Source: Acidimicrobiales bacterium
GTDB taxonomy: Bacteria; Actinomycetota; Acidimicrobiia; Acidimicrobiales; MedAcidi-G1
Direction of reading: 5' to 3'
NCBI GenBank assembly: GCA_028823445.1
Contig: JAPKBH010000013.1
Span: 1-50,837, forward strand
Length of the DNA stretch: 50,837 nucleotides
The position numbers and the translations under genes were made by a program. The notes under the pieces were generated by a model. It had not been told where the DNA came from. It ran no database searches and saw only the letters and a list, made by a program, of their open reading frames with translations. Below, in pieces: positions 1-50,837 of this stretch. The number at the start of each line of letters is the position of its first letter. The first letter of the stretch is position 1.

Positions 1-299
1 ACGCAGCCGTCAACCACTACGCCGGCCCAGTTATTTGCGGCGGCTAATGCTCCGAGGTTGCCGCCCAATAAGGCACAGGTTGTTGAGCCGTGGCCGGCCA
101 CCAGCAATACTCGGCCTTGGCCGGGTTCTTCTAAAGCAGTGCGTACCAAGGTGTTGTCGTTGTCTACGGCCAAGGTGGTAAGTGGCCCAGAGAAACTCGC
201 TACCCCGCCATAGTTGGCGAACCCGCCGTCGAGCACCTGCACGGCGTCGCCGTGGTCGTCGCAAAGGTCTGCAGTGGCCCAAGGGGCTTGTTCGGTCAC
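1..299 (-). CDS. rraA: RraA family protein (C-terminus cut by window edge)
   Basis: The 99 visible residues match the RraA/4-hydroxy-4-methyl-2-oxoglutarate aldolase fold family: TADLCDDHGD at the N-terminus, an NYGG...FSGP stretch, and GRVLLVAGHGS followed by the GNLGALAAANNWAG segment and VVVDGC. Family members either inhibit RNase E or act as metal-dependent class II aldolases; the sequence alone does not decide between them. The start is taken as GTG at 299, two bases after the upstream ArsC-like gene's stop, so it is the third gene of a PII-ArsC-RraA operon. The C-terminal part lies outside the window. Confidence 0.85.
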   Translation of the reverse strand, partial: MTEQAPWATADLCDDHGDAVQVLDGGFANYGGVASFSGPLTTLAVDNDNTLVRTALEEPGQGRVLLVAGHGSTTCALLGGNLGALAAANNWAGVVVDGC

Positions 300-301
300 C
301 A

Positions 302-685
302 CTATTTTTGGCCGATGAACTGGTAGAGCTTGTCTTTGGGGCGTCCTACGCAGGCTTCTAATGGGCCGGAGCTTTCGAGGTTGCCACGTACCAATACTGG
401 GCGTTGCAACAAAGCTTTTCGGTCGGCCAACAAAGCCACCACGGCTTCTGGGTTGCCTACATAGTCGTCAGCATTGAGTTCACGCTTTTTGAACTGTGAG
501 TCTTTGCGTACGAGGTCTTCTACTGGTCCGTCTAAGCCGGCGGCGATGCGGGTCAGTAGTTCTGCCGTGGGGGGCTCTTTCATGTAGAGCACCACGTTGA
601 TTTCTACTCCGAGTTCCTCAGCGACCGCTAAGGCATTTTTTGAGGCGTGTCAATGGGGGTTATGAAAAACGGTGAGGTTGGTCAT
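302..685 (-). CDS. ArsC/Spx-family selenoprotein (Sec at codon 12, TGA at 650-652)
   Basis: Read through one in-frame TGA, this is a 127-residue thioredoxin-fold protein of the ArsC (arsenate reductase-like) family. It begins MTNLTVFHNPH-U-HASKNAL: the TGA falls where the family has its catalytic Cys (HNPxC). Downstream it has the usual family blocks: VVLYMKEPP, VRKDSQFK, DDYVGNPEAVVALL, QRPVLVRG and VGRPKDKLYQFI, including the three Arg of the ArsC anion site. The ATG at 685 has an upstream AAGGGG and lies 12 bp after the PII gene's stop. A hairpin with a GGUC loop follows the TGA by 23 nt (separate entry). One other Cys is near the C-terminus. The gene would be miscalled as an N-terminally truncated ORF starting downstream of the TGA. 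Real substrate unknown; arsenate or a protein disulfide are both possible. A nonsense pseudogene is unlikely because the rest is intact and a second gene at 2832 shows the same feature. Confidence 0.85.
616..633 (-). promoter_or_regulatory. bacterial SECIS-like hairpin of the first ArsC selenoprotein
   Basis: CCTTAGC (633-627) pairs with GCTGAGG (622-616) in 7 bp including one G-U, closing a GGUC tetraloop. The loop starts 23 nt after the in-frame UGA. Bacterial SECIS elements sit immediately 3' of the UGA with a loop G that SelB recognises; the E. coli fdhF element also has GGUC in its loop. The fit in distance and loop is good; SelB binding is inferred. Confidence 0.75.
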
Positions 686-697
686 GAGTCGATCCCC

Positions 698-1600
<903 letters not shown>

Positions 1601-1604
<4 letters not shown>

Positions 1605-2551
1605 GCCCGTACCCGTATCTCCCCGACCACCCGTCCGGCGTGGTTGGTTACCTCGTCGGTGCCGTCAAAGTCAAGTGCTCCGAGTTGATGCAACAACCAA
1701 GCGGCCGCCGCCCCCGAAGCCCGCGCTCCCCCGTCGTGCACCTTGAGGGCAATCCCCAATCCTTGATCAGGCAAGGTGCCACAAAACACCCCTTCGGCAC
1801 CGGTTTTCACAATGGCTCGCCCCTGTCCCTCGGTGTTGATGCGGGTACAGGATCGACCGGTGCCGGCCATATAAAAGGGCTCAGCAATCATGGCATCCAG
1901 TAACCGGCGTCCGGCGGGCCGGCCGGGCAGGTTGGCCCACCCGGTGGCTAAACCGGTGAGCGGTATAGCCCACACGGGGACCCCGCAACCGTCGATGCCG
2001 GGTTCTTGCCCGGCCGGGTCGAAGTGGCACATTTCGGCCAACATGGGGGTGATGTAGTCACGGTGCAGCGGGTGCTCCGGGGCCAAATAGCCGTCTACTT
2101 CTACCCCTTCGTGGCGCATCAGGGTGATGAAGCCGCTGTGTTTACCCGAGCAGTTGTTCGACACTGGGGTAGGTAACCCGCTGCAATAGTCGTCGGCTAT
2201 TAACCGAGGTTCACTATGCGGGTGGCTGGCGCAAGCCAGGTCTTCTTGGCCAGAGCCAACCTTGGCCAGCCAGGCTTCTACGGTAGCTACGTGTGATGCT
2301 TCGCCGTTGTGGCTGGCACAGGACATAGACAACTCCACCGTGCTGAGATTAAAAGCATCGGCCGCACCGGTTTCTACCAATGGCAAAGCCTGCAGAGGTT
2401 TAGTAGCCGACCGGGGCAGGGTGTGGCGGGCAAAGTCGCCCCAAGTTTCTTGCACCTGACCGGCGGTGTCTACCACCACGGCATCTACCAGGTGCACGCT
2501 TTCTACAATGCCCGCCCGAGTGAGTTCTACTTTGAGTGGTTCGTTGCTCAT
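1601..2551 (-). CDS. L-asparaginase II family protein
   Basis: A 316-residue protein of the bacterial asparaginase II family (Pfam Asparaginase_II), unrelated in sequence to E. coli AnsA/AnsB. Recognisable segments are ELTRAGIVESVH, RSATKPLQALPLVETGAAD, LSMSCASHNGE, NNCSGKHSGF and GIDGCGVP. The family hydrolyses asparagine to aspartate and ammonia (Rhizobium etli type); activity here is inferred. The start ATG overlaps the stop of the upstream DUF6356 gene by 4 bp, so the two are translationally coupled. Located beside PII, a link with nitrogen supply is plausible but not shown. Confidence 0.9.
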
Positions 2552-2772
2552 AGTTGGGCAGCTTTCTTACGCATGGTCATTATTTCCTCGTTTAGTTTCA
2601 GAATTTCGTCGCTGGCCGTGGTCTTGAAGAGTCCAGGTACTAAAGCGTGTACCAAAGCCGCCAAGCCGGCTTTTATCAGGCGAAAAGCTACGACTAGCGC
2701 TCGCAGGCCGTGCTGGGTATAGGTCTCCCCTACGGTGGCCGGGTGGGCACGAAATTCTTTAATAATTGACAT
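2548..2772 (-). CDS. small DUF6356-like membrane-associated protein
   Basis: A 74-residue protein with an N-terminal HPATVGETYTQHGLRAL block and a hydrophobic stretch LIKAGLAALVHALVPGLF, then a short charged C-terminal helix. The HP-x-SVGE(T/S)Y-x-QH start and the hydrophobic LVHALVP segment match what I know of DUF6356, small proteins of unknown function. It is the first gene of a two-gene unit with the asparaginase, overlapping it by 4 bp. A ribosome-binding AAGG lies upstream of its ATG. No catalytic motif is visible. Confidence 0.7.
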   Translation of the reverse strand: MSIIKEFRAHPATVGETYTQHGLRALVVAFRLIKAGLAALVHALVPGLFKTTASDEILKLNEEIMTMRKKAAQL

Positions 2773-2819
2773 AGCAACACCTTAAGGAGTGAACGAGCCC
2801 AGAGCCACCATGGCTGCGC

Positions 2820-2825
2820 TAGTCT
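2820..2825 (+). promoter_or_regulatory. -10 box of the second Sec-ArsC gene (leaderless)
   Basis: TAGTCT ends 6 nt before the ATG at 2832 and there is no Shine-Dalgarno sequence, so the mRNA probably starts at the AUG. Confidence 0.45.
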
Positions 2826-2831
2826 TCGGCC

Positions 2832-3176
2832 ATGAGCGATCGCCTGTTGTTGTACCACAATCCTGTTTGAGGAAAGTCTCGTGGCGCCTTGAGCCTTTTG
2901 GAAGAGCGCAACGTCGAGTTCGACGTCATCAACTACCTTGAAAAACCTTTAGACCGCTCCACCCTGCAAGGGTTTTTGGATCTTCTCTCCGGCCCTCCGG
3001 CTGACCTAGTGCGGGCCGACCCGGCCAACGGCATTGACCCCACCGGCCTAAGCGCCGAACAAATTGTGGACCTTTTGTTAGCCCACCCCAAGGCGATGCA
3101 ACGCCCGGTGGCGGTACTCGGCCATCGAGCAGTCATTGCTCGGCCTTCGGATTTAATTCTTGATTTGCTGCCTTAA
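2832..3176 (+). CDS. ArsC-family selenoprotein (Sec at codon 13, TGA at 2868-2870)
   Basis: Read through one TGA this is a 114-residue ArsC-family protein: MSDRLLLYHNPV-U-GKSRGALSLLEERNV. In arsenate reductases of this family the motif is YHNPxCSxSR, so the TGA replaces the catalytic Cys exactly. The remainder follows the family: INYLEKPL, a VRADPAN block with Arg, LLLAHPKAMQRPVAV, and IARPSDLILDLL. All three anion-site Arg equivalents are present. There is no other Cys in the protein, so the enzyme would rely on an external thiol partner such as a glutaredoxin or mycothiol. The gene is leaderless, stands alone, and its stop lies 3 bp from that of convergent rsgA. A hairpin follows the UGA (separate entry). 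Function as arsenate reductase or thiol oxidoreductase is inferred from family only. Confidence 0.87.
2880..2913 (+). promoter_or_regulatory. candidate SECIS hairpin of the second ArsC selenoprotein
   Basis: CGT-G-GCGC-CTT (2880-2890) pairs with AAG-A-GCGC-A-ACG (2902-2913), giving 10 bp with one bulged A and one G-A mismatch. The 11-nt apical loop starts with G, 20 nt after the UGA, inside the usual bacterial window. The stem is less regular than that of the first gene and other folds are possible. Confidence 0.5.
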
Positions 3177-3179
3177 GCG

Positions 3180-4178
3180 TTAACGGCGACGCCCTTGGTT
3201 TTTGCGTTGCCGTTCTTCTTCGCGTTGACGTTGCTCGGCTAACTCGGCATGGAGCGCCCGGTATCGTCCAACTCGGCGAGCATCTACAGCACCACTTTTT
3301 ACCGCTTCGGTTACTGCGCAGCCCGGTTCGGCGTCATGGGCGCAGTCGTTAAAGCGACAAGTACCAGCCAACGTTTCAAGGTCACCGAATACGCGGTCCA
3401 GTGCTTCTTGCGCATCCCAAATACCCACGGCACGAATCCCCGGGGTGTCTACCAACAGCCCACCGGCTGGCCGCAGCACTAATTCTCGACTCACCGTGGT
3501 GTGGCGCCCTTTGTTGTCGCTTTGGCGAACATCACCGGTGGGCAACTGATCCTCACCCAACAAAGCGTTGATGAGGGTTGATTTGCCGGCCCCTGATTCG
3601 CCCAGCAAAGCCACGGTACGGCCAGCACTCAACAGGGCCTCCACTGCGGCAAGCCCTTGGGTTTGTTCTTGGTTGAGCGACACCACCAGCACCGGCACCT
3701 CGGGGGCTACCGCTCGGATGGTGGCTTCTATTTCTGAAGATGGTTCCACTCGGTCGGCCTTGGTAAGCACTAGGGCAACTTCGGCGCCGCTGTCTTGGGC
3801 CACAATCAGAAAACGTTCTAAGCGTCCTGGCGGTAAGGGGCGGTCAAGGGCGTGCACAATGAGCACCACATCAACGTTGGCTACCAGCACTTGTTCAATT
3901 ACCGCTTCGGAAGGGTCGCGCCGTGACACCGTGTTGGCTCGGGGGAGCACCGCATCAATCAGGGGTCCGAGTTGAGCGTCTTGGTCTATTTGTACCCAGT
4001 CGCCGGTGGCCGGGGCGGTTTCGCTTTGCGCCCGCTGCGAGTCGGAAAGCACGCGAAGCAACCCGTGGGCGGTGATGGCATCGCATTCGCCGCGGTCAAC
4101 CCGGACGATGCGTCCCAGTACTCCGTCTCCCGACGGGGGGTTTCCGTGCCACCCGTAAGCGGCGAGGTCTACTGTCAT
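3180..4178 (-). CDS. rsgA: ribosome small subunit-dependent GTPase A
   Basis: A 332-residue circularly permuted GTPase (YjeQ/RsgA), a late 30S-subunit maturation factor. Order of motifs is as expected: OB-fold N-terminus (about 20-75), G4 TKAD at 139-142, G1 GESGAGKS at 193-200, G3 DTPG at 244-247, then a zinc site with C274, C279, H281 and C287. The C-terminus is a basic, Gln/Arg-rich tail. It starts at an ATG with a TAACAT box 6 nt upstream and no ribosome-binding site. It is convergent with the Sec-ArsC gene, with only a 3-bp gap, and divergent from the glycosyltransferase gene. Confidence 0.95.
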   Translation of the reverse strand: MTVDLAAYGWHGNPPSGDGVLGRIVRVDRGECDAITAHGLLRVLSDSQRAQSETAPATGDWVQIDQDAQLGPLIDAVLPRANTVSRRDPSEAVIEQVLVANVDVVLIVHALDRPLPPGRLERFLIVAQDSGAEVALVLTKADRVEPSSEIEATIRAVAPEVPVLVVSLNQEQTQGLAAVEALLSAGRTVALLGESGAGKSTLINALLGEDQLPTGDVRQSDNKGRHTTVSRELVLRPAGGLLVDTPGIRAVGIWDAQEALDRVFGDLETLAGTCRFNDCAHDAEPGCAVTEAVKSGAVDARRVGRYRALHAELAEQRQREEERQRKNQGRRR

Positions 4179-4184
4179 GGTCTG

Positions 4185-4190
4185 ATGTTA
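4185..4190 (-). promoter_or_regulatory. -10 box of rsgA (leaderless)
   Basis: TAACAT lies 6 nt before the rsgA ATG on the minus strand, without a ribosome-binding site. Confidence 0.5.
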
Positions 4191-4216
4191 GATGGGCTAA
4201 GGGCTCCAAGGACGCC

Positions 4217-4222
4217 TAGCCT
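4217..4222 (+). promoter_or_regulatory. -10 box of the glycosyltransferase gene (leaderless)
   Basis: TAGCCT ends 6 nt before the ATG at 4229, with no Shine-Dalgarno sequence between. Confidence 0.5.
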
Positions 4223-4228
4223 GCTGTT

Positions 4229-5455
4229 ATGGCCGACTTCTTTCAAAACGGGGTAATCGCTACCTTGCATAATTTGGCCGATCGGCCGGTGGCTGAGCTT
4301 GAAACCGATCTCGCTATGTGGGGCCAGGAGCGTCCCATGACGTTGATTATTCCCTGCTTGGCTTCTGAGTTGGGGTCACCGGCGTTAAGCCACATTGTTG
4401 AAGAACTCTCTACCGCCCATTATCTCGAAGAGGTGGTGGTGGGCCTTGACCAAGCCGATCGGCAACAATTTGTTCAGGCCCAACAGGTGTTTTCTGTTTT
4501 GCCGCAGCGTTGCCGTGTTTTGTGGAACGATGGCCCGGGGTTGCAAACGGTTACCCAGCAAGTTTTTGAGCATCTCGGGGCCCCTATCGAGCCGGGCAAG
4601 GGCCGCAATGTGTGGGGTTGTTTGGGCTACGTGTTGGGCCGCGGCCAGGCACAAGTGGTTGCTTTGCACGATGCGGACATTGCTACTTATGATCGTTCGT
4701 TACTGGCTCGTTTGCTTTACCCGGTGGCCCACCCTTCTTTCGACTATGCCTTTGCGAAAGGGTTTTACGCCCGGGCGTCATCAGACCCTAAGCAATTAAA
4801 TGGTCGGGTAAGCCGGCTATATGTGACCCCGTTGGTGCGGGCCTTGGCCGCTACTTTTGGCCGACGCGATTATTTGGATTATTTGGAGAGTTTTCGTTAC
4901 CCGTTGGCTGGTGAGTGGGCTTTAGAGGTCAGTGTGGCTCGTTCACTGCGGGTACCTGCTGACTGGGGCTTAGAGATCGGGGTGCTTTCGGAGATCGCCC
5001 GCAGTTACCCGGTGAACCGTATTTGCCAGGTGGAACTCGCCGACCTTTATGACCACAAGCATCAGGATCTCTCCTCTGAGGACTCCACTGCAGGGTTGCA
5101 TCGCATGAGCAGCGATATTGCTAAAGCGTTTTTTCGAAAACTGGCCATCTCTGGAGTGGTCTTAACCACGGAGAGTTTTCGTACCTTAAAGGCGGCCTAC
5201 ACCCGGGAGGCCTACGAACTTATTGAGCACTACGACAGCGACGCCGCTTTTAATGGGTTTGTTTATGATCGCCGTCAAGAAGAGGCCTCGGTGGACCTTT
5301 TTGGTCAGGCTGCTCTTCAAGCTGGTCAAGACTTTTTAGAAAGCCCTTTGGAGTCGCCGTTTATCCCCAGTTGGGGGCGGTTGGAGGCTGATTTGCCGGG
5401 GGTGGGCGCTACTTTGGTGGCGGCCGTTGAGCACGACCAGCAAAACTTTAGGTGA
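4229..5455 (+). CDS. GpgS-like glycosyltransferase (glucosyl-3-phosphoglycerate synthase type)
   Basis: A 408-residue GT-A fold glycosyltransferase. LIIPCLASELGSPAL near residue 40 is the nucleotide-binding start, GKGRN is at 123-127 and the metal-binding DADI at 148-151. Later GEWALEVSVARSL and WGLEIGVLSE, then HKHQDL, resemble glucosyl-3-phosphoglycerate synthases (GT81) and related mannosylglycerate enzymes. Such enzymes move glucose from a nucleotide sugar to 3-phosphoglycerate, leading to glucosylglycerate, a compatible solute and, in mycobacteria, a precursor of methylglucose lipopolysaccharide. No matching phosphatase gene is adjacent. The sugar donor and acceptor are inferred from family resemblance only. 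Confidence 0.75.
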   Translation: MADFFQNGVIATLHNLADRPVAELETDLAMWGQERPMTLIIPCLASELGSPALSHIVEELSTAHYLEEVVVGLDQADRQQFVQAQQVFSVLPQRCRVLWNDGPGLQTVTQQVFEHLGAPIEPGKGRNVWGCLGYVLGRGQAQVVALHDADIATYDRSLLARLLYPVAHPSFDYAFAKGFYARASSDPKQLNGRVSRLYVTPLVRALAATFGRRDYLDYLESFRYPLAGEWALEVSVARSLRVPADWGLEIGVLSEIARSYPVNRICQVELADLYDHKHQDLSSEDSTAGLHRMSSDIAKAFFRKLAISGVVLTTESFRTLKAAYTREAYELIEHYDSDAAFNGFVYDRRQEEASVDLFGQAALQAGQDFLESPLESPFIPSWGRLEADLPGVGATLVAAVEHDQQNFR

Positions 5456-5521
5456 TTTTTACTGGTCATTCGTTAACAAAGTGATCATGGTCGCTTCATC
5501 TGCAAACCGCATGATTTTTTC

Positions 5522-6835
5522 ATGACCAACCATCACAACGCGCAAATTGATCTCGCTTGGCTTACCCAACGTTTGGGTTACGGCATGAGTCCTGATGAGC
5601 AAACGAACCTAGACGGCGTTGATCCAACTACTGTGCTGGCTCGCCGATTGGACCCAGAGTCACACGGGGTAGCTATACCTCCGAGCCCCTTTGAAGGGTT
5701 AGGTGATCTCATTCCGCCCGACATTGACCCCGATAATTTTCCGGCTTTACGTCGGGCCGCTTACCAGCAGCTTTTAGGAATTTGGCTCGACGAACTTCGA
5801 GACACTTCAGACCCTTTGCTGGAATGGATGACCTTTTTTTGGCATGACCATTTTGCAGTAACCAGTGAAGTGGTACTTAACCCGGTGATCATGGTTAACC
5901 ATCTTTCTTTGTTGCGGCAGCATGCTCGAGGAAACTTCGGCGACTTGTTGCGAGCGGTCACCCTTGACCCGGCCATGCTTATTTTTCTTGATGGCCGATC
6001 CAGCGTGGCGAGGCAACCCAACGAGAACTATGGCCGTGAACTTTTGGAGCTTTATTCCATTGGGGTGGAGCACTACACCGAAGCCGATGTTGTCGCTGCT
6101 GCTTCTGCGTTGACCGGTTGGCAAATACAACCTGGGGACGGCGGGACGGCAGTTTTTTCTGCCCGACGCCACGATGACACCCACCGGACCCTGCTGGGGG
6201 CAAGCGGAGTACACGATGTAGACACGGTGCTCGATGCTGTATTGAATCACCAAGCATTACCTGGTTTCATTGCTGGCAAATTAGCTGCATCTATTTTGGG
6301 AAACGACTTTGACGAAAATCAGGTACCTGAATTTGCCCATGTTTTTGCCAACCACAACCTTGACCTTGCCCCGCTGATCTCCGCTATCGCAGAAGCAGGA
6401 TTGGCCTTAACCAGTCGTTCTCCTTTGGTGCGTCACCCGGTGAGTTGGCTCACCAATGCCGAAAAAACTACCGGCGCGCGAATAGACACCCGGGCACGTG
6501 CCCACATTTTGCATTCCATGGGAATGGTGCCTGGTCGACCGCCTCATGTGGGTGGGTTTCCTCCACCGGAGAACTATCTCAATGCTTCTTCTACCGCCGC
6601 ACGCTTTACCAGCGCTGGGTTGGTGGCCAACCAGGCCCCCGAAGATTCGTTGGCTTTGGCTGCTGCTTCAACGGGAGATTGGCAAACCTTGGCTTCGCTG
6701 CTGGGCCGGCCTCAAGGCTTCTCTGCCGCTTCACTTTCTGCTTTAGATGGTCTTAAAGATGCGACTCCTTCTGGCCAACAGGGTCGCAACTGTTTAGCTC
6801 TGTCCTTATCCACCCCCGACTTTTTGGTGATCTGA
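5522..6835 (+). CDS. DUF1800 family protein, copy 1
   Basis: A 437-residue DUF1800 protein. Typical family segments: WLTQRLGYGMSPDE at the start, WMTFFWHDHFAVTSEV near residue 100, LLRQHARGNFGDLLRAVTLDPAMLIFLDGR, then NENYGRELLELYSIGVEHYTEADV, and a C-terminal RHPVSWL...MGMVPGRPPHVGGFP block. The biochemical function is unknown; DUF1800 genes are commonly next to DUF1501 genes, as here. No signal peptide is seen. The stop overlaps the next start as TGATG, so the two are coupled. It is about as long as copy 2 at 8148 and clearly paralogous to it. A weak CATGAT box lies 6 nt before the start. Confidence 0.9.
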   Translation: MTNHHNAQIDLAWLTQRLGYGMSPDEQTNLDGVDPTTVLARRLDPESHGVAIPPSPFEGLGDLIPPDIDPDNFPALRRAAYQQLLGIWLDELRDTSDPLLEWMTFFWHDHFAVTSEVVLNPVIMVNHLSLLRQHARGNFGDLLRAVTLDPAMLIFLDGRSSVARQPNENYGRELLELYSIGVEHYTEADVVAAASALTGWQIQPGDGGTAVFSARRHDDTHRTLLGASGVHDVDTVLDAVLNHQALPGFIAGKLAASILGNDFDENQVPEFAHVFANHNLDLAPLISAIAEAGLALTSRSPLVRHPVSWLTNAEKTTGARIDTRARAHILHSMGMVPGRPPHVGGFPPPENYLNASSTAARFTSAGLVANQAPEDSLALAAASTGDWQTLASLLGRPQGFSAASLSALDGLKDATPSGQQGRNCLALSLSTPDFLVI

Positions 6836-8124
6836 TGAACGAAAACTTAAACCGACGACGCTTTCTTTATCTCGCTGGCGGGGCTACCGCAGCGGCCGCC
6901 ACAGGTGCTGCAGCGTGGGCTGGCTTGCTTCGAGAACAAGTCAACGGAGCGCCGACGCTAACTTTGCCAGGTCTCACCACGACCACCACCAGCATGACGC
7001 CGACCACCACCACTTCGTTGGCCCCGGGCCAAGGCCCCAAAAACCCAGTATTAGTTATTGTGCAGATGCAAGGCGGCAACGATGGCCTCAACACTCTGGT
7101 ACCGCTTAACGGCCGTTACCAAGATCTTCGCCCCACGTTGGCGCTCGGCGACCACGAGATGCTTGACCTTTCAGACGCTCAAGATTTTGCTCTCCACCCA
7201 GCGCTGGCCCCGTTGTTGCCTTTGTGGGAAAATAACTTGTTGACTGGGGTGACCGGTATCGGTATTCCTGGTCAGGGCCGGTCACATTTTACGGCCAGCG
7301 ATAGTTGGCATAGTGGCCGTACCAGCCCAGAGACCACCGGCTGGTTAGGCCGCTGGCTTGATGCCACCGCCAACGGCCCGGCCAATCCTTTGCGGGCCGT
7401 GTCTTTGGGGGGCGGAGCACCTATTTTGACGGCAGAGTCACAGCTCTCTACCATCATTAACTCGCCTCGCAATTTTCGTTTATCTACCCCTCCGGGTTCG
7501 GATAGCGAAGCCATCGTGGCGGCTTTTTTACAGACCGCTTCACCTCTTTCTGGTGACCCCACTTTGGCCGCTGCGCAAATGGCTATCCCTTCTACCTTGG
7601 AGGCCATTGAAGTACTCGGGGTCGACAGTGGGGTTACGGCGGACGAGCCACCGGAGGAGAACTACACCTCGTTGCTTGACACGGCGGCTGGGCTCATTGA
7701 TTTAGATGTCGGGACTGAGGTCATCGTGGTCAGCGTGCATGGTTTCGATACTCACTCTGATCAACGAAGCCGGCAAGAAAAACTGTTGGCCAATCTGGCG
7801 GCGGGCTTGGCTTCCTTTCATCAACGCCTGGAGGCCAATGGCCACGCCGACCGGGTGCTCATTATGACCACCAGCGAGTTTGGCCGCCGGGTACAGGAGA
7901 ACGCTTCGGGCGGCACCGACCACGGTACGGCTGGGGCGCAGTTTATTATTGGCCCCAACCAGGGCATCATTGGCCAAGTTGATTTGGATAATTTAGTGGA
8001 CGGCGATGTACCTATTGCGGTAGACACCCGATCCATGTACGCCACTGCTCTTGATTGGCTCGGTGGCCCCACCGACGAAATCCTCGGCAAAAAATACGAC
8101 CGCTTGCTTGATAACTTGCCCTAG
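6835..8124 (+). CDS. DUF1501 family exported protein, copy 1
   Basis: A 429-residue DUF1501 protein with a twin-arginine signal: NRRRFLYLAGG followed by an Ala-rich hydrophobic stretch, then a Thr-rich linker (TTTTTSMTPTTTTS). The family core starts at PVLVIVQMQGGNDGLNTLVPLNGRY, continues with GIPGQGRSHFTASDSWHSGR, and ends with TTSEFGRRVQENASGGTDHGTAG and DWLGGPTDEILG. DUF1501 is related to the alkaline-phosphatase/sulfatase superfamily and is Tat-exported; its substrate is unknown. It starts inside the TGA of the DUF1800 gene. A fragment of its 3' end recurs at 12839-12910. Confidence 0.9.
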   Translation: MNENLNRRRFLYLAGGATAAAATGAAAWAGLLREQVNGAPTLTLPGLTTTTTSMTPTTTTSLAPGQGPKNPVLVIVQMQGGNDGLNTLVPLNGRYQDLRPTLALGDHEMLDLSDAQDFALHPALAPLLPLWENNLLTGVTGIGIPGQGRSHFTASDSWHSGRTSPETTGWLGRWLDATANGPANPLRAVSLGGGAPILTAESQLSTIINSPRNFRLSTPPGSDSEAIVAAFLQTASPLSGDPTLAAAQMAIPSTLEAIEVLGVDSGVTADEPPEENYTSLLDTAAGLIDLDVGTEVIVVSVHGFDTHSDQRSRQEKLLANLAAGLASFHQRLEANGHADRVLIMTTSEFGRRVQENASGGTDHGTAGAQFIIGPNQGIIGQVDLDNLVDGDVPIAVDTRSMYATALDWLGGPTDEILGKKYDRLLDNLP

Positions 8125-8135
8125 TCGGTGCCTGC

Positions 8136-8141
8136 TAGAAT
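8136..8141 (+). promoter_or_regulatory. -10 box before DUF1800 copy 2 (leaderless)
   Basis: TAGAAT ends 6 nt before the GTG at 8148, so the second cassette may have its own leaderless promoter within the 23-bp gap after copy 1. Confidence 0.5.
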
Positions 8142-8147
8142 CTTTTT

Positions 8148-9461
8148 GTGGTCACCTCAGACAAGATTGCCAGCGACCTCGCTTGGCTTACCCAGCGCTT
8201 GGGTTACGGGTTAACCCCCGACGAACAAAGCCAACTCGAGGGAATCCGTCCTGCCACCTTGCTGGCTCGCTGGGTTGATCCAGAGAGCCATGGTTTGGTC
8301 ATCCCTCCTGATCCTTTTGAAGGATTGAGCGAACCTATTCCCTTAAGTTTGAAGGATGAAGAACTAGCAAATCAGCGGCAAATGATTTCTGAACAATATT
8401 TAGAGGCATGGCTTAACGAACTCCTCACTACAGCCGACCCGTTGTTGGAGTGGATGACCTTTTTTTGGCATGACCATTTTGCGGTGACCAAAACTGCGGT
8501 AGGTGACCCGCTCACTATGGCCAACCACATCTCTTTGTTGCGCCAACATGCTCGAGGAAACTTCGGTGACTTGTTGCGGGCCGTCACCGTTGATCCGGCC
8601 ATGCTTATTTTTCTTGATGGTAGTTTGAGCGTGGGGGAACAGCCCAACGAGAACTTTGGCCGCGAACTTATGGAGGTTTACTCCATCGGAGTAGAGCACT
8701 ACACCGAAGCCGATGTGGCGGCCGTCGCTTCGGCTTTAACCGGCTGGGAGATACCGGAAGGCGATACCGGAGCGGCGGTTTTTTCTGCCTGGCGCCACGA
8801 CGATACCCCTCGCACTTTATTAGGGGTCAGTGGAGTACACGATGTAGAGACGTCACTTGATGTGATCCTGGGTCACCCGGCACTGCCCGGATTTATTGCG
8901 GGAAAACTGGCCAAAGCTATTTTGGGTAACGATTTTGACGTAAACCAGGTACCGGAATTTGCGGAAGTTTTCGCCCGCCACGATCTAGAAATTTCTCCGC
9001 TTATTACCGTTATTGCTCAAGCCGGCTTGGACAAAACCAACCGTTCTTCGTTGGTGCGCCACCCAGTAAGTTGGCTCATTAATGCCCTAAAAACTACCGG
9101 GGCTCAGCTCAGTTTCGACGATCAGTCTCACTTCTTAAGGACCAGCAATATGTTGCCCGGCCAGCCACCACACGTGGGTGGGTTTCCGGCCCCCAAGGAT
9201 TACCTAAGCGCCTCGTGCACAGCCGTACGCTTTACCGCCGCCGGTAAAATAGCGCACTTGACCCCCAGAGATTCCTTAGTTTGGGCCGCCGCTACTTCCG
9301 GGGATTGGGATGCCTTGGCAACTCTACTGGGTTGCTCCGCAGGGTTTTCCGATGCCTTGCTCTTCACCTTGCGTGAGCTCTGGGTTAATGTTCCGATCCG
9401 CAAACATGGCATAAGTTGTTTAACTCTGGCCTTAGCCTCTCCCGATCTTTTGATGGTCTGA
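8148..9461 (+). CDS. DUF1800 family protein, copy 2
   Basis: A 437-residue paralogue of the gene at 5522 with the same segments (WLTQRLGYGLTPDE, WMTFFWHDHFAVTKT, RGNFGDLLRAVTVDPAMLIFLDGS, NENFGRELMEVYSIGVEHYTEADV) and the same length. The start is a GTG with no ribosome-binding site but a good TAGAAT box 6 nt upstream. Its TGA overlaps the next ATG as TGATG exactly as in copy 1, showing that the two-gene cassette was duplicated as a unit. Function unknown. Confidence 0.9.
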   Translation: MVTSDKIASDLAWLTQRLGYGLTPDEQSQLEGIRPATLLARWVDPESHGLVIPPDPFEGLSEPIPLSLKDEELANQRQMISEQYLEAWLNELLTTADPLLEWMTFFWHDHFAVTKTAVGDPLTMANHISLLRQHARGNFGDLLRAVTVDPAMLIFLDGSLSVGEQPNENFGRELMEVYSIGVEHYTEADVAAVASALTGWEIPEGDTGAAVFSAWRHDDTPRTLLGVSGVHDVETSLDVILGHPALPGFIAGKLAKAILGNDFDVNQVPEFAEVFARHDLEISPLITVIAQAGLDKTNRSSLVRHPVSWLINALKTTGAQLSFDDQSHFLRTSNMLPGQPPHVGGFPAPKDYLSASCTAVRFTAAGKIAHLTPRDSLVWAAATSGDWDALATLLGCSAGFSDALLFTLRELWVNVPIRKHGISCLTLALASPDLLMV

Positions 9462-10789
9462 TGAGTCACCACTTAAATCGACGGCGTTTTCTTTACCTTG
9501 CTGGTGGAGCCACAGCAGCCACCGCTACCGCCGCTGCCGCGTGGGCTGGCCTACTACGAGAACAAATCAAGCGAGGCCCCTCCTTAACCTTGCCTGGCAT
9601 CGCTGGTTCAACGACCACTACCTCTACGACCACTACCTCAACGACCACTACCTCAACGACCACCGTGGCGCCCACCACTACCTCGTTAATACCAGGCCAG
9701 GGTCCCCGAAAACCAGTGCTAGTTGTCGTGCAGATGCAAGGCGGCAACGATGGGTTAAACACCTTGGTGCCCCTCAACGGTCGCTATCAAGATGCTCGCC
9801 CTACTTTGGCCTTGGGCGACCACGAGATGCTGGAACTTTCTGGTAACCAAGATTTTGCTTTGCACTCTGCCTTGGCCCCTTTATTACCTTTGTGGGAAAC
9901 CAACTTATTGACTGCAGTGACCGGCATTGGTATCCCCGGTCAGGGCCGATCGCATTTTACGGCCAGCGATAGTTGGCACAGCGGCCGCACCGACCGAGGG
10001 GTCACCGGTTGGTTGGGGCGTTGGCTTGATGCCACGGCAAGCGGTCCGGCCAACCCTCTACGGGCCGTTTCTCTGGGCGGCGGTGCCCCTATTTTGGCCG
10101 CTCAACAACAACTCTCCACCTCCATACATTCACCACAAAATTTCAACCTCTATACCCCACCCGACTCCGACGGGGAAACGCTGATTGATGCTTTCCTTCG
10201 GGTCGCTTCGCCACTTTCCACGGATCCCACCTTGGCCGATGCCCAACAAGCAATTTTTTCTACCTTCAGTGCCTTAACCGCACTTGAGATAACCGCCGGC
10301 AACCCAAGCCCATGGTCGGGCGAAGAGACCTACACCACGCTGTTAGATACCGCAGCCAATCTTATTAACCTTGATCTCGGCACCGAGGTGATCGTGGTCA
10401 GCGTGCATGGTTTTGATACCCACTCTTATCAGCGCAGCGCTCACGAAGAGTTGCTGACTAATCTGGCTGATGGCTTAGCTTCCTTTCATCAACGTTTGGA
10501 AGCCGACGGCCACGCCGACCGGGTATTGACGGTGACCACCAGCGAGTTTGGCCGCCGACTTGAAGAGAATGGTTCGGCCGGCACCGACCATGGCACCGCC
10601 GGGACACAATTCATCATTGGCCCCAACCAGGGAATAATCGGCCAAGTTGATCTGGATAATTTGGTCGACGGCGACGTACCTATTTACGTAGACACTCGGT
10701 CCATGTACGCCACCGCTTTAGATTGGTTAGGTGGCCCCACCGACGAAATCCTCGGCCAAAAATACGACCGCTTGACAGCAACTATTTAA
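9461..10789 (+). CDS. DUF1501 family exported protein, copy 2
   Basis: A 442-residue paralogue of the 6835 gene. The start is the ATG inside the TGATG junction; an upstream in-frame ATG would overlap the DUF1800 gene and add a non-homologous tail. It has the Tat motif NRRRFLYLAGG, a hydrophobic Ala-rich segment, a longer Thr/Ser linker (about residues 50-80) from a 15-bp DNA repeat, then the DUF1501 core with GGNDGLNTLVPLNGRY, GQGRSHFTASDSWHSG and SEFGRRLEENGSAGTDHGTAG. Its TAA overlaps the ATG of the protease gene (TAATG), so this copy is coupled to the protease and lipoprotein genes. Confidence 0.9.
   Translation: MSHHLNRRRFLYLAGGATAATATAAAAWAGLLREQIKRGPSLTLPGIAGSTTTTSTTTTSTTTTSTTTVAPTTTSLIPGQGPRKPVLVVVQMQGGNDGLNTLVPLNGRYQDARPTLALGDHEMLELSGNQDFALHSALAPLLPLWETNLLTAVTGIGIPGQGRSHFTASDSWHSGRTDRGVTGWLGRWLDATASGPANPLRAVSLGGGAPILAAQQQLSTSIHSPQNFNLYTPPDSDGETLIDAFLRVASPLSTDPTLADAQQAIFSTFSALTALEITAGNPSPWSGEETYTTLLDTAANLINLDLGTEVIVVSVHGFDTHSYQRSAHEELLTNLADGLASFHQRLEADGHADRVLTVTTSEFGRRLEENGSAGTDHGTAGTQFIIGPNQGIIGQVDLDNLVDGDVPIYVDTRSMYATALDWLGGPTDEILGQKYDRLTATI
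9609..9670 (+). repeat. 15-bp tandem repeat coding for a Thr/Ser linker
   Basis: The unit ACGACCACTACCTCA recurs about four times with single-base changes (CTCT/CTCA) and encodes TTTTS repeats in the DUF1501 copy 2 linker. Copy 1 has a shorter version, so repeat-number change explains part of the length difference. Confidence 0.85.
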
Positions 10790-12009
10790 TGGTGCAAAGT
10801 AATAGAAATGCTAAAAAACGCTTTCGCACAGTTTCAATTCTTTCGATTGCTTTTTGCTCATTGTCTCTCAGCGTAACTTCAAGTGCTTCTGCTGATCCTC
10901 TCTTATCTAGTGGATCAAATCCTGACTCAACTGATGCTGAAGAATTTAATTACACCGATTTGAATTTTTATGCCGAAAGTCAAGGTATCTCCCTTGCTGA
11001 AGCACAGCGTCACCACCTTATACGAGAGTCTCTGCAACCTTTTTTGGACAGCGTCGAACAGCACCCTCGTTTTGCCGCGGCATGGATAGACAGAGAAAGT
11101 GGATACTCTCTGTATGTTTATTTTGTCGGGCAGGTTCCGGAGGAAATTCTCAAATCTGCTGTAAATAAACCAGTAATTTTTGTTGAAGACGCTGCGCTCT
11201 CTCAAAGTGACCTCGTTACTCAAGCAAGCGAACTTCGCTCTGCTTTGCGTGCTGCCGGTTATCAACAATTTGTTACCGGCCTTAACGGACGATCAGGAAC
11301 GCTAGAAGTAACGTTGTCCCATAACCCTGGCCTACAGTTACCGCTTGAAGCGAAAGCAACCAACGTTGACCTCAGCATTCTTAATGTTTCAGCGGGTAAT
11401 TCTCTTCCACAAATCAGCCAAGAAGAACACACTTACGGTGGCGACGAACTGCTCCGTTCCTCGAATCAAGCCTTACTGTGTACCTCAGGGTTTGTCGTCA
11501 CCAACGGGTCGGCCCACGGTGTTTTAACTGCCGGGCATTGCTCAAATAGCCTCTCTTACCGTCAAAACAATGGCCTTATTTATTCAACTACTTATCAAGG
11601 TCAGCACAAGGGAATTTGGGGCGACTTCCAATGGCATACCACCGAACACACCGAGTTTGACGATTACTACTACACCGACTCTTCTCGCCGTGATGTATCT
11701 GCTGCAGGGGGCGTATCTGCCGTCGGCGATTATCGATGTTTTCATGGCGAATCGTCGGGAGGGCAATCGTGTGATCATGTCTACAACACTTGGGTTACAA
11801 GTTATTCCGGGGGGATTGAATACGATCGCCTTGTTGCTATGGAAGAGGACAACACCATAGGCGGCGACAGCGGAGGGCCCTGGTTTTGGATCAATACCGC
11901 TTGGGGCGTCCACAAAGGTGACGTTCTCATGTCTGGCTCAAGTCGAAATGTCTGGTCGCAGGGGCGATGGGTAAATAACGCTCTTGGCGTATCTATCCGA
12001 ACAAGTTAA
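10789..12009 (+). CDS. secreted trypsin-like serine protease with N-terminal pro-region (S1, streptogrisin-like)
   Basis: A 406-residue preproprotease. Residues 1-35 are a Sec signal peptide (basic KKRFR, hydrophobic core, cleavage after SASA). Residues about 55-185 form a pro-region beginning FYAESQGISLAEAQRHH. The mature S1 domain has the catalytic triad H250 (LTAGHC), probable D279 (GDFQW) and S361 (GGDSGGP), with paired cysteines as in streptogrisin/alpha-lytic type enzymes. Secreted outside the cell; the substrate is unknown. The start ATG overlaps the TAA of DUF1501 copy 2, and its own TAA overlaps the next ATG. Base composition is more AT-rich than its neighbours, suggesting a different history. 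Residues 60-132 are shared with the next gene. Confidence 0.85.
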   Translation: MVQSNRNAKKRFRTVSILSIAFCSLSLSVTSSASADPLLSSGSNPDSTDAEEFNYTDLNFYAESQGISLAEAQRHHLIRESLQPFLDSVEQHPRFAAAWIDRESGYSLYVYFVGQVPEEILKSAVNKPVIFVEDAALSQSDLVTQASELRSALRAAGYQQFVTGLNGRSGTLEVTLSHNPGLQLPLEAKATNVDLSILNVSAGNSLPQISQEEHTYGGDELLRSSNQALLCTSGFVVTNGSAHGVLTAGHCSNSLSYRQNNGLIYSTTYQGQHKGIWGDFQWHTTEHTEFDDYYYTDSSRRDVSAAGGVSAVGDYRCFHGESSGGQSCDHVYNTWVTSYSGGIEYDRLVAMEEDNTIGGDSGGPWFWINTAWGVHKGDVLMSGSSRNVWSQGRWVNNALGVSIRTS

Positions 12010-12737
12010 TGCGTTCGTTTTTCACCATCATTTTGGCGGTATCTATCCTCGCAAGTGGGTGCGCTTCAGAAAAAGACGAACCCACGATCACTCTTCCAAC
12101 TACCTCAGTTCTTCGCTCGACAACAACCCTTGATCGTGGCCCATTAGCCCTTGTCGCTGATTCTGTTGTTTCGTTAGAGGCTGCCATGGGCATCGCTACT
12201 CTCAGCATCGGAGAAAACTGTGTGAGGCTTCTTCAAGAGCACCAGGAGCCGGTGACTCCGCTTTGGCCTGCTCGCTCAAAGTGGGACCCAAAAGAGCAAT
12301 CTATTTCTTTAGATGGGGTGTTCGTCACGGATGGCGACCAAATTAATGTTGGGGGGACAGGCGAGGTTTTCCCTGATTGGGTAGAGGCTCCCCATCCCGA
12401 CTGCCCACAAACTTTTTGGGCGGTTCATAGCATAGTCCCCTCTTCGCCTCCCGCAGAAACAACTTTTGCCTTCACCGACCAGGGCTCGGTCCCGAGTGAC
12501 ATCGTTTTTTACGCCGAAAGCCAAGGCATCTCAATCGCCGAGGCGACAGAGCATCATCGAATACGAGAATCTCTTCAACCTCTCCTTGATACAGTGGGAA
12601 AGCACCCGCTTTTTGTTGATGCACGGATTGAACGAGAAGATGGCTACTTCATGGTCATTATTTTTAGCGGGGAGGTTCCCGCAGACATTTCGCAAATGGC
12701 TGCCGACCTTCCAGTTATTTTCGAAGTGAACGACTGA
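12009..12737 (+). CDS. lipoprotein with a domain homologous to the adjacent protease pro-region
   Basis: A 242-residue lipoprotein: signal with lipobox LASGC (Cys18), a short Thr-rich linker, a small central domain (about 45-142, with two Cys and WDPKEQ), and a C-terminal domain at 167-239. That last domain (FYAESQGISIAEATEHHRIRESLQP...GEVPADI...PVIFE) is plainly homologous to residues 60-132 of the protease encoded just upstream. Propeptides of such proteases fold and inhibit their enzyme, so a membrane-anchored copy could be an inhibitor or chaperone for the protease; this is inference. TAATG overlap with the protease stop supports co-expression at a fixed ratio. Confidence 0.8.
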   Translation: MRSFFTIILAVSILASGCASEKDEPTITLPTTSVLRSTTTLDRGPLALVADSVVSLEAAMGIATLSIGENCVRLLQEHQEPVTPLWPARSKWDPKEQSISLDGVFVTDGDQINVGGTGEVFPDWVEAPHPDCPQTFWAVHSIVPSSPPAETTFAFTDQGSVPSDIVFYAESQGISIAEATEHHRIRESLQPLLDTVGKHPLFVDARIEREDGYFMVIIFSGEVPADISQMAADLPVIFEVND

Positions 12738-12838
12738 CCCTTGGCTCGCAAAGAAGTCAAATAATTTGCGCTATTGATCTAATTCCGCAAAATCGTAGAG
12801 TGGGGTGCCGTTTATTCGTATCTCGGCTTGGCCGCTGA

Positions 12839-12910
12839 ACTGCTCTTGATTGGCTCGGTGGCCCCACCGACGAAATCCTCGGCCAAAAATACGACCGCTT
12901 GGTGGTTTAG
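12839..12910 (+). pseudogene. 3' remnant of a third DUF1501 gene
   Basis: The stretch reads ALDWLGGPTDEILGQKYDRL then VV-stop, nearly identical to the C-termini of both intact DUF1501 genes (8044-8106 and about 10710-10774). Its first half matches copy 1 base for base, while GGCCAAAAATACG matches copy 2, so it is a mosaic or a third paralogue. Nothing of the gene's 5' part is visible upstream; homology begins abruptly at 12839. Confidence 0.8.
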
Positions 12911-12975
12911 TTGCTCTCCTTTGCCCGCAACGATGCGGGCATAGCGACGAGTCGCTGCTGGCTTGATGGACTTTT

Positions 12976-13119
12976 TCAAGTTGCGGTCGCCCCTTTAGGA
13001 GCAACCGCAACAGCCAACGGGACCAACACCTTGGCGACCGCCAAAGAGGCCGCCTTCATCTCATCAGACAACTCCTTGTCAGCCACTCGCCGAAGAGACC
13101 CGGCAAGGCCGGAGTGGCT
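12976..13119 (-). pseudogene. possible fragment of a phage HK97 gp10-like morphogenesis gene
   Basis: The open stretch reads SHSGLAGSLRRVADKE, then LSDEMKAASLAVAKVL and VPLAVAVAPKGATAT before a stop. Amphipathic LRR..ADKEL..EMKAAS..VAK..VP.A...AP resembles the N-terminal helix region of phage HK97 gp10-family proteins, which would normally continue after the AP motif. It is closed by a TGA upstream and has no good start, so it looks like debris. This is a pattern resemblance only. Confidence 0.3.
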
Positions 13120-13278
13120 TCAGCAGTTGAGGTTTGCTCGCCTGTATGGCATCATGCAGTGGGTTGCCAAATGTCATTCAATCTTTTCGATTGCTTCGTG
13201 GTGAGATCTTGCTTCTCTTTGTTTCGATAAAGACTTCTAACGTGTTCTGTGTGTTCGCTCATCTTTTGTTTGTCTCTT

Positions 13279-14592
13279 TCATTTAATAACTCTGATACTG
13301 ATCGTGCCGCTTCGGATAACTGTGATTTCGATTCTTTCGTAGGAGACTGATTCGCCTACTTGGAGGATGGGGTCTGTCAAATAGGTGGCGAACCGATCTA
13401 GGGCTACCCCTCTGTTTTCAGCACTTCGGTCGTAGTCCAAAGTTGTATCAACTAGATACACCACAATCCCGTTGTCGCGTGATTCGACAACAAGTATTGA
13501 TGTTTTTGTAACAGGGATCATTGCCGTCCGATAACCGTTGTTATCGAAATGGTCTGATATGACGAGTTCTACTTCTGTGCTTTTGATCCCTGATACCGGC
13601 AGGCAGTAGACCTCGTTTTCTGGTAACCAGCCGAGTAGCCACTGGTCCCAAATTGAGAACACCTGATGAACAGCGTCTTGGTTTCCCATCAGGTGGAGGT
13701 CTGATGCGGTTGAACCCACTTCTTGTTCTCTGCCAAATGTCGCGACTGGAGCGTGACCGGCGAGACCCCATGTGTGCCCAATTTCATGGATCCATCCTGT
13801 CCACAGTTCTTTGGGACGCCCGTCGTGGTTCGACTTATAGAAGAATGCTCCTCCGCCCCACAACTTTTCGATAGTGCCTTCGTCGGATGGAATATTGAGA
13901 TGGAAGGCACCGACAGACGGGTCAATATGGACGATGGTTTTAGGCAGAAGTACGAAGACGAATTCAACGTCAGTGAAGTCGATGGTCGGATCGGCAAGAG
14001 CAACTGCTTCTGTGCCGAAGGTTTCAACTGTTGTGATATAGGAGCGAGCATCGCCAGTCATGGCTGTGTGGATGGCTTCTGGGTTGAAGCCATACTCCGA
14101 AGATTCCTTTGAGGCGCGCCACCATTCATCAGGAAACACCCAATCAACGGTAAGTGCCGACCGGGATTGAGATTCCACCCATTCGTTGAATTTGTTTATT
14201 TGGTTCTGTGCGTCGAAGATTTCTTGTTCGATCCCAATTGCGTCGGAAAAGTCAATAGGGAGAAGAACTACTTTTATCGTCCCTGTCGCTGGCGTGTTTC
14301 CATCTAGGGGGAATCCGACAGAGTACGGCACGCGTTCTACAAGATCACGGGCATCAGGGGTGCGGCATTGGGAGGGGTTCACGCCCGGTATTGTTGGCCG
14401 AACCGGAACTACTGTCGTCGTGGTTGTAGTAGTAATCGGATTCTGCTTGGAGGCTTCGATTAGAACCGGTTCGGTGGTGGTTGGCTCGGATTCATTGGTT
14501 GCAGAGGCCTCTTCGCTGTTGCAGGCCGTTGCCAACAAGCAAAACCCTGCAACGGCTAGCCAATTCTTGATTGCCCATTTGTGCTGCATCAT
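13279..14592 (-). CDS. lipoprotein zinc metalloprotease (metzincin type)
   Basis: A 437-residue lipoprotein. The start is the ATG at 14592, with GGAG 7 nt upstream. The signal has lipobox LATAC (Cys24), followed by an acidic and Thr-rich linker (about 25-70). The zinc site HEIGHTWGLAGH at 269-280 matches HExxHxxGxxGH of metzincins, and a SDLHLMGN segment downstream may be the Met-turn. Upstream VVLLPIDFSDAIG and NEWVESQSRSALTVDW resemble M6-like secreted peptidases. The enzyme is probably anchored on the outer face of the membrane; its substrate is unknown. The gene stands alone in an AT-richer region. Confidence 0.8.
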   Translation of the reverse strand: MMQHKWAIKNWLAVAGFCLLATACNSEEASATNESEPTTTEPVLIEASKQNPITTTTTTTVVPVRPTIPGVNPSQCRTPDARDLVERVPYSVGFPLDGNTPATGTIKVVLLPIDFSDAIGIEQEIFDAQNQINKFNEWVESQSRSALTVDWVFPDEWWRASKESSEYGFNPEAIHTAMTGDARSYITTVETFGTEAVALADPTIDFTDVEFVFVLLPKTIVHIDPSVGAFHLNIPSDEGTIEKLWGGGAFFYKSNHDGRPKELWTGWIHEIGHTWGLAGHAPVATFGREQEVGSTASDLHLMGNQDAVHQVFSIWDQWLLGWLPENEVYCLPVSGIKSTEVELVISDHFDNNGYRTAMIPVTKTSILVVESRDNGIVVYLVDTTLDYDRSAENRGVALDRFATYLTDPILQVGESVSYERIEITVIRSGTISIRVIK

Positions 14593-14765
14593 TACGAAAC
14601 TCCGATATTGAGGATTTTCGAGCAATTACTACAACTCATTCCATCAATTATTCTTTGTCACCAAAAGTATTTCACAAGCGAATTAAGAAATCTCCTGAAC
14701 CCTTTATTAGCCAGCAACACCAGTAGCCAAACAGGAAAATACTACAAACCATTCAAAGATCCCCA

Positions 14766-14841
14766 TGGTGGAGGTGAGCGGAATTGAACCGCCGGCCTCT
14801 ACGTTGCGAACGTAGCGCTCTGCCAACTGAGCTACACCCCC
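14766..14841 (-). tRNA. tRNA-Ala (anticodon CGC)
   Basis: The 76-nt cloverleaf on the minus strand has the acceptor GGGGGTG/CACCTCC with the G3-U70 pair that identifies tRNA-Ala, a GCTC/GAGC D-stem, the anticodon arm CTACG-TTCGCAA-CGTAG with anticodon CGC, a TTCAATT T-loop and an encoded ACCA end. It reads GCG codons. No integrase or repeated att sequence was seen next to it. Confidence 0.97.
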
Positions 14842-14874
14842 ATGGGCGCAGTGGAGCGTAGCGGTTTTGAAGCC

Positions 14875-15333
14875 TTAGTTGGCTTGTCGCCGTAACACTG
14901 CTTCGTCTCGCATAGCAATACCCAAGTCGGGCACCAGGGCCGAAGAGGGGCGAAACGGAATAACCACGTCAGGGCGTTCCATGGAACGTTGGTGACGCAT
15001 GGTTAACAAGGTGGCGTAACCCACCAAAGCCACGTCGGCGAGGAAATGCGCCATCCACATGATGTTCCCCACGGCCAAAGCAAAAAGGAAGGTCATAACG
15101 GCTACCCCGCCCAAAGCGATCAGCACGTCACGGCGGCGACGTCGGGCTGCTCGAGCACTGTTTGGAGCTTCAGCAGCGGTGCGTTTTAACCCTTGAAACC
15201 CCGAGGGGTCAAGAGCACCCACCGACGGTAAAGCGATTAAAGGGCGGGTACTAGACCCAGCACCACTACGACGAACCAACGGGGGAAGCAACACCGCAGC
15301 CCAGAGCACTCCGAGTCCCAACAAGATTAACAA
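14875..15333 (-). CDS. actinobacterial membrane protein of unknown function
   Basis: A 152-residue protein with an N-terminal membrane helix (LLILLGLGVLWAAVLLPPL), a linker, a basic RRRRR stretch near residue 65, then two more helices (LIALGGVAVMTFLFALAVG and MAHFLADVALVGYATLL) and a C-terminal cytoplasmic tail. This architecture is common in actinobacteria, often near the moaA/moeA cluster, but I know of no assigned function. The start is a TTG with GGAGA 5 nt upstream. It could be co-transcribed with the molybdenum cofactor genes but lies on their downstream side, after a 127-bp gap. Confidence 0.75.
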   Translation of the reverse strand: MLILLGLGVLWAAVLLPPLVRRSGAGSSTRPLIALPSVGALDPSGFQGLKRTAAEAPNSARAARRRRRDVLIALGGVAVMTFLFALAVGNIMWMAHFLADVALVGYATLLTMRHQRSMERPDVVIPFRPSSALVPDLGIAMRDEAVLRRQAN

Positions 15334-15426
15334 TGCATTCTCCGTTCGACTGTCCGAACCTTTTGTTCGACTTTGGAGCAGGCTAGTACTACAACACTGT
15401 CATTTGGTGGATTTCCACGCGCGCAG

Positions 15427-15444
15427 GGCGCGAAGCCTCGCGCC
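15427..15444. other. GC-rich hairpin downstream of moaC
   Basis: GGCGCGA and TCGCGCC pair perfectly around an AGCC loop, 17 bp after the moaC stop. There is no T-run on either side, so it is not a standard intrinsic terminator; it may slow polymerase or be an extragenic palindrome. Confidence 0.4.
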
Positions 15445-15460
15445 TAACGCGCGAAGAAGG

Positions 15461-15934
15461 TTATTCGCTGCGGCGCCACGACCCAGAACGACCGCCGTCT
15501 TTTTCCCACAAAGCCACGCCCTCAACCACCATGTGCTTATCCAAAGCCTTACACATGTCATAAATAGTCAAAGCAGCCACCGAACAAGCCGTTAAAGCTT
15601 CCATCTCCACACCGGTGGGGCCCACGGTTTCGGCCACCGCCTCAATAGCCACATGATCTTCGGCTACCACTAAATCCACCGACAAGGCACTCAACGACAA
15701 AGGATGACACAACGGGATCAACTCCCAAGTGCGCTTAGCTGCTTGAATACCGGCCACTCGAGCCACAGCCAGCACATCTCCCTTAGGCACCGTGCCCTCC
15801 AACAGTGCAGCAGTCGTGGCCGGGCTCATGGTTACCTGCCCACGGGCCACCGCTCGACGGCGGGTTGCCGGCTTGTCGCCTACATCAACCATGCGAGCCT
15901 TACCCTCAGAATCTAGATGGGTAAACTCCGTCAC
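15461..15934 (-). CDS. moaC: cyclic pyranopterin monophosphate synthase MoaC
   Basis: A 157-residue MoaC, the usual family length when started at the GTG at 15934, one base after the moaA stop. It shows [57 protein letters not shown] and the [30 protein letters not shown] active-site region with the conserved Lys/Asp. Together with MoaA it turns GTP into cyclic pyranopterin monophosphate, the first step of molybdenum cofactor synthesis. The longer open frame upstream is antisense-like extension over moaA and is not part of the gene. Confidence 0.93.
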
Positions 15935-15935
15935 C

Positions 15936-16919
15936 TCAGCCGCCAATCTGCGACATAGAACGTGCCGGCCGAATAAACTCAACCGTGCCAATACCATGGC
16001 CTGCCCACTTGCCGGCCACCGCTTTTTCCAAAAACTCTCCCACCTCATCGTCGCTAGCCTCTGAACGCAACAACGACCGCAAATCGAACTCATCAACGGC
16101 AAACAAACAATTACGAAACTGGCCATCGGCAGTCAAGCGCACCCGGTCACAAGAGTCACAGAATTGTTGCGTAACACTGGCCACCACCCCAACCTCACCC
16201 TGGCCATCTTCATAAACAAAACGAGTGGCCGGAGCCGAAGTGCGCTCTACCGGCTTCAAAGGGAACACTTCGTTTATGCGCTCCACAATCTGCTGCTGGG
16301 TCACCACATGACCCTCAGTCCACTGTTCAGAGGCATCCAAAGGCATGAATTCAATAAAACGCACCGTGACCCCTCGGTCTCGCCCAAAACGAGCAAAATC
16401 CACGATCTCCTCTTCGTTTACCCCAGCCATCACCACCATGTTGATCTTCACTGGGTCAAAACCGGCCGCCAAAGCCGCATCAACACCGTCAAGAACCTTG
16501 CTCAACTCGTCACGCAAAGTCAACTCGGTAAACCGCTCTTTACATAAAGAATCCAACGAAATATTGATGCGCCCCAACCCGGCCCGTTTTAAGTCCTCCG
16601 CCATGGTGGGCAGGCGAGTGGCGTTGGTGGTCATCGAAAGGTCTACCGGCAACTGGGCCAACATGTCAACCAATACTGGTAAATGAGCTCGCACCGTAGG
16701 CTCACCGCCCGTCAAGCGAATGCTGCTCACCCCGTAGCGCTCCACCATCAAACGCGCTGCACGCTCAATTTCTTCAAAAGTCAAAAGCTCTTGGCGGGGC
16801 ACCCAATCCAACCCCTCGGCCGGCATGCAATAAGTGCAACGAAAATTACAACGATCGGTCACCGAAATACGCAGGTCTCGATGCACCCGCCCGAAAGAAT
16901 CAATCAGTTGCCTGCTCAT
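15936..16919 (-). CDS. moaA: GTP 3',8-cyclase MoaA (radical SAM)
   Basis: A 327-residue radical SAM enzyme. The cluster-binding CNFRCTYC gives C24, C28 and C31; [12 protein letters not shown] is the GGEP SAM motif. A second Cys set near the C-terminus ([10 protein letters not shown] ... FRNC) binds the GTP-side 4Fe-4S cluster. The typical C-terminal GG pair is present as QIGG. It acts with MoaC, encoded 1 bp downstream, in the first step of molybdenum cofactor synthesis. A TAGCAT box 6 nt before the ATG suggests a leaderless mRNA, although GAGGGG also precedes the ATG directly. Confidence 0.96.
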
Positions 16920-16925
16920 CCCCTC

Positions 16926-16931
16926 ATGCTA
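16926..16931 (-). promoter_or_regulatory. -10 box of moaA (leaderless)
   Basis: TAGCAT lies 6 nt before the moaA ATG in the 43-bp gap after moeA, so moaA-moaC may have their own promoter. Confidence 0.45.
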
Positions 16932-16962
16932 GAGGCACCCCGGCGGTTACGTCCACTAGTTT

Positions 16963-18165
16963 CTAGCGCAACAACAAAACCTCAACCTGATCACCATCTT
17001 GGGCCCCCGTCCCGTCAGACAACACCGCCAAAGCATCGGCGGCCGCCATGGCCGACAACTGATGCGAGCCTTGACCGCCCGCCGAACGCACCCAGTAGCG
17101 GCCATCCACCAGCGTGGCCGTCACCCGACTGAAATGTGTTTTCCCATCAAGGTGACGCGGCAACGCCCCCTCCAAAGTAGCCAAAACTCGAGGACGCTCA
17201 AGTTCTCCATGCCCAGCCATCGCTCGCAAAGCCGGGCGAGCAAAAAGCTCAAACGACACCATGGACGACACCGGGTTACCAGGCAAACCAAACACCGGCA
17301 CCTCGCCCACCACACCAAAAGCCAACGGCTTAGCAGGCTTAATCGCTACCTGCATCCAGCGCATATCGCCCAAACGATCAAGCACCACCTTGACGAAATC
17401 AAAATCACCCATGCTTACCCCGCCCGACGAAAGCACGGCATGGCACCGCTGCTCACCCAAACAAGCCGCAGAAAACGCTTCTTCAAGCGCCTCTTGGTCG
17501 TCGGGCACCAAACCTAAATCAACGCCCACAAAACCTGCTTCAGCCAACAGAGCCAACAAAGAGTGCCGGTTGGCGTCCCGAATTTGCCCCGGAGCCAACG
17601 GTTGGGGCCCATCGATCAACTCGTCGCCGGTCGACATCACCCCCACCCTCAAAGGCTCCCGCACCAAAACCTCGGCACAACCGATACTGGCCAGCACCCC
17701 CAAATGGCCCGGGGTCAATACTTGGCCCGCCGTAAATACCGTTTGCCCGGGTTGTAGGTCTTCGCCGGCGGACCGCACATGGTTGCCCACTGGCACCTCA
17801 GCTTCCACCGTCACTTGGTCGCCCTCCACCGAGGTCAACTCCACCATGATCACCGCATCGGCCCCCGGCGGCATCGGCGCTCCGGTCATAATACGAATCG
17901 CCTCACCCGCTTGAACCATCACCTGAGGCACCGCCCCCGCAGCCAAAGTGTCGACCACCTTGAGTTGTTTAGGTGCCCCCTGCGTATCGGAGGCCCGCAC
18001 GGCAAACCCATCCATAGCGGTATTAGCAAAAGGCGGCACCGCTTCGGTGGTCATTACCTCGGCCGCCAACACCAAACCCAAAGAATCATTGGGGTGGCGC
18101 TTCACCGAGGCCACCACCGGGCAGCGCTCCAACACATATTTTTGGGCTTCCTCTAACGGAATCAT
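16963..18165 (-). CDS. moeA: molybdopterin molybdenumtransferase MoeA
   Basis: A 400-residue MoeA, starting at the ATG at 18165 preceded by GGGGAG. It has the N-terminal MIPLEEAQKYVLERCP, PPFANTAMDGFAV, the IMTGAPMPPGADAVIMVE block, the MPT-binding STGDEL and GGVSMGDFDFVK region, and the FGLPGNPVSSMVSFE motif. MoeA inserts molybdate into adenylated molybdopterin. It lies between plsY and moaA on the same strand. Confidence 0.95.
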   Translation of the reverse strand: MIPLEEAQKYVLERCPVVASVKRHPNDSLGLVLAAEVMTTEAVPPFANTAMDGFAVRASDTQGAPKQLKVVDTLAAGAVPQVMVQAGEAIRIMTGAPMPPGADAVIMVELTSVEGDQVTVEAEVPVGNHVRSAGEDLQPGQTVFTAGQVLTPGHLGVLASIGCAEVLVREPLRVGVMSTGDELIDGPQPLAPGQIRDANRHSLLALLAEAGFVGVDLGLVPDDQEALEEAFSAACLGEQRCHAVLSSGGVSMGDFDFVKVVLDRLGDMRWMQVAIKPAKPLAFGVVGEVPVFGLPGNPVSSMVSFELFARPALRAMAGHGELERPRVLATLEGALPRHLDGKTHFSRVTATLVDGRYWVRSAGGQGSHQLSAMAAADALAVLSDGTGAQDGDQVEVLLLR

Positions 18166-18197
18166 TGCTTCTCCCCGTAACTCATAAGACCTAAAGG

Positions 18198-18794
18198 TTA
18201 CCGAGCAGACCAAGAAGACTCGGTGCCATTAAGCAACCGCCGAATATTGCGGTGATGACGAGCCACAATCAGCAACCCCAAAGCAGCAGTCCCCCACACC
18301 TCATTGGCCGGACGGCCCGTTAACACCAGCAGCAACGGCATAGCCAAAGCCACCGAAATCGAGCCCAAAGAAACGTTTTTCGTCAGTTGAGCCAACAAGA
18401 AAAACAAAGCAAAACCCCCGGCGGCCGGCAAAGGAAACAAAACCACCGCTCCCCCGGCACTGGTCGCTACCCCTTTTCCGCCCTTTAACCCACGAGTCAC
18501 CGGCACCACATGGCCCACGGTGGCCGCCACCCAACACGCCACCCCCAGAGGGCGCCCGTCAAGCGCTAAACCCGCCGTGGCCGCCACCAAGCCCTTTAAA
18601 AAATCCAGAAAAAACACCACCACCCCAGGGCGACGCCCAGCAATACGGTAAACGTTGGTGGCCCCCGGGTTACCCGAACCCTCTTTAGTGGGGTCCATAC
18701 CTACCCGACCCGCCACCAAATGTGCCGAAGGGAACGTGCCCAATAAATAAGCCGCCGCTACCAGCACCACATTGACCAACATGTAGGTAAGCAT
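18198..18794 (-). CDS. plsY: glycerol-3-phosphate acyltransferase PlsY
   Basis: An integral membrane protein of about 200 residues. The family motifs are present: LLGTFPSAHLVAG, KEGSGNPGATNVYRIAGRRPG, and GHVVPVTRGLKGGKGVATSAGG. PlsY transfers an acyl group from acyl-phosphate to glycerol-3-phosphate, the first step of phospholipid synthesis. The start is unsure: an ATG at 18794, an ATG at 18782 with GAGGGG 12 nt upstream, or a TTG at 18812. It is the first gene of the strand run leading to moeA. Confidence 0.93.
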   Translation of the reverse strand: MLTYMLVNVVLVAAAYLLGTFPSAHLVAGRVGMDPTKEGSGNPGATNVYRIAGRRPGVVVFFLDFLKGLVAATAGLALDGRPLGVACWVAATVGHVVPVTRGLKGGKGVATSAGGAVVLFPLPAAGGFALFFLLAQLTKNVSLGSISVALAMPLLLVLTGRPANEVWGTAALGLLIVARHHRNIRRLLNGTESSWSAR

Positions 18795-18897
18795 CCCCTC
18801 TGCAGCACCCAAAAGGGCGGACCCATAAGATCTTTCCTCTCAGGACGGTACACTCAGACTCTCGCAAAGAGATTCACTTTCCCCCTTACTTTTTTCT

Positions 18898-18903
18898 TAG
18901 GCT
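18898..18903 (+). promoter_or_regulatory. -10 box of the FmdB-family gene (leaderless)
   Basis: TAGGCT ends 5 nt before the ATG at 18909 with no ribosome-binding site. Confidence 0.45.
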
Positions 18904-18908
18904 TACCG

Positions 18909-19223
18909 ATGCCCACTTACCAATACCGTTGCCAAACCTGCGCCCACGAGTTTGAGGCCCGTCAATCTTTTGTCGACGATGCTCTCACTGACTGTCCGGC
19001 CAGCGATTGCGGCGGTTCGGTCAACAAAGTATTTAGCGGCGTAGGCATTGCTTTTAAAGGCGATGGATTTTACCGCAACGACCACGGGGCCTCCAAAAAA
19101 ACCACCACACCTAAAAAAACCAGCAGCGGGTCGACCAGTACCCCTGAGTCATCAACCACCAAAACTGAGTCGACCAAAAAACCTTCCGAAACCAAAACAA
19201 ACACCACCAGTTCTTCGGACTAA
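18909..19223 (+). CDS. FmdB-family zinc ribbon protein
   Basis: A 104-residue protein with the FmdB zinc ribbon MPTYQYRCQTCAHEFEARQSFVDDALTDCPASDCGG-like start (two CxxC-type pairs), then FSGVGIAFKGDGFYRND and a long Ser/Thr/Lys-rich disordered tail (about 62-104). FmdB was named as a putative regulator of formamidase; the role of most members is unknown. It is followed by a SAF-like membrane protein, an order seen in other actinobacteria. Confidence 0.88.
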   Translation: MPTYQYRCQTCAHEFEARQSFVDDALTDCPASDCGGSVNKVFSGVGIAFKGDGFYRNDHGASKKTTTPKKTSSGSTSTPESSTTKTESTKKPSETKTNTTSSSD

Positions 19224-19283
19224 TCACCGGGCCACGCCCGACCCCACTTCCCCCATTACCGCCCCCTATGTGGGAGAACATAA

Positions 19284-19706
19284 ATGGGATTTTTCTTAGC
19301 TCGCATCCGGCTCTGGGCCGCCCATCGCCGCCTTATGTGGTGGCTCATCGCCGCCTCGCTGGCCTTAATTACTGGTCGGGCCGTTGACGCCGCCCTTGCC
19401 CAAAGCACCTGCCCGACTGAACAAATCGTCACCGTGGCACCCCCCGACGAGCACCGACCACAAATCGGTGAGCGGGCCATCGCCCTGGCCCAAGATACCG
19501 ACCGGCTTTCGTTAACCGCCGGCGACCGGGTAGACCTCTACGCCGTAGACGACTACGCCCCCACCGGGCGGTTGCTGGTCGAAAACGCACGAGTGCTTGA
19601 CCAAACCGAACAAGGAATAACCGTGGCTGTACCCATGGCCCAAGTGGCCGATGTCGCAGCGGCCCGCCACTGGGGAGAAATCGCTTTGGCTTTAGCCCCG
19701 GGCTAA
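19284..19706 (+). CDS. SAF/CpaB-like membrane-anchored protein
   Basis: A 140-residue protein with one N-terminal membrane helix (RLMWWLIAASLALITGRAVDAAL). The outer part resembles the SAF/RcpC-CpaB fold: a short lead-in, GERAIALAQDTDRLSLTAGDRVDLYAV and then a second lobe GITVAVPMAQVADVAAARHWGEIALALAP. CpaB proteins belong to Flp pilus assembly, but no other pilus gene is here, so a stand-alone role is likely. The stop overlaps that of convergent uppP by 4 bp. Confidence 0.65.
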   Translation: MGFFLARIRLWAAHRRLMWWLIAASLALITGRAVDAALAQSTCPTEQIVTVAPPDEHRPQIGERAIALAQDTDRLSLTAGDRVDLYAVDDYAPTGRLLVENARVLDQTEQGITVAVPMAQVADVAAARHWGEIALALAPG

Positions 19707-20524
19707 CGCACCCCGCTGGCCAGCAGCAACAACACCCCGCTACCCAGCAACACCCGGTACACCACAAAACTGTCAAAGTTTCGATGCGCCACCAAACGGA
19801 TCATGCCCGACACCGCCAGCCACCCGCTAACCGCTGCTGCCAGCGTGCCCACCAAAAAAGCGGCCCTCCAGCCCGACGGCACCTGCAGATCGTCGGCTTT
19901 AATCAACCCCGCCCCGGCGATAACCGGCAAGCTCATCAAAAAAACTAAACGGGCGGCTTCTTCTCGAGCCAAACCAAAAAACCGAGCCACCGTCAAGGTG
20001 ACCCCGGAACGAGAAACCCCAGGCTGAAAAGCCAACCCTTGCGCCACCCCCAACAATACGGCGTGGCCCATCCCCAAATCGCTTAAAGAACGTTCCGTAG
20101 GCCGGCGATCGGCCCAGCCCAGCAACAAGCCAAAAAGAATCAAACAAAACGCCACCAACCAAATGCGGTCACCCAAGTCTTCGGTTACCGCCAACACGCC
20201 CACCCCTAACAAACCGGTGGGCACCGCCGTCACTAACAAAAAAACTCCCGTAGCGGCATCGCCTGCTAAACGATCTCGTTTACGCAGCCAACCAAACACC
20301 GCCGTGGCGTAACGAGCAATGTCGGAACGCAAATAAACCACCGCCCCGGCCAACGTCCCTAAATGCAAAGCAACATCAAAAGCATTTTCTAACGCAGGGT
20401 TTTCGGCAAAGTCATCCCACCCAAACAACCAGGGGGCCAACGCCAAATGCCCGCTAGAAGACACCGGCAAAAACTCGGTAACCCCCTGCAACAACCCGAG
20501 AAAAAGTGCATGAAGAAGCGGCAA
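19703..20524 (-). CDS. uppP: undecaprenyl-diphosphatase UppP/BacA
   Basis: A 273-residue polytopic membrane protein with the BacA motifs GVTEFLPVSSSGHLAL (residues about 15-30) and PGVSRSGVTLTVARFFGL. UppP dephosphorylates undecaprenyl diphosphate to recycle the peptidoglycan lipid carrier and confers bacitracin tolerance. The start appears to be a TTG with GGGG upstream, in the short gap after the tldE stop. It may be co-transcribed with tldD-tldE. Confidence 0.95.
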   Translation of the reverse strand: MPLLHALFLGLLQGVTEFLPVSSSGHLALAPWLFGWDDFAENPALENAFDVALHLGTLAGAVVYLRSDIARYATAVFGWLRKRDRLAGDAATGVFLLVTAVPTGLLGVGVLAVTEDLGDRIWLVAFCLILFGLLLGWADRRPTERSLSDLGMGHAVLLGVAQGLAFQPGVSRSGVTLTVARFFGLAREEAARLVFLMSLPVIAGAGLIKADDLQVPSGWRAAFLVGTLAAAVSGWLAVSGMIRLVAHRNFDSFVVYRVLLGSGVLLLLASGVR

Positions 20525-20533
20525 AATAAACCC

Positions 20534-21874
20534 CTAAGCCCCAGAAACCGTAAGTTCGGCAATCACCAAAGTCACCCCAGCCGCTTTCATCGGCAACCAC
20601 ACCAAGTCGTCGCCTACCGCCGTGACCTCCAACAACATTTTCTGCAACGTCGAAGCAATGGTGAACTCACGTACCGGTTCGGCCAACTCACCGTTACGGA
20701 TACGCAACCCCTCGGCGCCGGTGGAGAAATCCCCACTCACCGGGTTCACCCCAGAATGCAAGCCACTCACCCCTTGCACCAACAAGCCGTCGGTGATACC
20801 AGCAATCAAAGCAGCCGGGCTCAACTCGCCCGGTTGCACCGACACTGCTTGCACCCCCACGCCGGGGGTGGAGGCGTAACCCCGCACCGCTGACCCGGTA
20901 GAAGCGGTGCCGGCCCGACGAGCGGTGTAACTGTTATGCACAAATTTCTCTAGTCGGCCGTCTTGCATCAACACGTTGCGGCGGGTCGCCAGGCCCTCGC
21001 CGTCAGTAGCGGTAGCGGTAAATGCTGCCGGGTTGGTGGGGTCATCGATCAACGTCAACGTGGATGCCGCTACTTGGTCACCTAAACGTTCGGCAAACAA
21101 AGAACGGCCCTTTTGTACTGCTTCGCCGCTCAAGGTACCCCCCACGATGCCCAAAAACTGTGCGCTCACCCACGGGTCGAGCACCACCATCATGCGACCC
21201 GAAGGCGGCTTCACCGCACCCAGCATGCGGGTAGAACGCTCCACCGCATCGACAGCAGCCTGGTTTACATCAAGGTCGCTGGGCTGACGCCCTACCGAAA
21301 ACCCGAACCCTGCTTGGGTGTCACCGTTTTCTTCGGCCAACGAATACGCAGAAAGAAAGCAGCCGGTTTCGGCGGTTGTGGTACGTATTCCTGTGGTGGT
21401 GGCCACCGCAGTTTGGGTCACCGAATCTGAATAGTCAGCTGATTCCACCCCGATAATACGAGGGTCACCTTCTCGGGTTCGGCGTTCCAACTCGAGAGCT
21501 AACGCCACTTTGGTTTCTACGGGAAAGTCCACCAGTTCTTGTCGATAAATATCTAACGCTGCGGGGTCCAAAGCATCAGGGGTAGCCAAGGCGCAAAACT
21601 CGTCTGGTGTAGCAAAAGCAAGGTTTTCTCGTGCTTCGGCCAGCGCCTCATCCAAAATAGTGAGGTCGAGCGTGCCTGCAGAAGCAAAGCCCTGACGGCC
21701 GTCGCGTATTACCCGTACCCCGACCCCCTGCGACTCAGCAGCGGTCAGCGATTCAACTTGGCCTTCGTAGGCCCGCACTTCGGTTTCACGTTCATGGACG
21801 GCCACCACTTCAACTTGTTCCCCGGGTTGGGCTTGGGCTACCAAACGATCACAAAGGGCGAGAAGGTCGCTCAT
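20534..21874 (-). CDS. tldE: TldE/PmbA metalloprotease partner
   Basis: A 446-residue PmbA/TldE subunit, lacking the HExxxH motif, as expected. Family segments: ESQGVGVRVIRDGRQGFAS, SAVRGYASTPGVGV and GVSGLHSGVNPVSGDFSTGAEGLRI. TldD and TldE form a heterodimer that degrades unfolded peptides and matures some ribosomally made peptides. Its ATG overlaps the stop of tldD by 4 bp. No RiPP precursor gene is visible nearby. Confidence 0.93.
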   Translation of the reverse strand: MSDLLALCDRLVAQAQPGEQVEVVAVHERETEVRAYEGQVESLTAAESQGVGVRVIRDGRQGFASAGTLDLTILDEALAEARENLAFATPDEFCALATPDALDPAALDIYRQELVDFPVETKVALALELERRTREGDPRIIGVESADYSDSVTQTAVATTTGIRTTTAETGCFLSAYSLAEENGDTQAGFGFSVGRQPSDLDVNQAAVDAVERSTRMLGAVKPPSGRMMVVLDPWVSAQFLGIVGGTLSGEAVQKGRSLFAERLGDQVAASTLTLIDDPTNPAAFTATATDGEGLATRRNVLMQDGRLEKFVHNSYTARRAGTASTGSAVRGYASTPGVGVQAVSVQPGELSPAALIAGITDGLLVQGVSGLHSGVNPVSGDFSTGAEGLRIRNGELAEPVREFTIASTLQKMLLEVTAVGDDLVWLPMKAAGVTLVIAELTVSGA

Positions 21875-23289
21875 GCTGCGGTCCCCCCAACGGTCAAGCG
21901 GGCCACTCGCAAGGTGGGGGTGCCGTCGCCGACCGGCACTCCTTGGCCGTCTTTGCCGCAGGTGCCCGGAGACCCCATAGCGAAATCGCCGGCAATGGCA
22001 TCGATGTCTTGCAGGGTTTGTGGGCCGTTACCAATCAAGTTGCCGTCACGAATAGGTGACGTCAACTCGCCATTTTCTATGAGGTAAGCCTCGGTCATGC
22101 CGAACACAAAGTCGCCGGTCACCGTGTTTACTTGCCCACCGCCCAACTGCGCCACATAAACCCCGTGGTCGGTCGAAGCAATAATTTCTGCCGGATCATC
22201 GGGCCCTGGCTCAAGAAACGTGTTGGTCATGCGGACCATAGGAAGATGCTGATAACTCTCGCGACGCCCGTTGCCTGAACATGGCCGCCCTTCTTTGGTG
22301 GCCCGCAGGTAGTCCCACATGTAATCAGTAAGCACCCCGTTTTCAATAAGCACATTGCGTTGAGCGAAGTTGCCTTCGTCGTCTACGCCGTAACGCCCCC
22401 ACTCTCCGGCCATGGTGCCGTCGTCAACCAAGGTCACCATGGGGTTGGCTACCATTTCGCCCCGCCGTCCGGCAAATACCGAAGCCGATTTGGCAATAAT
22501 GTCGGCTTCAAGGCCATGCCCGCATGCCTCATGAAAAAGCACGCCGCCGCCGCCGGGGCCTACCACTACCGGCATTTCGCCGCTAGGAGCGGGCACCGCA
22601 GACAACTTGGTGTAGGCCCGCTGCGCTGCTTGAAGGGCCATGGACTCCACGTCAACGGAATCAAAAATTTCGAAACCCACGGTGTGGCCCATAGATTGCC
22701 GTCCCGTTTGCCGGCCCAGATCTCCTTGGGCCACGCAAGAAACCGCAAACAAGGTGCGTACCTGGTCATCGCCGGCCAACAAGCCCTCGCTGTTCGCTAT
22801 TTGAATGCGCCGGCGACTGTCTGCGTAATGTGCCGACACTTGGGTAATGGCGGCTTGAAAACCTCGCGCTGCCTGATCAGCTTTTTGCAACAACGCTACT
22901 TTTTGGCTGCCAGAAACTTGGTCGGGCATCACCGCAGCAACCGGGGCAGGCATAGACCCATCAGCAGTAAAAGCCACCGACCGGTTGCTGTTACCTGCGC
23001 TTTGTGCAGCAGCGGCCGCCGCTCGGGCTGCCGTTTGTAAGCCTTGAGGAGAAAGGTCAGCGGTGTGCGCAAACCCGGTGGTTTCGCCGAGCACCACCCG
23101 TATGCCGGCTCCTCGGCGCCGGCCACTGGTTAGTTCTTCGATTTTGCTGTCATCGAGCACCGCAGAAGTAGAGCGTTTGTCCTCTACGAATACTTCGGCA
23201 AAGGTCGCTCCCGACTGAAGCGCCGTTTCTATGGTTTCTTGCAGCAACGCTGGGTCAAGCAAAGGCCGTGCATCATGTTGTGTACTCAC
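21871..23289 (-). CDS. tldD: TldD metalloprotease
   Basis: A 472-residue TldD with the zinc motif HEACGH at 253-258 (HExxxH), preceded by VVVGPGGGGVLFHEACGHGLEAD, and later VDDEGNFAQRNVLIENGVLTDYMWD and the GGGQVNTVTGDFVFGMTEAYLIENGE block. It acts with TldE, encoded 4 bp overlapping downstream. The start is taken as the GTG at 23289. GGAGAG lies some 12 nt upstream, rather far. Confidence 0.94.
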   Translation of the reverse strand: MSTQHDARPLLDPALLQETIETALQSGATFAEVFVEDKRSTSAVLDDSKIEELTSGRRRGAGIRVVLGETTGFAHTADLSPQGLQTAARAAAAAAQSAGNSNRSVAFTADGSMPAPVAAVMPDQVSGSQKVALLQKADQAARGFQAAITQVSAHYADSRRRIQIANSEGLLAGDDQVRTLFAVSCVAQGDLGRQTGRQSMGHTVGFEIFDSVDVESMALQAAQRAYTKLSAVPAPSGEMPVVVGPGGGGVLFHEACGHGLEADIIAKSASVFAGRRGEMVANPMVTLVDDGTMAGEWGRYGVDDEGNFAQRNVLIENGVLTDYMWDYLRATKEGRPCSGNGRRESYQHLPMVRMTNTFLEPGPDDPAEIIASTDHGVYVAQLGGGQVNTVTGDFVFGMTEAYLIENGELTSPIRDGNLIGNGPQTLQDIDAIAGDFAMGSPGTCGKDGQGVPVGDGTPTLRVARLTVGGTAA

Positions 23290-23364
23290 CGATTTATCTT
23301 CTCTCCACTTTAAGGTTTCGGATCTTTAAGGTCCGCTGGTCTGGCATAAACGTCTCTGAATGCG

Positions 23365-23370
23365 TATGGT
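23365..23370 (+). promoter_or_regulatory. -10 box of the hotdog thioesterase gene (leaderless)
   Basis: TATGGT ends 6 nt before the ATG at 23377, with TGGCAT 17 bp further upstream as a weak -35. Confidence 0.5.
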
Positions 23371-23376
23371 AGCCCT

Positions 23377-23778
23377 ATGACTTTACGCATTGGCCTTCAG
23401 GCTTCTCTTGAACTCACGGTGTCCGATTCTGACACTGCTATAGCATGGCGGTCGGGCAACGTACCGGTTCTCGGTACGCCACGTTTGGCGGCCCTTTTTG
23501 AAGAAGCCACCATGGCGGCCCTTGCCGACCACCTTGAGCCGGGCAAAACCACTGTCGGGATGCGCATCCACCTTGATCATTTCGCTCCGTCAGCAGTAGG
23601 TGACCAAATTGTGGCTTCCGCCGAGGTGGAACAAATCGAGGGGCGCCGCATCACCTTTAATGCTCAGGCAGTGTGTGGCTCTCGGTGCATCGATGGCGAA
23701 CCTGGCTCGGTCATCGGTTCAGCGGTTATCGTTCGAGTGGTGGTAGACGTCGAACGGTTCCTTCAACGACTGAAGTGA
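23377..23778 (+). CDS. hotdog-fold thioesterase (FlK-like)
   Basis: A 133-residue hotdog protein with a family-like active-site region TPRLAALFEEATMAALADHLEPGKTTVGMRIHLDHFAPSAVGD, close to the fluoroacetyl-CoA thioesterase FlK and its broader relatives. These cleave acyl-CoA thioesters; the acyl group cannot be told from the sequence. It leads the run thioesterase, PAP2 phosphatase, dxs on the same strand, with a 12-bp gap to the next gene. Confidence 0.8.
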   Translation: MTLRIGLQASLELTVSDSDTAIAWRSGNVPVLGTPRLAALFEEATMAALADHLEPGKTTVGMRIHLDHFAPSAVGDQIVASAEVEQIEGRRITFNAQAVCGSRCIDGEPGSVIGSAVIVRVVVDVERFLQRLK

Positions 23779-23790
23779 TTTTAAGATTTC

Positions 23791-24609
23791 ATGTTGCCTT
23801 CTGATTCAAAACCCACGCTGAGTAAACGCCTTCAACGTCTTTCGGCCGAAGGGGTGGGCACGGGGCTGCGTTGGTGGGCCGAAGTCTTGTTGGTTTTTGC
23901 TTACTACAGCATCTACACCACCACCCGAAACCAATTTGGGTCAGTCTCGGTTAGCCCTCAGCGAGCATTAGAAAATGCTGAACGAGTCATTAACTTTGAA
24001 CGCTCTCTTGGTCTTTTCCAAGAACTACGCATTCAAGATCTTTTTATTGACTGGCGTTGGTTTATCCAGTTTTGGAACCTTTTTTACGGGACCTTTCATT
24101 TTGTGGTCACCATTTTTGCTTTGGTTTGGCTTTATCGGCGCTTCCCCATGCTTTACCCCCGTTGGCGCACCTCATTTTTGTGTACCACCGGGTTAGCGCT
24201 CATTGGGTTTAGTTTGTTTCCGTTAATGCCCCCTCGCCTGCTGACCGATTGCGGCCAATACGGGGCGTGTCTTACGACTTGGCCTTTTGTTGACACGGTG
24301 CGTGAGGTCGGTGGCCTGTGGTCGTTTGACTCGGGCACCATGCAACAGGTTTCTAACCAATACGCCGCCATGCCGAGTTTGCATTTTGCTTGGGCCTTGT
24401 GGTCTACCTTGGCCCTCTGGCCGGTGCTCGAAAACCGCTGGGCTCGCCGACTTATTGCCTTTTACCCGGTCGGTACTTTGTTTGCGGTCATCGTTACCGG
24501 CAACCATTACTGGGTAGATGCTTTGGGTGGGTTGGCTGTTCTGGCCGTCGGCATTGTTTTGGGCCGGTTCTTGGCCGATAGTTGGCATAACTGGAACCTT
24601 CACCGTTGA
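23791..24609 (+). CDS. PAP2-family membrane phosphatase (inositolphosphotransferase-like)
   Basis: A 272-residue polytopic membrane protein of the PAP2_3 group. It has five or six hydrophobic segments, MPPRLL before a loop, and the phosphatase signature MPSLHFAWALWS followed by GNHYWVDALGG, giving the two catalytic His. Related proteins hydrolyse or transfer phosphate on lipid or isoprenoid phosphates. Next to dxs, an isoprenoid-phosphate substrate is possible but unproven. Its TGA overlaps a possible TTG start of dxs. Confidence 0.82.
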   Translation: MLPSDSKPTLSKRLQRLSAEGVGTGLRWWAEVLLVFAYYSIYTTTRNQFGSVSVSPQRALENAERVINFERSLGLFQELRIQDLFIDWRWFIQFWNLFYGTFHFVVTIFALVWLYRRFPMLYPRWRTSFLCTTGLALIGFSLFPLMPPRLLTDCGQYGACLTTWPFVDTVREVGGLWSFDSGTMQQVSNQYAAMPSLHFAWALWSTLALWPVLENRWARRLIAFYPVGTLFAVIVTGNHYWVDALGGLAVLAVGIVLGRFLADSWHNWNLHR

Positions 24610-24647
24610 CCGGTAACGTTGACTTCAATCGCTCGTCAGGACCCCCG

Positions 24648-26480
24648 GTGTTACTTAAAGAAATCCATTCGCCTCAAGATATTCGTGGCCTTACCCTTGA
24701 TCAACTGACCGCGCTGGCTGCCGAGATCCGTCAAGAAATCGTGGCGGTTGTTGACCGCACCGGTGGGCATTTGGGCTCCAACTTGGGGGTAGTGGAACTC
24801 ACCATGGCTTTGCACCGCACCTTTAAAAGCCCGCACGATGTCATCTTGTGGGACGTGGGACACCAAACTTATGTACACAAACTCTTAACTGGGCGAGCCA
24901 GCGAGTTCTCTTCGTTGCGTCAGCCCGGTGGCCTCTCTGGCTACCCGGCGCAAATAGAGTCTCCCCATGATTGGGTAGAGAACTCTCACGCTTCGCCGGT
25001 GCTTTCTTACGCTCATGGTTTAGCCACGGCTTTTGCCGCTACTGGCGAAGACCGTCGGGTGGTCGCCGTGATTGGCGATGGTTCAATGACGGGCGGCATG
25101 GCCTTCGAGGGGTTAAATAACCTTGGCCACAGCGAGCTTGGGGTGACCATTGTATTAAACGACAACGGCCGTTCTTACGCCCCCACGGTGGGCAAGTTGT
25201 CGGAAAGTCTTATCCGTATTCGTTCTAACCCCACTTATATGCGGCGCCAGCGCCGCTTAGAAGAACTCGCTGAGCAACTACCTTGGGTGGGGGAAATAGT
25301 CGAACGCGGCATCAACGCCACCAAAGCAGCCATACGTGAGTTTTTAGAGCCCACCGCTTTTTTTGAAGCCCTCGGCGTGCACTACCTCGGGCCTTTCGAC
25401 GGCCATGACATCGCCGAAATTGAAGAGGCTCTAGCTAATGCCGCCGAGTTCGATGGTCCGGTGGTGGTTCACGTGTTAACCCAAAAGGGCCGGGGTTACC
25501 AGCCCGCAGAAGACGACTCCATCAAACACATGCACGACACTTCGGGCATCAAACCAGGCAGCTATACCGAAGCTTTCACCGAAGCCCTTATTAAAGAAGC
25601 GGAATCTCGCCCCGAGTTGGTGGCTATTACCGCCGCCATGCCGGACTCCACCGGGCTGCTTTCTTTTAAAGAACGTTTCAACGACCGCTGTTTCGATGTT
25701 GGCATTGCCGAGCAACATGCCGTTACCGCCGCCGCGGGGATGGCCTTGGGTGGTTTACGACCGGTGGTGGCTTTGTACGCCACGTTTTTGACTCGAGCCA
25801 TTGACCAAATCAACTTGGATGTGGCCTTGCTCAAACTTCCGGTGCTTTTTTGCCTTGACCGGGCTGGTATTACTGGCGACGACGGGCCCTCTCACCACGG
25901 GGTTTTGGACATGGTGTTGTTGACCAAAGTACCTGGGATGACCGTTTTTGCTCCCTCGTCGTACCAAGAGCTTCAACAAATGATGCACGACGCATTAGAG
26001 ATAACCGACGGCCCGTCAGCTATTCGGTGGGCCAAAACGGCTGCCCCTCATGTCGGTGAAGAAGAAGTCGGCCAAGGCCTCTCTGCTCGTTTAGCCAGCG
26101 AACCCGCTGACGGACCGGCTGATGTGTGTTTACTGGGGGCCGGAAAAATGTTTGCCGTAGCCACCCAAGCCGCCGAGTTGTTGGCCCAATCTGGGGTCAC
26201 CACCACCGTCTGGGACCCCCGTTTAATCTCACCGTTAGACCCGGCCATGCTAGAAAATGCTGCCAGCCATCCACTGGTGGTTACCGTTGAAGACGGTTTT
26301 CGCCAAGGCGGCTTCGGCACGTTGGTGCGTGATGCGCTGGCCGAAAACCGTGACGCTCCCCCCGTGGTGGTGCTTGGTGTGCCGGTAGAGCACCACCCTC
26401 ATAACGACGCCGATACTTTGTTGGCTTCGTTTGGTTTAGACCCGCAAGGCGTGGCCGATACGATTCTGGCTCGCCGTTAG
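24648..26480 (+). CDS. dxs: 1-deoxy-D-xylulose-5-phosphate synthase
   Basis: A 610-residue DXS. The GTG at 24648 has AGGA 6 nt upstream and makes the protein begin VLLKEIHSPQDIRGL, exactly where DXS proteins start; a TTG at 24606 would add 14 residues. Motifs: GHLGSNLGVVELT, the ThDP site GDGSMTGGMAFEGLNN, the catalytic Glu in DVGIAEQHAVTAAAGMA, and YATFLTRAIDQI. It joins pyruvate and glyceraldehyde-3-phosphate to start the MEP isoprenoid pathway. Confidence 0.96.
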   Translation: MLLKEIHSPQDIRGLTLDQLTALAAEIRQEIVAVVDRTGGHLGSNLGVVELTMALHRTFKSPHDVILWDVGHQTYVHKLLTGRASEFSSLRQPGGLSGYPAQIESPHDWVENSHASPVLSYAHGLATAFAATGEDRRVVAVIGDGSMTGGMAFEGLNNLGHSELGVTIVLNDNGRSYAPTVGKLSESLIRIRSNPTYMRRQRRLEELAEQLPWVGEIVERGINATKAAIREFLEPTAFFEALGVHYLGPFDGHDIAEIEEALANAAEFDGPVVVHVLTQKGRGYQPAEDDSIKHMHDTSGIKPGSYTEAFTEALIKEAESRPELVAITAAMPDSTGLLSFKERFNDRCFDVGIAEQHAVTAAAGMALGGLRPVVALYATFLTRAIDQINLDVALLKLPVLFCLDRAGITGDDGPSHHGVLDMVLLTKVPGMTVFAPSSYQELQQMMHDALEITDGPSAIRWAKTAAPHVGEEEVGQGLSARLASEPADGPADVCLLGAGKMFAVATQAAELLAQSGVTTTVWDPRLISPLDPAMLENAASHPLVVTVEDGFRQGGFGTLVRDALAENRDAPPVVVLGVPVEHHPHNDADTLLASFGLDPQGVADTILARR

Positions 26481-26489
26481 GCCGCAGAA

Positions 26490-27134
26490 TCAGGTGTAAA
26501 AGGGATTGTCGCCGGAGCTGTGGTCGGTACTGTCGACCACCCCAGTAATTTCTGGTATTGCTTCAACGATGGCCTTTTGGATACCTTCGGTGAGGGTGGC
26601 TTGGCTCATGGAGCAGCCTTGACACCCGCCGCCCATGGTTACGTAAGCCGTGCTTTCTTTTACGCCGACCAGGGTGGCGAACCCACCGTGGGAGGCCAAA
26701 GCCGGGTTGATGCGTTGTTCAAGCAGTTGTTCAATGCGTTCTGGTATTTCACCGGTGAGCTCTAGATCGGTGATATCGCCCAATGGGTTGGGGCGGTTGG
26801 GGTTTCGGATAACCAGCCCACCTTGGGTAGCGTTGGCTGGCATGTCCAGAGTCGCGCCGGTTAAACGGTCGACGCTTTCTTCGGGGACCAGTATGGTCAA
26901 CCCTTCGATTTCCCATTTACGGTCGTCGTCGGCGAACTCGTCTGGGCCAACAAAAGCAAGGTCGTAGGCGTAATCAACGCCTGCGGTACCGGTGATGGAG
27001 ATACGCAAACCAAGGGTGTCGGCGTGGTCTTCGTTGGCCCGCACTTCAATAACCATGGTCAGGGCTTCTGCGCTGACTCCGATCACTGCGTTGTCGGGTT
27101 GATGCACAATTTGTTCGGTTGCCGTTTCGCTCAT
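26490..27134 (-). CDS. nfuA: NfuA-like Fe-S cluster carrier
   Basis: A 214-residue protein with an N-terminal A-type/HesB-like domain (about 16-110) without its usual Cys, and a C-terminal NifU-like domain (about 130-205) with the CxxC cluster ligands C171 and C174 in GGGCQGCSMSQATL. NfuA carries 4Fe-4S clusters to target enzymes, which in this window include MoaA and possibly the ferrochelatase. It is leaderless by sequence (TAAGAT 5 nt upstream) and divergent from the crotonase gene. Confidence 0.9.
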   Translation of the reverse strand: MSETATEQIVHQPDNAVIGVSAEALTMVIEVRANEDHADTLGLRISITGTAGVDYAYDLAFVGPDEFADDDRKWEIEGLTILVPEESVDRLTGATLDMPANATQGGLVIRNPNRPNPLGDITDLELTGEIPERIEQLLEQRINPALASHGGFATLVGVKESTAYVTMGGGCQGCSMSQATLTEGIQKAIVEAIPEITGVVDSTDHSSGDNPFYT

Positions 27135-27139
27135 AAGGC

Positions 27140-27145
27140 ATCTTA
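27140..27145 (-). promoter_or_regulatory. -10 box of nfuA (leaderless)
   Basis: TAAGAT on the minus strand lies 5 nt before the nfuA ATG. Confidence 0.45.
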
Positions 27146-27177
27146 CCGCTGGCTTACTATTGAGCGTGTTTAGAGGC

Positions 27178-27183
27178 TAGGTT
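27178..27183 (+). promoter_or_regulatory. -10 box of the crotonase-hemH unit (leaderless)
   Basis: TAGGTT ends 6 nt before the ATG at 27190; nfuA is expressed divergently from the same 55-bp gap. Confidence 0.5.
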
Positions 27184-27189
27184 CTTCAT

Positions 27190-27894
27190 ATGAGCAAGCC
27201 GTTAGTAACCATAGAAAACGATAACAACGTTGCCATATTGCATTGGGACGACGGCAAAGCCAACGTTTTGGGCTACCCCGGTATCGCTGCTTTACTTGAG
27301 GCCCTTGACGAGGTTGAAGCAGCGGGAGCCGACGCAGTGGTGCTCTCGGGCCAAGCCGGCAAGTATTGCGCCGGTTTTGATTTGGCAGTAATGAAAGAAG
27401 GCAACGAAGCGGCCCGCGGCATGCTGGCTCGTGGAGTGGATTTATTCATGCGTCTTTACTTGTTTCCTCGCCCGGTAGTTACGGCCTGCACCGGTCATGC
27501 CATTGCTGCCGGAGCCATTTTGTTGATGTGCACCGACTTGCGGGTTGGGGCACAGGGGAAGTTCAAGATCGGTTTACCAGAGGTCACCATCGGCATGAAT
27601 TTGCCATTTTTTGCTACCGAGTTGGCTCGTGATCGCTTGTCGAAACGGCATTACACCCGAGCTACTGCTTTGGGTTATTTGTATTCCCCCGACCAAGCCG
27701 TTGATGTGGGGTACCTCGATGAAGTGGTAGCAGCAGACCAGGTTTTGGCTACCGCGGTTGAACAAGCGCATGGGCTGACCGGCATTAGCCGGGGTGGTTT
27801 GGTGGCTACCCGCCAAACCACCCGAGCAGCTATTGCTGATGAGATCAAGGCCGGGCTAGCTGCCGACCTAGCGAACTTTGACACCGGTAACTAG
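27190..27894 (+). CDS. enoyl-CoA hydratase/isomerase family protein
   Basis: A 234-residue crotonase-fold protein. It has the oxyanion-hole segments AGKYCAGFDLAVMK and CTGHAIAAGAILLMCTDLRVGA, and EVTIGMNLPFFATEL. The usual catalytic Glu pair of enoyl-CoA hydratases is not both obvious, so it could be an isomerase or hydrolase of an acyl-CoA. It is 3 bp upstream of hemH, probably in one transcript, with no evident metabolic link. Confidence 0.88.
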   Translation: MSKPLVTIENDNNVAILHWDDGKANVLGYPGIAALLEALDEVEAAGADAVVLSGQAGKYCAGFDLAVMKEGNEAARGMLARGVDLFMRLYLFPRPVVTACTGHAIAAGAILLMCTDLRVGAQGKFKIGLPEVTIGMNLPFFATELARDRLSKRHYTRATALGYLYSPDQAVDVGYLDEVVAADQVLATAVEQAHGLTGISRGGLVATRQTTRAAIADEIKAGLAADLANFDTGN

Positions 27895-27897
27895 CTC

Positions 27898-28926
27898 TTG
27901 ACCGCTTCGAACCTCCCTGACGCACTGCTTTTGGTGGCTTTTGGCGGCCCTGAAGGCCCCGAAGATGTTGAACCTTTTTTACAAAACGTTACGGCGGGTC
28001 GTGATGTGCCTGCCGACCGCCTGGCCGAGGTTGCGCAACGTTATTTGAGCCGAGGCGGTAAGTCGCCCGGCAATGACCGCATGCGTGCTCTGTTGGCTGG
28101 GGTTCAAACCGAGGTTGAGCGCAGGGGGCTTGACCTCCCGGTGGTGTGGGGCAACCGTAACTGGCATCCGTTCATTGAAGAAACGGTCACTGATCTAGAG
28201 CAGCGAGGGCTGCACCAGGTGGCCGCTTGGTTTTCTTCACCTAATCGGTCGTATTCGAGTTGCCGGCAATACCTTGAACAAATTTCTGCCGCTACCGAAA
28301 ATTCTTCGGTGACCGTGGAACGCCTGCGCCCCCACTACGACCACCCCGGCTGCATAGAGCCGGCTGCTGACCGGCTAAGAGAAGCCCTTTTGTCTTTGCC
28401 TAGCGAGCACCAGACCGATGCTTGCCTGTTGTTTTCGGCCCACAGCCTGCCTCTGGCCAGTTCCGACACCTGCGCTTACTCTGACGAAATCCACGAAGCG
28501 GCTCGCCTTATTGCCGAACGGGTTAGCCCCCAGGGCCAGCACCGCTGGGAGGTGGTGTGGCAATCACGCAGCGGATCACCGCATGTGCCGTGGCTGACTC
28601 CTGACATCGTTGACCGCATTGATGAGTTGGCTGGGCAAGGAGTCCAGGCGGTTGCGGTTTCACCGGTTGGTTTTCCGGTGGGGAACTTTGAAGTGGAATG
28701 GGACCTTGATGTAGAAGCGGCCCAGCGAGCAGCAGCCCACGGCATGAGTTTTGCCCGAGCCGACACCATTGACCAAGACCCTCGGTTTGCCGCCATGATC
28801 GTAGATTTACTGCTTGAGCGCTTTACTCCCGGTGCCTCCCCTGCCGCTTTGGGCAACCTCGGCATAGCCCCCGACATCTGCCCAGGCACCTGCTGCCCTC
28901 CCCCACCTAAGCGGCCCCCAACCTAA
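27898..28926 (+). CDS. hemH: ferrochelatase (coproporphyrin type)
   Basis: A 342-residue ferrochelatase. It has LLVAFGGPEGPEDVEPFLQNV, WGNRNWHPFIEETV, FSAHSLPLASSDTCAY with the metal-site His, WQSRSGSPHVPWLTPDI and SPVGFPVGNFEVEWDLD. Actinobacterial enzymes insert iron into coproporphyrin III and carry a 2Fe-2S cluster; here SSCRQY and the C-terminal DICPGTCCPPPPKR supply the needed Cys. Such members are now called CpfC. The start is a TTG; the protein begins MTASNLPDALLLVAFGG. The stop is inside a strong terminator hairpin. Confidence 0.94.
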   Translation: MTASNLPDALLLVAFGGPEGPEDVEPFLQNVTAGRDVPADRLAEVAQRYLSRGGKSPGNDRMRALLAGVQTEVERRGLDLPVVWGNRNWHPFIEETVTDLEQRGLHQVAAWFSSPNRSYSSCRQYLEQISAATENSSVTVERLRPHYDHPGCIEPAADRLREALLSLPSEHQTDACLLFSAHSLPLASSDTCAYSDEIHEAARLIAERVSPQGQHRWEVVWQSRSGSPHVPWLTPDIVDRIDELAGQGVQAVAVSPVGFPVGNFEVEWDLDVEAAQRAAAHGMSFARADTIDQDPRFAAMIVDLLLERFTPGASPAALGNLGIAPDICPGTCCPPPPKRPPT

Positions 28927-28970
28927 AAAGTCCGTTACATGGGGACTGTCCCCAGGTAACGGACTTTTTT
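28925..28970 (+). terminator. strong intrinsic terminator after hemH
   Basis: AAAAAGTCCGTTAC and GTAACGGACTTTTT pair in a perfect 14-bp stem, with a nested GGGGA/TCCCC stem in the loop, followed by a T-run. It starts within the hemH stop codon and its symmetry would let it work on both strands, though both neighbours are on the plus strand. Confidence 0.92.
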
Positions 28971-29067
28971 ATTTTTGCTGTCCCCGTTTCTTGGTCGGGG
29001 GTGGACTACGGTCAAATGTCGGCAAAAGCCGCGTAATGACCGCTAACTGTCACAGGTTGCTGTCATT

Positions 29068-31524
29068 ATGGAGAACACACCAAATCAATCTATTGAGACC
29101 ACAAAAGTGACCGAACAACAAAAACTAATTCCTGACGATCAGAACTTTGCCAAAGACGTCGTGCGCATCACGGTGGGCGAAGAAATGCGCGAATCTTTTC
29201 TGGCCTACTCGCTTTCGGTCATTACTTCTCGTGCCATCCCCGACGTACGCGATGGGCTCAAACCCGTACAGCGCCGCATTCTTTACGCCATGTTGCGCAT
29301 GGGCATACGGGCCGACACCCCGCATCGTAAAAGCGCCCGGGTAGTTGGCGAAACCATGGGCCGTTACCACCCCCACGGCGATGCCGCCATTTACGACGCT
29401 TTAGTTCGTTTGGGCCAAGACTTCGCTCGAGGCATCACCTTTATCCACCCGCAAGGCAACTTCGGTTCCCTTGACGACCCACCCGCCGCCCCTCGTTACA
29501 CCGAATGCCGCCTGACCGAAGCAGCCATGGCCATGGTGGGCGAAATAGATGAAGACACCGTTGACTTTCGCCCCACCTACGACGGAGAAGCCTTAGAGCC
29601 CATCAGTTTGCCGGGGCTTATCCCCGGGTTGTTGGTCAACGGAACCACCGGCATTGCTGTGGGCATGGCCACCAACATGCCCACCCACAATTTAGCTGAG
29701 GTAGCAGCGGCCATAGAAATTGTCATGAAAAAGCGCCGTCCCAAACCCACCGTTGACGAGCTTTTAGCGGTACTCCCTGGGCCAGATTTCCCCAGTGGCG
29801 GCATCATCATTGACGAGGATTTAAGGACGGCCTACCAAACAGGTCGAGGGTCGATACGTATTCGCGCCAAGGCCCACATCGAATCGCTGAGTCGAGGTCG
29901 CCAAGCCATCGTAGTTACCGAACTCCCTTACATGGTGGGCCCCGAACGAGTGGTCGCCAAACTCAAAGACCTCAACGAAAAAGACAACATTCCAGGTATC
30001 AGCGACTTTAAAAACCTTTCTGATCGCAGCACGGGGCTTCGCCTACAACTCACCGTCCGCTCAGGCCACAACCCTCAAGCAGTGTTGAACGACCTTTACC
30101 GCACCACCCCATTAGAAGAATCCTTCGGCGTAAACAACGTTGTGCTGGTTAACGGTGAACCACAAACCTTAGGCTTGTTGGCCCTTTGCCAGCATTACGT
30201 TGACCATCGCCTTGACGTAGTGGTGCGCCGCACCACCTTTCGCCGGCAAAAAGCTTTGGACCGCCTGCACATCGTGGAGGGTTTACTTATCGCTTTGGAT
30301 GCCATTGATGAGGTGGTGGCCATCATTCGAGGATCGCAAAATACTGCTGAAGCTCGCAGTTCCTTAATGGAGCGCTTCAACCTTAGCCGCGTGCAAACCG
30401 ACCACATTTTGGATATGCCCCTCAAGCGCCTTACCGCTTTAGAGAAACTCCGGCTTGAAGATGAACGTGATGAACTGACTTCTGATATTTCTGGCTTTGA
30501 ACAATTGCTTAAGTCGGAAACCCGTCAACGCTCCTTGGTGTTGGCTGAACTCCAAGAGGCAGTGAAACGCTTTGGCCGTCCACGCCGCACCGAGATCATC
30601 CACCCCGATGATGTACAGGTCTTTGAAGCCACCGAAGAGGCAGAAAAAGTAGCCGACGAACCCTGTGCGGTGACTTTGTCTACCTCGGGGCAGATCGGCC
30701 GCACCCCGGTGGATGGTGCTCGCCAAGCCAGCCCCGGCCGCCACGATATTTTGACGGCCGCCATTTTGGCTCGCACTACCTCAACCGTTACTGCCATCAC
30801 CTCAGAAGGTCGTGCGTTGCAAGTAAAAGCCGCCGAACTGTCCGACGCAACCGGCCGAGGCCGAGGCGCGAGCGCCGCACAAATTTTTGGCGCCAACCGA
30901 GGAGAGATTTTGCACACCGTGGTGGCCGAGGGAAGCGAACACCTCATGCTGGTTACCGCCAAAGGGGTGGTCAAACAACTCGCTCTTGACGAAGTGCGAG
31001 AAACCAAACCAGGCAAAACGCTTATTAACCTTAAAAGCGGTGACCGGGTAGCCGCCGCTTTTTGTGTTCCGAAGAAAGCAGACATTTTACTTGTGTCTTC
31101 TGACGGGCAGGTGTTGCGCACTACCGGCGACGACGTCAGCGTTCAAGGACGTGGCGCATCGGGTGTCGCCGGCATGAAGGTGCGGGGCGATGCACAAGTA
31201 ATTTATGGCGGCGTTATTTTGGGAGATGATGTGCTCTTTACCGTCAGCAACGATGGGCTTATTAAAGCAACTGCGGTAACCGAGTTTGACACTAAAGGGC
31301 GTAACGGGGTGGGCGTACGGGTTGGCAAACTAATCGACTCGGCCCAAATCACCACCGCATATTTAGGGCAACCTTTCGGCCTGCTTTGTGTGATGGCTCA
31401 AGACGAAGACCCCAGTAAACCCGACCCCAACCCGGTTCCGTTGATGCTTGAACCAACACGCCGAGAACTCACCCCGAGCACTAGCGAACGACAAATATTG
31501 GCTCTTGGCCCGGCGAGGTGGTGA
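29068..31524 (+). CDS. parC: DNA topoisomerase IV subunit A (ParC; GyrA family)
   Basis: An 818-residue type IIA topoisomerase A subunit. The breakage-reunion domain has VRDGLKPVQRRILYAM, RYHPHGDAAIYDALVR and the catalytic-Tyr context APRYTECRLTEAAM; GIAVGMATNMPTHNL follows, then DLNEKDNIPGISDFKNLSDRS and LEESFGVNNV. A six-bladed beta-propeller fills the C-terminus without the GyrA-box (QRRGGKG), favouring ParC. The overall match to actinobacterial ParC, and the A-before-B order with parE, support topoisomerase IV over gyrase. It relaxes and decatenates chromosomes. The 140-bp leader starts after the hemH terminator. Confidence 0.85.
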   Translation: MENTPNQSIETTKVTEQQKLIPDDQNFAKDVVRITVGEEMRESFLAYSLSVITSRAIPDVRDGLKPVQRRILYAMLRMGIRADTPHRKSARVVGETMGRYHPHGDAAIYDALVRLGQDFARGITFIHPQGNFGSLDDPPAAPRYTECRLTEAAMAMVGEIDEDTVDFRPTYDGEALEPISLPGLIPGLLVNGTTGIAVGMATNMPTHNLAEVAAAIEIVMKKRRPKPTVDELLAVLPGPDFPSGGIIIDEDLRTAYQTGRGSIRIRAKAHIESLSRGRQAIVVTELPYMVGPERVVAKLKDLNEKDNIPGISDFKNLSDRSTGLRLQLTVRSGHNPQAVLNDLYRTTPLEESFGVNNVVLVNGEPQTLGLLALCQHYVDHRLDVVVRRTTFRRQKALDRLHIVEGLLIALDAIDEVVAIIRGSQNTAEARSSLMERFNLSRVQTDHILDMPLKRLTALEKLRLEDERDELTSDISGFEQLLKSETRQRSLVLAELQEAVKRFGRPRRTEIIHPDDVQVFEATEEAEKVADEPCAVTLSTSGQIGRTPVDGARQASPGRHDILTAAILARTTSTVTAITSEGRALQVKAAELSDATGRGRGASAAQIFGANRGEILHTVVAEGSEHLMLVTAKGVVKQLALDEVRETKPGKTLINLKSGDRVAAAFCVPKKADILLVSSDGQVLRTTGDDVSVQGRGASGVAGMKVRGDAQVIYGGVILGDDVLFTVSNDGLIKATAVTEFDTKGRNGVGVRVGKLIDSAQITTAYLGQPFGLLCVMAQDEDPSKPDPNPVPLMLEPTRRELTPSTSERQILALGPARW

Positions 31525-31526
31525 CC

Positions 31527-33587
31527 ATGGCAACCGAACCCAAAGCAAAAAAGAAAACTACCGGCTACGACGCCGATGCCATTGAAACACTCGAAGGCCT
31601 TGAGGCGGTGCGTAAACGCCCCGGCATGTACATCGGCGGTACCGGAAGCCCTGGGTTAACCCACCTGGTGTGGGAGTTAATCGACAACTCCGTAGATGAA
31701 GCCGCCGCCGGTTACGCCAAACGTATAGAAGTGACCTTGCATCGCGATCGCTCGGTAGAAGTCTCCGACGATGGGCGGGGTATCCCTATTGACCTCCACA
31801 CCAAACGCAAAGTTTCTGCCCTCGAAGTGGTGCTCACTGAACTCCACGCTGGCGGAAAATTCGGCGGCGGCGCTTACGGCGCATCAGGCGGTCTGCACGG
31901 GGTAGGCGCCTCGGTAGTAAACGCTTTGTCTACCAAACTGGTCGCTCAGGTAGACAGAGATGGCCACACGCACGAACTGGCCTTCAAAGAACGAAAAGCC
32001 GGGCAGTTCTCTGGGGCAAAGTTTACCAAAGGCCACCAGCTTGAGCGCATTAAACGCATCGCTAAAACCAAGACCGGTACTCGTATTCGGTTCTGGCCCG
32101 ACTTTGACATTTTCGACAAAGATGCTGTGCTTGATTTTGAAGAAATATGCAACCGGGTTACTCAGGCGTGCTTTTTGGTGCCAGGCGTAAAGATAAAGGT
32201 CGTTGATAAACGCACCGGGCAAAGCAATGAGCCATTTGAGTTTGTTTCTCGCGGCGGGTTGACCGACCTCGTTGATCACCTCTCAAATGGTGACAATGTT
32301 TGCGAGATAATTACTCTTTCGGGGATTGAAACCTTTACCGAACGGGTGCCTGTTGAAGGAAAAATGACCGACGTGGACCGAGAATGCACGGTCGAAGTGG
32401 CTTTGCGATGGGTGCGTTCTTACGACACGGTGACCCAAACTTTCGTCAACACCATCCCCACCAGCCAAGGGGGGACCCACGTCGCCGGTTTTGAGCGGGC
32501 CCTCACCCGAGCAGTAAACGATGTCTTGTTAAAAGACACCCGCAAGTTGGCCAAATTGGCGAAACAAAATAAGCACCGAGCCATCAAAGACGATGTCGGC
32601 GAGGGCTTGGCGGCTGCGGTAAAGGTGCTGTTCCCCGAGCCGCAGTTTCGTGGGCAAACCAAACAAGAACTCGGCACCCCAGCGGTAGAAAAAATTGTTT
32701 ACAACGTGGTCAAACAAGGCCTCACCGAATGGTTCGACGGGGGCGGCCCCAAGAGCCACATAAATGCTGTGCGCGACAAAATGGCCATGGCCATCATTAA
32801 TCGGGTGAGCTCAAAACAGACGCTGGAAAACAAGCGTCGTGCTGCCAACTTAGGCTCGGCGGGCATGCCCGACAAGCTTGCCGATTGCCGTAACCACGGG
32901 CGCGATTCCGAACTAATCATCGTAGAAGGTGACTCTGCCGCTGGCCCCGCTAAAGCAGGGCGAGATTCCTCTTTCATGGCTATTTTGCCTTTGCGGGGCA
33001 AGGTAGTAAACGCTGGAAAAGCCACCTTGAAACAGGTGCTTGACAATACCGAAGCAAAAGCGCTGTTTACGGCGATCGGTGCGGGTTCTGGTAAAGACTT
33101 CAACATTGATGATGCTCGTTATGGTCGCATCATTATTTTGTGCGATGCCGATGTTGATGGCAGCCACATTCGCTGTTTGCTACTCACTTTGATCTATAAA
33201 TACATGCGCCCCATGCTTGAAGAGGGTCGAGTTTTTGCAGCCCAGCCTCCGTTGTTTACCTGCCGGGTGGGCGACACTGTTCACCGAGCTTTTACCGACG
33301 AAGAACGCGATGCCTTGACGGTAGAACTCAGCAAAGGAAAACGCAAAGTAGAAAACCTTAAGTGGAATCGTTTTAAAGGTCTCGGCGAAATGAACGTGGA
33401 CGAGTTAGCCGAGTGTGCGCTCGACCCTGAGACGCGCATATTGCGCCAACTTTCTATGGACGACGGTAAAGAAGCTAAAGAGGCAGCAAACCTTTTTGAG
33501 GTACTGATGGGCTCCGATGTGAGCCAGCGCCGAGATTTCCTTATCGCCAACAGTTCTCTCCTTGACCCCGACGCATTGGACATTTAA
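31527..33587 (+). CDS. parE: DNA topoisomerase IV subunit B (ParE; GyrB family)
   Basis: A 686-residue ATPase subunit started at the ATG at 31527, with GAGG 8 nt upstream and 2 bp after the parC stop. GHKL motifs: ELIDNSVDEAAAG, VSDDGRGIPIDLH and GGLHGVGASVVNALS; the transducer has QGGTHVAGFERALT; the TOPRIM domain has IIVEGDSAAGPAKAGRDSSFMAILPLRGKVVNAGKA and DADVDGSHIRCLLLTL; it ends with RFKGLGEMN. Its TAA overlaps the next ATG. It pairs with the product of parC. Confidence 0.88.
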   Translation: MATEPKAKKKTTGYDADAIETLEGLEAVRKRPGMYIGGTGSPGLTHLVWELIDNSVDEAAAGYAKRIEVTLHRDRSVEVSDDGRGIPIDLHTKRKVSALEVVLTELHAGGKFGGGAYGASGGLHGVGASVVNALSTKLVAQVDRDGHTHELAFKERKAGQFSGAKFTKGHQLERIKRIAKTKTGTRIRFWPDFDIFDKDAVLDFEEICNRVTQACFLVPGVKIKVVDKRTGQSNEPFEFVSRGGLTDLVDHLSNGDNVCEIITLSGIETFTERVPVEGKMTDVDRECTVEVALRWVRSYDTVTQTFVNTIPTSQGGTHVAGFERALTRAVNDVLLKDTRKLAKLAKQNKHRAIKDDVGEGLAAAVKVLFPEPQFRGQTKQELGTPAVEKIVYNVVKQGLTEWFDGGGPKSHINAVRDKMAMAIINRVSSKQTLENKRRAANLGSAGMPDKLADCRNHGRDSELIIVEGDSAAGPAKAGRDSSFMAILPLRGKVVNAGKATLKQVLDNTEAKALFTAIGAGSGKDFNIDDARYGRIIILCDADVDGSHIRCLLLTLIYKYMRPMLEEGRVFAAQPPLFTCRVGDTVHRAFTDEERDALTVELSKGKRKVENLKWNRFKGLGEMNVDELAECALDPETRILRQLSMDDGKEAKEAANLFEVLMGSDVSQRRDFLIANSSLLDPDALDI

Positions 33588-34408
33588 TGGCTGCTCTACC
33601 AAAGTTTTTTTCCCCTTCGGCTTCTAACACCTACCAGCAGTGCCCTCTTCGTTGGAAGTTTCGCTACGTGGACAAGCTCCCTGACCCCCCGGGAGTCCCT
33701 GCTCTGATCGGCACTTTTGCCCACCGGGTGTTGGAACTACTTTGTGAAGAACCTGCCCCGCAAAGAACGAGTGCTCGAGCAAAAGAACTCGCCCGCCAAG
33801 TATGGCCAGAAATATCTCAGCATAAAGACTTTGAAGCCCTCGCTCTGACCGATCAAGAACAACACGACTTTCGTTGGCGTTCCTGGAAAGCTATTGAAGG
33901 TCTCTGGGATTTAGAAAACCCCAGCGAGGTGGAGGTGCTTTCTACCGAAAAAAAGATGCGCACCGAACTCTCTGGGGTGCCTTTTATGGGCATCATTGAC
34001 CGTCTTGACCAGGCTAAAGATGGAACGGTGGTTACCGATTACAAGTCGGGGAAACCGCCGCGGGTAACGGACCGAGACCATGCCTTGGAACAGATTCTTC
34101 TTTACGCGGCGGCTGTGGAAGCCGAAACTGGCGAACGGCCGGTCCGGGGGCAACTTCTTTACTTAGGGAAAGAAACACTGGAGACCGAGGTCACGGAAGA
34201 TCGTCTTGCCGACTGCACCGGGCAACTTGCTTCCATTTGGTCTTCACTCAACAAAGATTGCGCCGCCGATACTTTTGCGGCCTCGCCGGGGCCGCTTTGT
34301 GGGTGGTGCCCTTATGCCGGCCGGTGCGAAGACGGGGCAAAAGAAATCAAACGGCGTTTAGCGGCGGGCCGTATGCGCCAAGATGCTCCGGCGCTTAAAT
34401 TAATTTAA
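33587..34408 (+). CDS. RecB-family PD-(D/E)xK nuclease with a 4Fe-4S site
   Basis: A 273-residue Cas4/RecB-like nuclease. Nuclease motifs are GTFAHRVLE (His), GIIDRLDQ (Asp) and VTDYKSGKPP (Asp-x-Lys). C19 near the start (QQCPLRWKFRY) and three C-terminal Cys (LCGWCPYAGRC) form the 4Fe-4S site known from AddB and Cas4. It is probably a DNA exonuclease acting in repair. No CRISPR array or other cas gene is in the window. The ATG overlaps the parE TAA (TAATG), coupling it to the topoisomerase operon. Confidence 0.88.
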   Translation: MAALPKFFSPSASNTYQQCPLRWKFRYVDKLPDPPGVPALIGTFAHRVLELLCEEPAPQRTSARAKELARQVWPEISQHKDFEALALTDQEQHDFRWRSWKAIEGLWDLENPSEVEVLSTEKKMRTELSGVPFMGIIDRLDQAKDGTVVTDYKSGKPPRVTDRDHALEQILLYAAAVEAETGERPVRGQLLYLGKETLETEVTEDRLADCTGQLASIWSSLNKDCAADTFAASPGPLCGWCPYAGRCEDGAKEIKRRLAAGRMRQDAPALKLI

Positions 34409-34409
34409 C

Positions 34410-34700
34410 TCAGCGTCGACGCCGCCGAAGAGTAAGCAACAAGACAACCGCTACCACTGCTGCGAACACCCCAATACGGTGAAGTAAATCTGAGCGTTCG
34501 TCGGTCATCTCAACCGGTGGGGTCTCAAAAGGCAAAACCTCACCCTCGCTGGGTATTTCTGTTGGTGCTTCAATAACCGCCTCCGCTTCTTCTAAAGGCG
34601 GCTCGGGCTGGTCCGCCGGCTCAGATAACAAATCGTCTACTGGGCTGTCCTCAGGAGGGCCAGAACGAGGGCGGCGGGATTGTGGGTTGTAACTGCTCAT
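34410..34700 (-). CDS. small protein with C-terminal membrane anchor, parA partner
   Basis: A 96-residue protein, unrecognised. The first 70 residues are acidic, Pro- and Glu-rich and probably disordered. A single membrane helix (IGVFAAVVAVVLLLTL) is close to the C-terminus, followed by a basic RRRRR end, consistent with a tail-anchored topology and a cytoplasmic N-terminus. The start overlaps the upstream parA stop by 4 bp. It might anchor or be positioned by the ParA ATPase; this is inference from coupling only. Confidence 0.65.
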   Translation of the reverse strand: MSSYNPQSRRPRSGPPEDSPVDDLLSEPADQPEPPLEEAEAVIEAPTEIPSEGEVLPFETPPVEMTDERSDLLHRIGVFAAVVAVVLLLTLRRRRR

Positions 34701-35488
34701 AAGGAACCTCCAGAAAGAACATGGTCAAGAAGAACATCAAATTCGCCCGCCGCCTCAGTGGCTCCTGGGCGTTTACCTAAACCGTGGACCGGTAAAGATT
34801 GTGCGGCGGCTTCGGACACGGCGGCTCGCTGATGCACTGGTGGCAAGCAGTGCTCTGGGTAGGCCTCTGCGAGTTGTTCGTGCCAGTACCGGGCGTCTCG
34901 GGTGCGAGCCAGTCGGTTTATGGCAATACCAGCAATCTCTGGTTCAGCGTTGGGTCGGCGGGCTTGGATTCGTTCGATGGTTTGCATCATGCGGCCAACT
35001 CCATCAACGGCCCAAGCGCCGGGCTCTGTTACCAAAAGTACCCGGTCGGCGGCAAACAATGCGTTAATGGTCAATAGGCCAAGCGAAGGCGGACAGTCGA
35101 TAAGCACCAGCGGCCACGATGCTCCACTTCCCTCGGAAAGTGCAATTTGTAACCGGTTTTGGGCGCCTAAAGGGTCGGTAGCCAACTGAGGCTCTCGAGC
35201 CGCTAACGAAGCAGTTGAGGCGGCCACCAATGGGCGGGCCCCGCAGGTCACTGGCCAACCCGTAGTTTCTACCGATGAGCGGATACCTCCCGGCGTTTCA
35301 TCGGCCAACACGGCATCGATGCTTCGGGTGGGCTCAAAGACGCCTAAGCCGGTGGTGGCGTTTCCTTGCGGGTCAAGATCAATGACCAACGTCTCGATGC
35401 CTCGAGCGGCGGCGGCCGAGGCCAAACCCAAAGTGACCGTCGTTTTGCCCACTCCACCTTTTTGATTCACTACAGCCACTGACGTCAT
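34697..35488 (-). CDS. parA: ParA/Soj-family ATPase (orphan)
   Basis: A 263-residue deviant Walker ATPase with the start MTSVAVVNQKGGVGKTT (KGGVGKTT at 10-17), VIDLDPQGNATTGLGV and LIDCPPSLGLLTINAL. ParA proteins dimerise with ATP on DNA and move chromosomes, plasmids or other cargo. No parB or parS is present, so this is an orphan ParA with a different cargo. A TAAGTT box lies 6 nt before the ATG with no ribosome-binding site. The next gene overlaps by 4 bp. Confidence 0.9.
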   Translation of the reverse strand: MTSVAVVNQKGGVGKTTVTLGLASAAAARGIETLVIDLDPQGNATTGLGVFEPTRSIDAVLADETPGGIRSSVETTGWPVTCGARPLVAASTASLAAREPQLATDPLGAQNRLQIALSEGSGASWPLVLIDCPPSLGLLTINALFAADRVLLVTEPGAWAVDGVGRMMQTIERIQARRPNAEPEIAGIAINRLARTRDARYWHEQLAEAYPEHCLPPVHQRAAVSEAAAQSLPVHGLGKRPGATEAAGEFDVLLDHVLSGGSL

Positions 35489-35494
35489 AGCCCC

Positions 35495-35500
35495 AACTTA
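35495..35500 (-). promoter_or_regulatory. -10 box of parA (leaderless)
   Basis: TAAGTT on the minus strand lies 6 nt before the parA ATG. Confidence 0.5.
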
Positions 35501-35604
35501 ACCCATGGCAACACTAAACCCCGGCCTTGCCAAGAAAGCCTTTCTGCCTGCAGATTATTGGGGGTGCCCCGCTTGCCCCCCTCTGGGCATCTACGCTCAA
35601 CCTC

Positions 35605-37179
35605 GTGCGTCGACCTTCTGTATTTTCTTTAGTTTCTCTTATTTTGATCAGTGGGGTTTTGGCCAGTGCTACCGCTTCTGCAGAAACCTACGTTGAAGCC
35701 ATGGCCCGAGAAGAAACAAGCATTGTTGACTACCGAGCGGAGATCGTTGCGCTCCAAGGGGCCATCGCCGTAGCAGAAGACAAACTGGTGGATATCGCCG
35801 ACCAAATAGCCGAAGCCGAAACTCGCCGAACACTAGAAGACGAAAAGCTCGCTCTGCTCCCCATCTATTTAGAGTTAGTAGCCGACGATCTACTTAACCG
35901 TTTTGTGGCTTTGGATCAACCCACTTTGGTACGTCACGAAATGGCCATCGACGCTTACGTTCGCAACGACGAGCACATGAATGCAGTGTTGACTCAGTCC
36001 ACTGAACTCACCGACGAGGCGCTGCAAGGCATTCGCTCTCGTCTGCTTTACGAAGCGATCATCAACGATGCCAACGACCAACTGCTCTCTATTTATGATG
36101 AACTTCTGGCTTTAGGGGTGCAGGTTGATTCGATCTATCTGCGGACCGAACGCAGCCAAGAGCGTTGGAGCCTTGCTCAGAATGATGCGGATCAGGCGTG
36201 GTCAATAATCCCGGGAGTTGACCAGGAAATAGCTACCACTCAAGCCAACATCACCATTGTTGAAGCGTCGATTGCTGCTGCCCAAGCGGAAATAATTCGT
36301 TTAGAAGAACTTCTGGTCACCATGCGATGGACTGCTGTTTTAGGTCAAGATATTGGCCGGCCGGCTTTGGCTATAAAGATTGACAACGTTTTTGCGGCCT
36401 GGCCGCAAACCGGCATCAACCAAGCCGACGTGGTGTACGAAGAAGTCGTAGAGTCTGGCCTAACCCGACTGATTGCTATTTTCCAAACCCAAAACCCCGG
36501 CGCGGTAGGACCCATCCGTTCAGCACGCACCTCAGACCCCATTTTGCTTGAAGGGTTTGACCGGCCCTTGTTTGCCTATTCGGGGGCCAACAACATCACC
36601 TTAGATATCGTCATGGCTTCCGATGTGGACTCGGTTAATTACTACAACTCATCGAGCGCCTATTGGCGTTCAGAAACTCGACGGGCCCCCCACAACCTTT
36701 ATGCCTCAACATCACGGCTCTGGAATTTGCGCCCTGAACGCACCGAAATGCCGCCGCCACCTTTTGATTTCCGTGGCGATGCCGAAGCGTTACCTCTCTC
36801 GGCTGTCCCGGCGTCGGAAGTCTCCGTTGAGTATGGATGGACCAGCGTGGACTATTCATGGACCGGTTCTGGTTGGGCACGACGTCAAAATGGCTCCGCT
36901 CATGTTGACGCTGCAGGAGTCCGCGTGGCCCCCGCCAACGTAATAGTGCAGTTCGTTCGTTACGGAACCAGCCCTGCTGCAGCAACATCACCGGAGGCCA
37001 TAACTACCGGCTCCGGGGTGGCGTGGATATTCACCGATGGGCACTTGATTATCGGTGAATGGGACCGCACCGATCCTGAACTCCCTGCCCTTTACCATGT
37101 CGATGGCGAGACCATCCGCCTGTCACCGGGTCGAACTTGGGTATCGCTGGCCGAGGCAGGAACTGCTTCGTGGAATTAA
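35605..37179 (+). CDS. secreted coiled-coil protein with DUF3048 domain
   Basis: A 524-residue exported protein if started at the GTG at 35605, directly before the signal peptide (RRPSVFSLVSLILISG, cleavage near ASATASA). An in-frame TTG at 35527 would give an unlikely lead. Residues about 30-240 are Ala/Glu/Leu-rich and probably coiled coil. The DUF3048 (YerB) pair follows: RPALAIKIDNVFAAWPQTGI, DVVYEEVVESGLTRLIAIFQ, PGAVGPIRSAR and, at the end, GSAHVDAAGVRVAPANVIVQ. Function unknown; surface or envelope role inferred. Convergent with map with a 4-bp stop overlap. Confidence 0.8.
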   Translation: MRRPSVFSLVSLILISGVLASATASAETYVEAMAREETSIVDYRAEIVALQGAIAVAEDKLVDIADQIAEAETRRTLEDEKLALLPIYLELVADDLLNRFVALDQPTLVRHEMAIDAYVRNDEHMNAVLTQSTELTDEALQGIRSRLLYEAIINDANDQLLSIYDELLALGVQVDSIYLRTERSQERWSLAQNDADQAWSIIPGVDQEIATTQANITIVEASIAAAQAEIIRLEELLVTMRWTAVLGQDIGRPALAIKIDNVFAAWPQTGINQADVVYEEVVESGLTRLIAIFQTQNPGAVGPIRSARTSDPILLEGFDRPLFAYSGANNITLDIVMASDVDSVNYYNSSSAYWRSETRRAPHNLYASTSRLWNLRPERTEMPPPPFDFRGDAEALPLSAVPASEVSVEYGWTSVDYSWTGSGWARRQNGSAHVDAAGVRVAPANVIVQFVRYGTSPAAATSPEAITTGSGVAWIFTDGHLIIGEWDRTDPELPALYHVDGETIRLSPGRTWVSLAEAGTASWN

Positions 37180-38108
37180 CCGGCCACTAAAACGTCGGCG
37201 GGTACCGTTCCGTCGGCGGCTGCAGTGAGAATTTCTATACCTTCTTCGGTCACCAACAGCGTGTGTTCAAACTGTGCTGTGCGGCGGCCGTCACGGGTAA
37301 CGGCTGTCCAATCGTCGTCCCACATGGCGCAAGCAGGGTCTCCCAAGGTGAGCATGGGTTCGATGGTAAAGGTCATCCCGGGCACCAAAATAGTGTCCGG
37401 GTAAGGGGCGTAATAATGTTTGACCTGTAACCCGGAGTGAAACTCGGTGCCGATGCCGTGGCCGATGAACTCTTGGACCACCCCGAGCCCGTTCCGTAAG
37501 GCAAAACGCTCAATGGCCCGCCCAATGGCGTTCACGGGGACACCGGGGCCTGCTGCGGCGATGCCCTCTGCCAGAGCGGTCCGGGTTTGTAAAACAAGTG
37601 CTCGGGAAGCGTCATCAACGTCGCCCACTAAAAGGGTGACCGAGGTGTCGCCATGTACCCCGTTGAGATAGATGGTGACGTCAACGTTTACGATGTCGCC
37701 GTCGGCTAACGGGCGGCTGTCGGGGATGCCGTGACACACCACTTCGTTTACCGAGGTGCAAACCGATTTGGGGTAACCGCGATAGTTCAGCGGACTGGGG
37801 TAGCCCCCTCGGGCCACACTGGCTTGATGAACTAATTCGTCAATGCGGTCGGTGGTCATGCCGGGCACTATCTGCGGGCAGACTTCGAGCAGTACTTCAG
37901 CGGCCGCTTGGCCAGCGAGGCGCATGCGTTCAATCTCTTCTTCGGTGCGCACGTTTGACGAGGTTGACGGGCCAGGGTCGCCGGTAACAGCGTAAGGGGG
38001 CCTGCCTATCTCTGCGGGGACGGTACGCATGGGGCTCAAAAGCCCAGGTCGTACCGGTGGTTCAGAAACAGGAGCGAGCGGGGTGCGCCGACGTTTACGT
38101 TTAGCCAT
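37176..38108 (-). CDS. map: methionine aminopeptidase type I
   Basis: A 310-residue enzyme removing the initiator Met. Metal ligands are visible: Asp in GDIVNVDVTIYLNGVHGDTSVT (two), His in GHGIGTEFHSG, Glu in FTIEPMLTL and Glu in TAQFEHTLLV. The N-terminal extension of about 50 residues contains LLSPMRTVPAEIGRPPYA, as in mycobacterial MapB. The ATG at 38108 has a TAGCCT box 6 nt upstream. Most leaderless mRNAs here would start with fMet, its substrate. Confidence 0.95.
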   Translation of the reverse strand: MAKRKRRRTPLAPVSEPPVRPGLLSPMRTVPAEIGRPPYAVTGDPGPSTSSNVRTEEEIERMRLAGQAAAEVLLEVCPQIVPGMTTDRIDELVHQASVARGGYPSPLNYRGYPKSVCTSVNEVVCHGIPDSRPLADGDIVNVDVTIYLNGVHGDTSVTLLVGDVDDASRALVLQTRTALAEGIAAAGPGVPVNAIGRAIERFALRNGLGVVQEFIGHGIGTEFHSGLQVKHYYAPYPDTILVPGMTFTIEPMLTLGDPACAMWDDDWTAVTRDGRRTAQFEHTLLVTEEGIEILTAAADGTVPADVLVAG

Positions 38109-38114
38109 CTGGGG

Positions 38115-38120
38115 AGGCTA
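38115..38120 (-). promoter_or_regulatory. -10 box of map (leaderless)
   Basis: TAGCCT on the minus strand lies 6 nt before the map ATG. Confidence 0.45.
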
Positions 38121-38193
38121 CCCGCCGCACCCCATAAGACAGCCCGGGCACTACGCTGCATCTCGTCACCTCACTAAAGCAGGATTTTTCACT

Positions 38194-39096
38194 ATGTCTA
38201 CTTCTGGCAGCAAACGAGCCATCATGGCAGCCCTTCTGGCCAACTTGGGCATTTCTGTAGCCAAATTTGCAGGCTTTCTGATTACCCGCTCATCTTCACT
38301 TTTGGCCGAAAGCGTGCACTCGGTGGCGGATTCCACCAACCAAGCTCTGTTGCTTTTTGGGGCACGCCGGGCCGCACGCCCTGCTACCAAAGCCCACCCA
38401 TTTGGTTATGGCAGAGAAAGGTATTTTTGGTCGTTTGTGGTGGCCGTGGTGTTATTTACCGCCGGGGCTGCTTTTGCTATTTACGAGGGGGTAGCGAAAC
38501 TTCGTAACCCTCATGCGCTAGAAAACGTGCAGTGGGCTATTGGTATTTTGTTGCTGGGTTTGTTGTTAGAGAGTTTTTCTTTACGTACTGCGGTGAGAGA
38601 AGCCAACCATGAACGGGGAGGCCAAACATGGTGGAGGTACGTAATCCAAGCCAAAAAACCAGAACTCCCGGTGGTGCTGCTCGAAGACGTGGGAGCGCTA
38701 TTGGGGTTACTTATTGCTTTAAGTGCAGTCGTTTTAAGTGAAGTAACCGGTCAGCCTCGATGGGACGGCGTCGGCACCCTGGTCATTGGTTTGTTGTTAT
38801 TTGCTATCGCTGCCGTGCTGGCTCGTGAAATGCAAAGCCTGCTTATTGGCGAAGCGGTGTCTGAGTCGGATCAACAAGCCATAACCAAAGCAATCACCGA
38901 AACCACTGGAGTTGTTCAGTTGGTTCATTTGCGCACGCAGCACCTGGGGCCCGACGATATTTTGGTTGGGGCAAAAGTTACATTTGCTACCACCCTTGAC
39001 GGGGCAAGCATCGTCGAAACCATTGACCACATCGAGCAACACATTCGTCTGGTGGTGCCCAGCGCCCACCCTATTTACATTGAACCAGTTAGCTAA
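38194..39096 (+). CDS. cation diffusion facilitator family transporter
   Basis: A 300-residue CDF protein started at the ATG at 38194, with AGGA 9 nt upstream; the longer frame overlaps the divergent map gene. It has MAALLANLGISVAKFAGF, LLAESVHSVADSTNQALLLFG and the family hallmark HPFGYGRERYFWSF, then a TM5 segment LLEDVGALLGLLIAL, and a C-terminal cytoplasmic domain ending in SAHPIYIEPV. CDF proteins export Zn, Mn, Fe or Co; the metal is not clear from the sequence. It overlaps convergent VIT1 by 8 bp. Confidence 0.92.
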   Translation: MSTSGSKRAIMAALLANLGISVAKFAGFLITRSSSLLAESVHSVADSTNQALLLFGARRAARPATKAHPFGYGRERYFWSFVVAVVLFTAGAAFAIYEGVAKLRNPHALENVQWAIGILLLGLLLESFSLRTAVREANHERGGQTWWRYVIQAKKPELPVVLLEDVGALLGLLIALSAVVLSEVTGQPRWDGVGTLVIGLLLFAIAAVLAREMQSLLIGEAVSESDQQAITKAITETTGVVQLVHLRTQHLGPDDILVGAKVTFATTLDGASIVETIDHIEQHIRLVVPSAHPIYIEPVS

Positions 39097-39793
39097 CTGC
39101 GGCGCCTAACAAATTGCCGATCAGATAGGTAGCACCGCAGGCACCGCTGGTTACCAAAACTTGACGTAATACGGTGCGCCACATGGAGCGTTCGGTAAGC
39201 CAAGCCAAGAGCCCGCCAACTGCAGCGGATGCTCCTATTCCCAAGCCCACCGAGGCTTCAACGGCCCAAGACCCTGCACCAAAAAGCCAAGGGGCCAACG
39301 GGATAAACGCCCCGACGATAAAGGAGACGAAGCTCGTTAGCGCCGCCCCGATGGGGTCACCCACTTGGGAGGGGTCAACCCCGAGTTCTTCTCGGGCATG
39401 TATTTCTAACGCTACTTCGGGGTCGGACATCAGCTCTCGAGCCATAGTTTCGGCATGCTCTTCGCTAAGCCCTCTTTCCCGGTAGATAGCAGCCAATTCT
39501 GCGATCTCAAATTCTGGGTTTTCGGCCAAGGAAACTCGTTCGATGGCTAATTCGCGTTCTACTAATTCCGCTTGGGCTTTGAGGGAAACGTATTCTCCGG
39601 CGGCCATAGAAATAGCCCCGGCGAGTAGCCCCGATACTCCAGCGACCCGCACCATGGAGGGGTCTGCGCTGGCTCCGGCGATGCCGAGGATAAGGGCCAC
39701 GTTAGAGACCAATCCGTCGCTTACCCCAAACACGGCAGCACGTTCAATGCCGCCTTGTACGTTGCGGTGACGATGGACCATTGATGAACTCAT
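39089..39793 (-). CDS. VIT1/CCC1 family metal transporter
   Basis: A 234-residue membrane protein. ERAAVFGVSDGLVSNVALILGIAGA is the first helix of the VIT family, AGAISMAAGEYVSLKAQ the second, with an acidic cytoplasmic insert (about 75-130) rich in Glu that binds metal in relatives, and two or three C-terminal helices. The family moves Fe2+ or Mn2+. Facing the CDF transporter gene, both may serve metal balance. A TAGATT box lies 6 nt before the ATG. Confidence 0.88.
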   Translation of the reverse strand: MSSSMVHRHRNVQGGIERAAVFGVSDGLVSNVALILGIAGASADPSMVRVAGVSGLLAGAISMAAGEYVSLKAQAELVERELAIERVSLAENPEFEIAELAAIYRERGLSEEHAETMARELMSDPEVALEIHAREELGVDPSQVGDPIGAALTSFVSFIVGAFIPLAPWLFGAGSWAVEASVGLGIGASAAVGGLLAWLTERSMWRTVLRQVLVTSGACGATYLIGNLLGAAVS

Positions 39794-39799
39794 AAGGTA

Positions 39800-39805
39800 A
39801 ATCTA
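39800..39805 (-). promoter_or_regulatory. -10 box of the VIT1-family gene (leaderless)
   Basis: TAGATT on the minus strand lies 6 nt before the ATG, inside the 24-bp gap after the EamA gene. Confidence 0.5.
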
Positions 39806-39817
39806 GCGGAGCGAGCG

Positions 39818-40711
39818 TTACTCAGCGGGCCGTGTGGTCATCCAAGCGCCAACTATTAGCGTGCCGGACCCCACCAGTTGCCAGGTTTGCAGGGTCTCAT
39901 CTAACAGAAAAAGACCCAAGACTATGGCTACCACCGGAACGAGGTAGGTGACGATTGACATGCGAACCGCTCCTACTCGACCGGTCAAGGTGGCCGCCGC
40001 TACAAAAGCAAAACCCGTGCCTCCTACCCCCAAAATAAGGTTGCTGACCACGGCATCTACCGCCCACGTTGAATCCAGCAGGCCAACGATTCCATAGGGA
40101 GTGACCGCCACAACCGCTACCGCCAAGGCACGAGACAACACGGCCAGCGACCCGTACTTTCTTTGCAGGGGCCCAGCGATGTGTACCGCTACCCCGTAAG
40201 ACGAAACAGCTGCCACCACTAAAATAACTCCCAAAGCGGTGGTGGTGTCTCCTGAGGCGGCGGGTAAGCCAATCATGAGAATGCCAAGAATCCCCACCGC
40301 TACGCCGGTTAATTGTTTTCGATGGGTGGGGGTGTTGAACACGGTGGCCCCGACTATTACCGCCATGACCGGCATCGCGCTGTTGAGCATGCCGGTCAGC
40401 GACGAGTTAATCCATTGTTGTGCTATCGGAAACAAAGTGAGCGGGAAAGCCATCCAGGTTACGCCGAGGAGCAACAGTTTTTTGTGGTCTGTGGCTTCTA
40501 CTGGGCGCCGTGAGGCGGGGAACACCATGATGGTGCAAAAGCCAAAGAGCACCCGCAGCCAGGTAATCAGTCCGGGGTGTTCTGCTCTTAGAGCAATATC
40601 GGTGAAATAAAACGAGGAACCCCAAATGCCCGCGGCGGCTAAAAGGAGCAGCCAGTCGAACCCAGCAAATGGTTGATTTTCTGCAGAATCTTTTACCGGA
40701 GCGCTCGCCAT
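39818..40711 (-). CDS. EamA/DMT superfamily transporter
   Basis: A 297-residue protein with about ten hydrophobic segments arranged as two EamA repeats: LAAAGIWGSSFYFTDIALR and PGLITWLRVLFGF in the first, and SSYGVAVHIAGPL ... LVPVVAIVLGLFLLDETLQTWQLVGSGTLIVGAW in the second. Such drug/metabolite transporters export amino acids or other small molecules; the substrate is unknown. A TAGCGT box lies 7 nt before the ATG. Confidence 0.9.
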   Translation of the reverse strand: MASAPVKDSAENQPFAGFDWLLLLAAAGIWGSSFYFTDIALRAEHPGLITWLRVLFGFCTIMVFPASRRPVEATDHKKLLLLGVTWMAFPLTLFPIAQQWINSSLTGMLNSAMPVMAVIVGATVFNTPTHRKQLTGVAVGILGILMIGLPAASGDTTTALGVILVVAAVSSYGVAVHIAGPLQRKYGSLAVLSRALAVAVVAVTPYGIVGLLDSTWAVDAVVSNLILGVGGTGFAFVAAATLTGRVGAVRMSIVTYLVPVVAIVLGLFLLDETLQTWQLVGSGTLIVGAWMTTRPAE

Positions 40712-40718
40712 TGTCCGA

Positions 40719-40724
40719 ACGCTA
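40719..40724 (-). promoter_or_regulatory. -10 box of the EamA gene (leaderless)
   Basis: TAGCGT on the minus strand lies 7 nt before the ATG at 40711. Confidence 0.4.
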
Positions 40725-40769
40725 TCTACTCGATAACTTACTCAGGCTATTTATCTGGCATACTAAGTG

Positions 40770-42068
40770 ATGAAAAAAATTACTTACCCATCTATCTTTT
40801 TAGCCTTTGCCTTAGTGGCGGGTGCGTGTGGGAATACAGAAGTTTCCGTCGCCCCTACGACCACTGCCGCTCCAACCACTACGACCACTGCCGCTCCAAC
40901 CACTACGACCGTCGCCCCTACGACCACTGCCGCTCCAACCACTACGACCGTCGCCCCTACGACTACTGCCGCTACTCGCAGTGTTCAAATTCAGGCTTCT
41001 GACGATGAGGCAGTTTTGGGCGCCATCTTGGCATCTGAAGAAATCAATTTTGGGTCAGATGACACCCTCGCATGGAACATCACTTACCGTTCGCAGTCAG
41101 TGACCGGTGAACCTATTGAGGTTACTGGGACTATTTTAGCCTCTGCCGAAACTGCCGATGGACCTCGCCCGGTGCTGTCCATTGCTCACGGGACCACTGG
41201 CATGGCCGATCAGTGCGCTCCTTCGCTTTCTTTTGATAATCCTGACCCCGACTGGTCTTATTTTGAAAGACTCAACCCGCTCTTAGCCAAAGGGTGGATA
41301 CTGGTAGCCACCGACTACGAAGGGATGGGCGGGCCGGGGCTACACCCTTACATTGTGGGAGAAAGCGAAGCGCGGGGTGTTTTTGACATTGTGCGTGCGG
41401 CGCAAACTATTCCAGAACTCAACGCCACCGGCCCGTTGGTGGTATGGGGCCACTCGCAAGGTGGCCATGCCGCTATGCACGTGGCAGAACGGTGGCAAGA
41501 GATTGCCCCCGAACTTGACTTGGTGGGGGTGGCCGCTGGTGCTCCTCCCAGTCAAATGCCCCTCTTAAGTGACTTCCTTATTGGCAGCGATTTTCAAGGT
41601 TACCTGGTCATGGTGGCCGCTGCCTTCGGAGCTGCTTACGCAGAGCTTGATCTTTCAGAAGTAATAAGTCCTGATTACTTTGGCCTTCTTGAAGAACTTG
41701 AATTGGGCTGTACGGGCCATATTTTTGAAACCTTTAACTCAATCGCTTACGAAGATTTAGTTTCCGTGGACGACATTTTTGCCATCCCTGAGTGGAACGC
41801 TCGACTTACCGAAAACGACACCAATCAACTCCCCAACCAAACCCCAGTCCTTATCTTGCACGGCGATGCCGACGAACAGATCCCAGTTATTAGCAGCGAG
41901 TGGCTCCTTGACCAGCTCTGCGCTCTTGATGGTCACCAAGCTTTAGAACGACGGGTTTACCCAGGGTTTGGGCATTCCGCTGCGGTGGGCGCTTACTGGT
42001 CAGAACTGATTGAATGGCTTGACCAGCGCATTGCTGGCCAGCCGGCTACTGACCAGTGCCCGGCTTAG
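40770..42068 (+). CDS. lipoprotein alpha/beta hydrolase (secretory lipase-like)
   Basis: A 432-residue lipoprotein (start ATG 40770, or GTG 40767). The signal ends in a lipobox (VAGAC), followed by a (A/V)APTTT repeat linker (about 30-70). The hydrolase domain has VLSIAHGTTGMADQCAPS, the nucleophile GHSQGGHAAMHVA, a likely Asp in LHGDADEQIPV and His in GFGHSAAV, giving a Ser-Asp-His triad. It resembles secreted triacylglycerol lipases of the LIP family. It probably acts on the outer cell surface. Its stop overlaps that of the aquaporin gene by 4 bp. Confidence 0.85.
   Translation: MKKITYPSIFLAFALVAGACGNTEVSVAPTTTAAPTTTTTAAPTTTTVAPTTTAAPTTTTVAPTTTAATRSVQIQASDDEAVLGAILASEEINFGSDDTLAWNITYRSQSVTGEPIEVTGTILASAETADGPRPVLSIAHGTTGMADQCAPSLSFDNPDPDWSYFERLNPLLAKGWILVATDYEGMGGPGLHPYIVGESEARGVFDIVRAAQTIPELNATGPLVVWGHSQGGHAAMHVAERWQEIAPELDLVGVAAGAPPSQMPLLSDFLIGSDFQGYLVMVAAAFGAAYAELDLSEVISPDYFGLLEELELGCTGHIFETFNSIAYEDLVSVDDIFAIPEWNARLTENDTNQLPNQTPVLILHGDADEQIPVISSEWLLDQLCALDGHQALERRVYPGFGHSAAVGAYWSELIEWLDQRIAGQPATDQCPA
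40855..40980 (+). repeat. tandem repeat coding for a (APTTT) linker
   Basis: Units of about 15-21 bp built from CCTACGACCACTGCCGCT and close variants recur about seven times and code for the Ala/Pro/Thr linker of the lipase-like lipoprotein. It is in frame and coding, not a CRISPR array. Confidence 0.85.
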
Positions 42069-42733
42069 TCTTGTTGCGGAAACAGTTGGCGGATTAACGC
42101 TATTGCTATCGCTACCCCTACCAGTTGCATAGCAATAAACATGGGGGCCGAACTGCAGGCGATCCCGGCAAAGGTGTCAGACAAGGTACGGGCCACGGTG
42201 ACGGCGGGGTTGGCGAAACTGGTAGATGAGGTGAAGTAATACGCCCCACCGATGTAGGCGCCGACCACATACGGAATGGCCGACAAACGAGCGGTTCGCA
42301 CCAAACTAAACACCACTAGCAAGAGCCCTACGGTGGCTACTACTTCGGAAAGCCAAAGGTTGCTGCTTGAGCGTTCGGTGGTTGACCACACTACGGCGGG
42401 CAGGTCAAACATCAGGTTGGCCAGCATGGAACCGATGGCGCCACCCACTATTTGAGCGACCACCATGGGAGCTACTTGGCGCCCTTCTCGATGACCCAGC
42501 GCCCAGGCGCCGATGGTGACTGCCGGGTTGAAGTCAGCGGAGATGGTGCCAAATATTGAGATGATGGCCACCAACACTGCGGCGGTGGCAGCAGCGTTTT
42601 GAAACAGTTGTAGCCCCACGTCGTTGGGTGAGAGCCGTTGAGCCATAATGCCCGAGCCCACCACCCCGATGAGTAAAAACATGGTGCCGACGCCCTCGGC
42701 GAGCAGGGTACGACGAAAGGCGGGGGTGTTCAT
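42065..42733 (-). CDS. MIP family channel (aquaporin/glyceroporin)
   Basis: A 222-residue membrane protein with the two half-helix motifs of the family, NPA in ADFNPAVTIGAWALGH and in SFANPAVTVARTLSD, and six hydrophobic segments. Such channels pass water, glycerol or small neutral solutes such as arsenite. The start overlaps the cimA stop by 4 bp, so it is the last gene of the leuB-ilvE-cimA transcript, an unusual place for a channel. No direct tie to the Sec-ArsC genes 39 kb away can be shown. Confidence 0.9.
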   Translation of the reverse strand: MNTPAFRRTLLAEGVGTMFLLIGVVGSGIMAQRLSPNDVGLQLFQNAAATAAVLVAIISIFGTISADFNPAVTIGAWALGHREGRQVAPMVVAQIVGGAIGSMLANLMFDLPAVVWSTTERSSSNLWLSEVVATVGLLLVVFSLVRTARLSAIPYVVGAYIGGAYYFTSSTSFANPAVTVARTLSDTFAGIACSSAPMFIAMQLVGVAIAIALIRQLFPQQD

Positions 42734-44349
42734 TGTTTGTTTTCTGTTTTCAGTAGTCCATAGACCATGGAGTCAACCAGGGCTTGCCATGAGGCTTCAA
42801 TAATATTTTCTGACACACCAATGGTTGTCCAGGTGTCTTCGCCGTTGGTGGTATCGAGTAACACTCGGGTAACGGCGCCGGTGCCGCGGCCGGTTTCTAG
42901 TACCCGTACTTTGAAGTCGGTAAGCCGCAAGGCATCGATCGCTGGGTAGCGGTCGCCTAAAGCACTGCGCAAAGCTGCATCCAACGCGTTTACTGGGCCG
43001 TTGCCACTACCGGTGGCTGTTTCTGTTCGCCCATCTAGGGCAATGGTCACCGTGGCTTCAGTTTCTACTTCTACTGCTACGTCGTTCCATGCTCGGCTCC
43101 CACTCCCCGACCGGTGACCGATCTGCACCGAGAATGATTCCAGTTGAAAAAACTCTTGTTCCCACCCGCCGGCGGCCCTCATGAGGAGTTCCAACGAGGC
43201 GTCGGCGGCTTCAAAGTGGTAGCCGCGATATTCCAAATCTTTGAGCGTTTCCACTACTTCGCCGAGAACTTCGGTTTTGAGGCTGAGACCTAACTGTTCG
43301 GCCCGTAGGGCAATGGTGGCTCGGCCAGCCATTTCGGAAACCAAGAACCGGGTGCCGTTTCCTACCAAGTTGGGGTCGATGTGTTCGTAGGCATCGGGGC
43401 GGCGAGCAATGGCGCTGGTGTGCAGCCCGGCTTTGTGGGCGAAGGCGGTGGACCCAGCGTAGGGCTGTTGCGGGTCGGCGGTAAAGTTTGCTACTTCGGC
43501 CACATGGTGGGCCACCGAGGTGAGTTCTTTCAAACGCCCCTCGGGTAAGGTTTCTATCCCCAGTTTGAGGCTGAGGTTGGCGATGATGGGTATCAAGTCG
43601 CAGTTCCCTACTCGTTCGCCATAACCGTTGATGGTGCCCTGTACTTGGGTGGCCCCGGCCATGACCCCAATCATGGTGTTGGCAATGGCGCAACCGGTGT
43701 CGTTATGAAAGTGCACGCCTATGGGGGTCGAGAATTTGGCTACTACTTCGGTCACTATGCGCTTTACTTCATCGGGCAGTGTTCCGCCGTTGGTGTCGCA
43801 AATAACCAAACAATCGGCTCCGGCATCGGCGGCACCCTGCAATACATCTAAAGCAAACGTTGGGTTGGCTCGGTAGCCGTCGAAAAAATGTTCAGCATCA
43901 AAGAATACTTCAAGACCTTGTTCTTTCAAGTAGCGAATGGAGTCGGCCACCATGGCCACCCCTTCTTCCAAGGTGGTGCGGAGCGCTTCGGTTACGTGAT
44001 AGTCCCATGACTTGCCCACGATGCACACCGTTTTGGTGCCCGAGGCCACCAAGTTGGCCAAGGTGGGGTCGTCTTTTGCTTCGCCGTTTACCCGGCGGGT
44101 AGAGCCGAAAGCCACCAAACGTGATCGTTGGAGGTTCAATTCGGTTTTAGCCCGCTCAAAAAACTCTACGTCTTTGGGGTTGGCGCCTGGCCAACCACCT
44201 TCGATGTAGTGCACGCCCAGACGGTCGAGTTGCTCGGCGATGCGGAGTTTGTCGTCTACGGTGAGCGAGATGCCCTCGAGTTGGGCACCGTCGCGCAGCG
44301 TGGTGTCGTAGATGTCTACGGCTTTTGGGGTGCCCCCGGAGTTAGGCAT
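42730..44349 (-). CDS. cimA: (R)-citramalate synthase
   Basis: A 539-residue LeuA/CimA-type enzyme started at the ATG at 44349, which overlaps the ilvE stop by 8 bp. AVDIYDTTLRDGAQLEGISL begins the TIM barrel; FDAEHFFDGYRANP, CDTNGGTLPDEV and HFHNDTGCAIANT hold metal ligands. A C-terminal regulatory LeuA-dimer domain follows (about 390-539). The sequence type (cimA, TIGR00977-like) condenses acetyl-CoA with pyruvate, the first step of isoleucine synthesis that bypasses threonine. Ile feedback is known for this class. Confidence 0.92.
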   Translation of the reverse strand: MPNSGGTPKAVDIYDTTLRDGAQLEGISLTVDDKLRIAEQLDRLGVHYIEGGWPGANPKDVEFFERAKTELNLQRSRLVAFGSTRRVNGEAKDDPTLANLVASGTKTVCIVGKSWDYHVTEALRTTLEEGVAMVADSIRYLKEQGLEVFFDAEHFFDGYRANPTFALDVLQGAADAGADCLVICDTNGGTLPDEVKRIVTEVVAKFSTPIGVHFHNDTGCAIANTMIGVMAGATQVQGTINGYGERVGNCDLIPIIANLSLKLGIETLPEGRLKELTSVAHHVAEVANFTADPQQPYAGSTAFAHKAGLHTSAIARRPDAYEHIDPNLVGNGTRFLVSEMAGRATIALRAEQLGLSLKTEVLGEVVETLKDLEYRGYHFEAADASLELLMRAAGGWEQEFFQLESFSVQIGHRSGSGSRAWNDVAVEVETEATVTIALDGRTETATGSGNGPVNALDAALRSALGDRYPAIDALRLTDFKVRVLETGRGTGAVTRVLLDTTNGEDTWTTIGVSENIIEASWQALVDSMVYGLLKTENKQ

Positions 44350-45262
44350 TGACGTAGTCGTTCCATGACGAGTATTGCGGGCTTTGGCCGCGTACCGCAG
44401 CAAAGTAGCCCTCTTGAATAGCTTGGGTAATGGGCCCGGGGTCGCCGATTTCTCGGTCATCAACGGAGCGGATGGGTACTACTTCTGCAGCGGTGCCCGA
44501 AACGAATGCTTCGTCAGCGATGTAAAGGTCGCTGCGCAAAATGTTGCCCTGGGTGTAGGGAATGCCCAGGTCTTCGGCGATACGGCGCACTGTTTTTTGG
44601 GTGATGCCTTCGAGCGCTCCGGCCGAGGTGGGTGGGGTAACAATGCCGCCGTCGCGTACCACGAATAAGTTTTCGCCCGTGCATTCAGAAACATAGCCCT
44701 GAGGTGACAGCAAGATGGCTTCGTCGTACCCGGCTTTGATGGCTTGCACTTTGGCCATTTGCGAGTTGATGTAATGACCGCATCCTTTGGCGGCGGGTGG
44801 CATGGCGTTGGGGTCGTGGCGTTGCCAAGAGGAGATCATCATGCGCACGCCATTTTTTACCCCGTCATCGCCGAGGTAAGAGCCCCATGGCCAGCAGGCG
44901 ATAGAAACATCAACCGTGCAGGGCAATGGGTTGAGGCCCATTTCGCCGTACCCGAGGTAAGCCAAGGGGCGGATGTAGCACGAAGAAAACCCGTTTACTC
45001 GTACGGTTTCCAAGGTGGCGTCAACCAGTTGGTCGATCGTCCAGGGGATGTCGATGAAAAGTATTTTGGCCGATTGAAACAGTCGTTCGATGTGGGGGCG
45101 GAGTTGAAATATTGCTGCGCCTTTATCGGTTTCGTAGGCTCGAATGCCTTCAAAAACCCCGTTGCCGTAATGCAAAGTGTGGGTGAGTACATGCACCGTG
45201 GCATCGTCCCAATTGACTAATTCACCGTTCATCCATATTTTGTCTGCTTTTTCGAGGGGCAT
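44342..45262 (-). CDS. ilvE: branched-chain amino acid aminotransferase
   Basis: A 306-residue fold-type IV PLP enzyme. It has WMNGELVNWDDATVHVLTHTLHYGNGVFEGIRAY, FIRPLAYLG-like YIRPLAYLGYGEMG, the PLP Lys in AAKGCGHYINSQMAK, and DEAILLSPQGYVSECTGENLFVV. It interconverts Leu, Ile and Val with their 2-oxo acids. The ATG follows AAGGAAA. It lies between leuB and cimA in the operon. Confidence 0.95.
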   Translation of the reverse strand: MPLEKADKIWMNGELVNWDDATVHVLTHTLHYGNGVFEGIRAYETDKGAAIFQLRPHIERLFQSAKILFIDIPWTIDQLVDATLETVRVNGFSSCYIRPLAYLGYGEMGLNPLPCTVDVSIACWPWGSYLGDDGVKNGVRMMISSWQRHDPNAMPPAAKGCGHYINSQMAKVQAIKAGYDEAILLSPQGYVSECTGENLFVVRDGGIVTPPTSAGALEGITQKTVRRIAEDLGIPYTQGNILRSDLYIADEAFVSGTAAEVVPIRSVDDREIGDPGPITQAIQEGYFAAVRGQSPQYSSWNDYVNA

Positions 45263-45290
45263 GCGGTTTTCCTTTTCTTGAGATTTGGGT

Positions 45291-46271
45291 TTAGTGAATT
45301 CGTTGGGCTATTGCGTCGCCGATGGCTACGGTGCCTTCGACTTGGGTTTCTGGGTCGGCGCAGGCTGCTTTGATACTTTCCGCTGCTGCTGTTTCCCCGA
45401 GGAAGTCCAGCATCATAGCGCCCGACAAGATGGCGGCCGTGGGGTTGGCGATACCTTGCCCGGTGATGTCCGGTGCTGAGCCATGGACGGGTTCGAACAT
45501 GGAGGGGCTGGTGCGGTCGGGGTTGAGGTTAGCGGAGGCCGCTAAGCCGATGCCCCCGGCGACTGCTCCCCCCAGGTCGGTGAGGATGTCGCCAAATAAA
45601 TTGTCGGTCACGATGACGTCGTATTGTTCGGGCGCTTGCACAAAATGGATGCAGGCCGCATCAATATGGTTGTAGGCCGTTTCTACGTTGGGATATTCGG
45701 TGGCCACTTCGTTGAAGGTGCGTTCCCAAAGATCACCGGAAAAGGTCAACACGTTCGTTTTGTGCACCAAGGTGAGGTGGTTACGGCGGCTCGCTGCCAG
45801 GTCAAAAGCAAAACGAATACAGCGTTCGGCACCCCGACGGGTATTAACCGACCCTTGGGTGGCGATTTCGTGTGGAGTGTTTTTGCGCAAGAAGCCGCCT
45901 TCGCCGGCGTAGGTGCCTTCGGTGTTTTCGCGCACTACTTGAAAGTCAATGTTTTTTTCTGGAAAAAGAAACGGTCGAAGGTTGACGTAGAGGTCAAGTT
46001 CGAAACGCATTTTGAGCAGCAAACCGCGCTCGATGAGCCCTGGGGGCACTGCTGGTGTCCCTACTGCTCCGAGGTAAAGGGCGTCAAGGCTACGCCATTC
46101 TTCAATGATGCTGTCCGGCAAAACCGTACCGTCACGGCCGTAGCGTTCGCCGCCCAAGTCGTAGTACACGGTGTCTAGGGCAACGCCCGCCGCGCTGATT
46201 GCCTTGAGTCCTTCGGCTATGACCTCGGGGCCAATGCCGTCACCGCCGATGATGCCTATGCGATGTGCCAC
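45291..46271 (-). CDS. leuB: 3-isopropylmalate dehydrogenase
   Basis: A 326-residue decarboxylating dehydrogenase started at the GTG at 46271 with AGGAG 7 nt upstream, beginning [21 protein letters not shown]. Also seen: [30 protein letters not shown], and [14 protein letters not shown] with the metal-binding Asp. LeuB oxidises 3-isopropylmalate, and also the homologous methylmalate in the citramalate route, so it serves both Leu and Ile synthesis here. It is the first structural gene after the attenuator. Confidence 0.93.
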
Positions 46272-46322
46272 TTGTTTGCTCCTGTTTGCTTTGTTGTCGT
46301 TTTGTTGAATCCGGTGGTAAAG

Positions 46323-46347
46323 AAAAAACCGCCCACTAAGTGGACGG
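46323..46347 (-). terminator. attenuator terminator upstream of leuB
   Basis: CCGTCCAC and GTGGGCGG pair in 8 bp (one G-U) around a TTA loop and are followed by six T on the minus strand. It lies between the leader peptide and the leuB start, so readthrough decides operon expression. Confidence 0.88.
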
Positions 46348-46352
46348 TCGAA

Positions 46353-46374
46353 GCGCACACCAAAAGGCGTGCGC
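46353..46374 (-). promoter_or_regulatory. leader hairpin before the attenuator
   Basis: GCGCAC/GTGCGC plus an inner CC/GG around an AAAA (plus-strand) loop forms a stable hairpin whose 5' arm begins at the stop codon of the leader peptide. By position it is the pause or protector hairpin (1:2) of an attenuation system; an alternative antiterminator pairing was not clear to me. Confidence 0.65.
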
Positions 46375-46409
46375 TACAAAATAATAATTACCGAAGATGT
46401 TTTGTTCAT
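46374..46409 (-). CDS. leader peptide of the leuB-ilvE-cimA operon (MNKTSSVIIIL)
   Basis: An 11-codon ORF, ATG-AAC-AAA-ACA-TCT-TCG-GTA-ATT-ATT-ATT-TTG then TAG, with five branched-chain codons in a row: Val, three Ile and Leu. It is followed at once by a hairpin and a terminator. Stalling at the Ile/Val/Leu codons when charged tRNA is scarce would favour readthrough into leuB. It has no ribosome-binding site and a TACACT box 7 nt upstream, so it looks leaderless. Too short for normal gene calling. Confidence 0.88.
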   Translation of the reverse strand: MNKTSSVIIIL

Positions 46410-46416
46410 GGTCAAG

Positions 46417-46447
46417 AGTGTAGCAAGTCGCCCCCCGGGGCAGTCAA
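46417..46447 (-). promoter_or_regulatory. promoter of the attenuated leuB operon
   Basis: TTGACT (46447-46442) and TACACT (46422-46417) on the minus strand have a 19-bp spacer, slightly long. The -10 box ends 7 nt before the leader peptide ATG. Confidence 0.6.
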
Positions 46448-46496
46448 ATGGATAACGATCGCTTCTCAGGAGCGTGGCGCAACCTCTTACGAGGGC

Positions 46497-46502
46497 TACC
46501 AT
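46497..46502 (+). promoter_or_regulatory. -10 box of greA (leaderless)
   Basis: TACCAT ends 6 nt before the greA ATG at 46509; the unit is divergent from the leuB operon. Confidence 0.5.
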
Positions 46503-46508
46503 CGCCGT

Positions 46509-46982
46509 ATGCCTCAGATACATCAACTCTCTCAACAAGCTCACGACCGTTTGCTGGCCGAACTCACCGACCTGACCACTCGGGGGCGTATTGACATTGC
46601 TCGTAAAATTGAAGCGGCTCGTGAACTTGGGGATCTTTCCGAAAATGGCGATTACCACGCGGCCAAAGAAGAAAAAGGGAAAATGGAGGGGCGCGTTATG
46701 CATATAGAAAGCGTCCTTGAAGACTGCGAGATCGTAGAAAGCCCCGTAGGCCCGGTTGATGAAGTCACTACCGGGGTGATCGTTACGGTTCTTTACGAAG
46801 GCGATGACGAGCCAGAACGCATGTTGGTGGGTTCTATCGAAGAACAACGTGATGACGTTGTTGTGGTCTCGCCTCGTTCCCCTCTGGGAGAAGTTCTTTT
46901 GGGTTCTTCGGTGGGTCAAGAAGTAACTTTCGTGGCACCGAACGGTGACCTGCAGGTGCGAATCATCGATATTGGCGAGTAA
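46509..46982 (+). CDS. greA: transcription elongation factor GreA
   Basis: A 157-residue GreA started at the ATG at 46509. The N-terminal coiled coil has RIDIARKIEAARELGDLSENGDYHAAKEEKG with the acidic tip (DLSENGDY), and the C-terminal FKBP-like domain runs from about 80 with SPRSPLGEVLLGSSVGQEV. GreA rescues backtracked RNA polymerase by stimulating cleavage of the RNA 3' end. A longer upstream in-frame reading would run over the leuB leader and is unlikely. The hydrolase gene starts 3 bp after its stop. Confidence 0.95.
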   Translation: MPQIHQLSQQAHDRLLAELTDLTTRGRIDIARKIEAARELGDLSENGDYHAAKEEKGKMEGRVMHIESVLEDCEIVESPVGPVDEVTTGVIVTVLYEGDDEPERMLVGSIEEQRDDVVVVSPRSPLGEVLLGSSVGQEVTFVAPNGDLQVRIIDIGE

Positions 46983-46985
46983 TCC

Positions 46986-47861
46986 GTGCCGGACGCTGCA
47001 ACAGAATTGGCGGCCGCTCCGCCTTGGCGAACAATAGAGCTGCCTTCGGGTCGTTCGCTTCGGGTACGAGATTCTGGCCCTTTGGCCACCGACCCAGGAA
47101 AACCGGCGGTGGTGTTGCTGCATGGGTGGTCGGTGAACGCTGACCTTAATTGGTGTCGTTCTTATCAAGCGTTGGGCCAGGAGGCCCGTATTATCGCGTG
47201 GGATCACTACGGCCATGGCCAGCATGGGCTTCGGGGGCGCCGCCGTTTTTCTCTTGAGAGTTGCGCCGATGATGCGGCAGAGGTGATCACTGCTTTGGGT
47301 GTGGGTTCGGTTGTTGTTGTGGGGTACTCCATGGGGGGTGCGGTGGCTCAACTGCTGGCTCACCGTCACCCAGGTTTGGTGAAGGGTTTAGTTTTGTGCG
47401 CTACTGCTACACGTTTTGCTGAGTCTTCTCGTGAAAAACGGGATCATCTGATGATGAGCTTTTTGGCTCCTTTTGCTTTATTTTTCCCGAGTTTGATGTG
47501 GAAACTGGTTGAGCGAATCACCGAATCTCGGGGAGGCACGCTCGGTATCGGTGATTCAGAGTTTGATGCTTGGGCCAATCAAGAAGTTAAATCTGGGCAA
47601 CTACACCGCATTTTGGAAGCAGGCGGGGCGCTCGGTGGTTTTGATTCTTCTCCATGGGTTGGCGGCTTGGCTGTACCAACGGCGGTGGTTTCTTTTACCC
47701 AAGACACCGTGGTGGCTCCTTTTCGTCAAGAGGCCCTTATGGCTGCTCTTGGCGACCCGGCGGTTTTTGAGGTGCCGGCTGACCATGTGGGGTGCACTAC
47801 CCAACCTGACCTTTTTGTCTCGGCTTTATTGAGTGCGCAAGAAGTAGTGTCTCAGCCATGA
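46986..47861 (+). CDS. alpha/beta hydrolase
   Basis: A 291-residue alpha/beta hydrolase. It shows VVLLHGWSVNADLNW (oxyanion hole), the nucleophile elbow VVGYSMGGAVAQLLAHRHP, a likely Asp in VSFTQDTVVAP and His in ADHVGCTTQPDLF. Its substrate cannot be named. The start is a GTG 3 bp after greA, and its TGA overlaps the ATG of the small membrane peptide gene by 4 bases (ATGA). Confidence 0.87.
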   Translation: MPDAATELAAAPPWRTIELPSGRSLRVRDSGPLATDPGKPAVVLLHGWSVNADLNWCRSYQALGQEARIIAWDHYGHGQHGLRGRRRFSLESCADDAAEVITALGVGSVVVVGYSMGGAVAQLLAHRHPGLVKGLVLCATATRFAESSREKRDHLMMSFLAPFALFFPSLMWKLVERITESRGGTLGIGDSEFDAWANQEVKSGQLHRILEAGGALGGFDSSPWVGGLAVPTAVVSFTQDTVVAPFRQEALMAALGDPAVFEVPADHVGCTTQPDLFVSALLSAQEVVSQP

Positions 47862-47953
47862 GCGATGCTCCATGGTGGTGGAAATTTTTGGTGGTGGCCG
47901 GCGGAACTTTGCTGGCCTTAGCGATTGTGTACCCGACGCTTACCAGCGGTTAG
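47858..47953 (+). CDS. 31-residue single-helix membrane peptide
   Basis: MSDAPWWWKFLVVAGG followed by TLLALAIVYPTLTSG and a TAG stop: a short polar N-terminus with WWW, one membrane helix, and a polar end. The ATG overlaps the hydrolase stop as ATGA, giving likely translational coupling, and the codon composition looks like a real gene. It is convergent with the Hsp70-like gene with a 4-bp stop overlap. Function unknown; too short for most gene callers. Confidence 0.65.
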   Translation: MSDAPWWWKFLVVAGGTLLALAIVYPTLTSG

Positions 47954-49434
47954 CTCAAAACTCGGCTACACACGTCTCCGGCCCATAGGTCCAGCACGAT
48001 CCCGGTGTCTTCTGTGGTGTTGCTCAAACCACGAATACCGTCGCCGCTTCCCGTTGAGTCAAAAATAAAGAACCCAGAGAGGTCTCCGTCGATAGCCAGT
48101 TCAATGGAGAAATTATCTGGGTAAGCCATGCGTATATCGGCCACTGTGGAACCAATACCGATGCGGCTGAGCGTCCAGATTGATGAATCCACGGCCCAAG
48201 GGCCAGAAACGTACCATTGCTCAAAGGTGGCACCTATTCCGGGTTCACCGTCATCTATGTCTTGGTCGGCGAAAACAATTTCTTTATCGCCGTAGGTAAC
48301 GGTTCGTACCATGGGGGCAAAACAGGTGGCGTTTTCGCTCCAACCGGTGTCGGAATCTGGTGCACCAAATGCTTCTTCAAAAATAAGCAGTACGTCGTCT
48401 GCCGCGTCACCGAATGCGACCATGTTGCGGTCACTTTCAAGGGCGTCAAGCAAAATTCCTACCGGGGCCATGGTTACTTGACCGAGGGGAGGCAAGGTAG
48501 TGGTAGTGGTAGTGGTAGTCGTGGTGGTGCTGGTGGTCGTTGAGGTGCTGGTAGTGGTTTCTTCGACAACGGCCAGCGTGGTGGTGGGAGCCAGCGTGGT
48601 GGTGGTGCTGGTCGTTGAGGTGCTGGTGGAGGTAGCGGGGGCGACAACCAAAGGAGCTTTTTCTTGGCCACCGGTGGCGGCCAGAACAGCAACAATACCG
48701 AGACCCAACACTGCGAGAAAAGCGAGGATCATCCAGGGCGACCGGCGCTTTCGCCGTAAAGACACCGGGGCCGCTTCTTCAAAAACCGATCGAGACCCGA
48801 CGGAGATCACGCTCGGTGGGGGTTGAGGTACCCGGGTGGTGGCGGGAGCATCGTGGCCAAGGTCTTGGCGAGTTACGCGAACTTTTGGGGCCGCTGGGGC
48901 GTCACCGTGGCGCTTCCAGAAAAGCCCGCCGAGTACCCCCGATAATTCGCTATCAGTATTTGATGGCCCGTGGGTGGCCATAGCTGACCATGCTCGGGTT
49001 TCGTTTACGAACTCAACTTTACCCATGAGGGCCCGTTGGGCTGCTGCGGCGTAAACGCTTTGATCGGGGCCACCTGCGGTGAGTACCACTAAAGTTTCGT
49101 CGGGAGCGCCGTCAAGCACCTGGACACTTTGAGCATGTACTTGGGCCAGCAGGTGGGCTAAAAGTACTTCGCCGGTCATGGTGCGTCCGGCTACTTCAAC
49201 CGTTTGGCTATCCGCTAAAATCCCGATGGGGTCTTCGAGCAGGCCTTGGGGTTCTTTACGGCCTCGTTCGGTGGCTAAACGGCCCGCCACGACCGCTCCT
49301 TCTGCATCCACGTGGAGCACCATGGGCATTCCTGCCTGATCTCCGCCTAAGGCAATCAGGTCAATACGGCCGTCTTTATCAATGGCCGCATGGGCTAAGG
49401 ACGGGCCAAGGTGTATGGCGAGGGTGGAGGTCAT
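47950..49434 (-). CDS. membrane protein with an Hsp70-like N-terminus and Thr-rich linker
   Basis: A 494-residue protein in four parts. Residues 1-155 look like a fragment of an Hsp70/actin-type ATPase (LAIHLGPSLAHAAID, then GPDQSVYAAAAQRALMGKVEFVNETRAW, close to the DnaK hinge region), without a visible second phosphate motif. Residues 180-230 are a basic linker with RRKRR; one membrane helix is at 232-253; a Thr/Ser-rich stretch spans 268-313. The C-terminal domain (about 316-494, three Cys) is outside the cell and unrecognised. It may sense something outside and signal inward, or be a degenerate chaperone; both are guesses. Confidence 0.7.
   Translation of the reverse strand: MTSTLAIHLGPSLAHAAIDKDGRIDLIALGGDQAGMPMVLHVDAEGAVVAGRLATERGRKEPQGLLEDPIGILADSQTVEVAGRTMTGEVLLAHLLAQVHAQSVQVLDGAPDETLVVLTAGGPDQSVYAAAAQRALMGKVEFVNETRAWSAMATHGPSNTDSELSGVLGGLFWKRHGDAPAAPKVRVTRQDLGHDAPATTRVPQPPPSVISVGSRSVFEEAAPVSLRRKRRSPWMILAFLAVLGLGIVAVLAATGGQEKAPLVVAPATSTSTSTTSTTTTLAPTTTLAVVEETTTSTSTTTSTTTTTTTTTTTLPPLGQVTMAPVGILLDALESDRNMVAFGDAADDVLLIFEEAFGAPDSDTGWSENATCFAPMVRTVTYGDKEIVFADQDIDDGEPGIGATFEQWYVSGPWAVDSSIWTLSRIGIGSTVADIRMAYPDNFSIELAIDGDLSGFFIFDSTGSGDGIRGLSNTTEDTGIVLDLWAGDVCSRVLS
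48496..48640 (-). repeat. low-complexity GGT/AGT-rich tract coding for a poly-Thr linker
   Basis: On the plus strand the sequence is a long run of GGTAGT/GGTGGT-like triplets, which on the coding strand reads ACC/ACT and encodes the (T/S)n linker of the Hsp70-like protein. It is a coding microsatellite. Confidence 0.8.
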
Positions 49435-49583
49435 GGTTATAAAAAGGTGGCAAGGTTCGCTTTGTGCGGTTCTTGCAGGAAACCCTAGAGGGATTTTACC
49501 TTTAGTCGCGCCTCATGGGCCATTTAGCAAGAATCTGGCCATCGGTAGCAAACATGGCTTTGCTCGTGGCATCATTCTTAGCG

Positions 49584-50501
49584 ATGGACCTTCGCCAACT
49601 CACCCACCTGCTTGCTGTAGCAGAACATCAAAGTTTTTCGGGGGCTGCCCGCTCTTTACATACCGTGCAATCCAACGTGTCGACCCATGTCGCTCGTTTA
49701 GAAGCCGAGTTAGAAACCGTACTCATCGACCGTCGCACTATGTCGCCTACGGCAGAAGGCCTTGCCGTTATTGAACGTGCTCAACGTATTCGCAGTGAGC
49801 TTCAAGCCATCACCGATGACATTGCTTCCATGCGTAGCGAGGTCGCTGGCTTGGTACGTATCGGGTGCATCGGGACCACCGCTCGGTGGCTGGCTAACCC
49901 ACTTTTACAGCGACTCAACGATCTCTACCCCGCCTTGCGACCCATGCTGGTTGACGCCACTACTACCTCGCTTCTCCCCCGTATTTCCAACGGCGAACTT
50001 GATATGGCTGTGGTAAACACCCCGGTGGTTGGGGCTGGCTTATCTACTTTGAACCTTTTTGAAGAAGAACGGGTGATCATTGCGCCACGTGACCACCCGT
50101 GGGCTCAACGAAAAACAATCACCATTCGTGAACTCTCTGACCATCCCATCATGCTCACCCCAGCGGGAACCACCTTTCGTGATGCCATTGATAAGGAACT
50201 CGCTTCTATCGGTGTCCATCTCGTACCAGCCGCCGAAGTTGACGGTTTGCGGTTGCTTGCCTCCTTGGCCCTTCAAGGCCATGCCCCTGCCTTGCTGCCG
50301 GCGAGTGCCGCTTTTGACCACCCCGAAGACAACTGGGTGCTCATTCGTGTCGATGGGCTTACCCGGCGGTCAGTGGGTTTAATCTTTAACCAACGAACCA
50401 CGCCATCTACTCCGGTTCGTTCCACCATTGAGGTGTTGGCCAGCGTGGTACGCGATATCGCCCCCCAACAGCCAGGGGTTTACTTGACCTTTGATCACTG
50501 A
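49584..50501 (+). CDS. LysR-family transcriptional regulator
   Basis: A 305-residue LysR regulator starting MDLRQLTHLLAVAEHQSFSGAARSLHTVQSNVSTHVARLE, the standard winged-helix N-terminus. The substrate-binding domain begins about residue 90 (GLVRIGCIGTTARWLANPLLQRL) with the usual two-lobed pattern. It uses the ATG at 49584; an upstream in-frame ATG (49515) adds a non-homologous tail. There is no divergent partner gene of clear metabolism; the next gene on the same strand is a carboxyltransferase, which may be regulated. Confidence 0.92.
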   Translation: MDLRQLTHLLAVAEHQSFSGAARSLHTVQSNVSTHVARLEAELETVLIDRRTMSPTAEGLAVIERAQRIRSELQAITDDIASMRSEVAGLVRIGCIGTTARWLANPLLQRLNDLYPALRPMLVDATTTSLLPRISNGELDMAVVNTPVVGAGLSTLNLFEEERVIIAPRDHPWAQRKTITIRELSDHPIMLTPAGTTFRDAIDKELASIGVHLVPAAEVDGLRLLASLALQGHAPALLPASAAFDHPEDNWVLIRVDGLTRRSVGLIFNQRTTPSTPVRSTIEVLASVVRDIAPQQPGVYLTFDH

Positions 50502-50572
50502 TCATTGTTCAAGCGGTCTAAGGTACCGTTATTCCCTAATCCCTTACTTACTCCTGAGAGATAGCCCTTAAC

Positions 50573-50837
50573 GTGCCCCAAGTTTCTTCTTCACCTGCTG
50601 CTCCGCTGGCTTTGCGGTCCGGTACAGGCGGAAACGTATCTTTTGGCGTGGCTTCCATCGATGGCCGAAGCGTGGTTCATGTTGAGGTAGGCGGAGAAAA
50701 GCTTGGCGCTTTGCTTCCCATTGATGGTGAAAACCTTGCCGAAGCAGCCCGTATGGCTCGGCGTCAGTCGCTTCCCTTGGTCTGCCATTTGAGTTCTAGC
50801 GGGGCCGATGTAGCCCACGGGGTGGCGGGTATTCATG
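50573..50837 (+). CDS. acetyl-CoA carboxylase carboxyltransferase (N-terminal part, cut by window edge)
   Basis: The 88 visible codons from GTG 50573 read VPQVSSSPAAPLALRSG..., then ...EAARMARRQSLPLVCHLSSSGADVAHGVAGIH. The ARMARRQSLPLV-x-x-L(S)SSGAD-x-x-GVAG pattern matches carboxyltransferase subunits of biotin-dependent carboxylases (AccD-type), where it binds the acyl-CoA/biotin. The rest lies beyond the window. It probably transfers CO2 to acetyl- or propionyl-CoA; substrate undecided. No ribosome-binding site close to the GTG. Confidence 0.7.
   Translation, partial: MPQVSSSPAAPLALRSGTGGNVSFGVASIDGRSVVHVEVGGEKLGALLPIDGENLAEAARMARRQSLPLVCHLSSSGADVAHGVAGIH

Follow-up and report, generated by a model that had tools for sequence, protein, structure and literature searches.

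The gene at positions 2832 to 3176 (+) of the window, i.e. of the whole 50,837-nucleotide stretch of DNA analysed here, very probably encodes a selenoprotein of the ArsC family, as judged from sequence comparisons and a structural model. The overall reading that we consider likely is that of an ArsC with a selenocysteine (Sec) nucleophile, made by SelB-dependent read-through at UGA 2868 and presumably reducing arsenate. The frame extends from ATG 2832 to TAA 3174-3176, and its sole interruption is a TGA at 2868-2870, in agreement with the coordinates given by an earlier sequence-only reading. Translation of the TGA as Sec yielded a product of 114 amino acids (MSDRLLLYHNPVUGKSRGALSLL...), in which U is residue 13 and takes the position of the catalytic Cys of ArsC. 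The active-site loop is thus YHNPVUGKSR. It had been claimed to match YHNPxCSxSR at every other position; it does match YHNPxCxxSR, yet the residue following U is G, as it is in R773 ArsC (CGTSR). The translation bore out the claim that the protein contains no other Cys, and therefore the selenol of Sec13 would be its only thiol-like redox residue. A longer N-terminus is impossible because an in-frame TAG at 2820 precedes ATG 2832 by 12 nt. Conventional gene calling would produce merely an ORF of 95 amino acids with a TTG start.

The product matched Pfam ArsC (PF03960) with 32.9 bits at a gathering cut-off of 24. The observation is not due to chance, given this score and the TGA found at the same column in 63 additional loci, which are paralogues or come from other assemblies. 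The best NCBIfam model was TIGR00014 arsC with 84.1 bits; the equivalog cut-off of 106.05 bits was not reached by the window protein, and certain close Sec and Cys relatives exceed it with 108-113 bits. The Spx-related model TIGR01617 scored 35.8 bits.

An AlphaFold2 model, in which Sec was folded as Cys, had a mean pLDDT of 94.5 and the thioredoxin-like fold of ArsC. Its best PDB matches were ArsC proteins (TM mostly 0.77-0.88; among them 3rdw with 0.85 and 1jzw with 0.86), followed by Spx; PDB titles among the matches include C12S and R60 mutants. A comparison with R773 ArsC had been proposed in the sequence-only reading. By established biochemistry, the active site of R773 ArsC consists of C12 with R60, R94 and R107. 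The three arsenate-binding arginines align with R61, R91 and R104 of the window protein, U13 takes the place of the nucleophile, and the model superimposes on the E. coli enzyme with a TM of 0.86. The E. coli plasmid R773 enzyme (1I9D, 1JZW; TM 0.83-0.86) shares fold, active-site loop and arginines 60/94/107 with the window protein, but has a Cys nucleophile and is about 25 residues longer. Among 45 sequences N10, the Sec/Cys column, Y35, R61, R91 and P92 were invariant, and R104 was conserved in at least 90%. The good structural match to Spx (TM 0.83) raised the question of an Spx-type regulator instead of an enzyme. We consider this very unlikely and rejected it: the sequence profile strongly prefers arsC, the ArsC arginines are present, and the motif is UxxS and not the CxxC of Spx.

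A search for homologues in 198 same-order genomes gave a match in 123 of them, and an alignment was built from 107 rows, taken from these and from five outside relatives. In the 107 rows the codon at the Sec column was TGA in 65, TGC in 39 and TGT in 3 cases, and nothing else. As L002 repeats L022 this corresponds to 64 distinct TGA loci versus 42 rows with a Cys codon. The in-frame TGA is thus located where homologues have Cys, and the search for a Cys/Sec exchange among orthologues, as suggested beforehand, found this site to be TGA or a Cys codon exclusively. Orthologues devoid of the upstream codons and of Cys/Sec at the site were looked for as evidence against the gene; both features were kept in the orthologues. 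The N-terminal segment through HNP is preserved in homologues, and the ATG of the nearest relatives aligns with 2832.

A tree of 105 rows required seven changes between Sec and Cys (bootstrap range 6-9; 32.7 with shuffled labels), at least three of them demanded by well-supported branches. Therefore Sec and Cys were probably exchanged several times during the history of the family. In this tree the window gene lies among Sec genes of its own family, which form a clade. Cys-containing ArsC proteins of proteobacterial and Binatota MAGs (L052-L056) are 51-60% identical to the window protein and share the HNPVCGKSRGAL motif, but have Cys at the site and show no selection for a hairpin. One of these, L053, stems from a record titled Klebsiella pneumoniae MAG (CAMBZJ010000029.1), and its ArsC clusters with sequences of alphaproteobacterial and Myxococcota/Binatota MAGs; the Klebsiella label of this record may be wrong.

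The genome itself encodes the complete machinery for Sec: a tRNA-Sec(UCA) with 63.4 bits, above the Rfam cut-off and with the anticodon TCA, SelA and SelB adjoining on one contig (C59), and SelD (L019, G000:C38:40067-40987). Because SelD carries one in-frame TGA, it is probably a selenoprotein, too. The Sec form of ArsC was found in 57 genomes with selA and in one without (G170, an assembly of 83% completeness), while genomes with only the Cys form were divided into 18 with and 17 without selA. The association is significant with a Fisher p of 3.7e-8, which covers genomes with an examined ArsC and is to be taken as a guide because these genomes are related.

Two other explanations of the TGA were considered. 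One is that the gene is a pseudogene or carries a sequencing error, TGC having become TGA, in which case the 95-aa ORF behind it would be a remnant; a gene caller would indeed report just this TTG-started ORF at 2889-3176. We regard this as exceedingly improbable. Numerous species share this TGA, in assemblies that are separate and with the frame intact before and after it, and both the selA association and the selection on the hairpin described below speak against decay; the explanation was rejected since TGA recurs at this codon only. The other is that TGA encodes Trp or some other standard amino acid through a genome-wide altered code or plain suppression, to which the frame being open once TGA is read would conform. 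Yet TGA terminates 9 of the 27 open frames of at least 300 codons in the window, from which we conclude that recoding is local and the code unchanged. With Cys as the invariable exchange partner and with tRNA-Sec, SelA, SelB and SelD present, the chance of an altered code or of suppression is negligible, and this explanation was rejected as well.

Insertion of Sec should require a SECIS element downstream of the UGA. The comparative tests described in the following support a candidate bacterial SECIS hairpin at 2884-2909 (+), with the stem GCGCCUU / AAG-A-GCGC, a bulged A and a G-led apical loop at about 2891-2901. The sequence-only reading had the hairpin start 20 nt after the UGA; this holds approximately for the apical loop, but the stem begins 13 nt past the UGA. 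Its proposal to fold 2868-2920 gave nothing, because this segment folded alone was no better than its shuffles (z = +0.47), and so the SECIS is backed by comparison between genes and not by folding of the single sequence. Likewise, minimum free energy z-scores against codon shuffles did not distinguish the Sec group of the window gene from Cys genes (p 0.62), and RNAalifold on the gapless alignment found a SECIS in neither Sec group.

With positions numbered from the UGA, the hairpin model runs from pair 17-42 to pair 25-33 and has a 3' bulge at 38; it was examined in the 16 Sec genes of the window-gene group. There, 79% of the cells were paired compared to 35-57% in slid versions of the model, four pairs had changes on both sides, and the covariation score was 0.263 versus a shuffle mean of 0.147 (0 of 500 shuffles). 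The window gene forms seven of the nine pairs (G17-C42 to U23-A35), the G-led loop starting at position 24. Upon synonymous recoding Sec genes kept 7.12 of nine pairs compared to 5.26 expected (0 of 2000). On the other hand, the nearest Cys homologues were at the null with 6.4 pairs versus 6.48, as were all Cys genes with 4.88 versus 4.81. Because the hairpin had been chosen by eye, it was retested over 1850 geometries. The Sec group yielded the lowest attainable p of 0.003, also after thinning to nine genes, and its best geometries centred on the chosen hairpin (inner pair 25-33, loop of 7). The near Cys homologues gave a p of 0.79, and all Cys genes one of 0.02 at another geometry. The significance of all these comparative tests is inflated because the Sec sequences are mutually related. 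Taken together, Cys/Sec exchange at one column, co-occurrence with selA, the complete Sec machinery and the comparative SECIS signal uphold the original proposal of an ArsC-family selenoprotein, and insertion of Sec at residue 13 by SelB-dependent read-through is strongly supported by the sequence data.

The gene had been described as the second of its kind in the window. Indeed, a paralogous ArsC-family selenoprotein was identified at 302-685 (-) by its read-through frame and the homologue alignment: 127 amino acids via a TGA at 650-652, with HNPHUHASKN as active-site motif and likewise UxxS. The tree places it in another Sec clade, larger than that of the window gene. Its predicted SECIS hairpin, CCUUAGC-GGUC-GCUGAGG at 616-633 (-), occupies positions 20-37 from the TGA in the alignment. 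In 17 genes, which were chosen for the GGUC loop, the consensus was CCUURGC-GGUC-GCYGAGG with 99% of the cells paired and a covariation of 0.348 versus 0.180. GGUC is the loop of E. coli fdhF as well. In this group the energy z-scores did separate Sec from Cys genes (p 0.001), and by these sequence measures the SECIS of the paralogue is a cleaner element than that of the window gene. In one subset of the Sec-ArsC genes (L075, L083, L099, L100, L103, L109, L114, L115 and L116) the GGUC loop is missing and AAUGC-CGUGC-GCAUU stands in its place, which makes this a third type of downstream element. A scan of the window for further read-through frames of the UxxC/UxxS type returned mostly chance-looking frames; family support was obtained for the two ArsC genes alone.

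How would the enzyme work? The hairpin at 2884-2909, once encountered by the ribosome, would let SelB and Sec-tRNA(UCA) decode UGA 2868 as Sec, with TGA remaining a stop elsewhere in the genome. If catalysis resembles that of R773 ArsC, R61, R91 and R104 would hold the arsenate for attack by Sec13. The ensuing selenol-arsenate adduct would be resolved to arsenite by a low-molecular-weight thiol together with glutaredoxin or mycoredoxin, and the selenol regenerated. Compared with thiols, selenols have a lower pKa and are stronger nucleophiles. For the window protein, the substrate, the reductant and the cycle of catalysis are inferred. With some reserve, we favor arsenate as the main physiological substrate. 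The genome contains one glutaredoxin-family gene. The candidate for MshC scored 429.5 bits, below its cut-off of 485.1, and does not establish mycothiol. Three CysS/MshC-like genes are present, two of them adjacent (L133, L134 and L135; G000:C37:39893-42260 and C35:109829-110923).

The genomic context does not resemble that of R773 ArsC, which is encoded within an ars operon. The neighbours of the window gene include asparaginase and RsgA, and no ars genes are among them. A search of the genome (an assembly of 95% completeness) for the two arsenite exporters Acr3 and ArsB found neither, which leaves arsenite export unaccounted for. These two results, together with the TIGR00014 score below the arsC equivalog cut-off and a weak glutaredoxin match of 19.2 bits, speak for an ArsC-fold selenoprotein engaged mainly in glutaredoxin-like or other thiol/selenol redox reactions. 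Yet the three arsenate-binding arginines are retained family-wide, the nearest folds are ArsC, and TIGR00014 (84 bits) is far above TIGR01617 (36 bits); we thus consider a principal role other than arsenate reduction possible but rather unlikely. Still more doubtful is the idea, raised by the failure to find ArsB or Acr3, that neither Sec-ArsC paralogue takes part in classical arsenic detoxification any longer and that both act as selenol redoxins on another oxyanion or a protein substrate. As the paralogue at 302-685 (-) lies immediately downstream of a PII (glnB-like) gene, that copy would perhaps be tied to nitrogen regulation. Elsewhere in the window, 5522-10789 (+) has the look of a tandem duplication with two similar successive gene pairs, each coding for a 437-aa protein (with DUF1800 in the first) and then for a protein of 429 or 457 amino acids starting with NRRRFLYLAGGATAA.

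An arsenate reductase with Sec in a UxxS motif is of a kind catalogued since 2005, when the Sargasso Sea selenoproteome yielded 14 sequences (COG1393; PMC1088965), followed by 77 sequences of 'ArsC 1' (pfam03960) in the GOS survey (PMC2398784) and by its listing in a 2022 review (PMC9312934). In view of these reports the window gene is a well-supported further member. The Sargasso Sea and GOS proteins belong to the same family, with UxxS, Sec at the catalytic Cys and a downstream bacterial SECIS, but are metagenomic fragments, whereas the window gene is part of a genome with the whole Sec machinery, a nearby Sec-ArsC paralogue and a WhiB, which points to an actinobacterial host. A 2026 review of the prokaryotic selenoproteome lists arsenate reductase (TIGR00014; MBT3519430.1) with the same UxxS and describes the functions of such selenoproteins as largely uncharacterised to date (PMC13188914). 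In contrast to that TIGR00014 family, the window protein scores below the cut-off and is about three residues shorter in the segment following R61. Nothing relevant turned up when the literature was searched for selenoproteins of Acidimicrobiia.

The present analysis adds the host context, a pair of paralogues that share a locus but differ in their SECIS elements, and a matched Sec/Cys series. The gene is a clean case of a known selenoprotein family in its full genomic context. Because a standard gene caller would truncate it to an ORF without the active site, genes of this type are likely mis-annotated. With close Sec and Cys homologues from genomes with and without selA, the gain from Sec in the ArsC active site is directly testable.

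Follow-up and report, generated by a model that had tools for sequence, protein, structure and literature searches.

The leuB-ilvE-cimA operon of this Acidimicrobiales bacterium is preceded by a leader that is very probably a switch testing the scarcity of isoleucine and valine through the translation of a tiny peptide. Comparison of leaders located before different branched-chain amino acid (BCAA) operons strongly supports codon-reading attenuation that senses Ile, together with Val, and the leader is with high probability a ribosome-mediated transcription attenuator of the leuB-ilvE-cimA operon. The window referred to below is the whole stretch of DNA analysed, 50,837 nucleotides in length.

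Anatomy of the leader and its locus

The elements of the leader and the genes of the operon, the latter named from NCBIfam profile matches above cut-off, are listed in Table 1. The original prediction had described a promoter, an ORF encoding MNKTSSVIIIL, a hairpin at its stop codon and a terminator with six T residues, followed by leuB, and each of these was recovered on the minus strand at the positions listed. The citramalate route to Ile uses leuB, ilvE and cimA, and leuB also serves in the Leu route. The TIGR00977 profile matches the cimA ORF only from residue 49, and the true start of this gene may lie further inside the ORF listed.

Table 1. Positions of the leader elements, the operon genes and the two further leaders of the same genome
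Feature	Position	Strand	Details
-35-like element TTGACT	46447-46442	-	Read from sequence
-10 element TACACT	46422-46417	-	19-nt spacer from TTGACT; 7 nt 5′ of the leader ATG
Leader ORF, MNKTSSVIIIL, 11 codons	46409-46374	-	ATGAACAAAACATCTTCGGTAATTATTATTTTGTAG; ATG at 46409
Leader control codons GTA ATT ATT ATT		-	Positions -5 to -2 before the stop; then TTG (UUG)
Leader stop codon TAG	46376-46374	-	
Hairpin H1	46375-46352	-	AGCGCACGCC TTTT GGTGTGCGCT; 5′ end inside the leader stop codon
Intrinsic terminator stem-loop	46349-46327	-	GACCGTCCAC TTA GTGGGCGGTT; overlaps the T run
T6 (U-tract) of the terminator	46328-46323	-	Read from sequence
leuB ribosome-binding site AGGAG	46283-46279	-	Read from sequence
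leuB, 3-isopropylmalate dehydrogenase	45291-46271	-	GTG start at 46271; NF002898, 476 bits (cut-off, 393)
ilvE, branched-chain aminotransferase	44342-45262	-	TIGR01122, 416 bits (cut-off, 246); NF005146 also above cut-off
cimA, citramalate synthase	42730-44463	-	TIGR00977, 676 bits (cut-off, 450)
ilvB leader of the window's genome	L292 (G000:C9)	-	MQGIYFATKVVVVP (...KVVVVP before the stop); four Val (GTC GTA GTA GTG at -5 to -2); UAG-fused hairpin and terminator
leuA leader of the window's genome, MQQFSYLLLLT	L368:1323-1358 (G000:C26)		Four Leu (CTC CTT CTG CTT at -5 to -2); UAG-fused hairpin and terminator

The leader occupies the gap separating leuB from a greA-like gene that is transcribed divergently (46506-46982, plus strand) and the product of which scored 130.4 bits, just under the TIGR01462 GreA cut-off of 139. 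At the other end of the operon, a gene for a MIP/aquaporin-like channel (42065-42733, minus strand; 68 bits, far under the family cut-off of 171) overlaps the end of cimA. Elsewhere in the window, at 5522-10789 on the plus strand, a two-gene unit (about 437 and 429 to 457 amino acids) is present in two adjoining copies, an apparent tandem duplication, with the second protein of the unit beginning with a twin-arginine-like RRRF.

A TANNNT motif was found 6 to 8 nt before the leader start in 30 of 31 family leaders (shuffled sequences gave a mean of 1.8 and a maximum of 7), and TTGAC was found in 20 of the 31. A Shine-Dalgarno-like sequence was present before the start in none of these 31 leaders. 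Based on the promoter-to-ATG spacing, the leader ORF is predicted to be translated from a leaderless mRNA, with the transcript starting at or next to the ATG.

The predicted folding energy of the 100-nt leader is -39.1 kcal/mol, compared with -20.6 ± 3.0 kcal/mol for shuffled sequences (z = -6.2), and none of 200 shuffles folded as well. A generic scan of the window for terminators found one where 1.7 were expected, which alone is not significant. As in an attenuator, the intrinsic terminator lies between the leader ORF and the first gene, and the terminator sequence itself is strongly conserved. In each operon class, the median starting point of the first hairpin (H1) is the last base of the stop codon (+2); H1 spans 16 to 49 nt, with a median distance to the terminator of 1 to 3 nt in all classes. 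It was found that both hairpins covary, with double changes in 17 of 18 pairs and in 127 cells of an alignment that was fitted to the structure, a count reached by none of 500 shuffles. The covariation score was 0.425 versus 0.149 in shuffles, and the signal was lost when the pairing partners were slid. When the leuB class was aligned using MAFFT, 25 double-change cells were identified, again reached by none of 500 shuffles. The H1 arms of this class, GCGCAC and GUGCGC, are conserved beyond the needs of a simple stem. In most leuA leaders (L368-L398), the H1 loop carries ACAUA or a near match while the stem varies; ACAUA is also present in the H1 loop of some ilvB and cimA leaders, with L211, L347, L356 and L357 as further loci.

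Distribution of the leader and identity of its control codons

In a DNA search, the leader was recovered from 37 of the 48 genomes of the family and from 22 of the 23 that were of good quality, the named relatives being marine and other Acidimicrobiales. A pattern representing the conserved core matched all 23 good family genomes, including the doubtful locus L137 (G020), which was rejected as a leader as the pattern matched but the leader anatomy was absent. The family genomes with the leader harbor one true copy each, upstream of leuB, and in all 28 family sequences read the ATG or GTG is positioned exactly 33 nt before the stop codon, giving an 11-codon frame (examples of the encoded peptides are MSTTRPVIIIS, MHSPHPVILIS, MNGLHRVIIIR, MGHRYLVIAIT and MDRLLSVIQIF). 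In one family genus (L046, G009) the leader lies directly before ilvE, without leuB, and its H1 stem is fully replaced. Several public MAG records titled “Bifidobacterium breve” or “Flammeovirgaceae” (L089, L090, L094, L119 and L097) have a leuB that is 71 to 76% identical to that of the window, and these titles look wrong.

A covariance model built from leuB leaders recovered the element from 150 of 248 order-level genomes. A second model (R2), which covers all operon classes, had matches in 251 of 298 genomes of the order, representing 157 of 167 genera, and, when the whole phylum was sampled, in 86 of 396 genomes, among them members of other orders and classes; many of these genomes are incomplete MAGs, and the E-values of the models are rough owing to short calibration. 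A search of the window and seven sister-leader loci against Rfam 15 at the gathering score returned no leader match, only a tRNA.

Weaker matches, and second matches within the same genomes, revealed sister leaders of the same anatomy preceding other branched-chain operons. In a set of 164 leaders (locus L272, which had been assigned an incorrect stop codon, not counted), codons -5 to -2 before the stop encode 56% Ile, 26% Val and 1% Leu ahead of leuB-ilvE-cimA, and 6% Ile, 61% Val and 25% Leu ahead of ilvB; leaders of cimA alone have 84% Ile, and those of leuA (n = 3) have 92% Leu. The difference in Ile between operon classes was reached by none of 10,000 label shuffles; neither related leaders nor the labels of related genomes are independent observations, yet the codon switch is also seen within single genomes. 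Peptides end in AIIIIR, RIIIIR, SIIIIT or NAIIIIL before cimA alone, in LVVVLR, LVVVVM or VVLVLI before ilvB, and in GLLLLT or SLLLLM before leuA. The window's own genome contains three leaders, ending in VIIIL (leuB operon), VVVVP (ilvB) and LLLLT (leuA), in each of which the control codons at -5 to -2 are followed by one free codon, UAG and then the hairpin. A leuA leader of the same type was identified at 27 of 30 family leuA loci, using a filter that required Leu at three or more of the positions -6 to -2. Searching the family genomes with a leuA of the L219 type gave no match, as these have the other LeuA type (TIGR00973).

Within the leuB class, Ile is encoded at -2 in 83 of 84 leaders, 43 of which were picked by a pattern with ATT at -2 and the rest via a model trained on them; positions -5 to -3 vary (V, I, A, S and others) and are Val/Ile-rich. 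All 36 leuB-class leaders that were picked without ATT in the pattern have ATT at -2. Thus, of the three Ile codons to which the original prediction drew attention, the one at -2 is near-invariant, and conservation of all three did not hold. The prediction had also named codon conservation in relatives as a check: the frame and the Val/Ile content are kept, codon identity switches with the operon, and the refuting pattern, loss of the codons with retention of the terminator, was not seen.

The choice among synonymous codons is also skewed. Where Ile is encoded at -2, the codon is ATT in 72 of 86 cases, compared with 22% in the downstream genes, and among 51 Val codons found at -3 in leaders of ilvB, 47 are GTA, compared with 8%. 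Across 150 leuB- and ilvB-class leaders, ATT is favoured at -2 (leuB) and GTA at -5 to -3 (ilvB), both being minority codons downstream.

The leader ORF contains a run of control codons of the kind that characterizes ribosome-mediated transcription attenuators, its translation being suggested by conservation of the frame, and operon-matched control codons were found in four operon classes and in three operons of the window's genome. This switch of codons with the operon is expected of amino-acid-specific ribosome stalling, but not of a terminator that reads no codons or of an RNA that binds a ligand.

Readings of the two-hairpin leader

Under codon reading, RNA polymerase would begin the transcript on the A of the leader ATG or on a neighbouring base, and a 70S ribosome would initiate on the leaderless mRNA. 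When Ile- and Val-tRNA are charged, the ribosome would traverse GUA-AUU-AUU-AUU-UUG and be released at UAG, after which H1 would form from the stop codon and the terminator behind it, ending transcription before leuB. Under a shortage of Ile (or Val), the ribosome would stall on the codons just 5′ of the stop, above all on the Ile codon at -2. In standard footprints, the front of a ribosome extends roughly 15 nt past the first nucleotide of the codon in the P site; the stalled ribosome would reach over about five bases at the beginning of the H1 5′ arm, so that H1 would be blocked, and with H1 open transcription would continue into leuB-ilvE-cimA. A ribosome stalled at -2 would keep H1 open and one stalled at -5 would leave it free. 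Such a geometry would account both for the fusion of the stop codon to H1 and for the constraint on the codons being greatest at -2. We infer this starvation response and stall geometry from the arrangement of the leader. The freed 3′ arm of H1 might then act as a short kinetic antiterminator, a possibility suggested by work on C. glutamicum (PMC11857589), or H1 itself might promote termination.

In the first of these two cases, the freed H1 3′ arm (GGUGUGCG) would pair with the terminator 5′ arm (CGUCCACC), a classical form of codon reading to which we give somewhat less than even weight. Pairings of this kind, with energies of -7 to -8 kcal/mol, can be drawn in many leaders of the leuB class, and C. 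glutamicum ilvBNC has a trinucleotide overlap of antiterminator and terminator (PMC11857589). However, the corresponding pairing in the window (GGUG-GCG with CGU-CACC of the terminator) reaches just -4.4 kcal/mol and is not better than in shuffles, and the pairing is not conserved between operon classes, whereas H1 is. No conserved antiterminator in which the H1 3′ arm pairs with the terminator 5′ arm was found across the operon classes, and the best pairing of an H1 arm with the terminator was about -2 to -8 kcal/mol versus -12 to -16 kcal/mol for the terminator, a comparison by folding that could miss a short kinetic antiterminator. Inspection by eye of the leader codons against the terminator, and of the H1 5′ arm against the terminator 3′ arm, revealed no conserved pairing. 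When the 5′ arm of H1 was kept from pairing, the terminator 5′ arm paired with the RNA upstream of it no more strongly than with a shuffled version: the values were 0.38 in the leuB class (0.37 with shuffled upstream sequence), 0.23 in ilvB leaders (0.32 shuffled) and 0.22 in leuA leaders (0.27 shuffled). The leader had been described as a complete attenuation layout; the elements listed are in place, but complete is too strong a term, as no conserved antiterminator was found.

Alternatively, the two-hairpin attenuator would function without an antiterminator, in which case the stop-welded, terminator-abutting H1 would be needed for efficient termination and a stall at -2 would unwind H1 and let transcription go on. 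We offer this reading tentatively and consider it rather unlikely. Were it true, one module would have been copied or adapted to four BCAA operons, order-wide and beyond, by the swapping of four codons.

It is highly improbable that the leader instead acts by binding a ligand, a tRNA or a protein through H1 (as a riboswitch, a T-box or a LEU-element-like protein site). The leuB-class H1 arms, over-conserved for a simple stem, and the ACAUA sequence in many leuA and some other H1 loops would fit such a site; against it, neither the window nor the sister leaders gave an Rfam match, the H1 stem has been swapped by covariation in other leaders (L046), and the amino-acid specificity resides in the codons. 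A riboswitch or T-box was rejected on these grounds. A plain terminator or promoter-proximal attenuator that does not read codons, with the short ORF as a by-product, agrees with the strong conservation of the terminator and with the chance occurrence of short ORFs but is scarcely credible given the fixed 11-codon family frame and the rare codons at control positions, and it is contradicted by the operon-matched codons, which shift between Ile, Val and Leu from one operon to another although the anatomy is constant. Both a plain terminator and a chance ORF were rejected.

Relation to known attenuators and significance

The E. coli ilvGMEDA, leuABCD and trp attenuators have leader-peptide control codons and a terminator before the operon, as does the leader described here, but their leaders are Shine-Dalgarno-led and have defined 1:2, 2:3 and 3:4 pairings, and on this general description they are set apart.

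Among actinobacteria, BCAA leader peptides before ilvB and leuA were described in 2005 for Corynebacterium, Mycobacterium and Streptomyces (Seliverstov, PMC1262725), with attenuators that were often missing parts; the genome list of that study has no Acidimicrobiia, and it gives no leuB or cimA case. Those leaders resemble the present ones in their cognate codon runs before ilvB and leuA. The LEU element, however, is a pseudoknot between Leu codons and the leuA Shine-Dalgarno box (PMC1262725), whereas in the leuA leaders identified here a hairpin fused to the stop codon is followed by an intrinsic terminator. Leaderless leader peptides are known for ilvBHC, leuA, leuS and trpE of Streptomyces lividans, in which LeuL1 is without a typical terminator (PMC8079986), unlike the leuA leaders here. 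One observation speaks against codon-reading attenuation: in S. coelicolor ilvB, altering the presumed control codons gave no effect (cited in PMC1262725), and a leader peptide alone is therefore no proof of classical attenuation.

The Corynebacterium ilvBNC/ilvB-II motif is likewise an actinobacterial leader with a leaderless, BCAA-rich short ORF and an intrinsic terminator before a BCAA operon (PMC10272879, PMC11857589), and the C. glutamicum ilvBNC leader has been discussed as a leaderless mRNA (PMC11857589). It differs in having a three-hairpin antiterminator that has been modelled and mutated and a uORF that overlaps the first hairpin, whereas here H1 is located at the stop codon and no antiterminator was found; in addition, the operon here is leuB-ilvE-cimA, and the ilvB sister leader of the window's genome is without an Rfam match. 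For M. tuberculosis ilvB1, attenuation was shown in 2026, with a BCAA uORF (LVVI, GUA control codon), a Rho-independent terminator and evidence for control of read-through (PMC13236596). That leader is 166 nt long with a UGA stop and a reported antiterminator, and it precedes another operon in another actinobacterial class.

A text search of the literature, with subscription papers outside its reach, found neither an Acidimicrobiia attenuator nor an attenuator of citramalate synthase. The expectation that such an attenuator was undescribed therefore stands for the citramalate operon, but its leaderless peptide is not a novelty (PMC8079986, PMC11857589). As far as the literature searched shows, no attenuator had been reported before on an operon of the citramalate (pyruvate-to-isoleucine) route, and, judged by sequence comparison, the leader family, which is absent from the RNA database and the literature searched, is a widespread addition to a known type of switch. 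The natural codon swaps, together with the lack of an obvious antiterminator, provide a test case for codon reading and for the effect of a stalled ribosome on the terminator in actinobacterial ilv and leu leaders. The leader codons also offer a handle for annotation, as they predict the pathway of the downstream operon. In this little-studied and mostly uncultured order, BCAA genes would thus be under one reusable leader module, the specificity of which lies in four codons.
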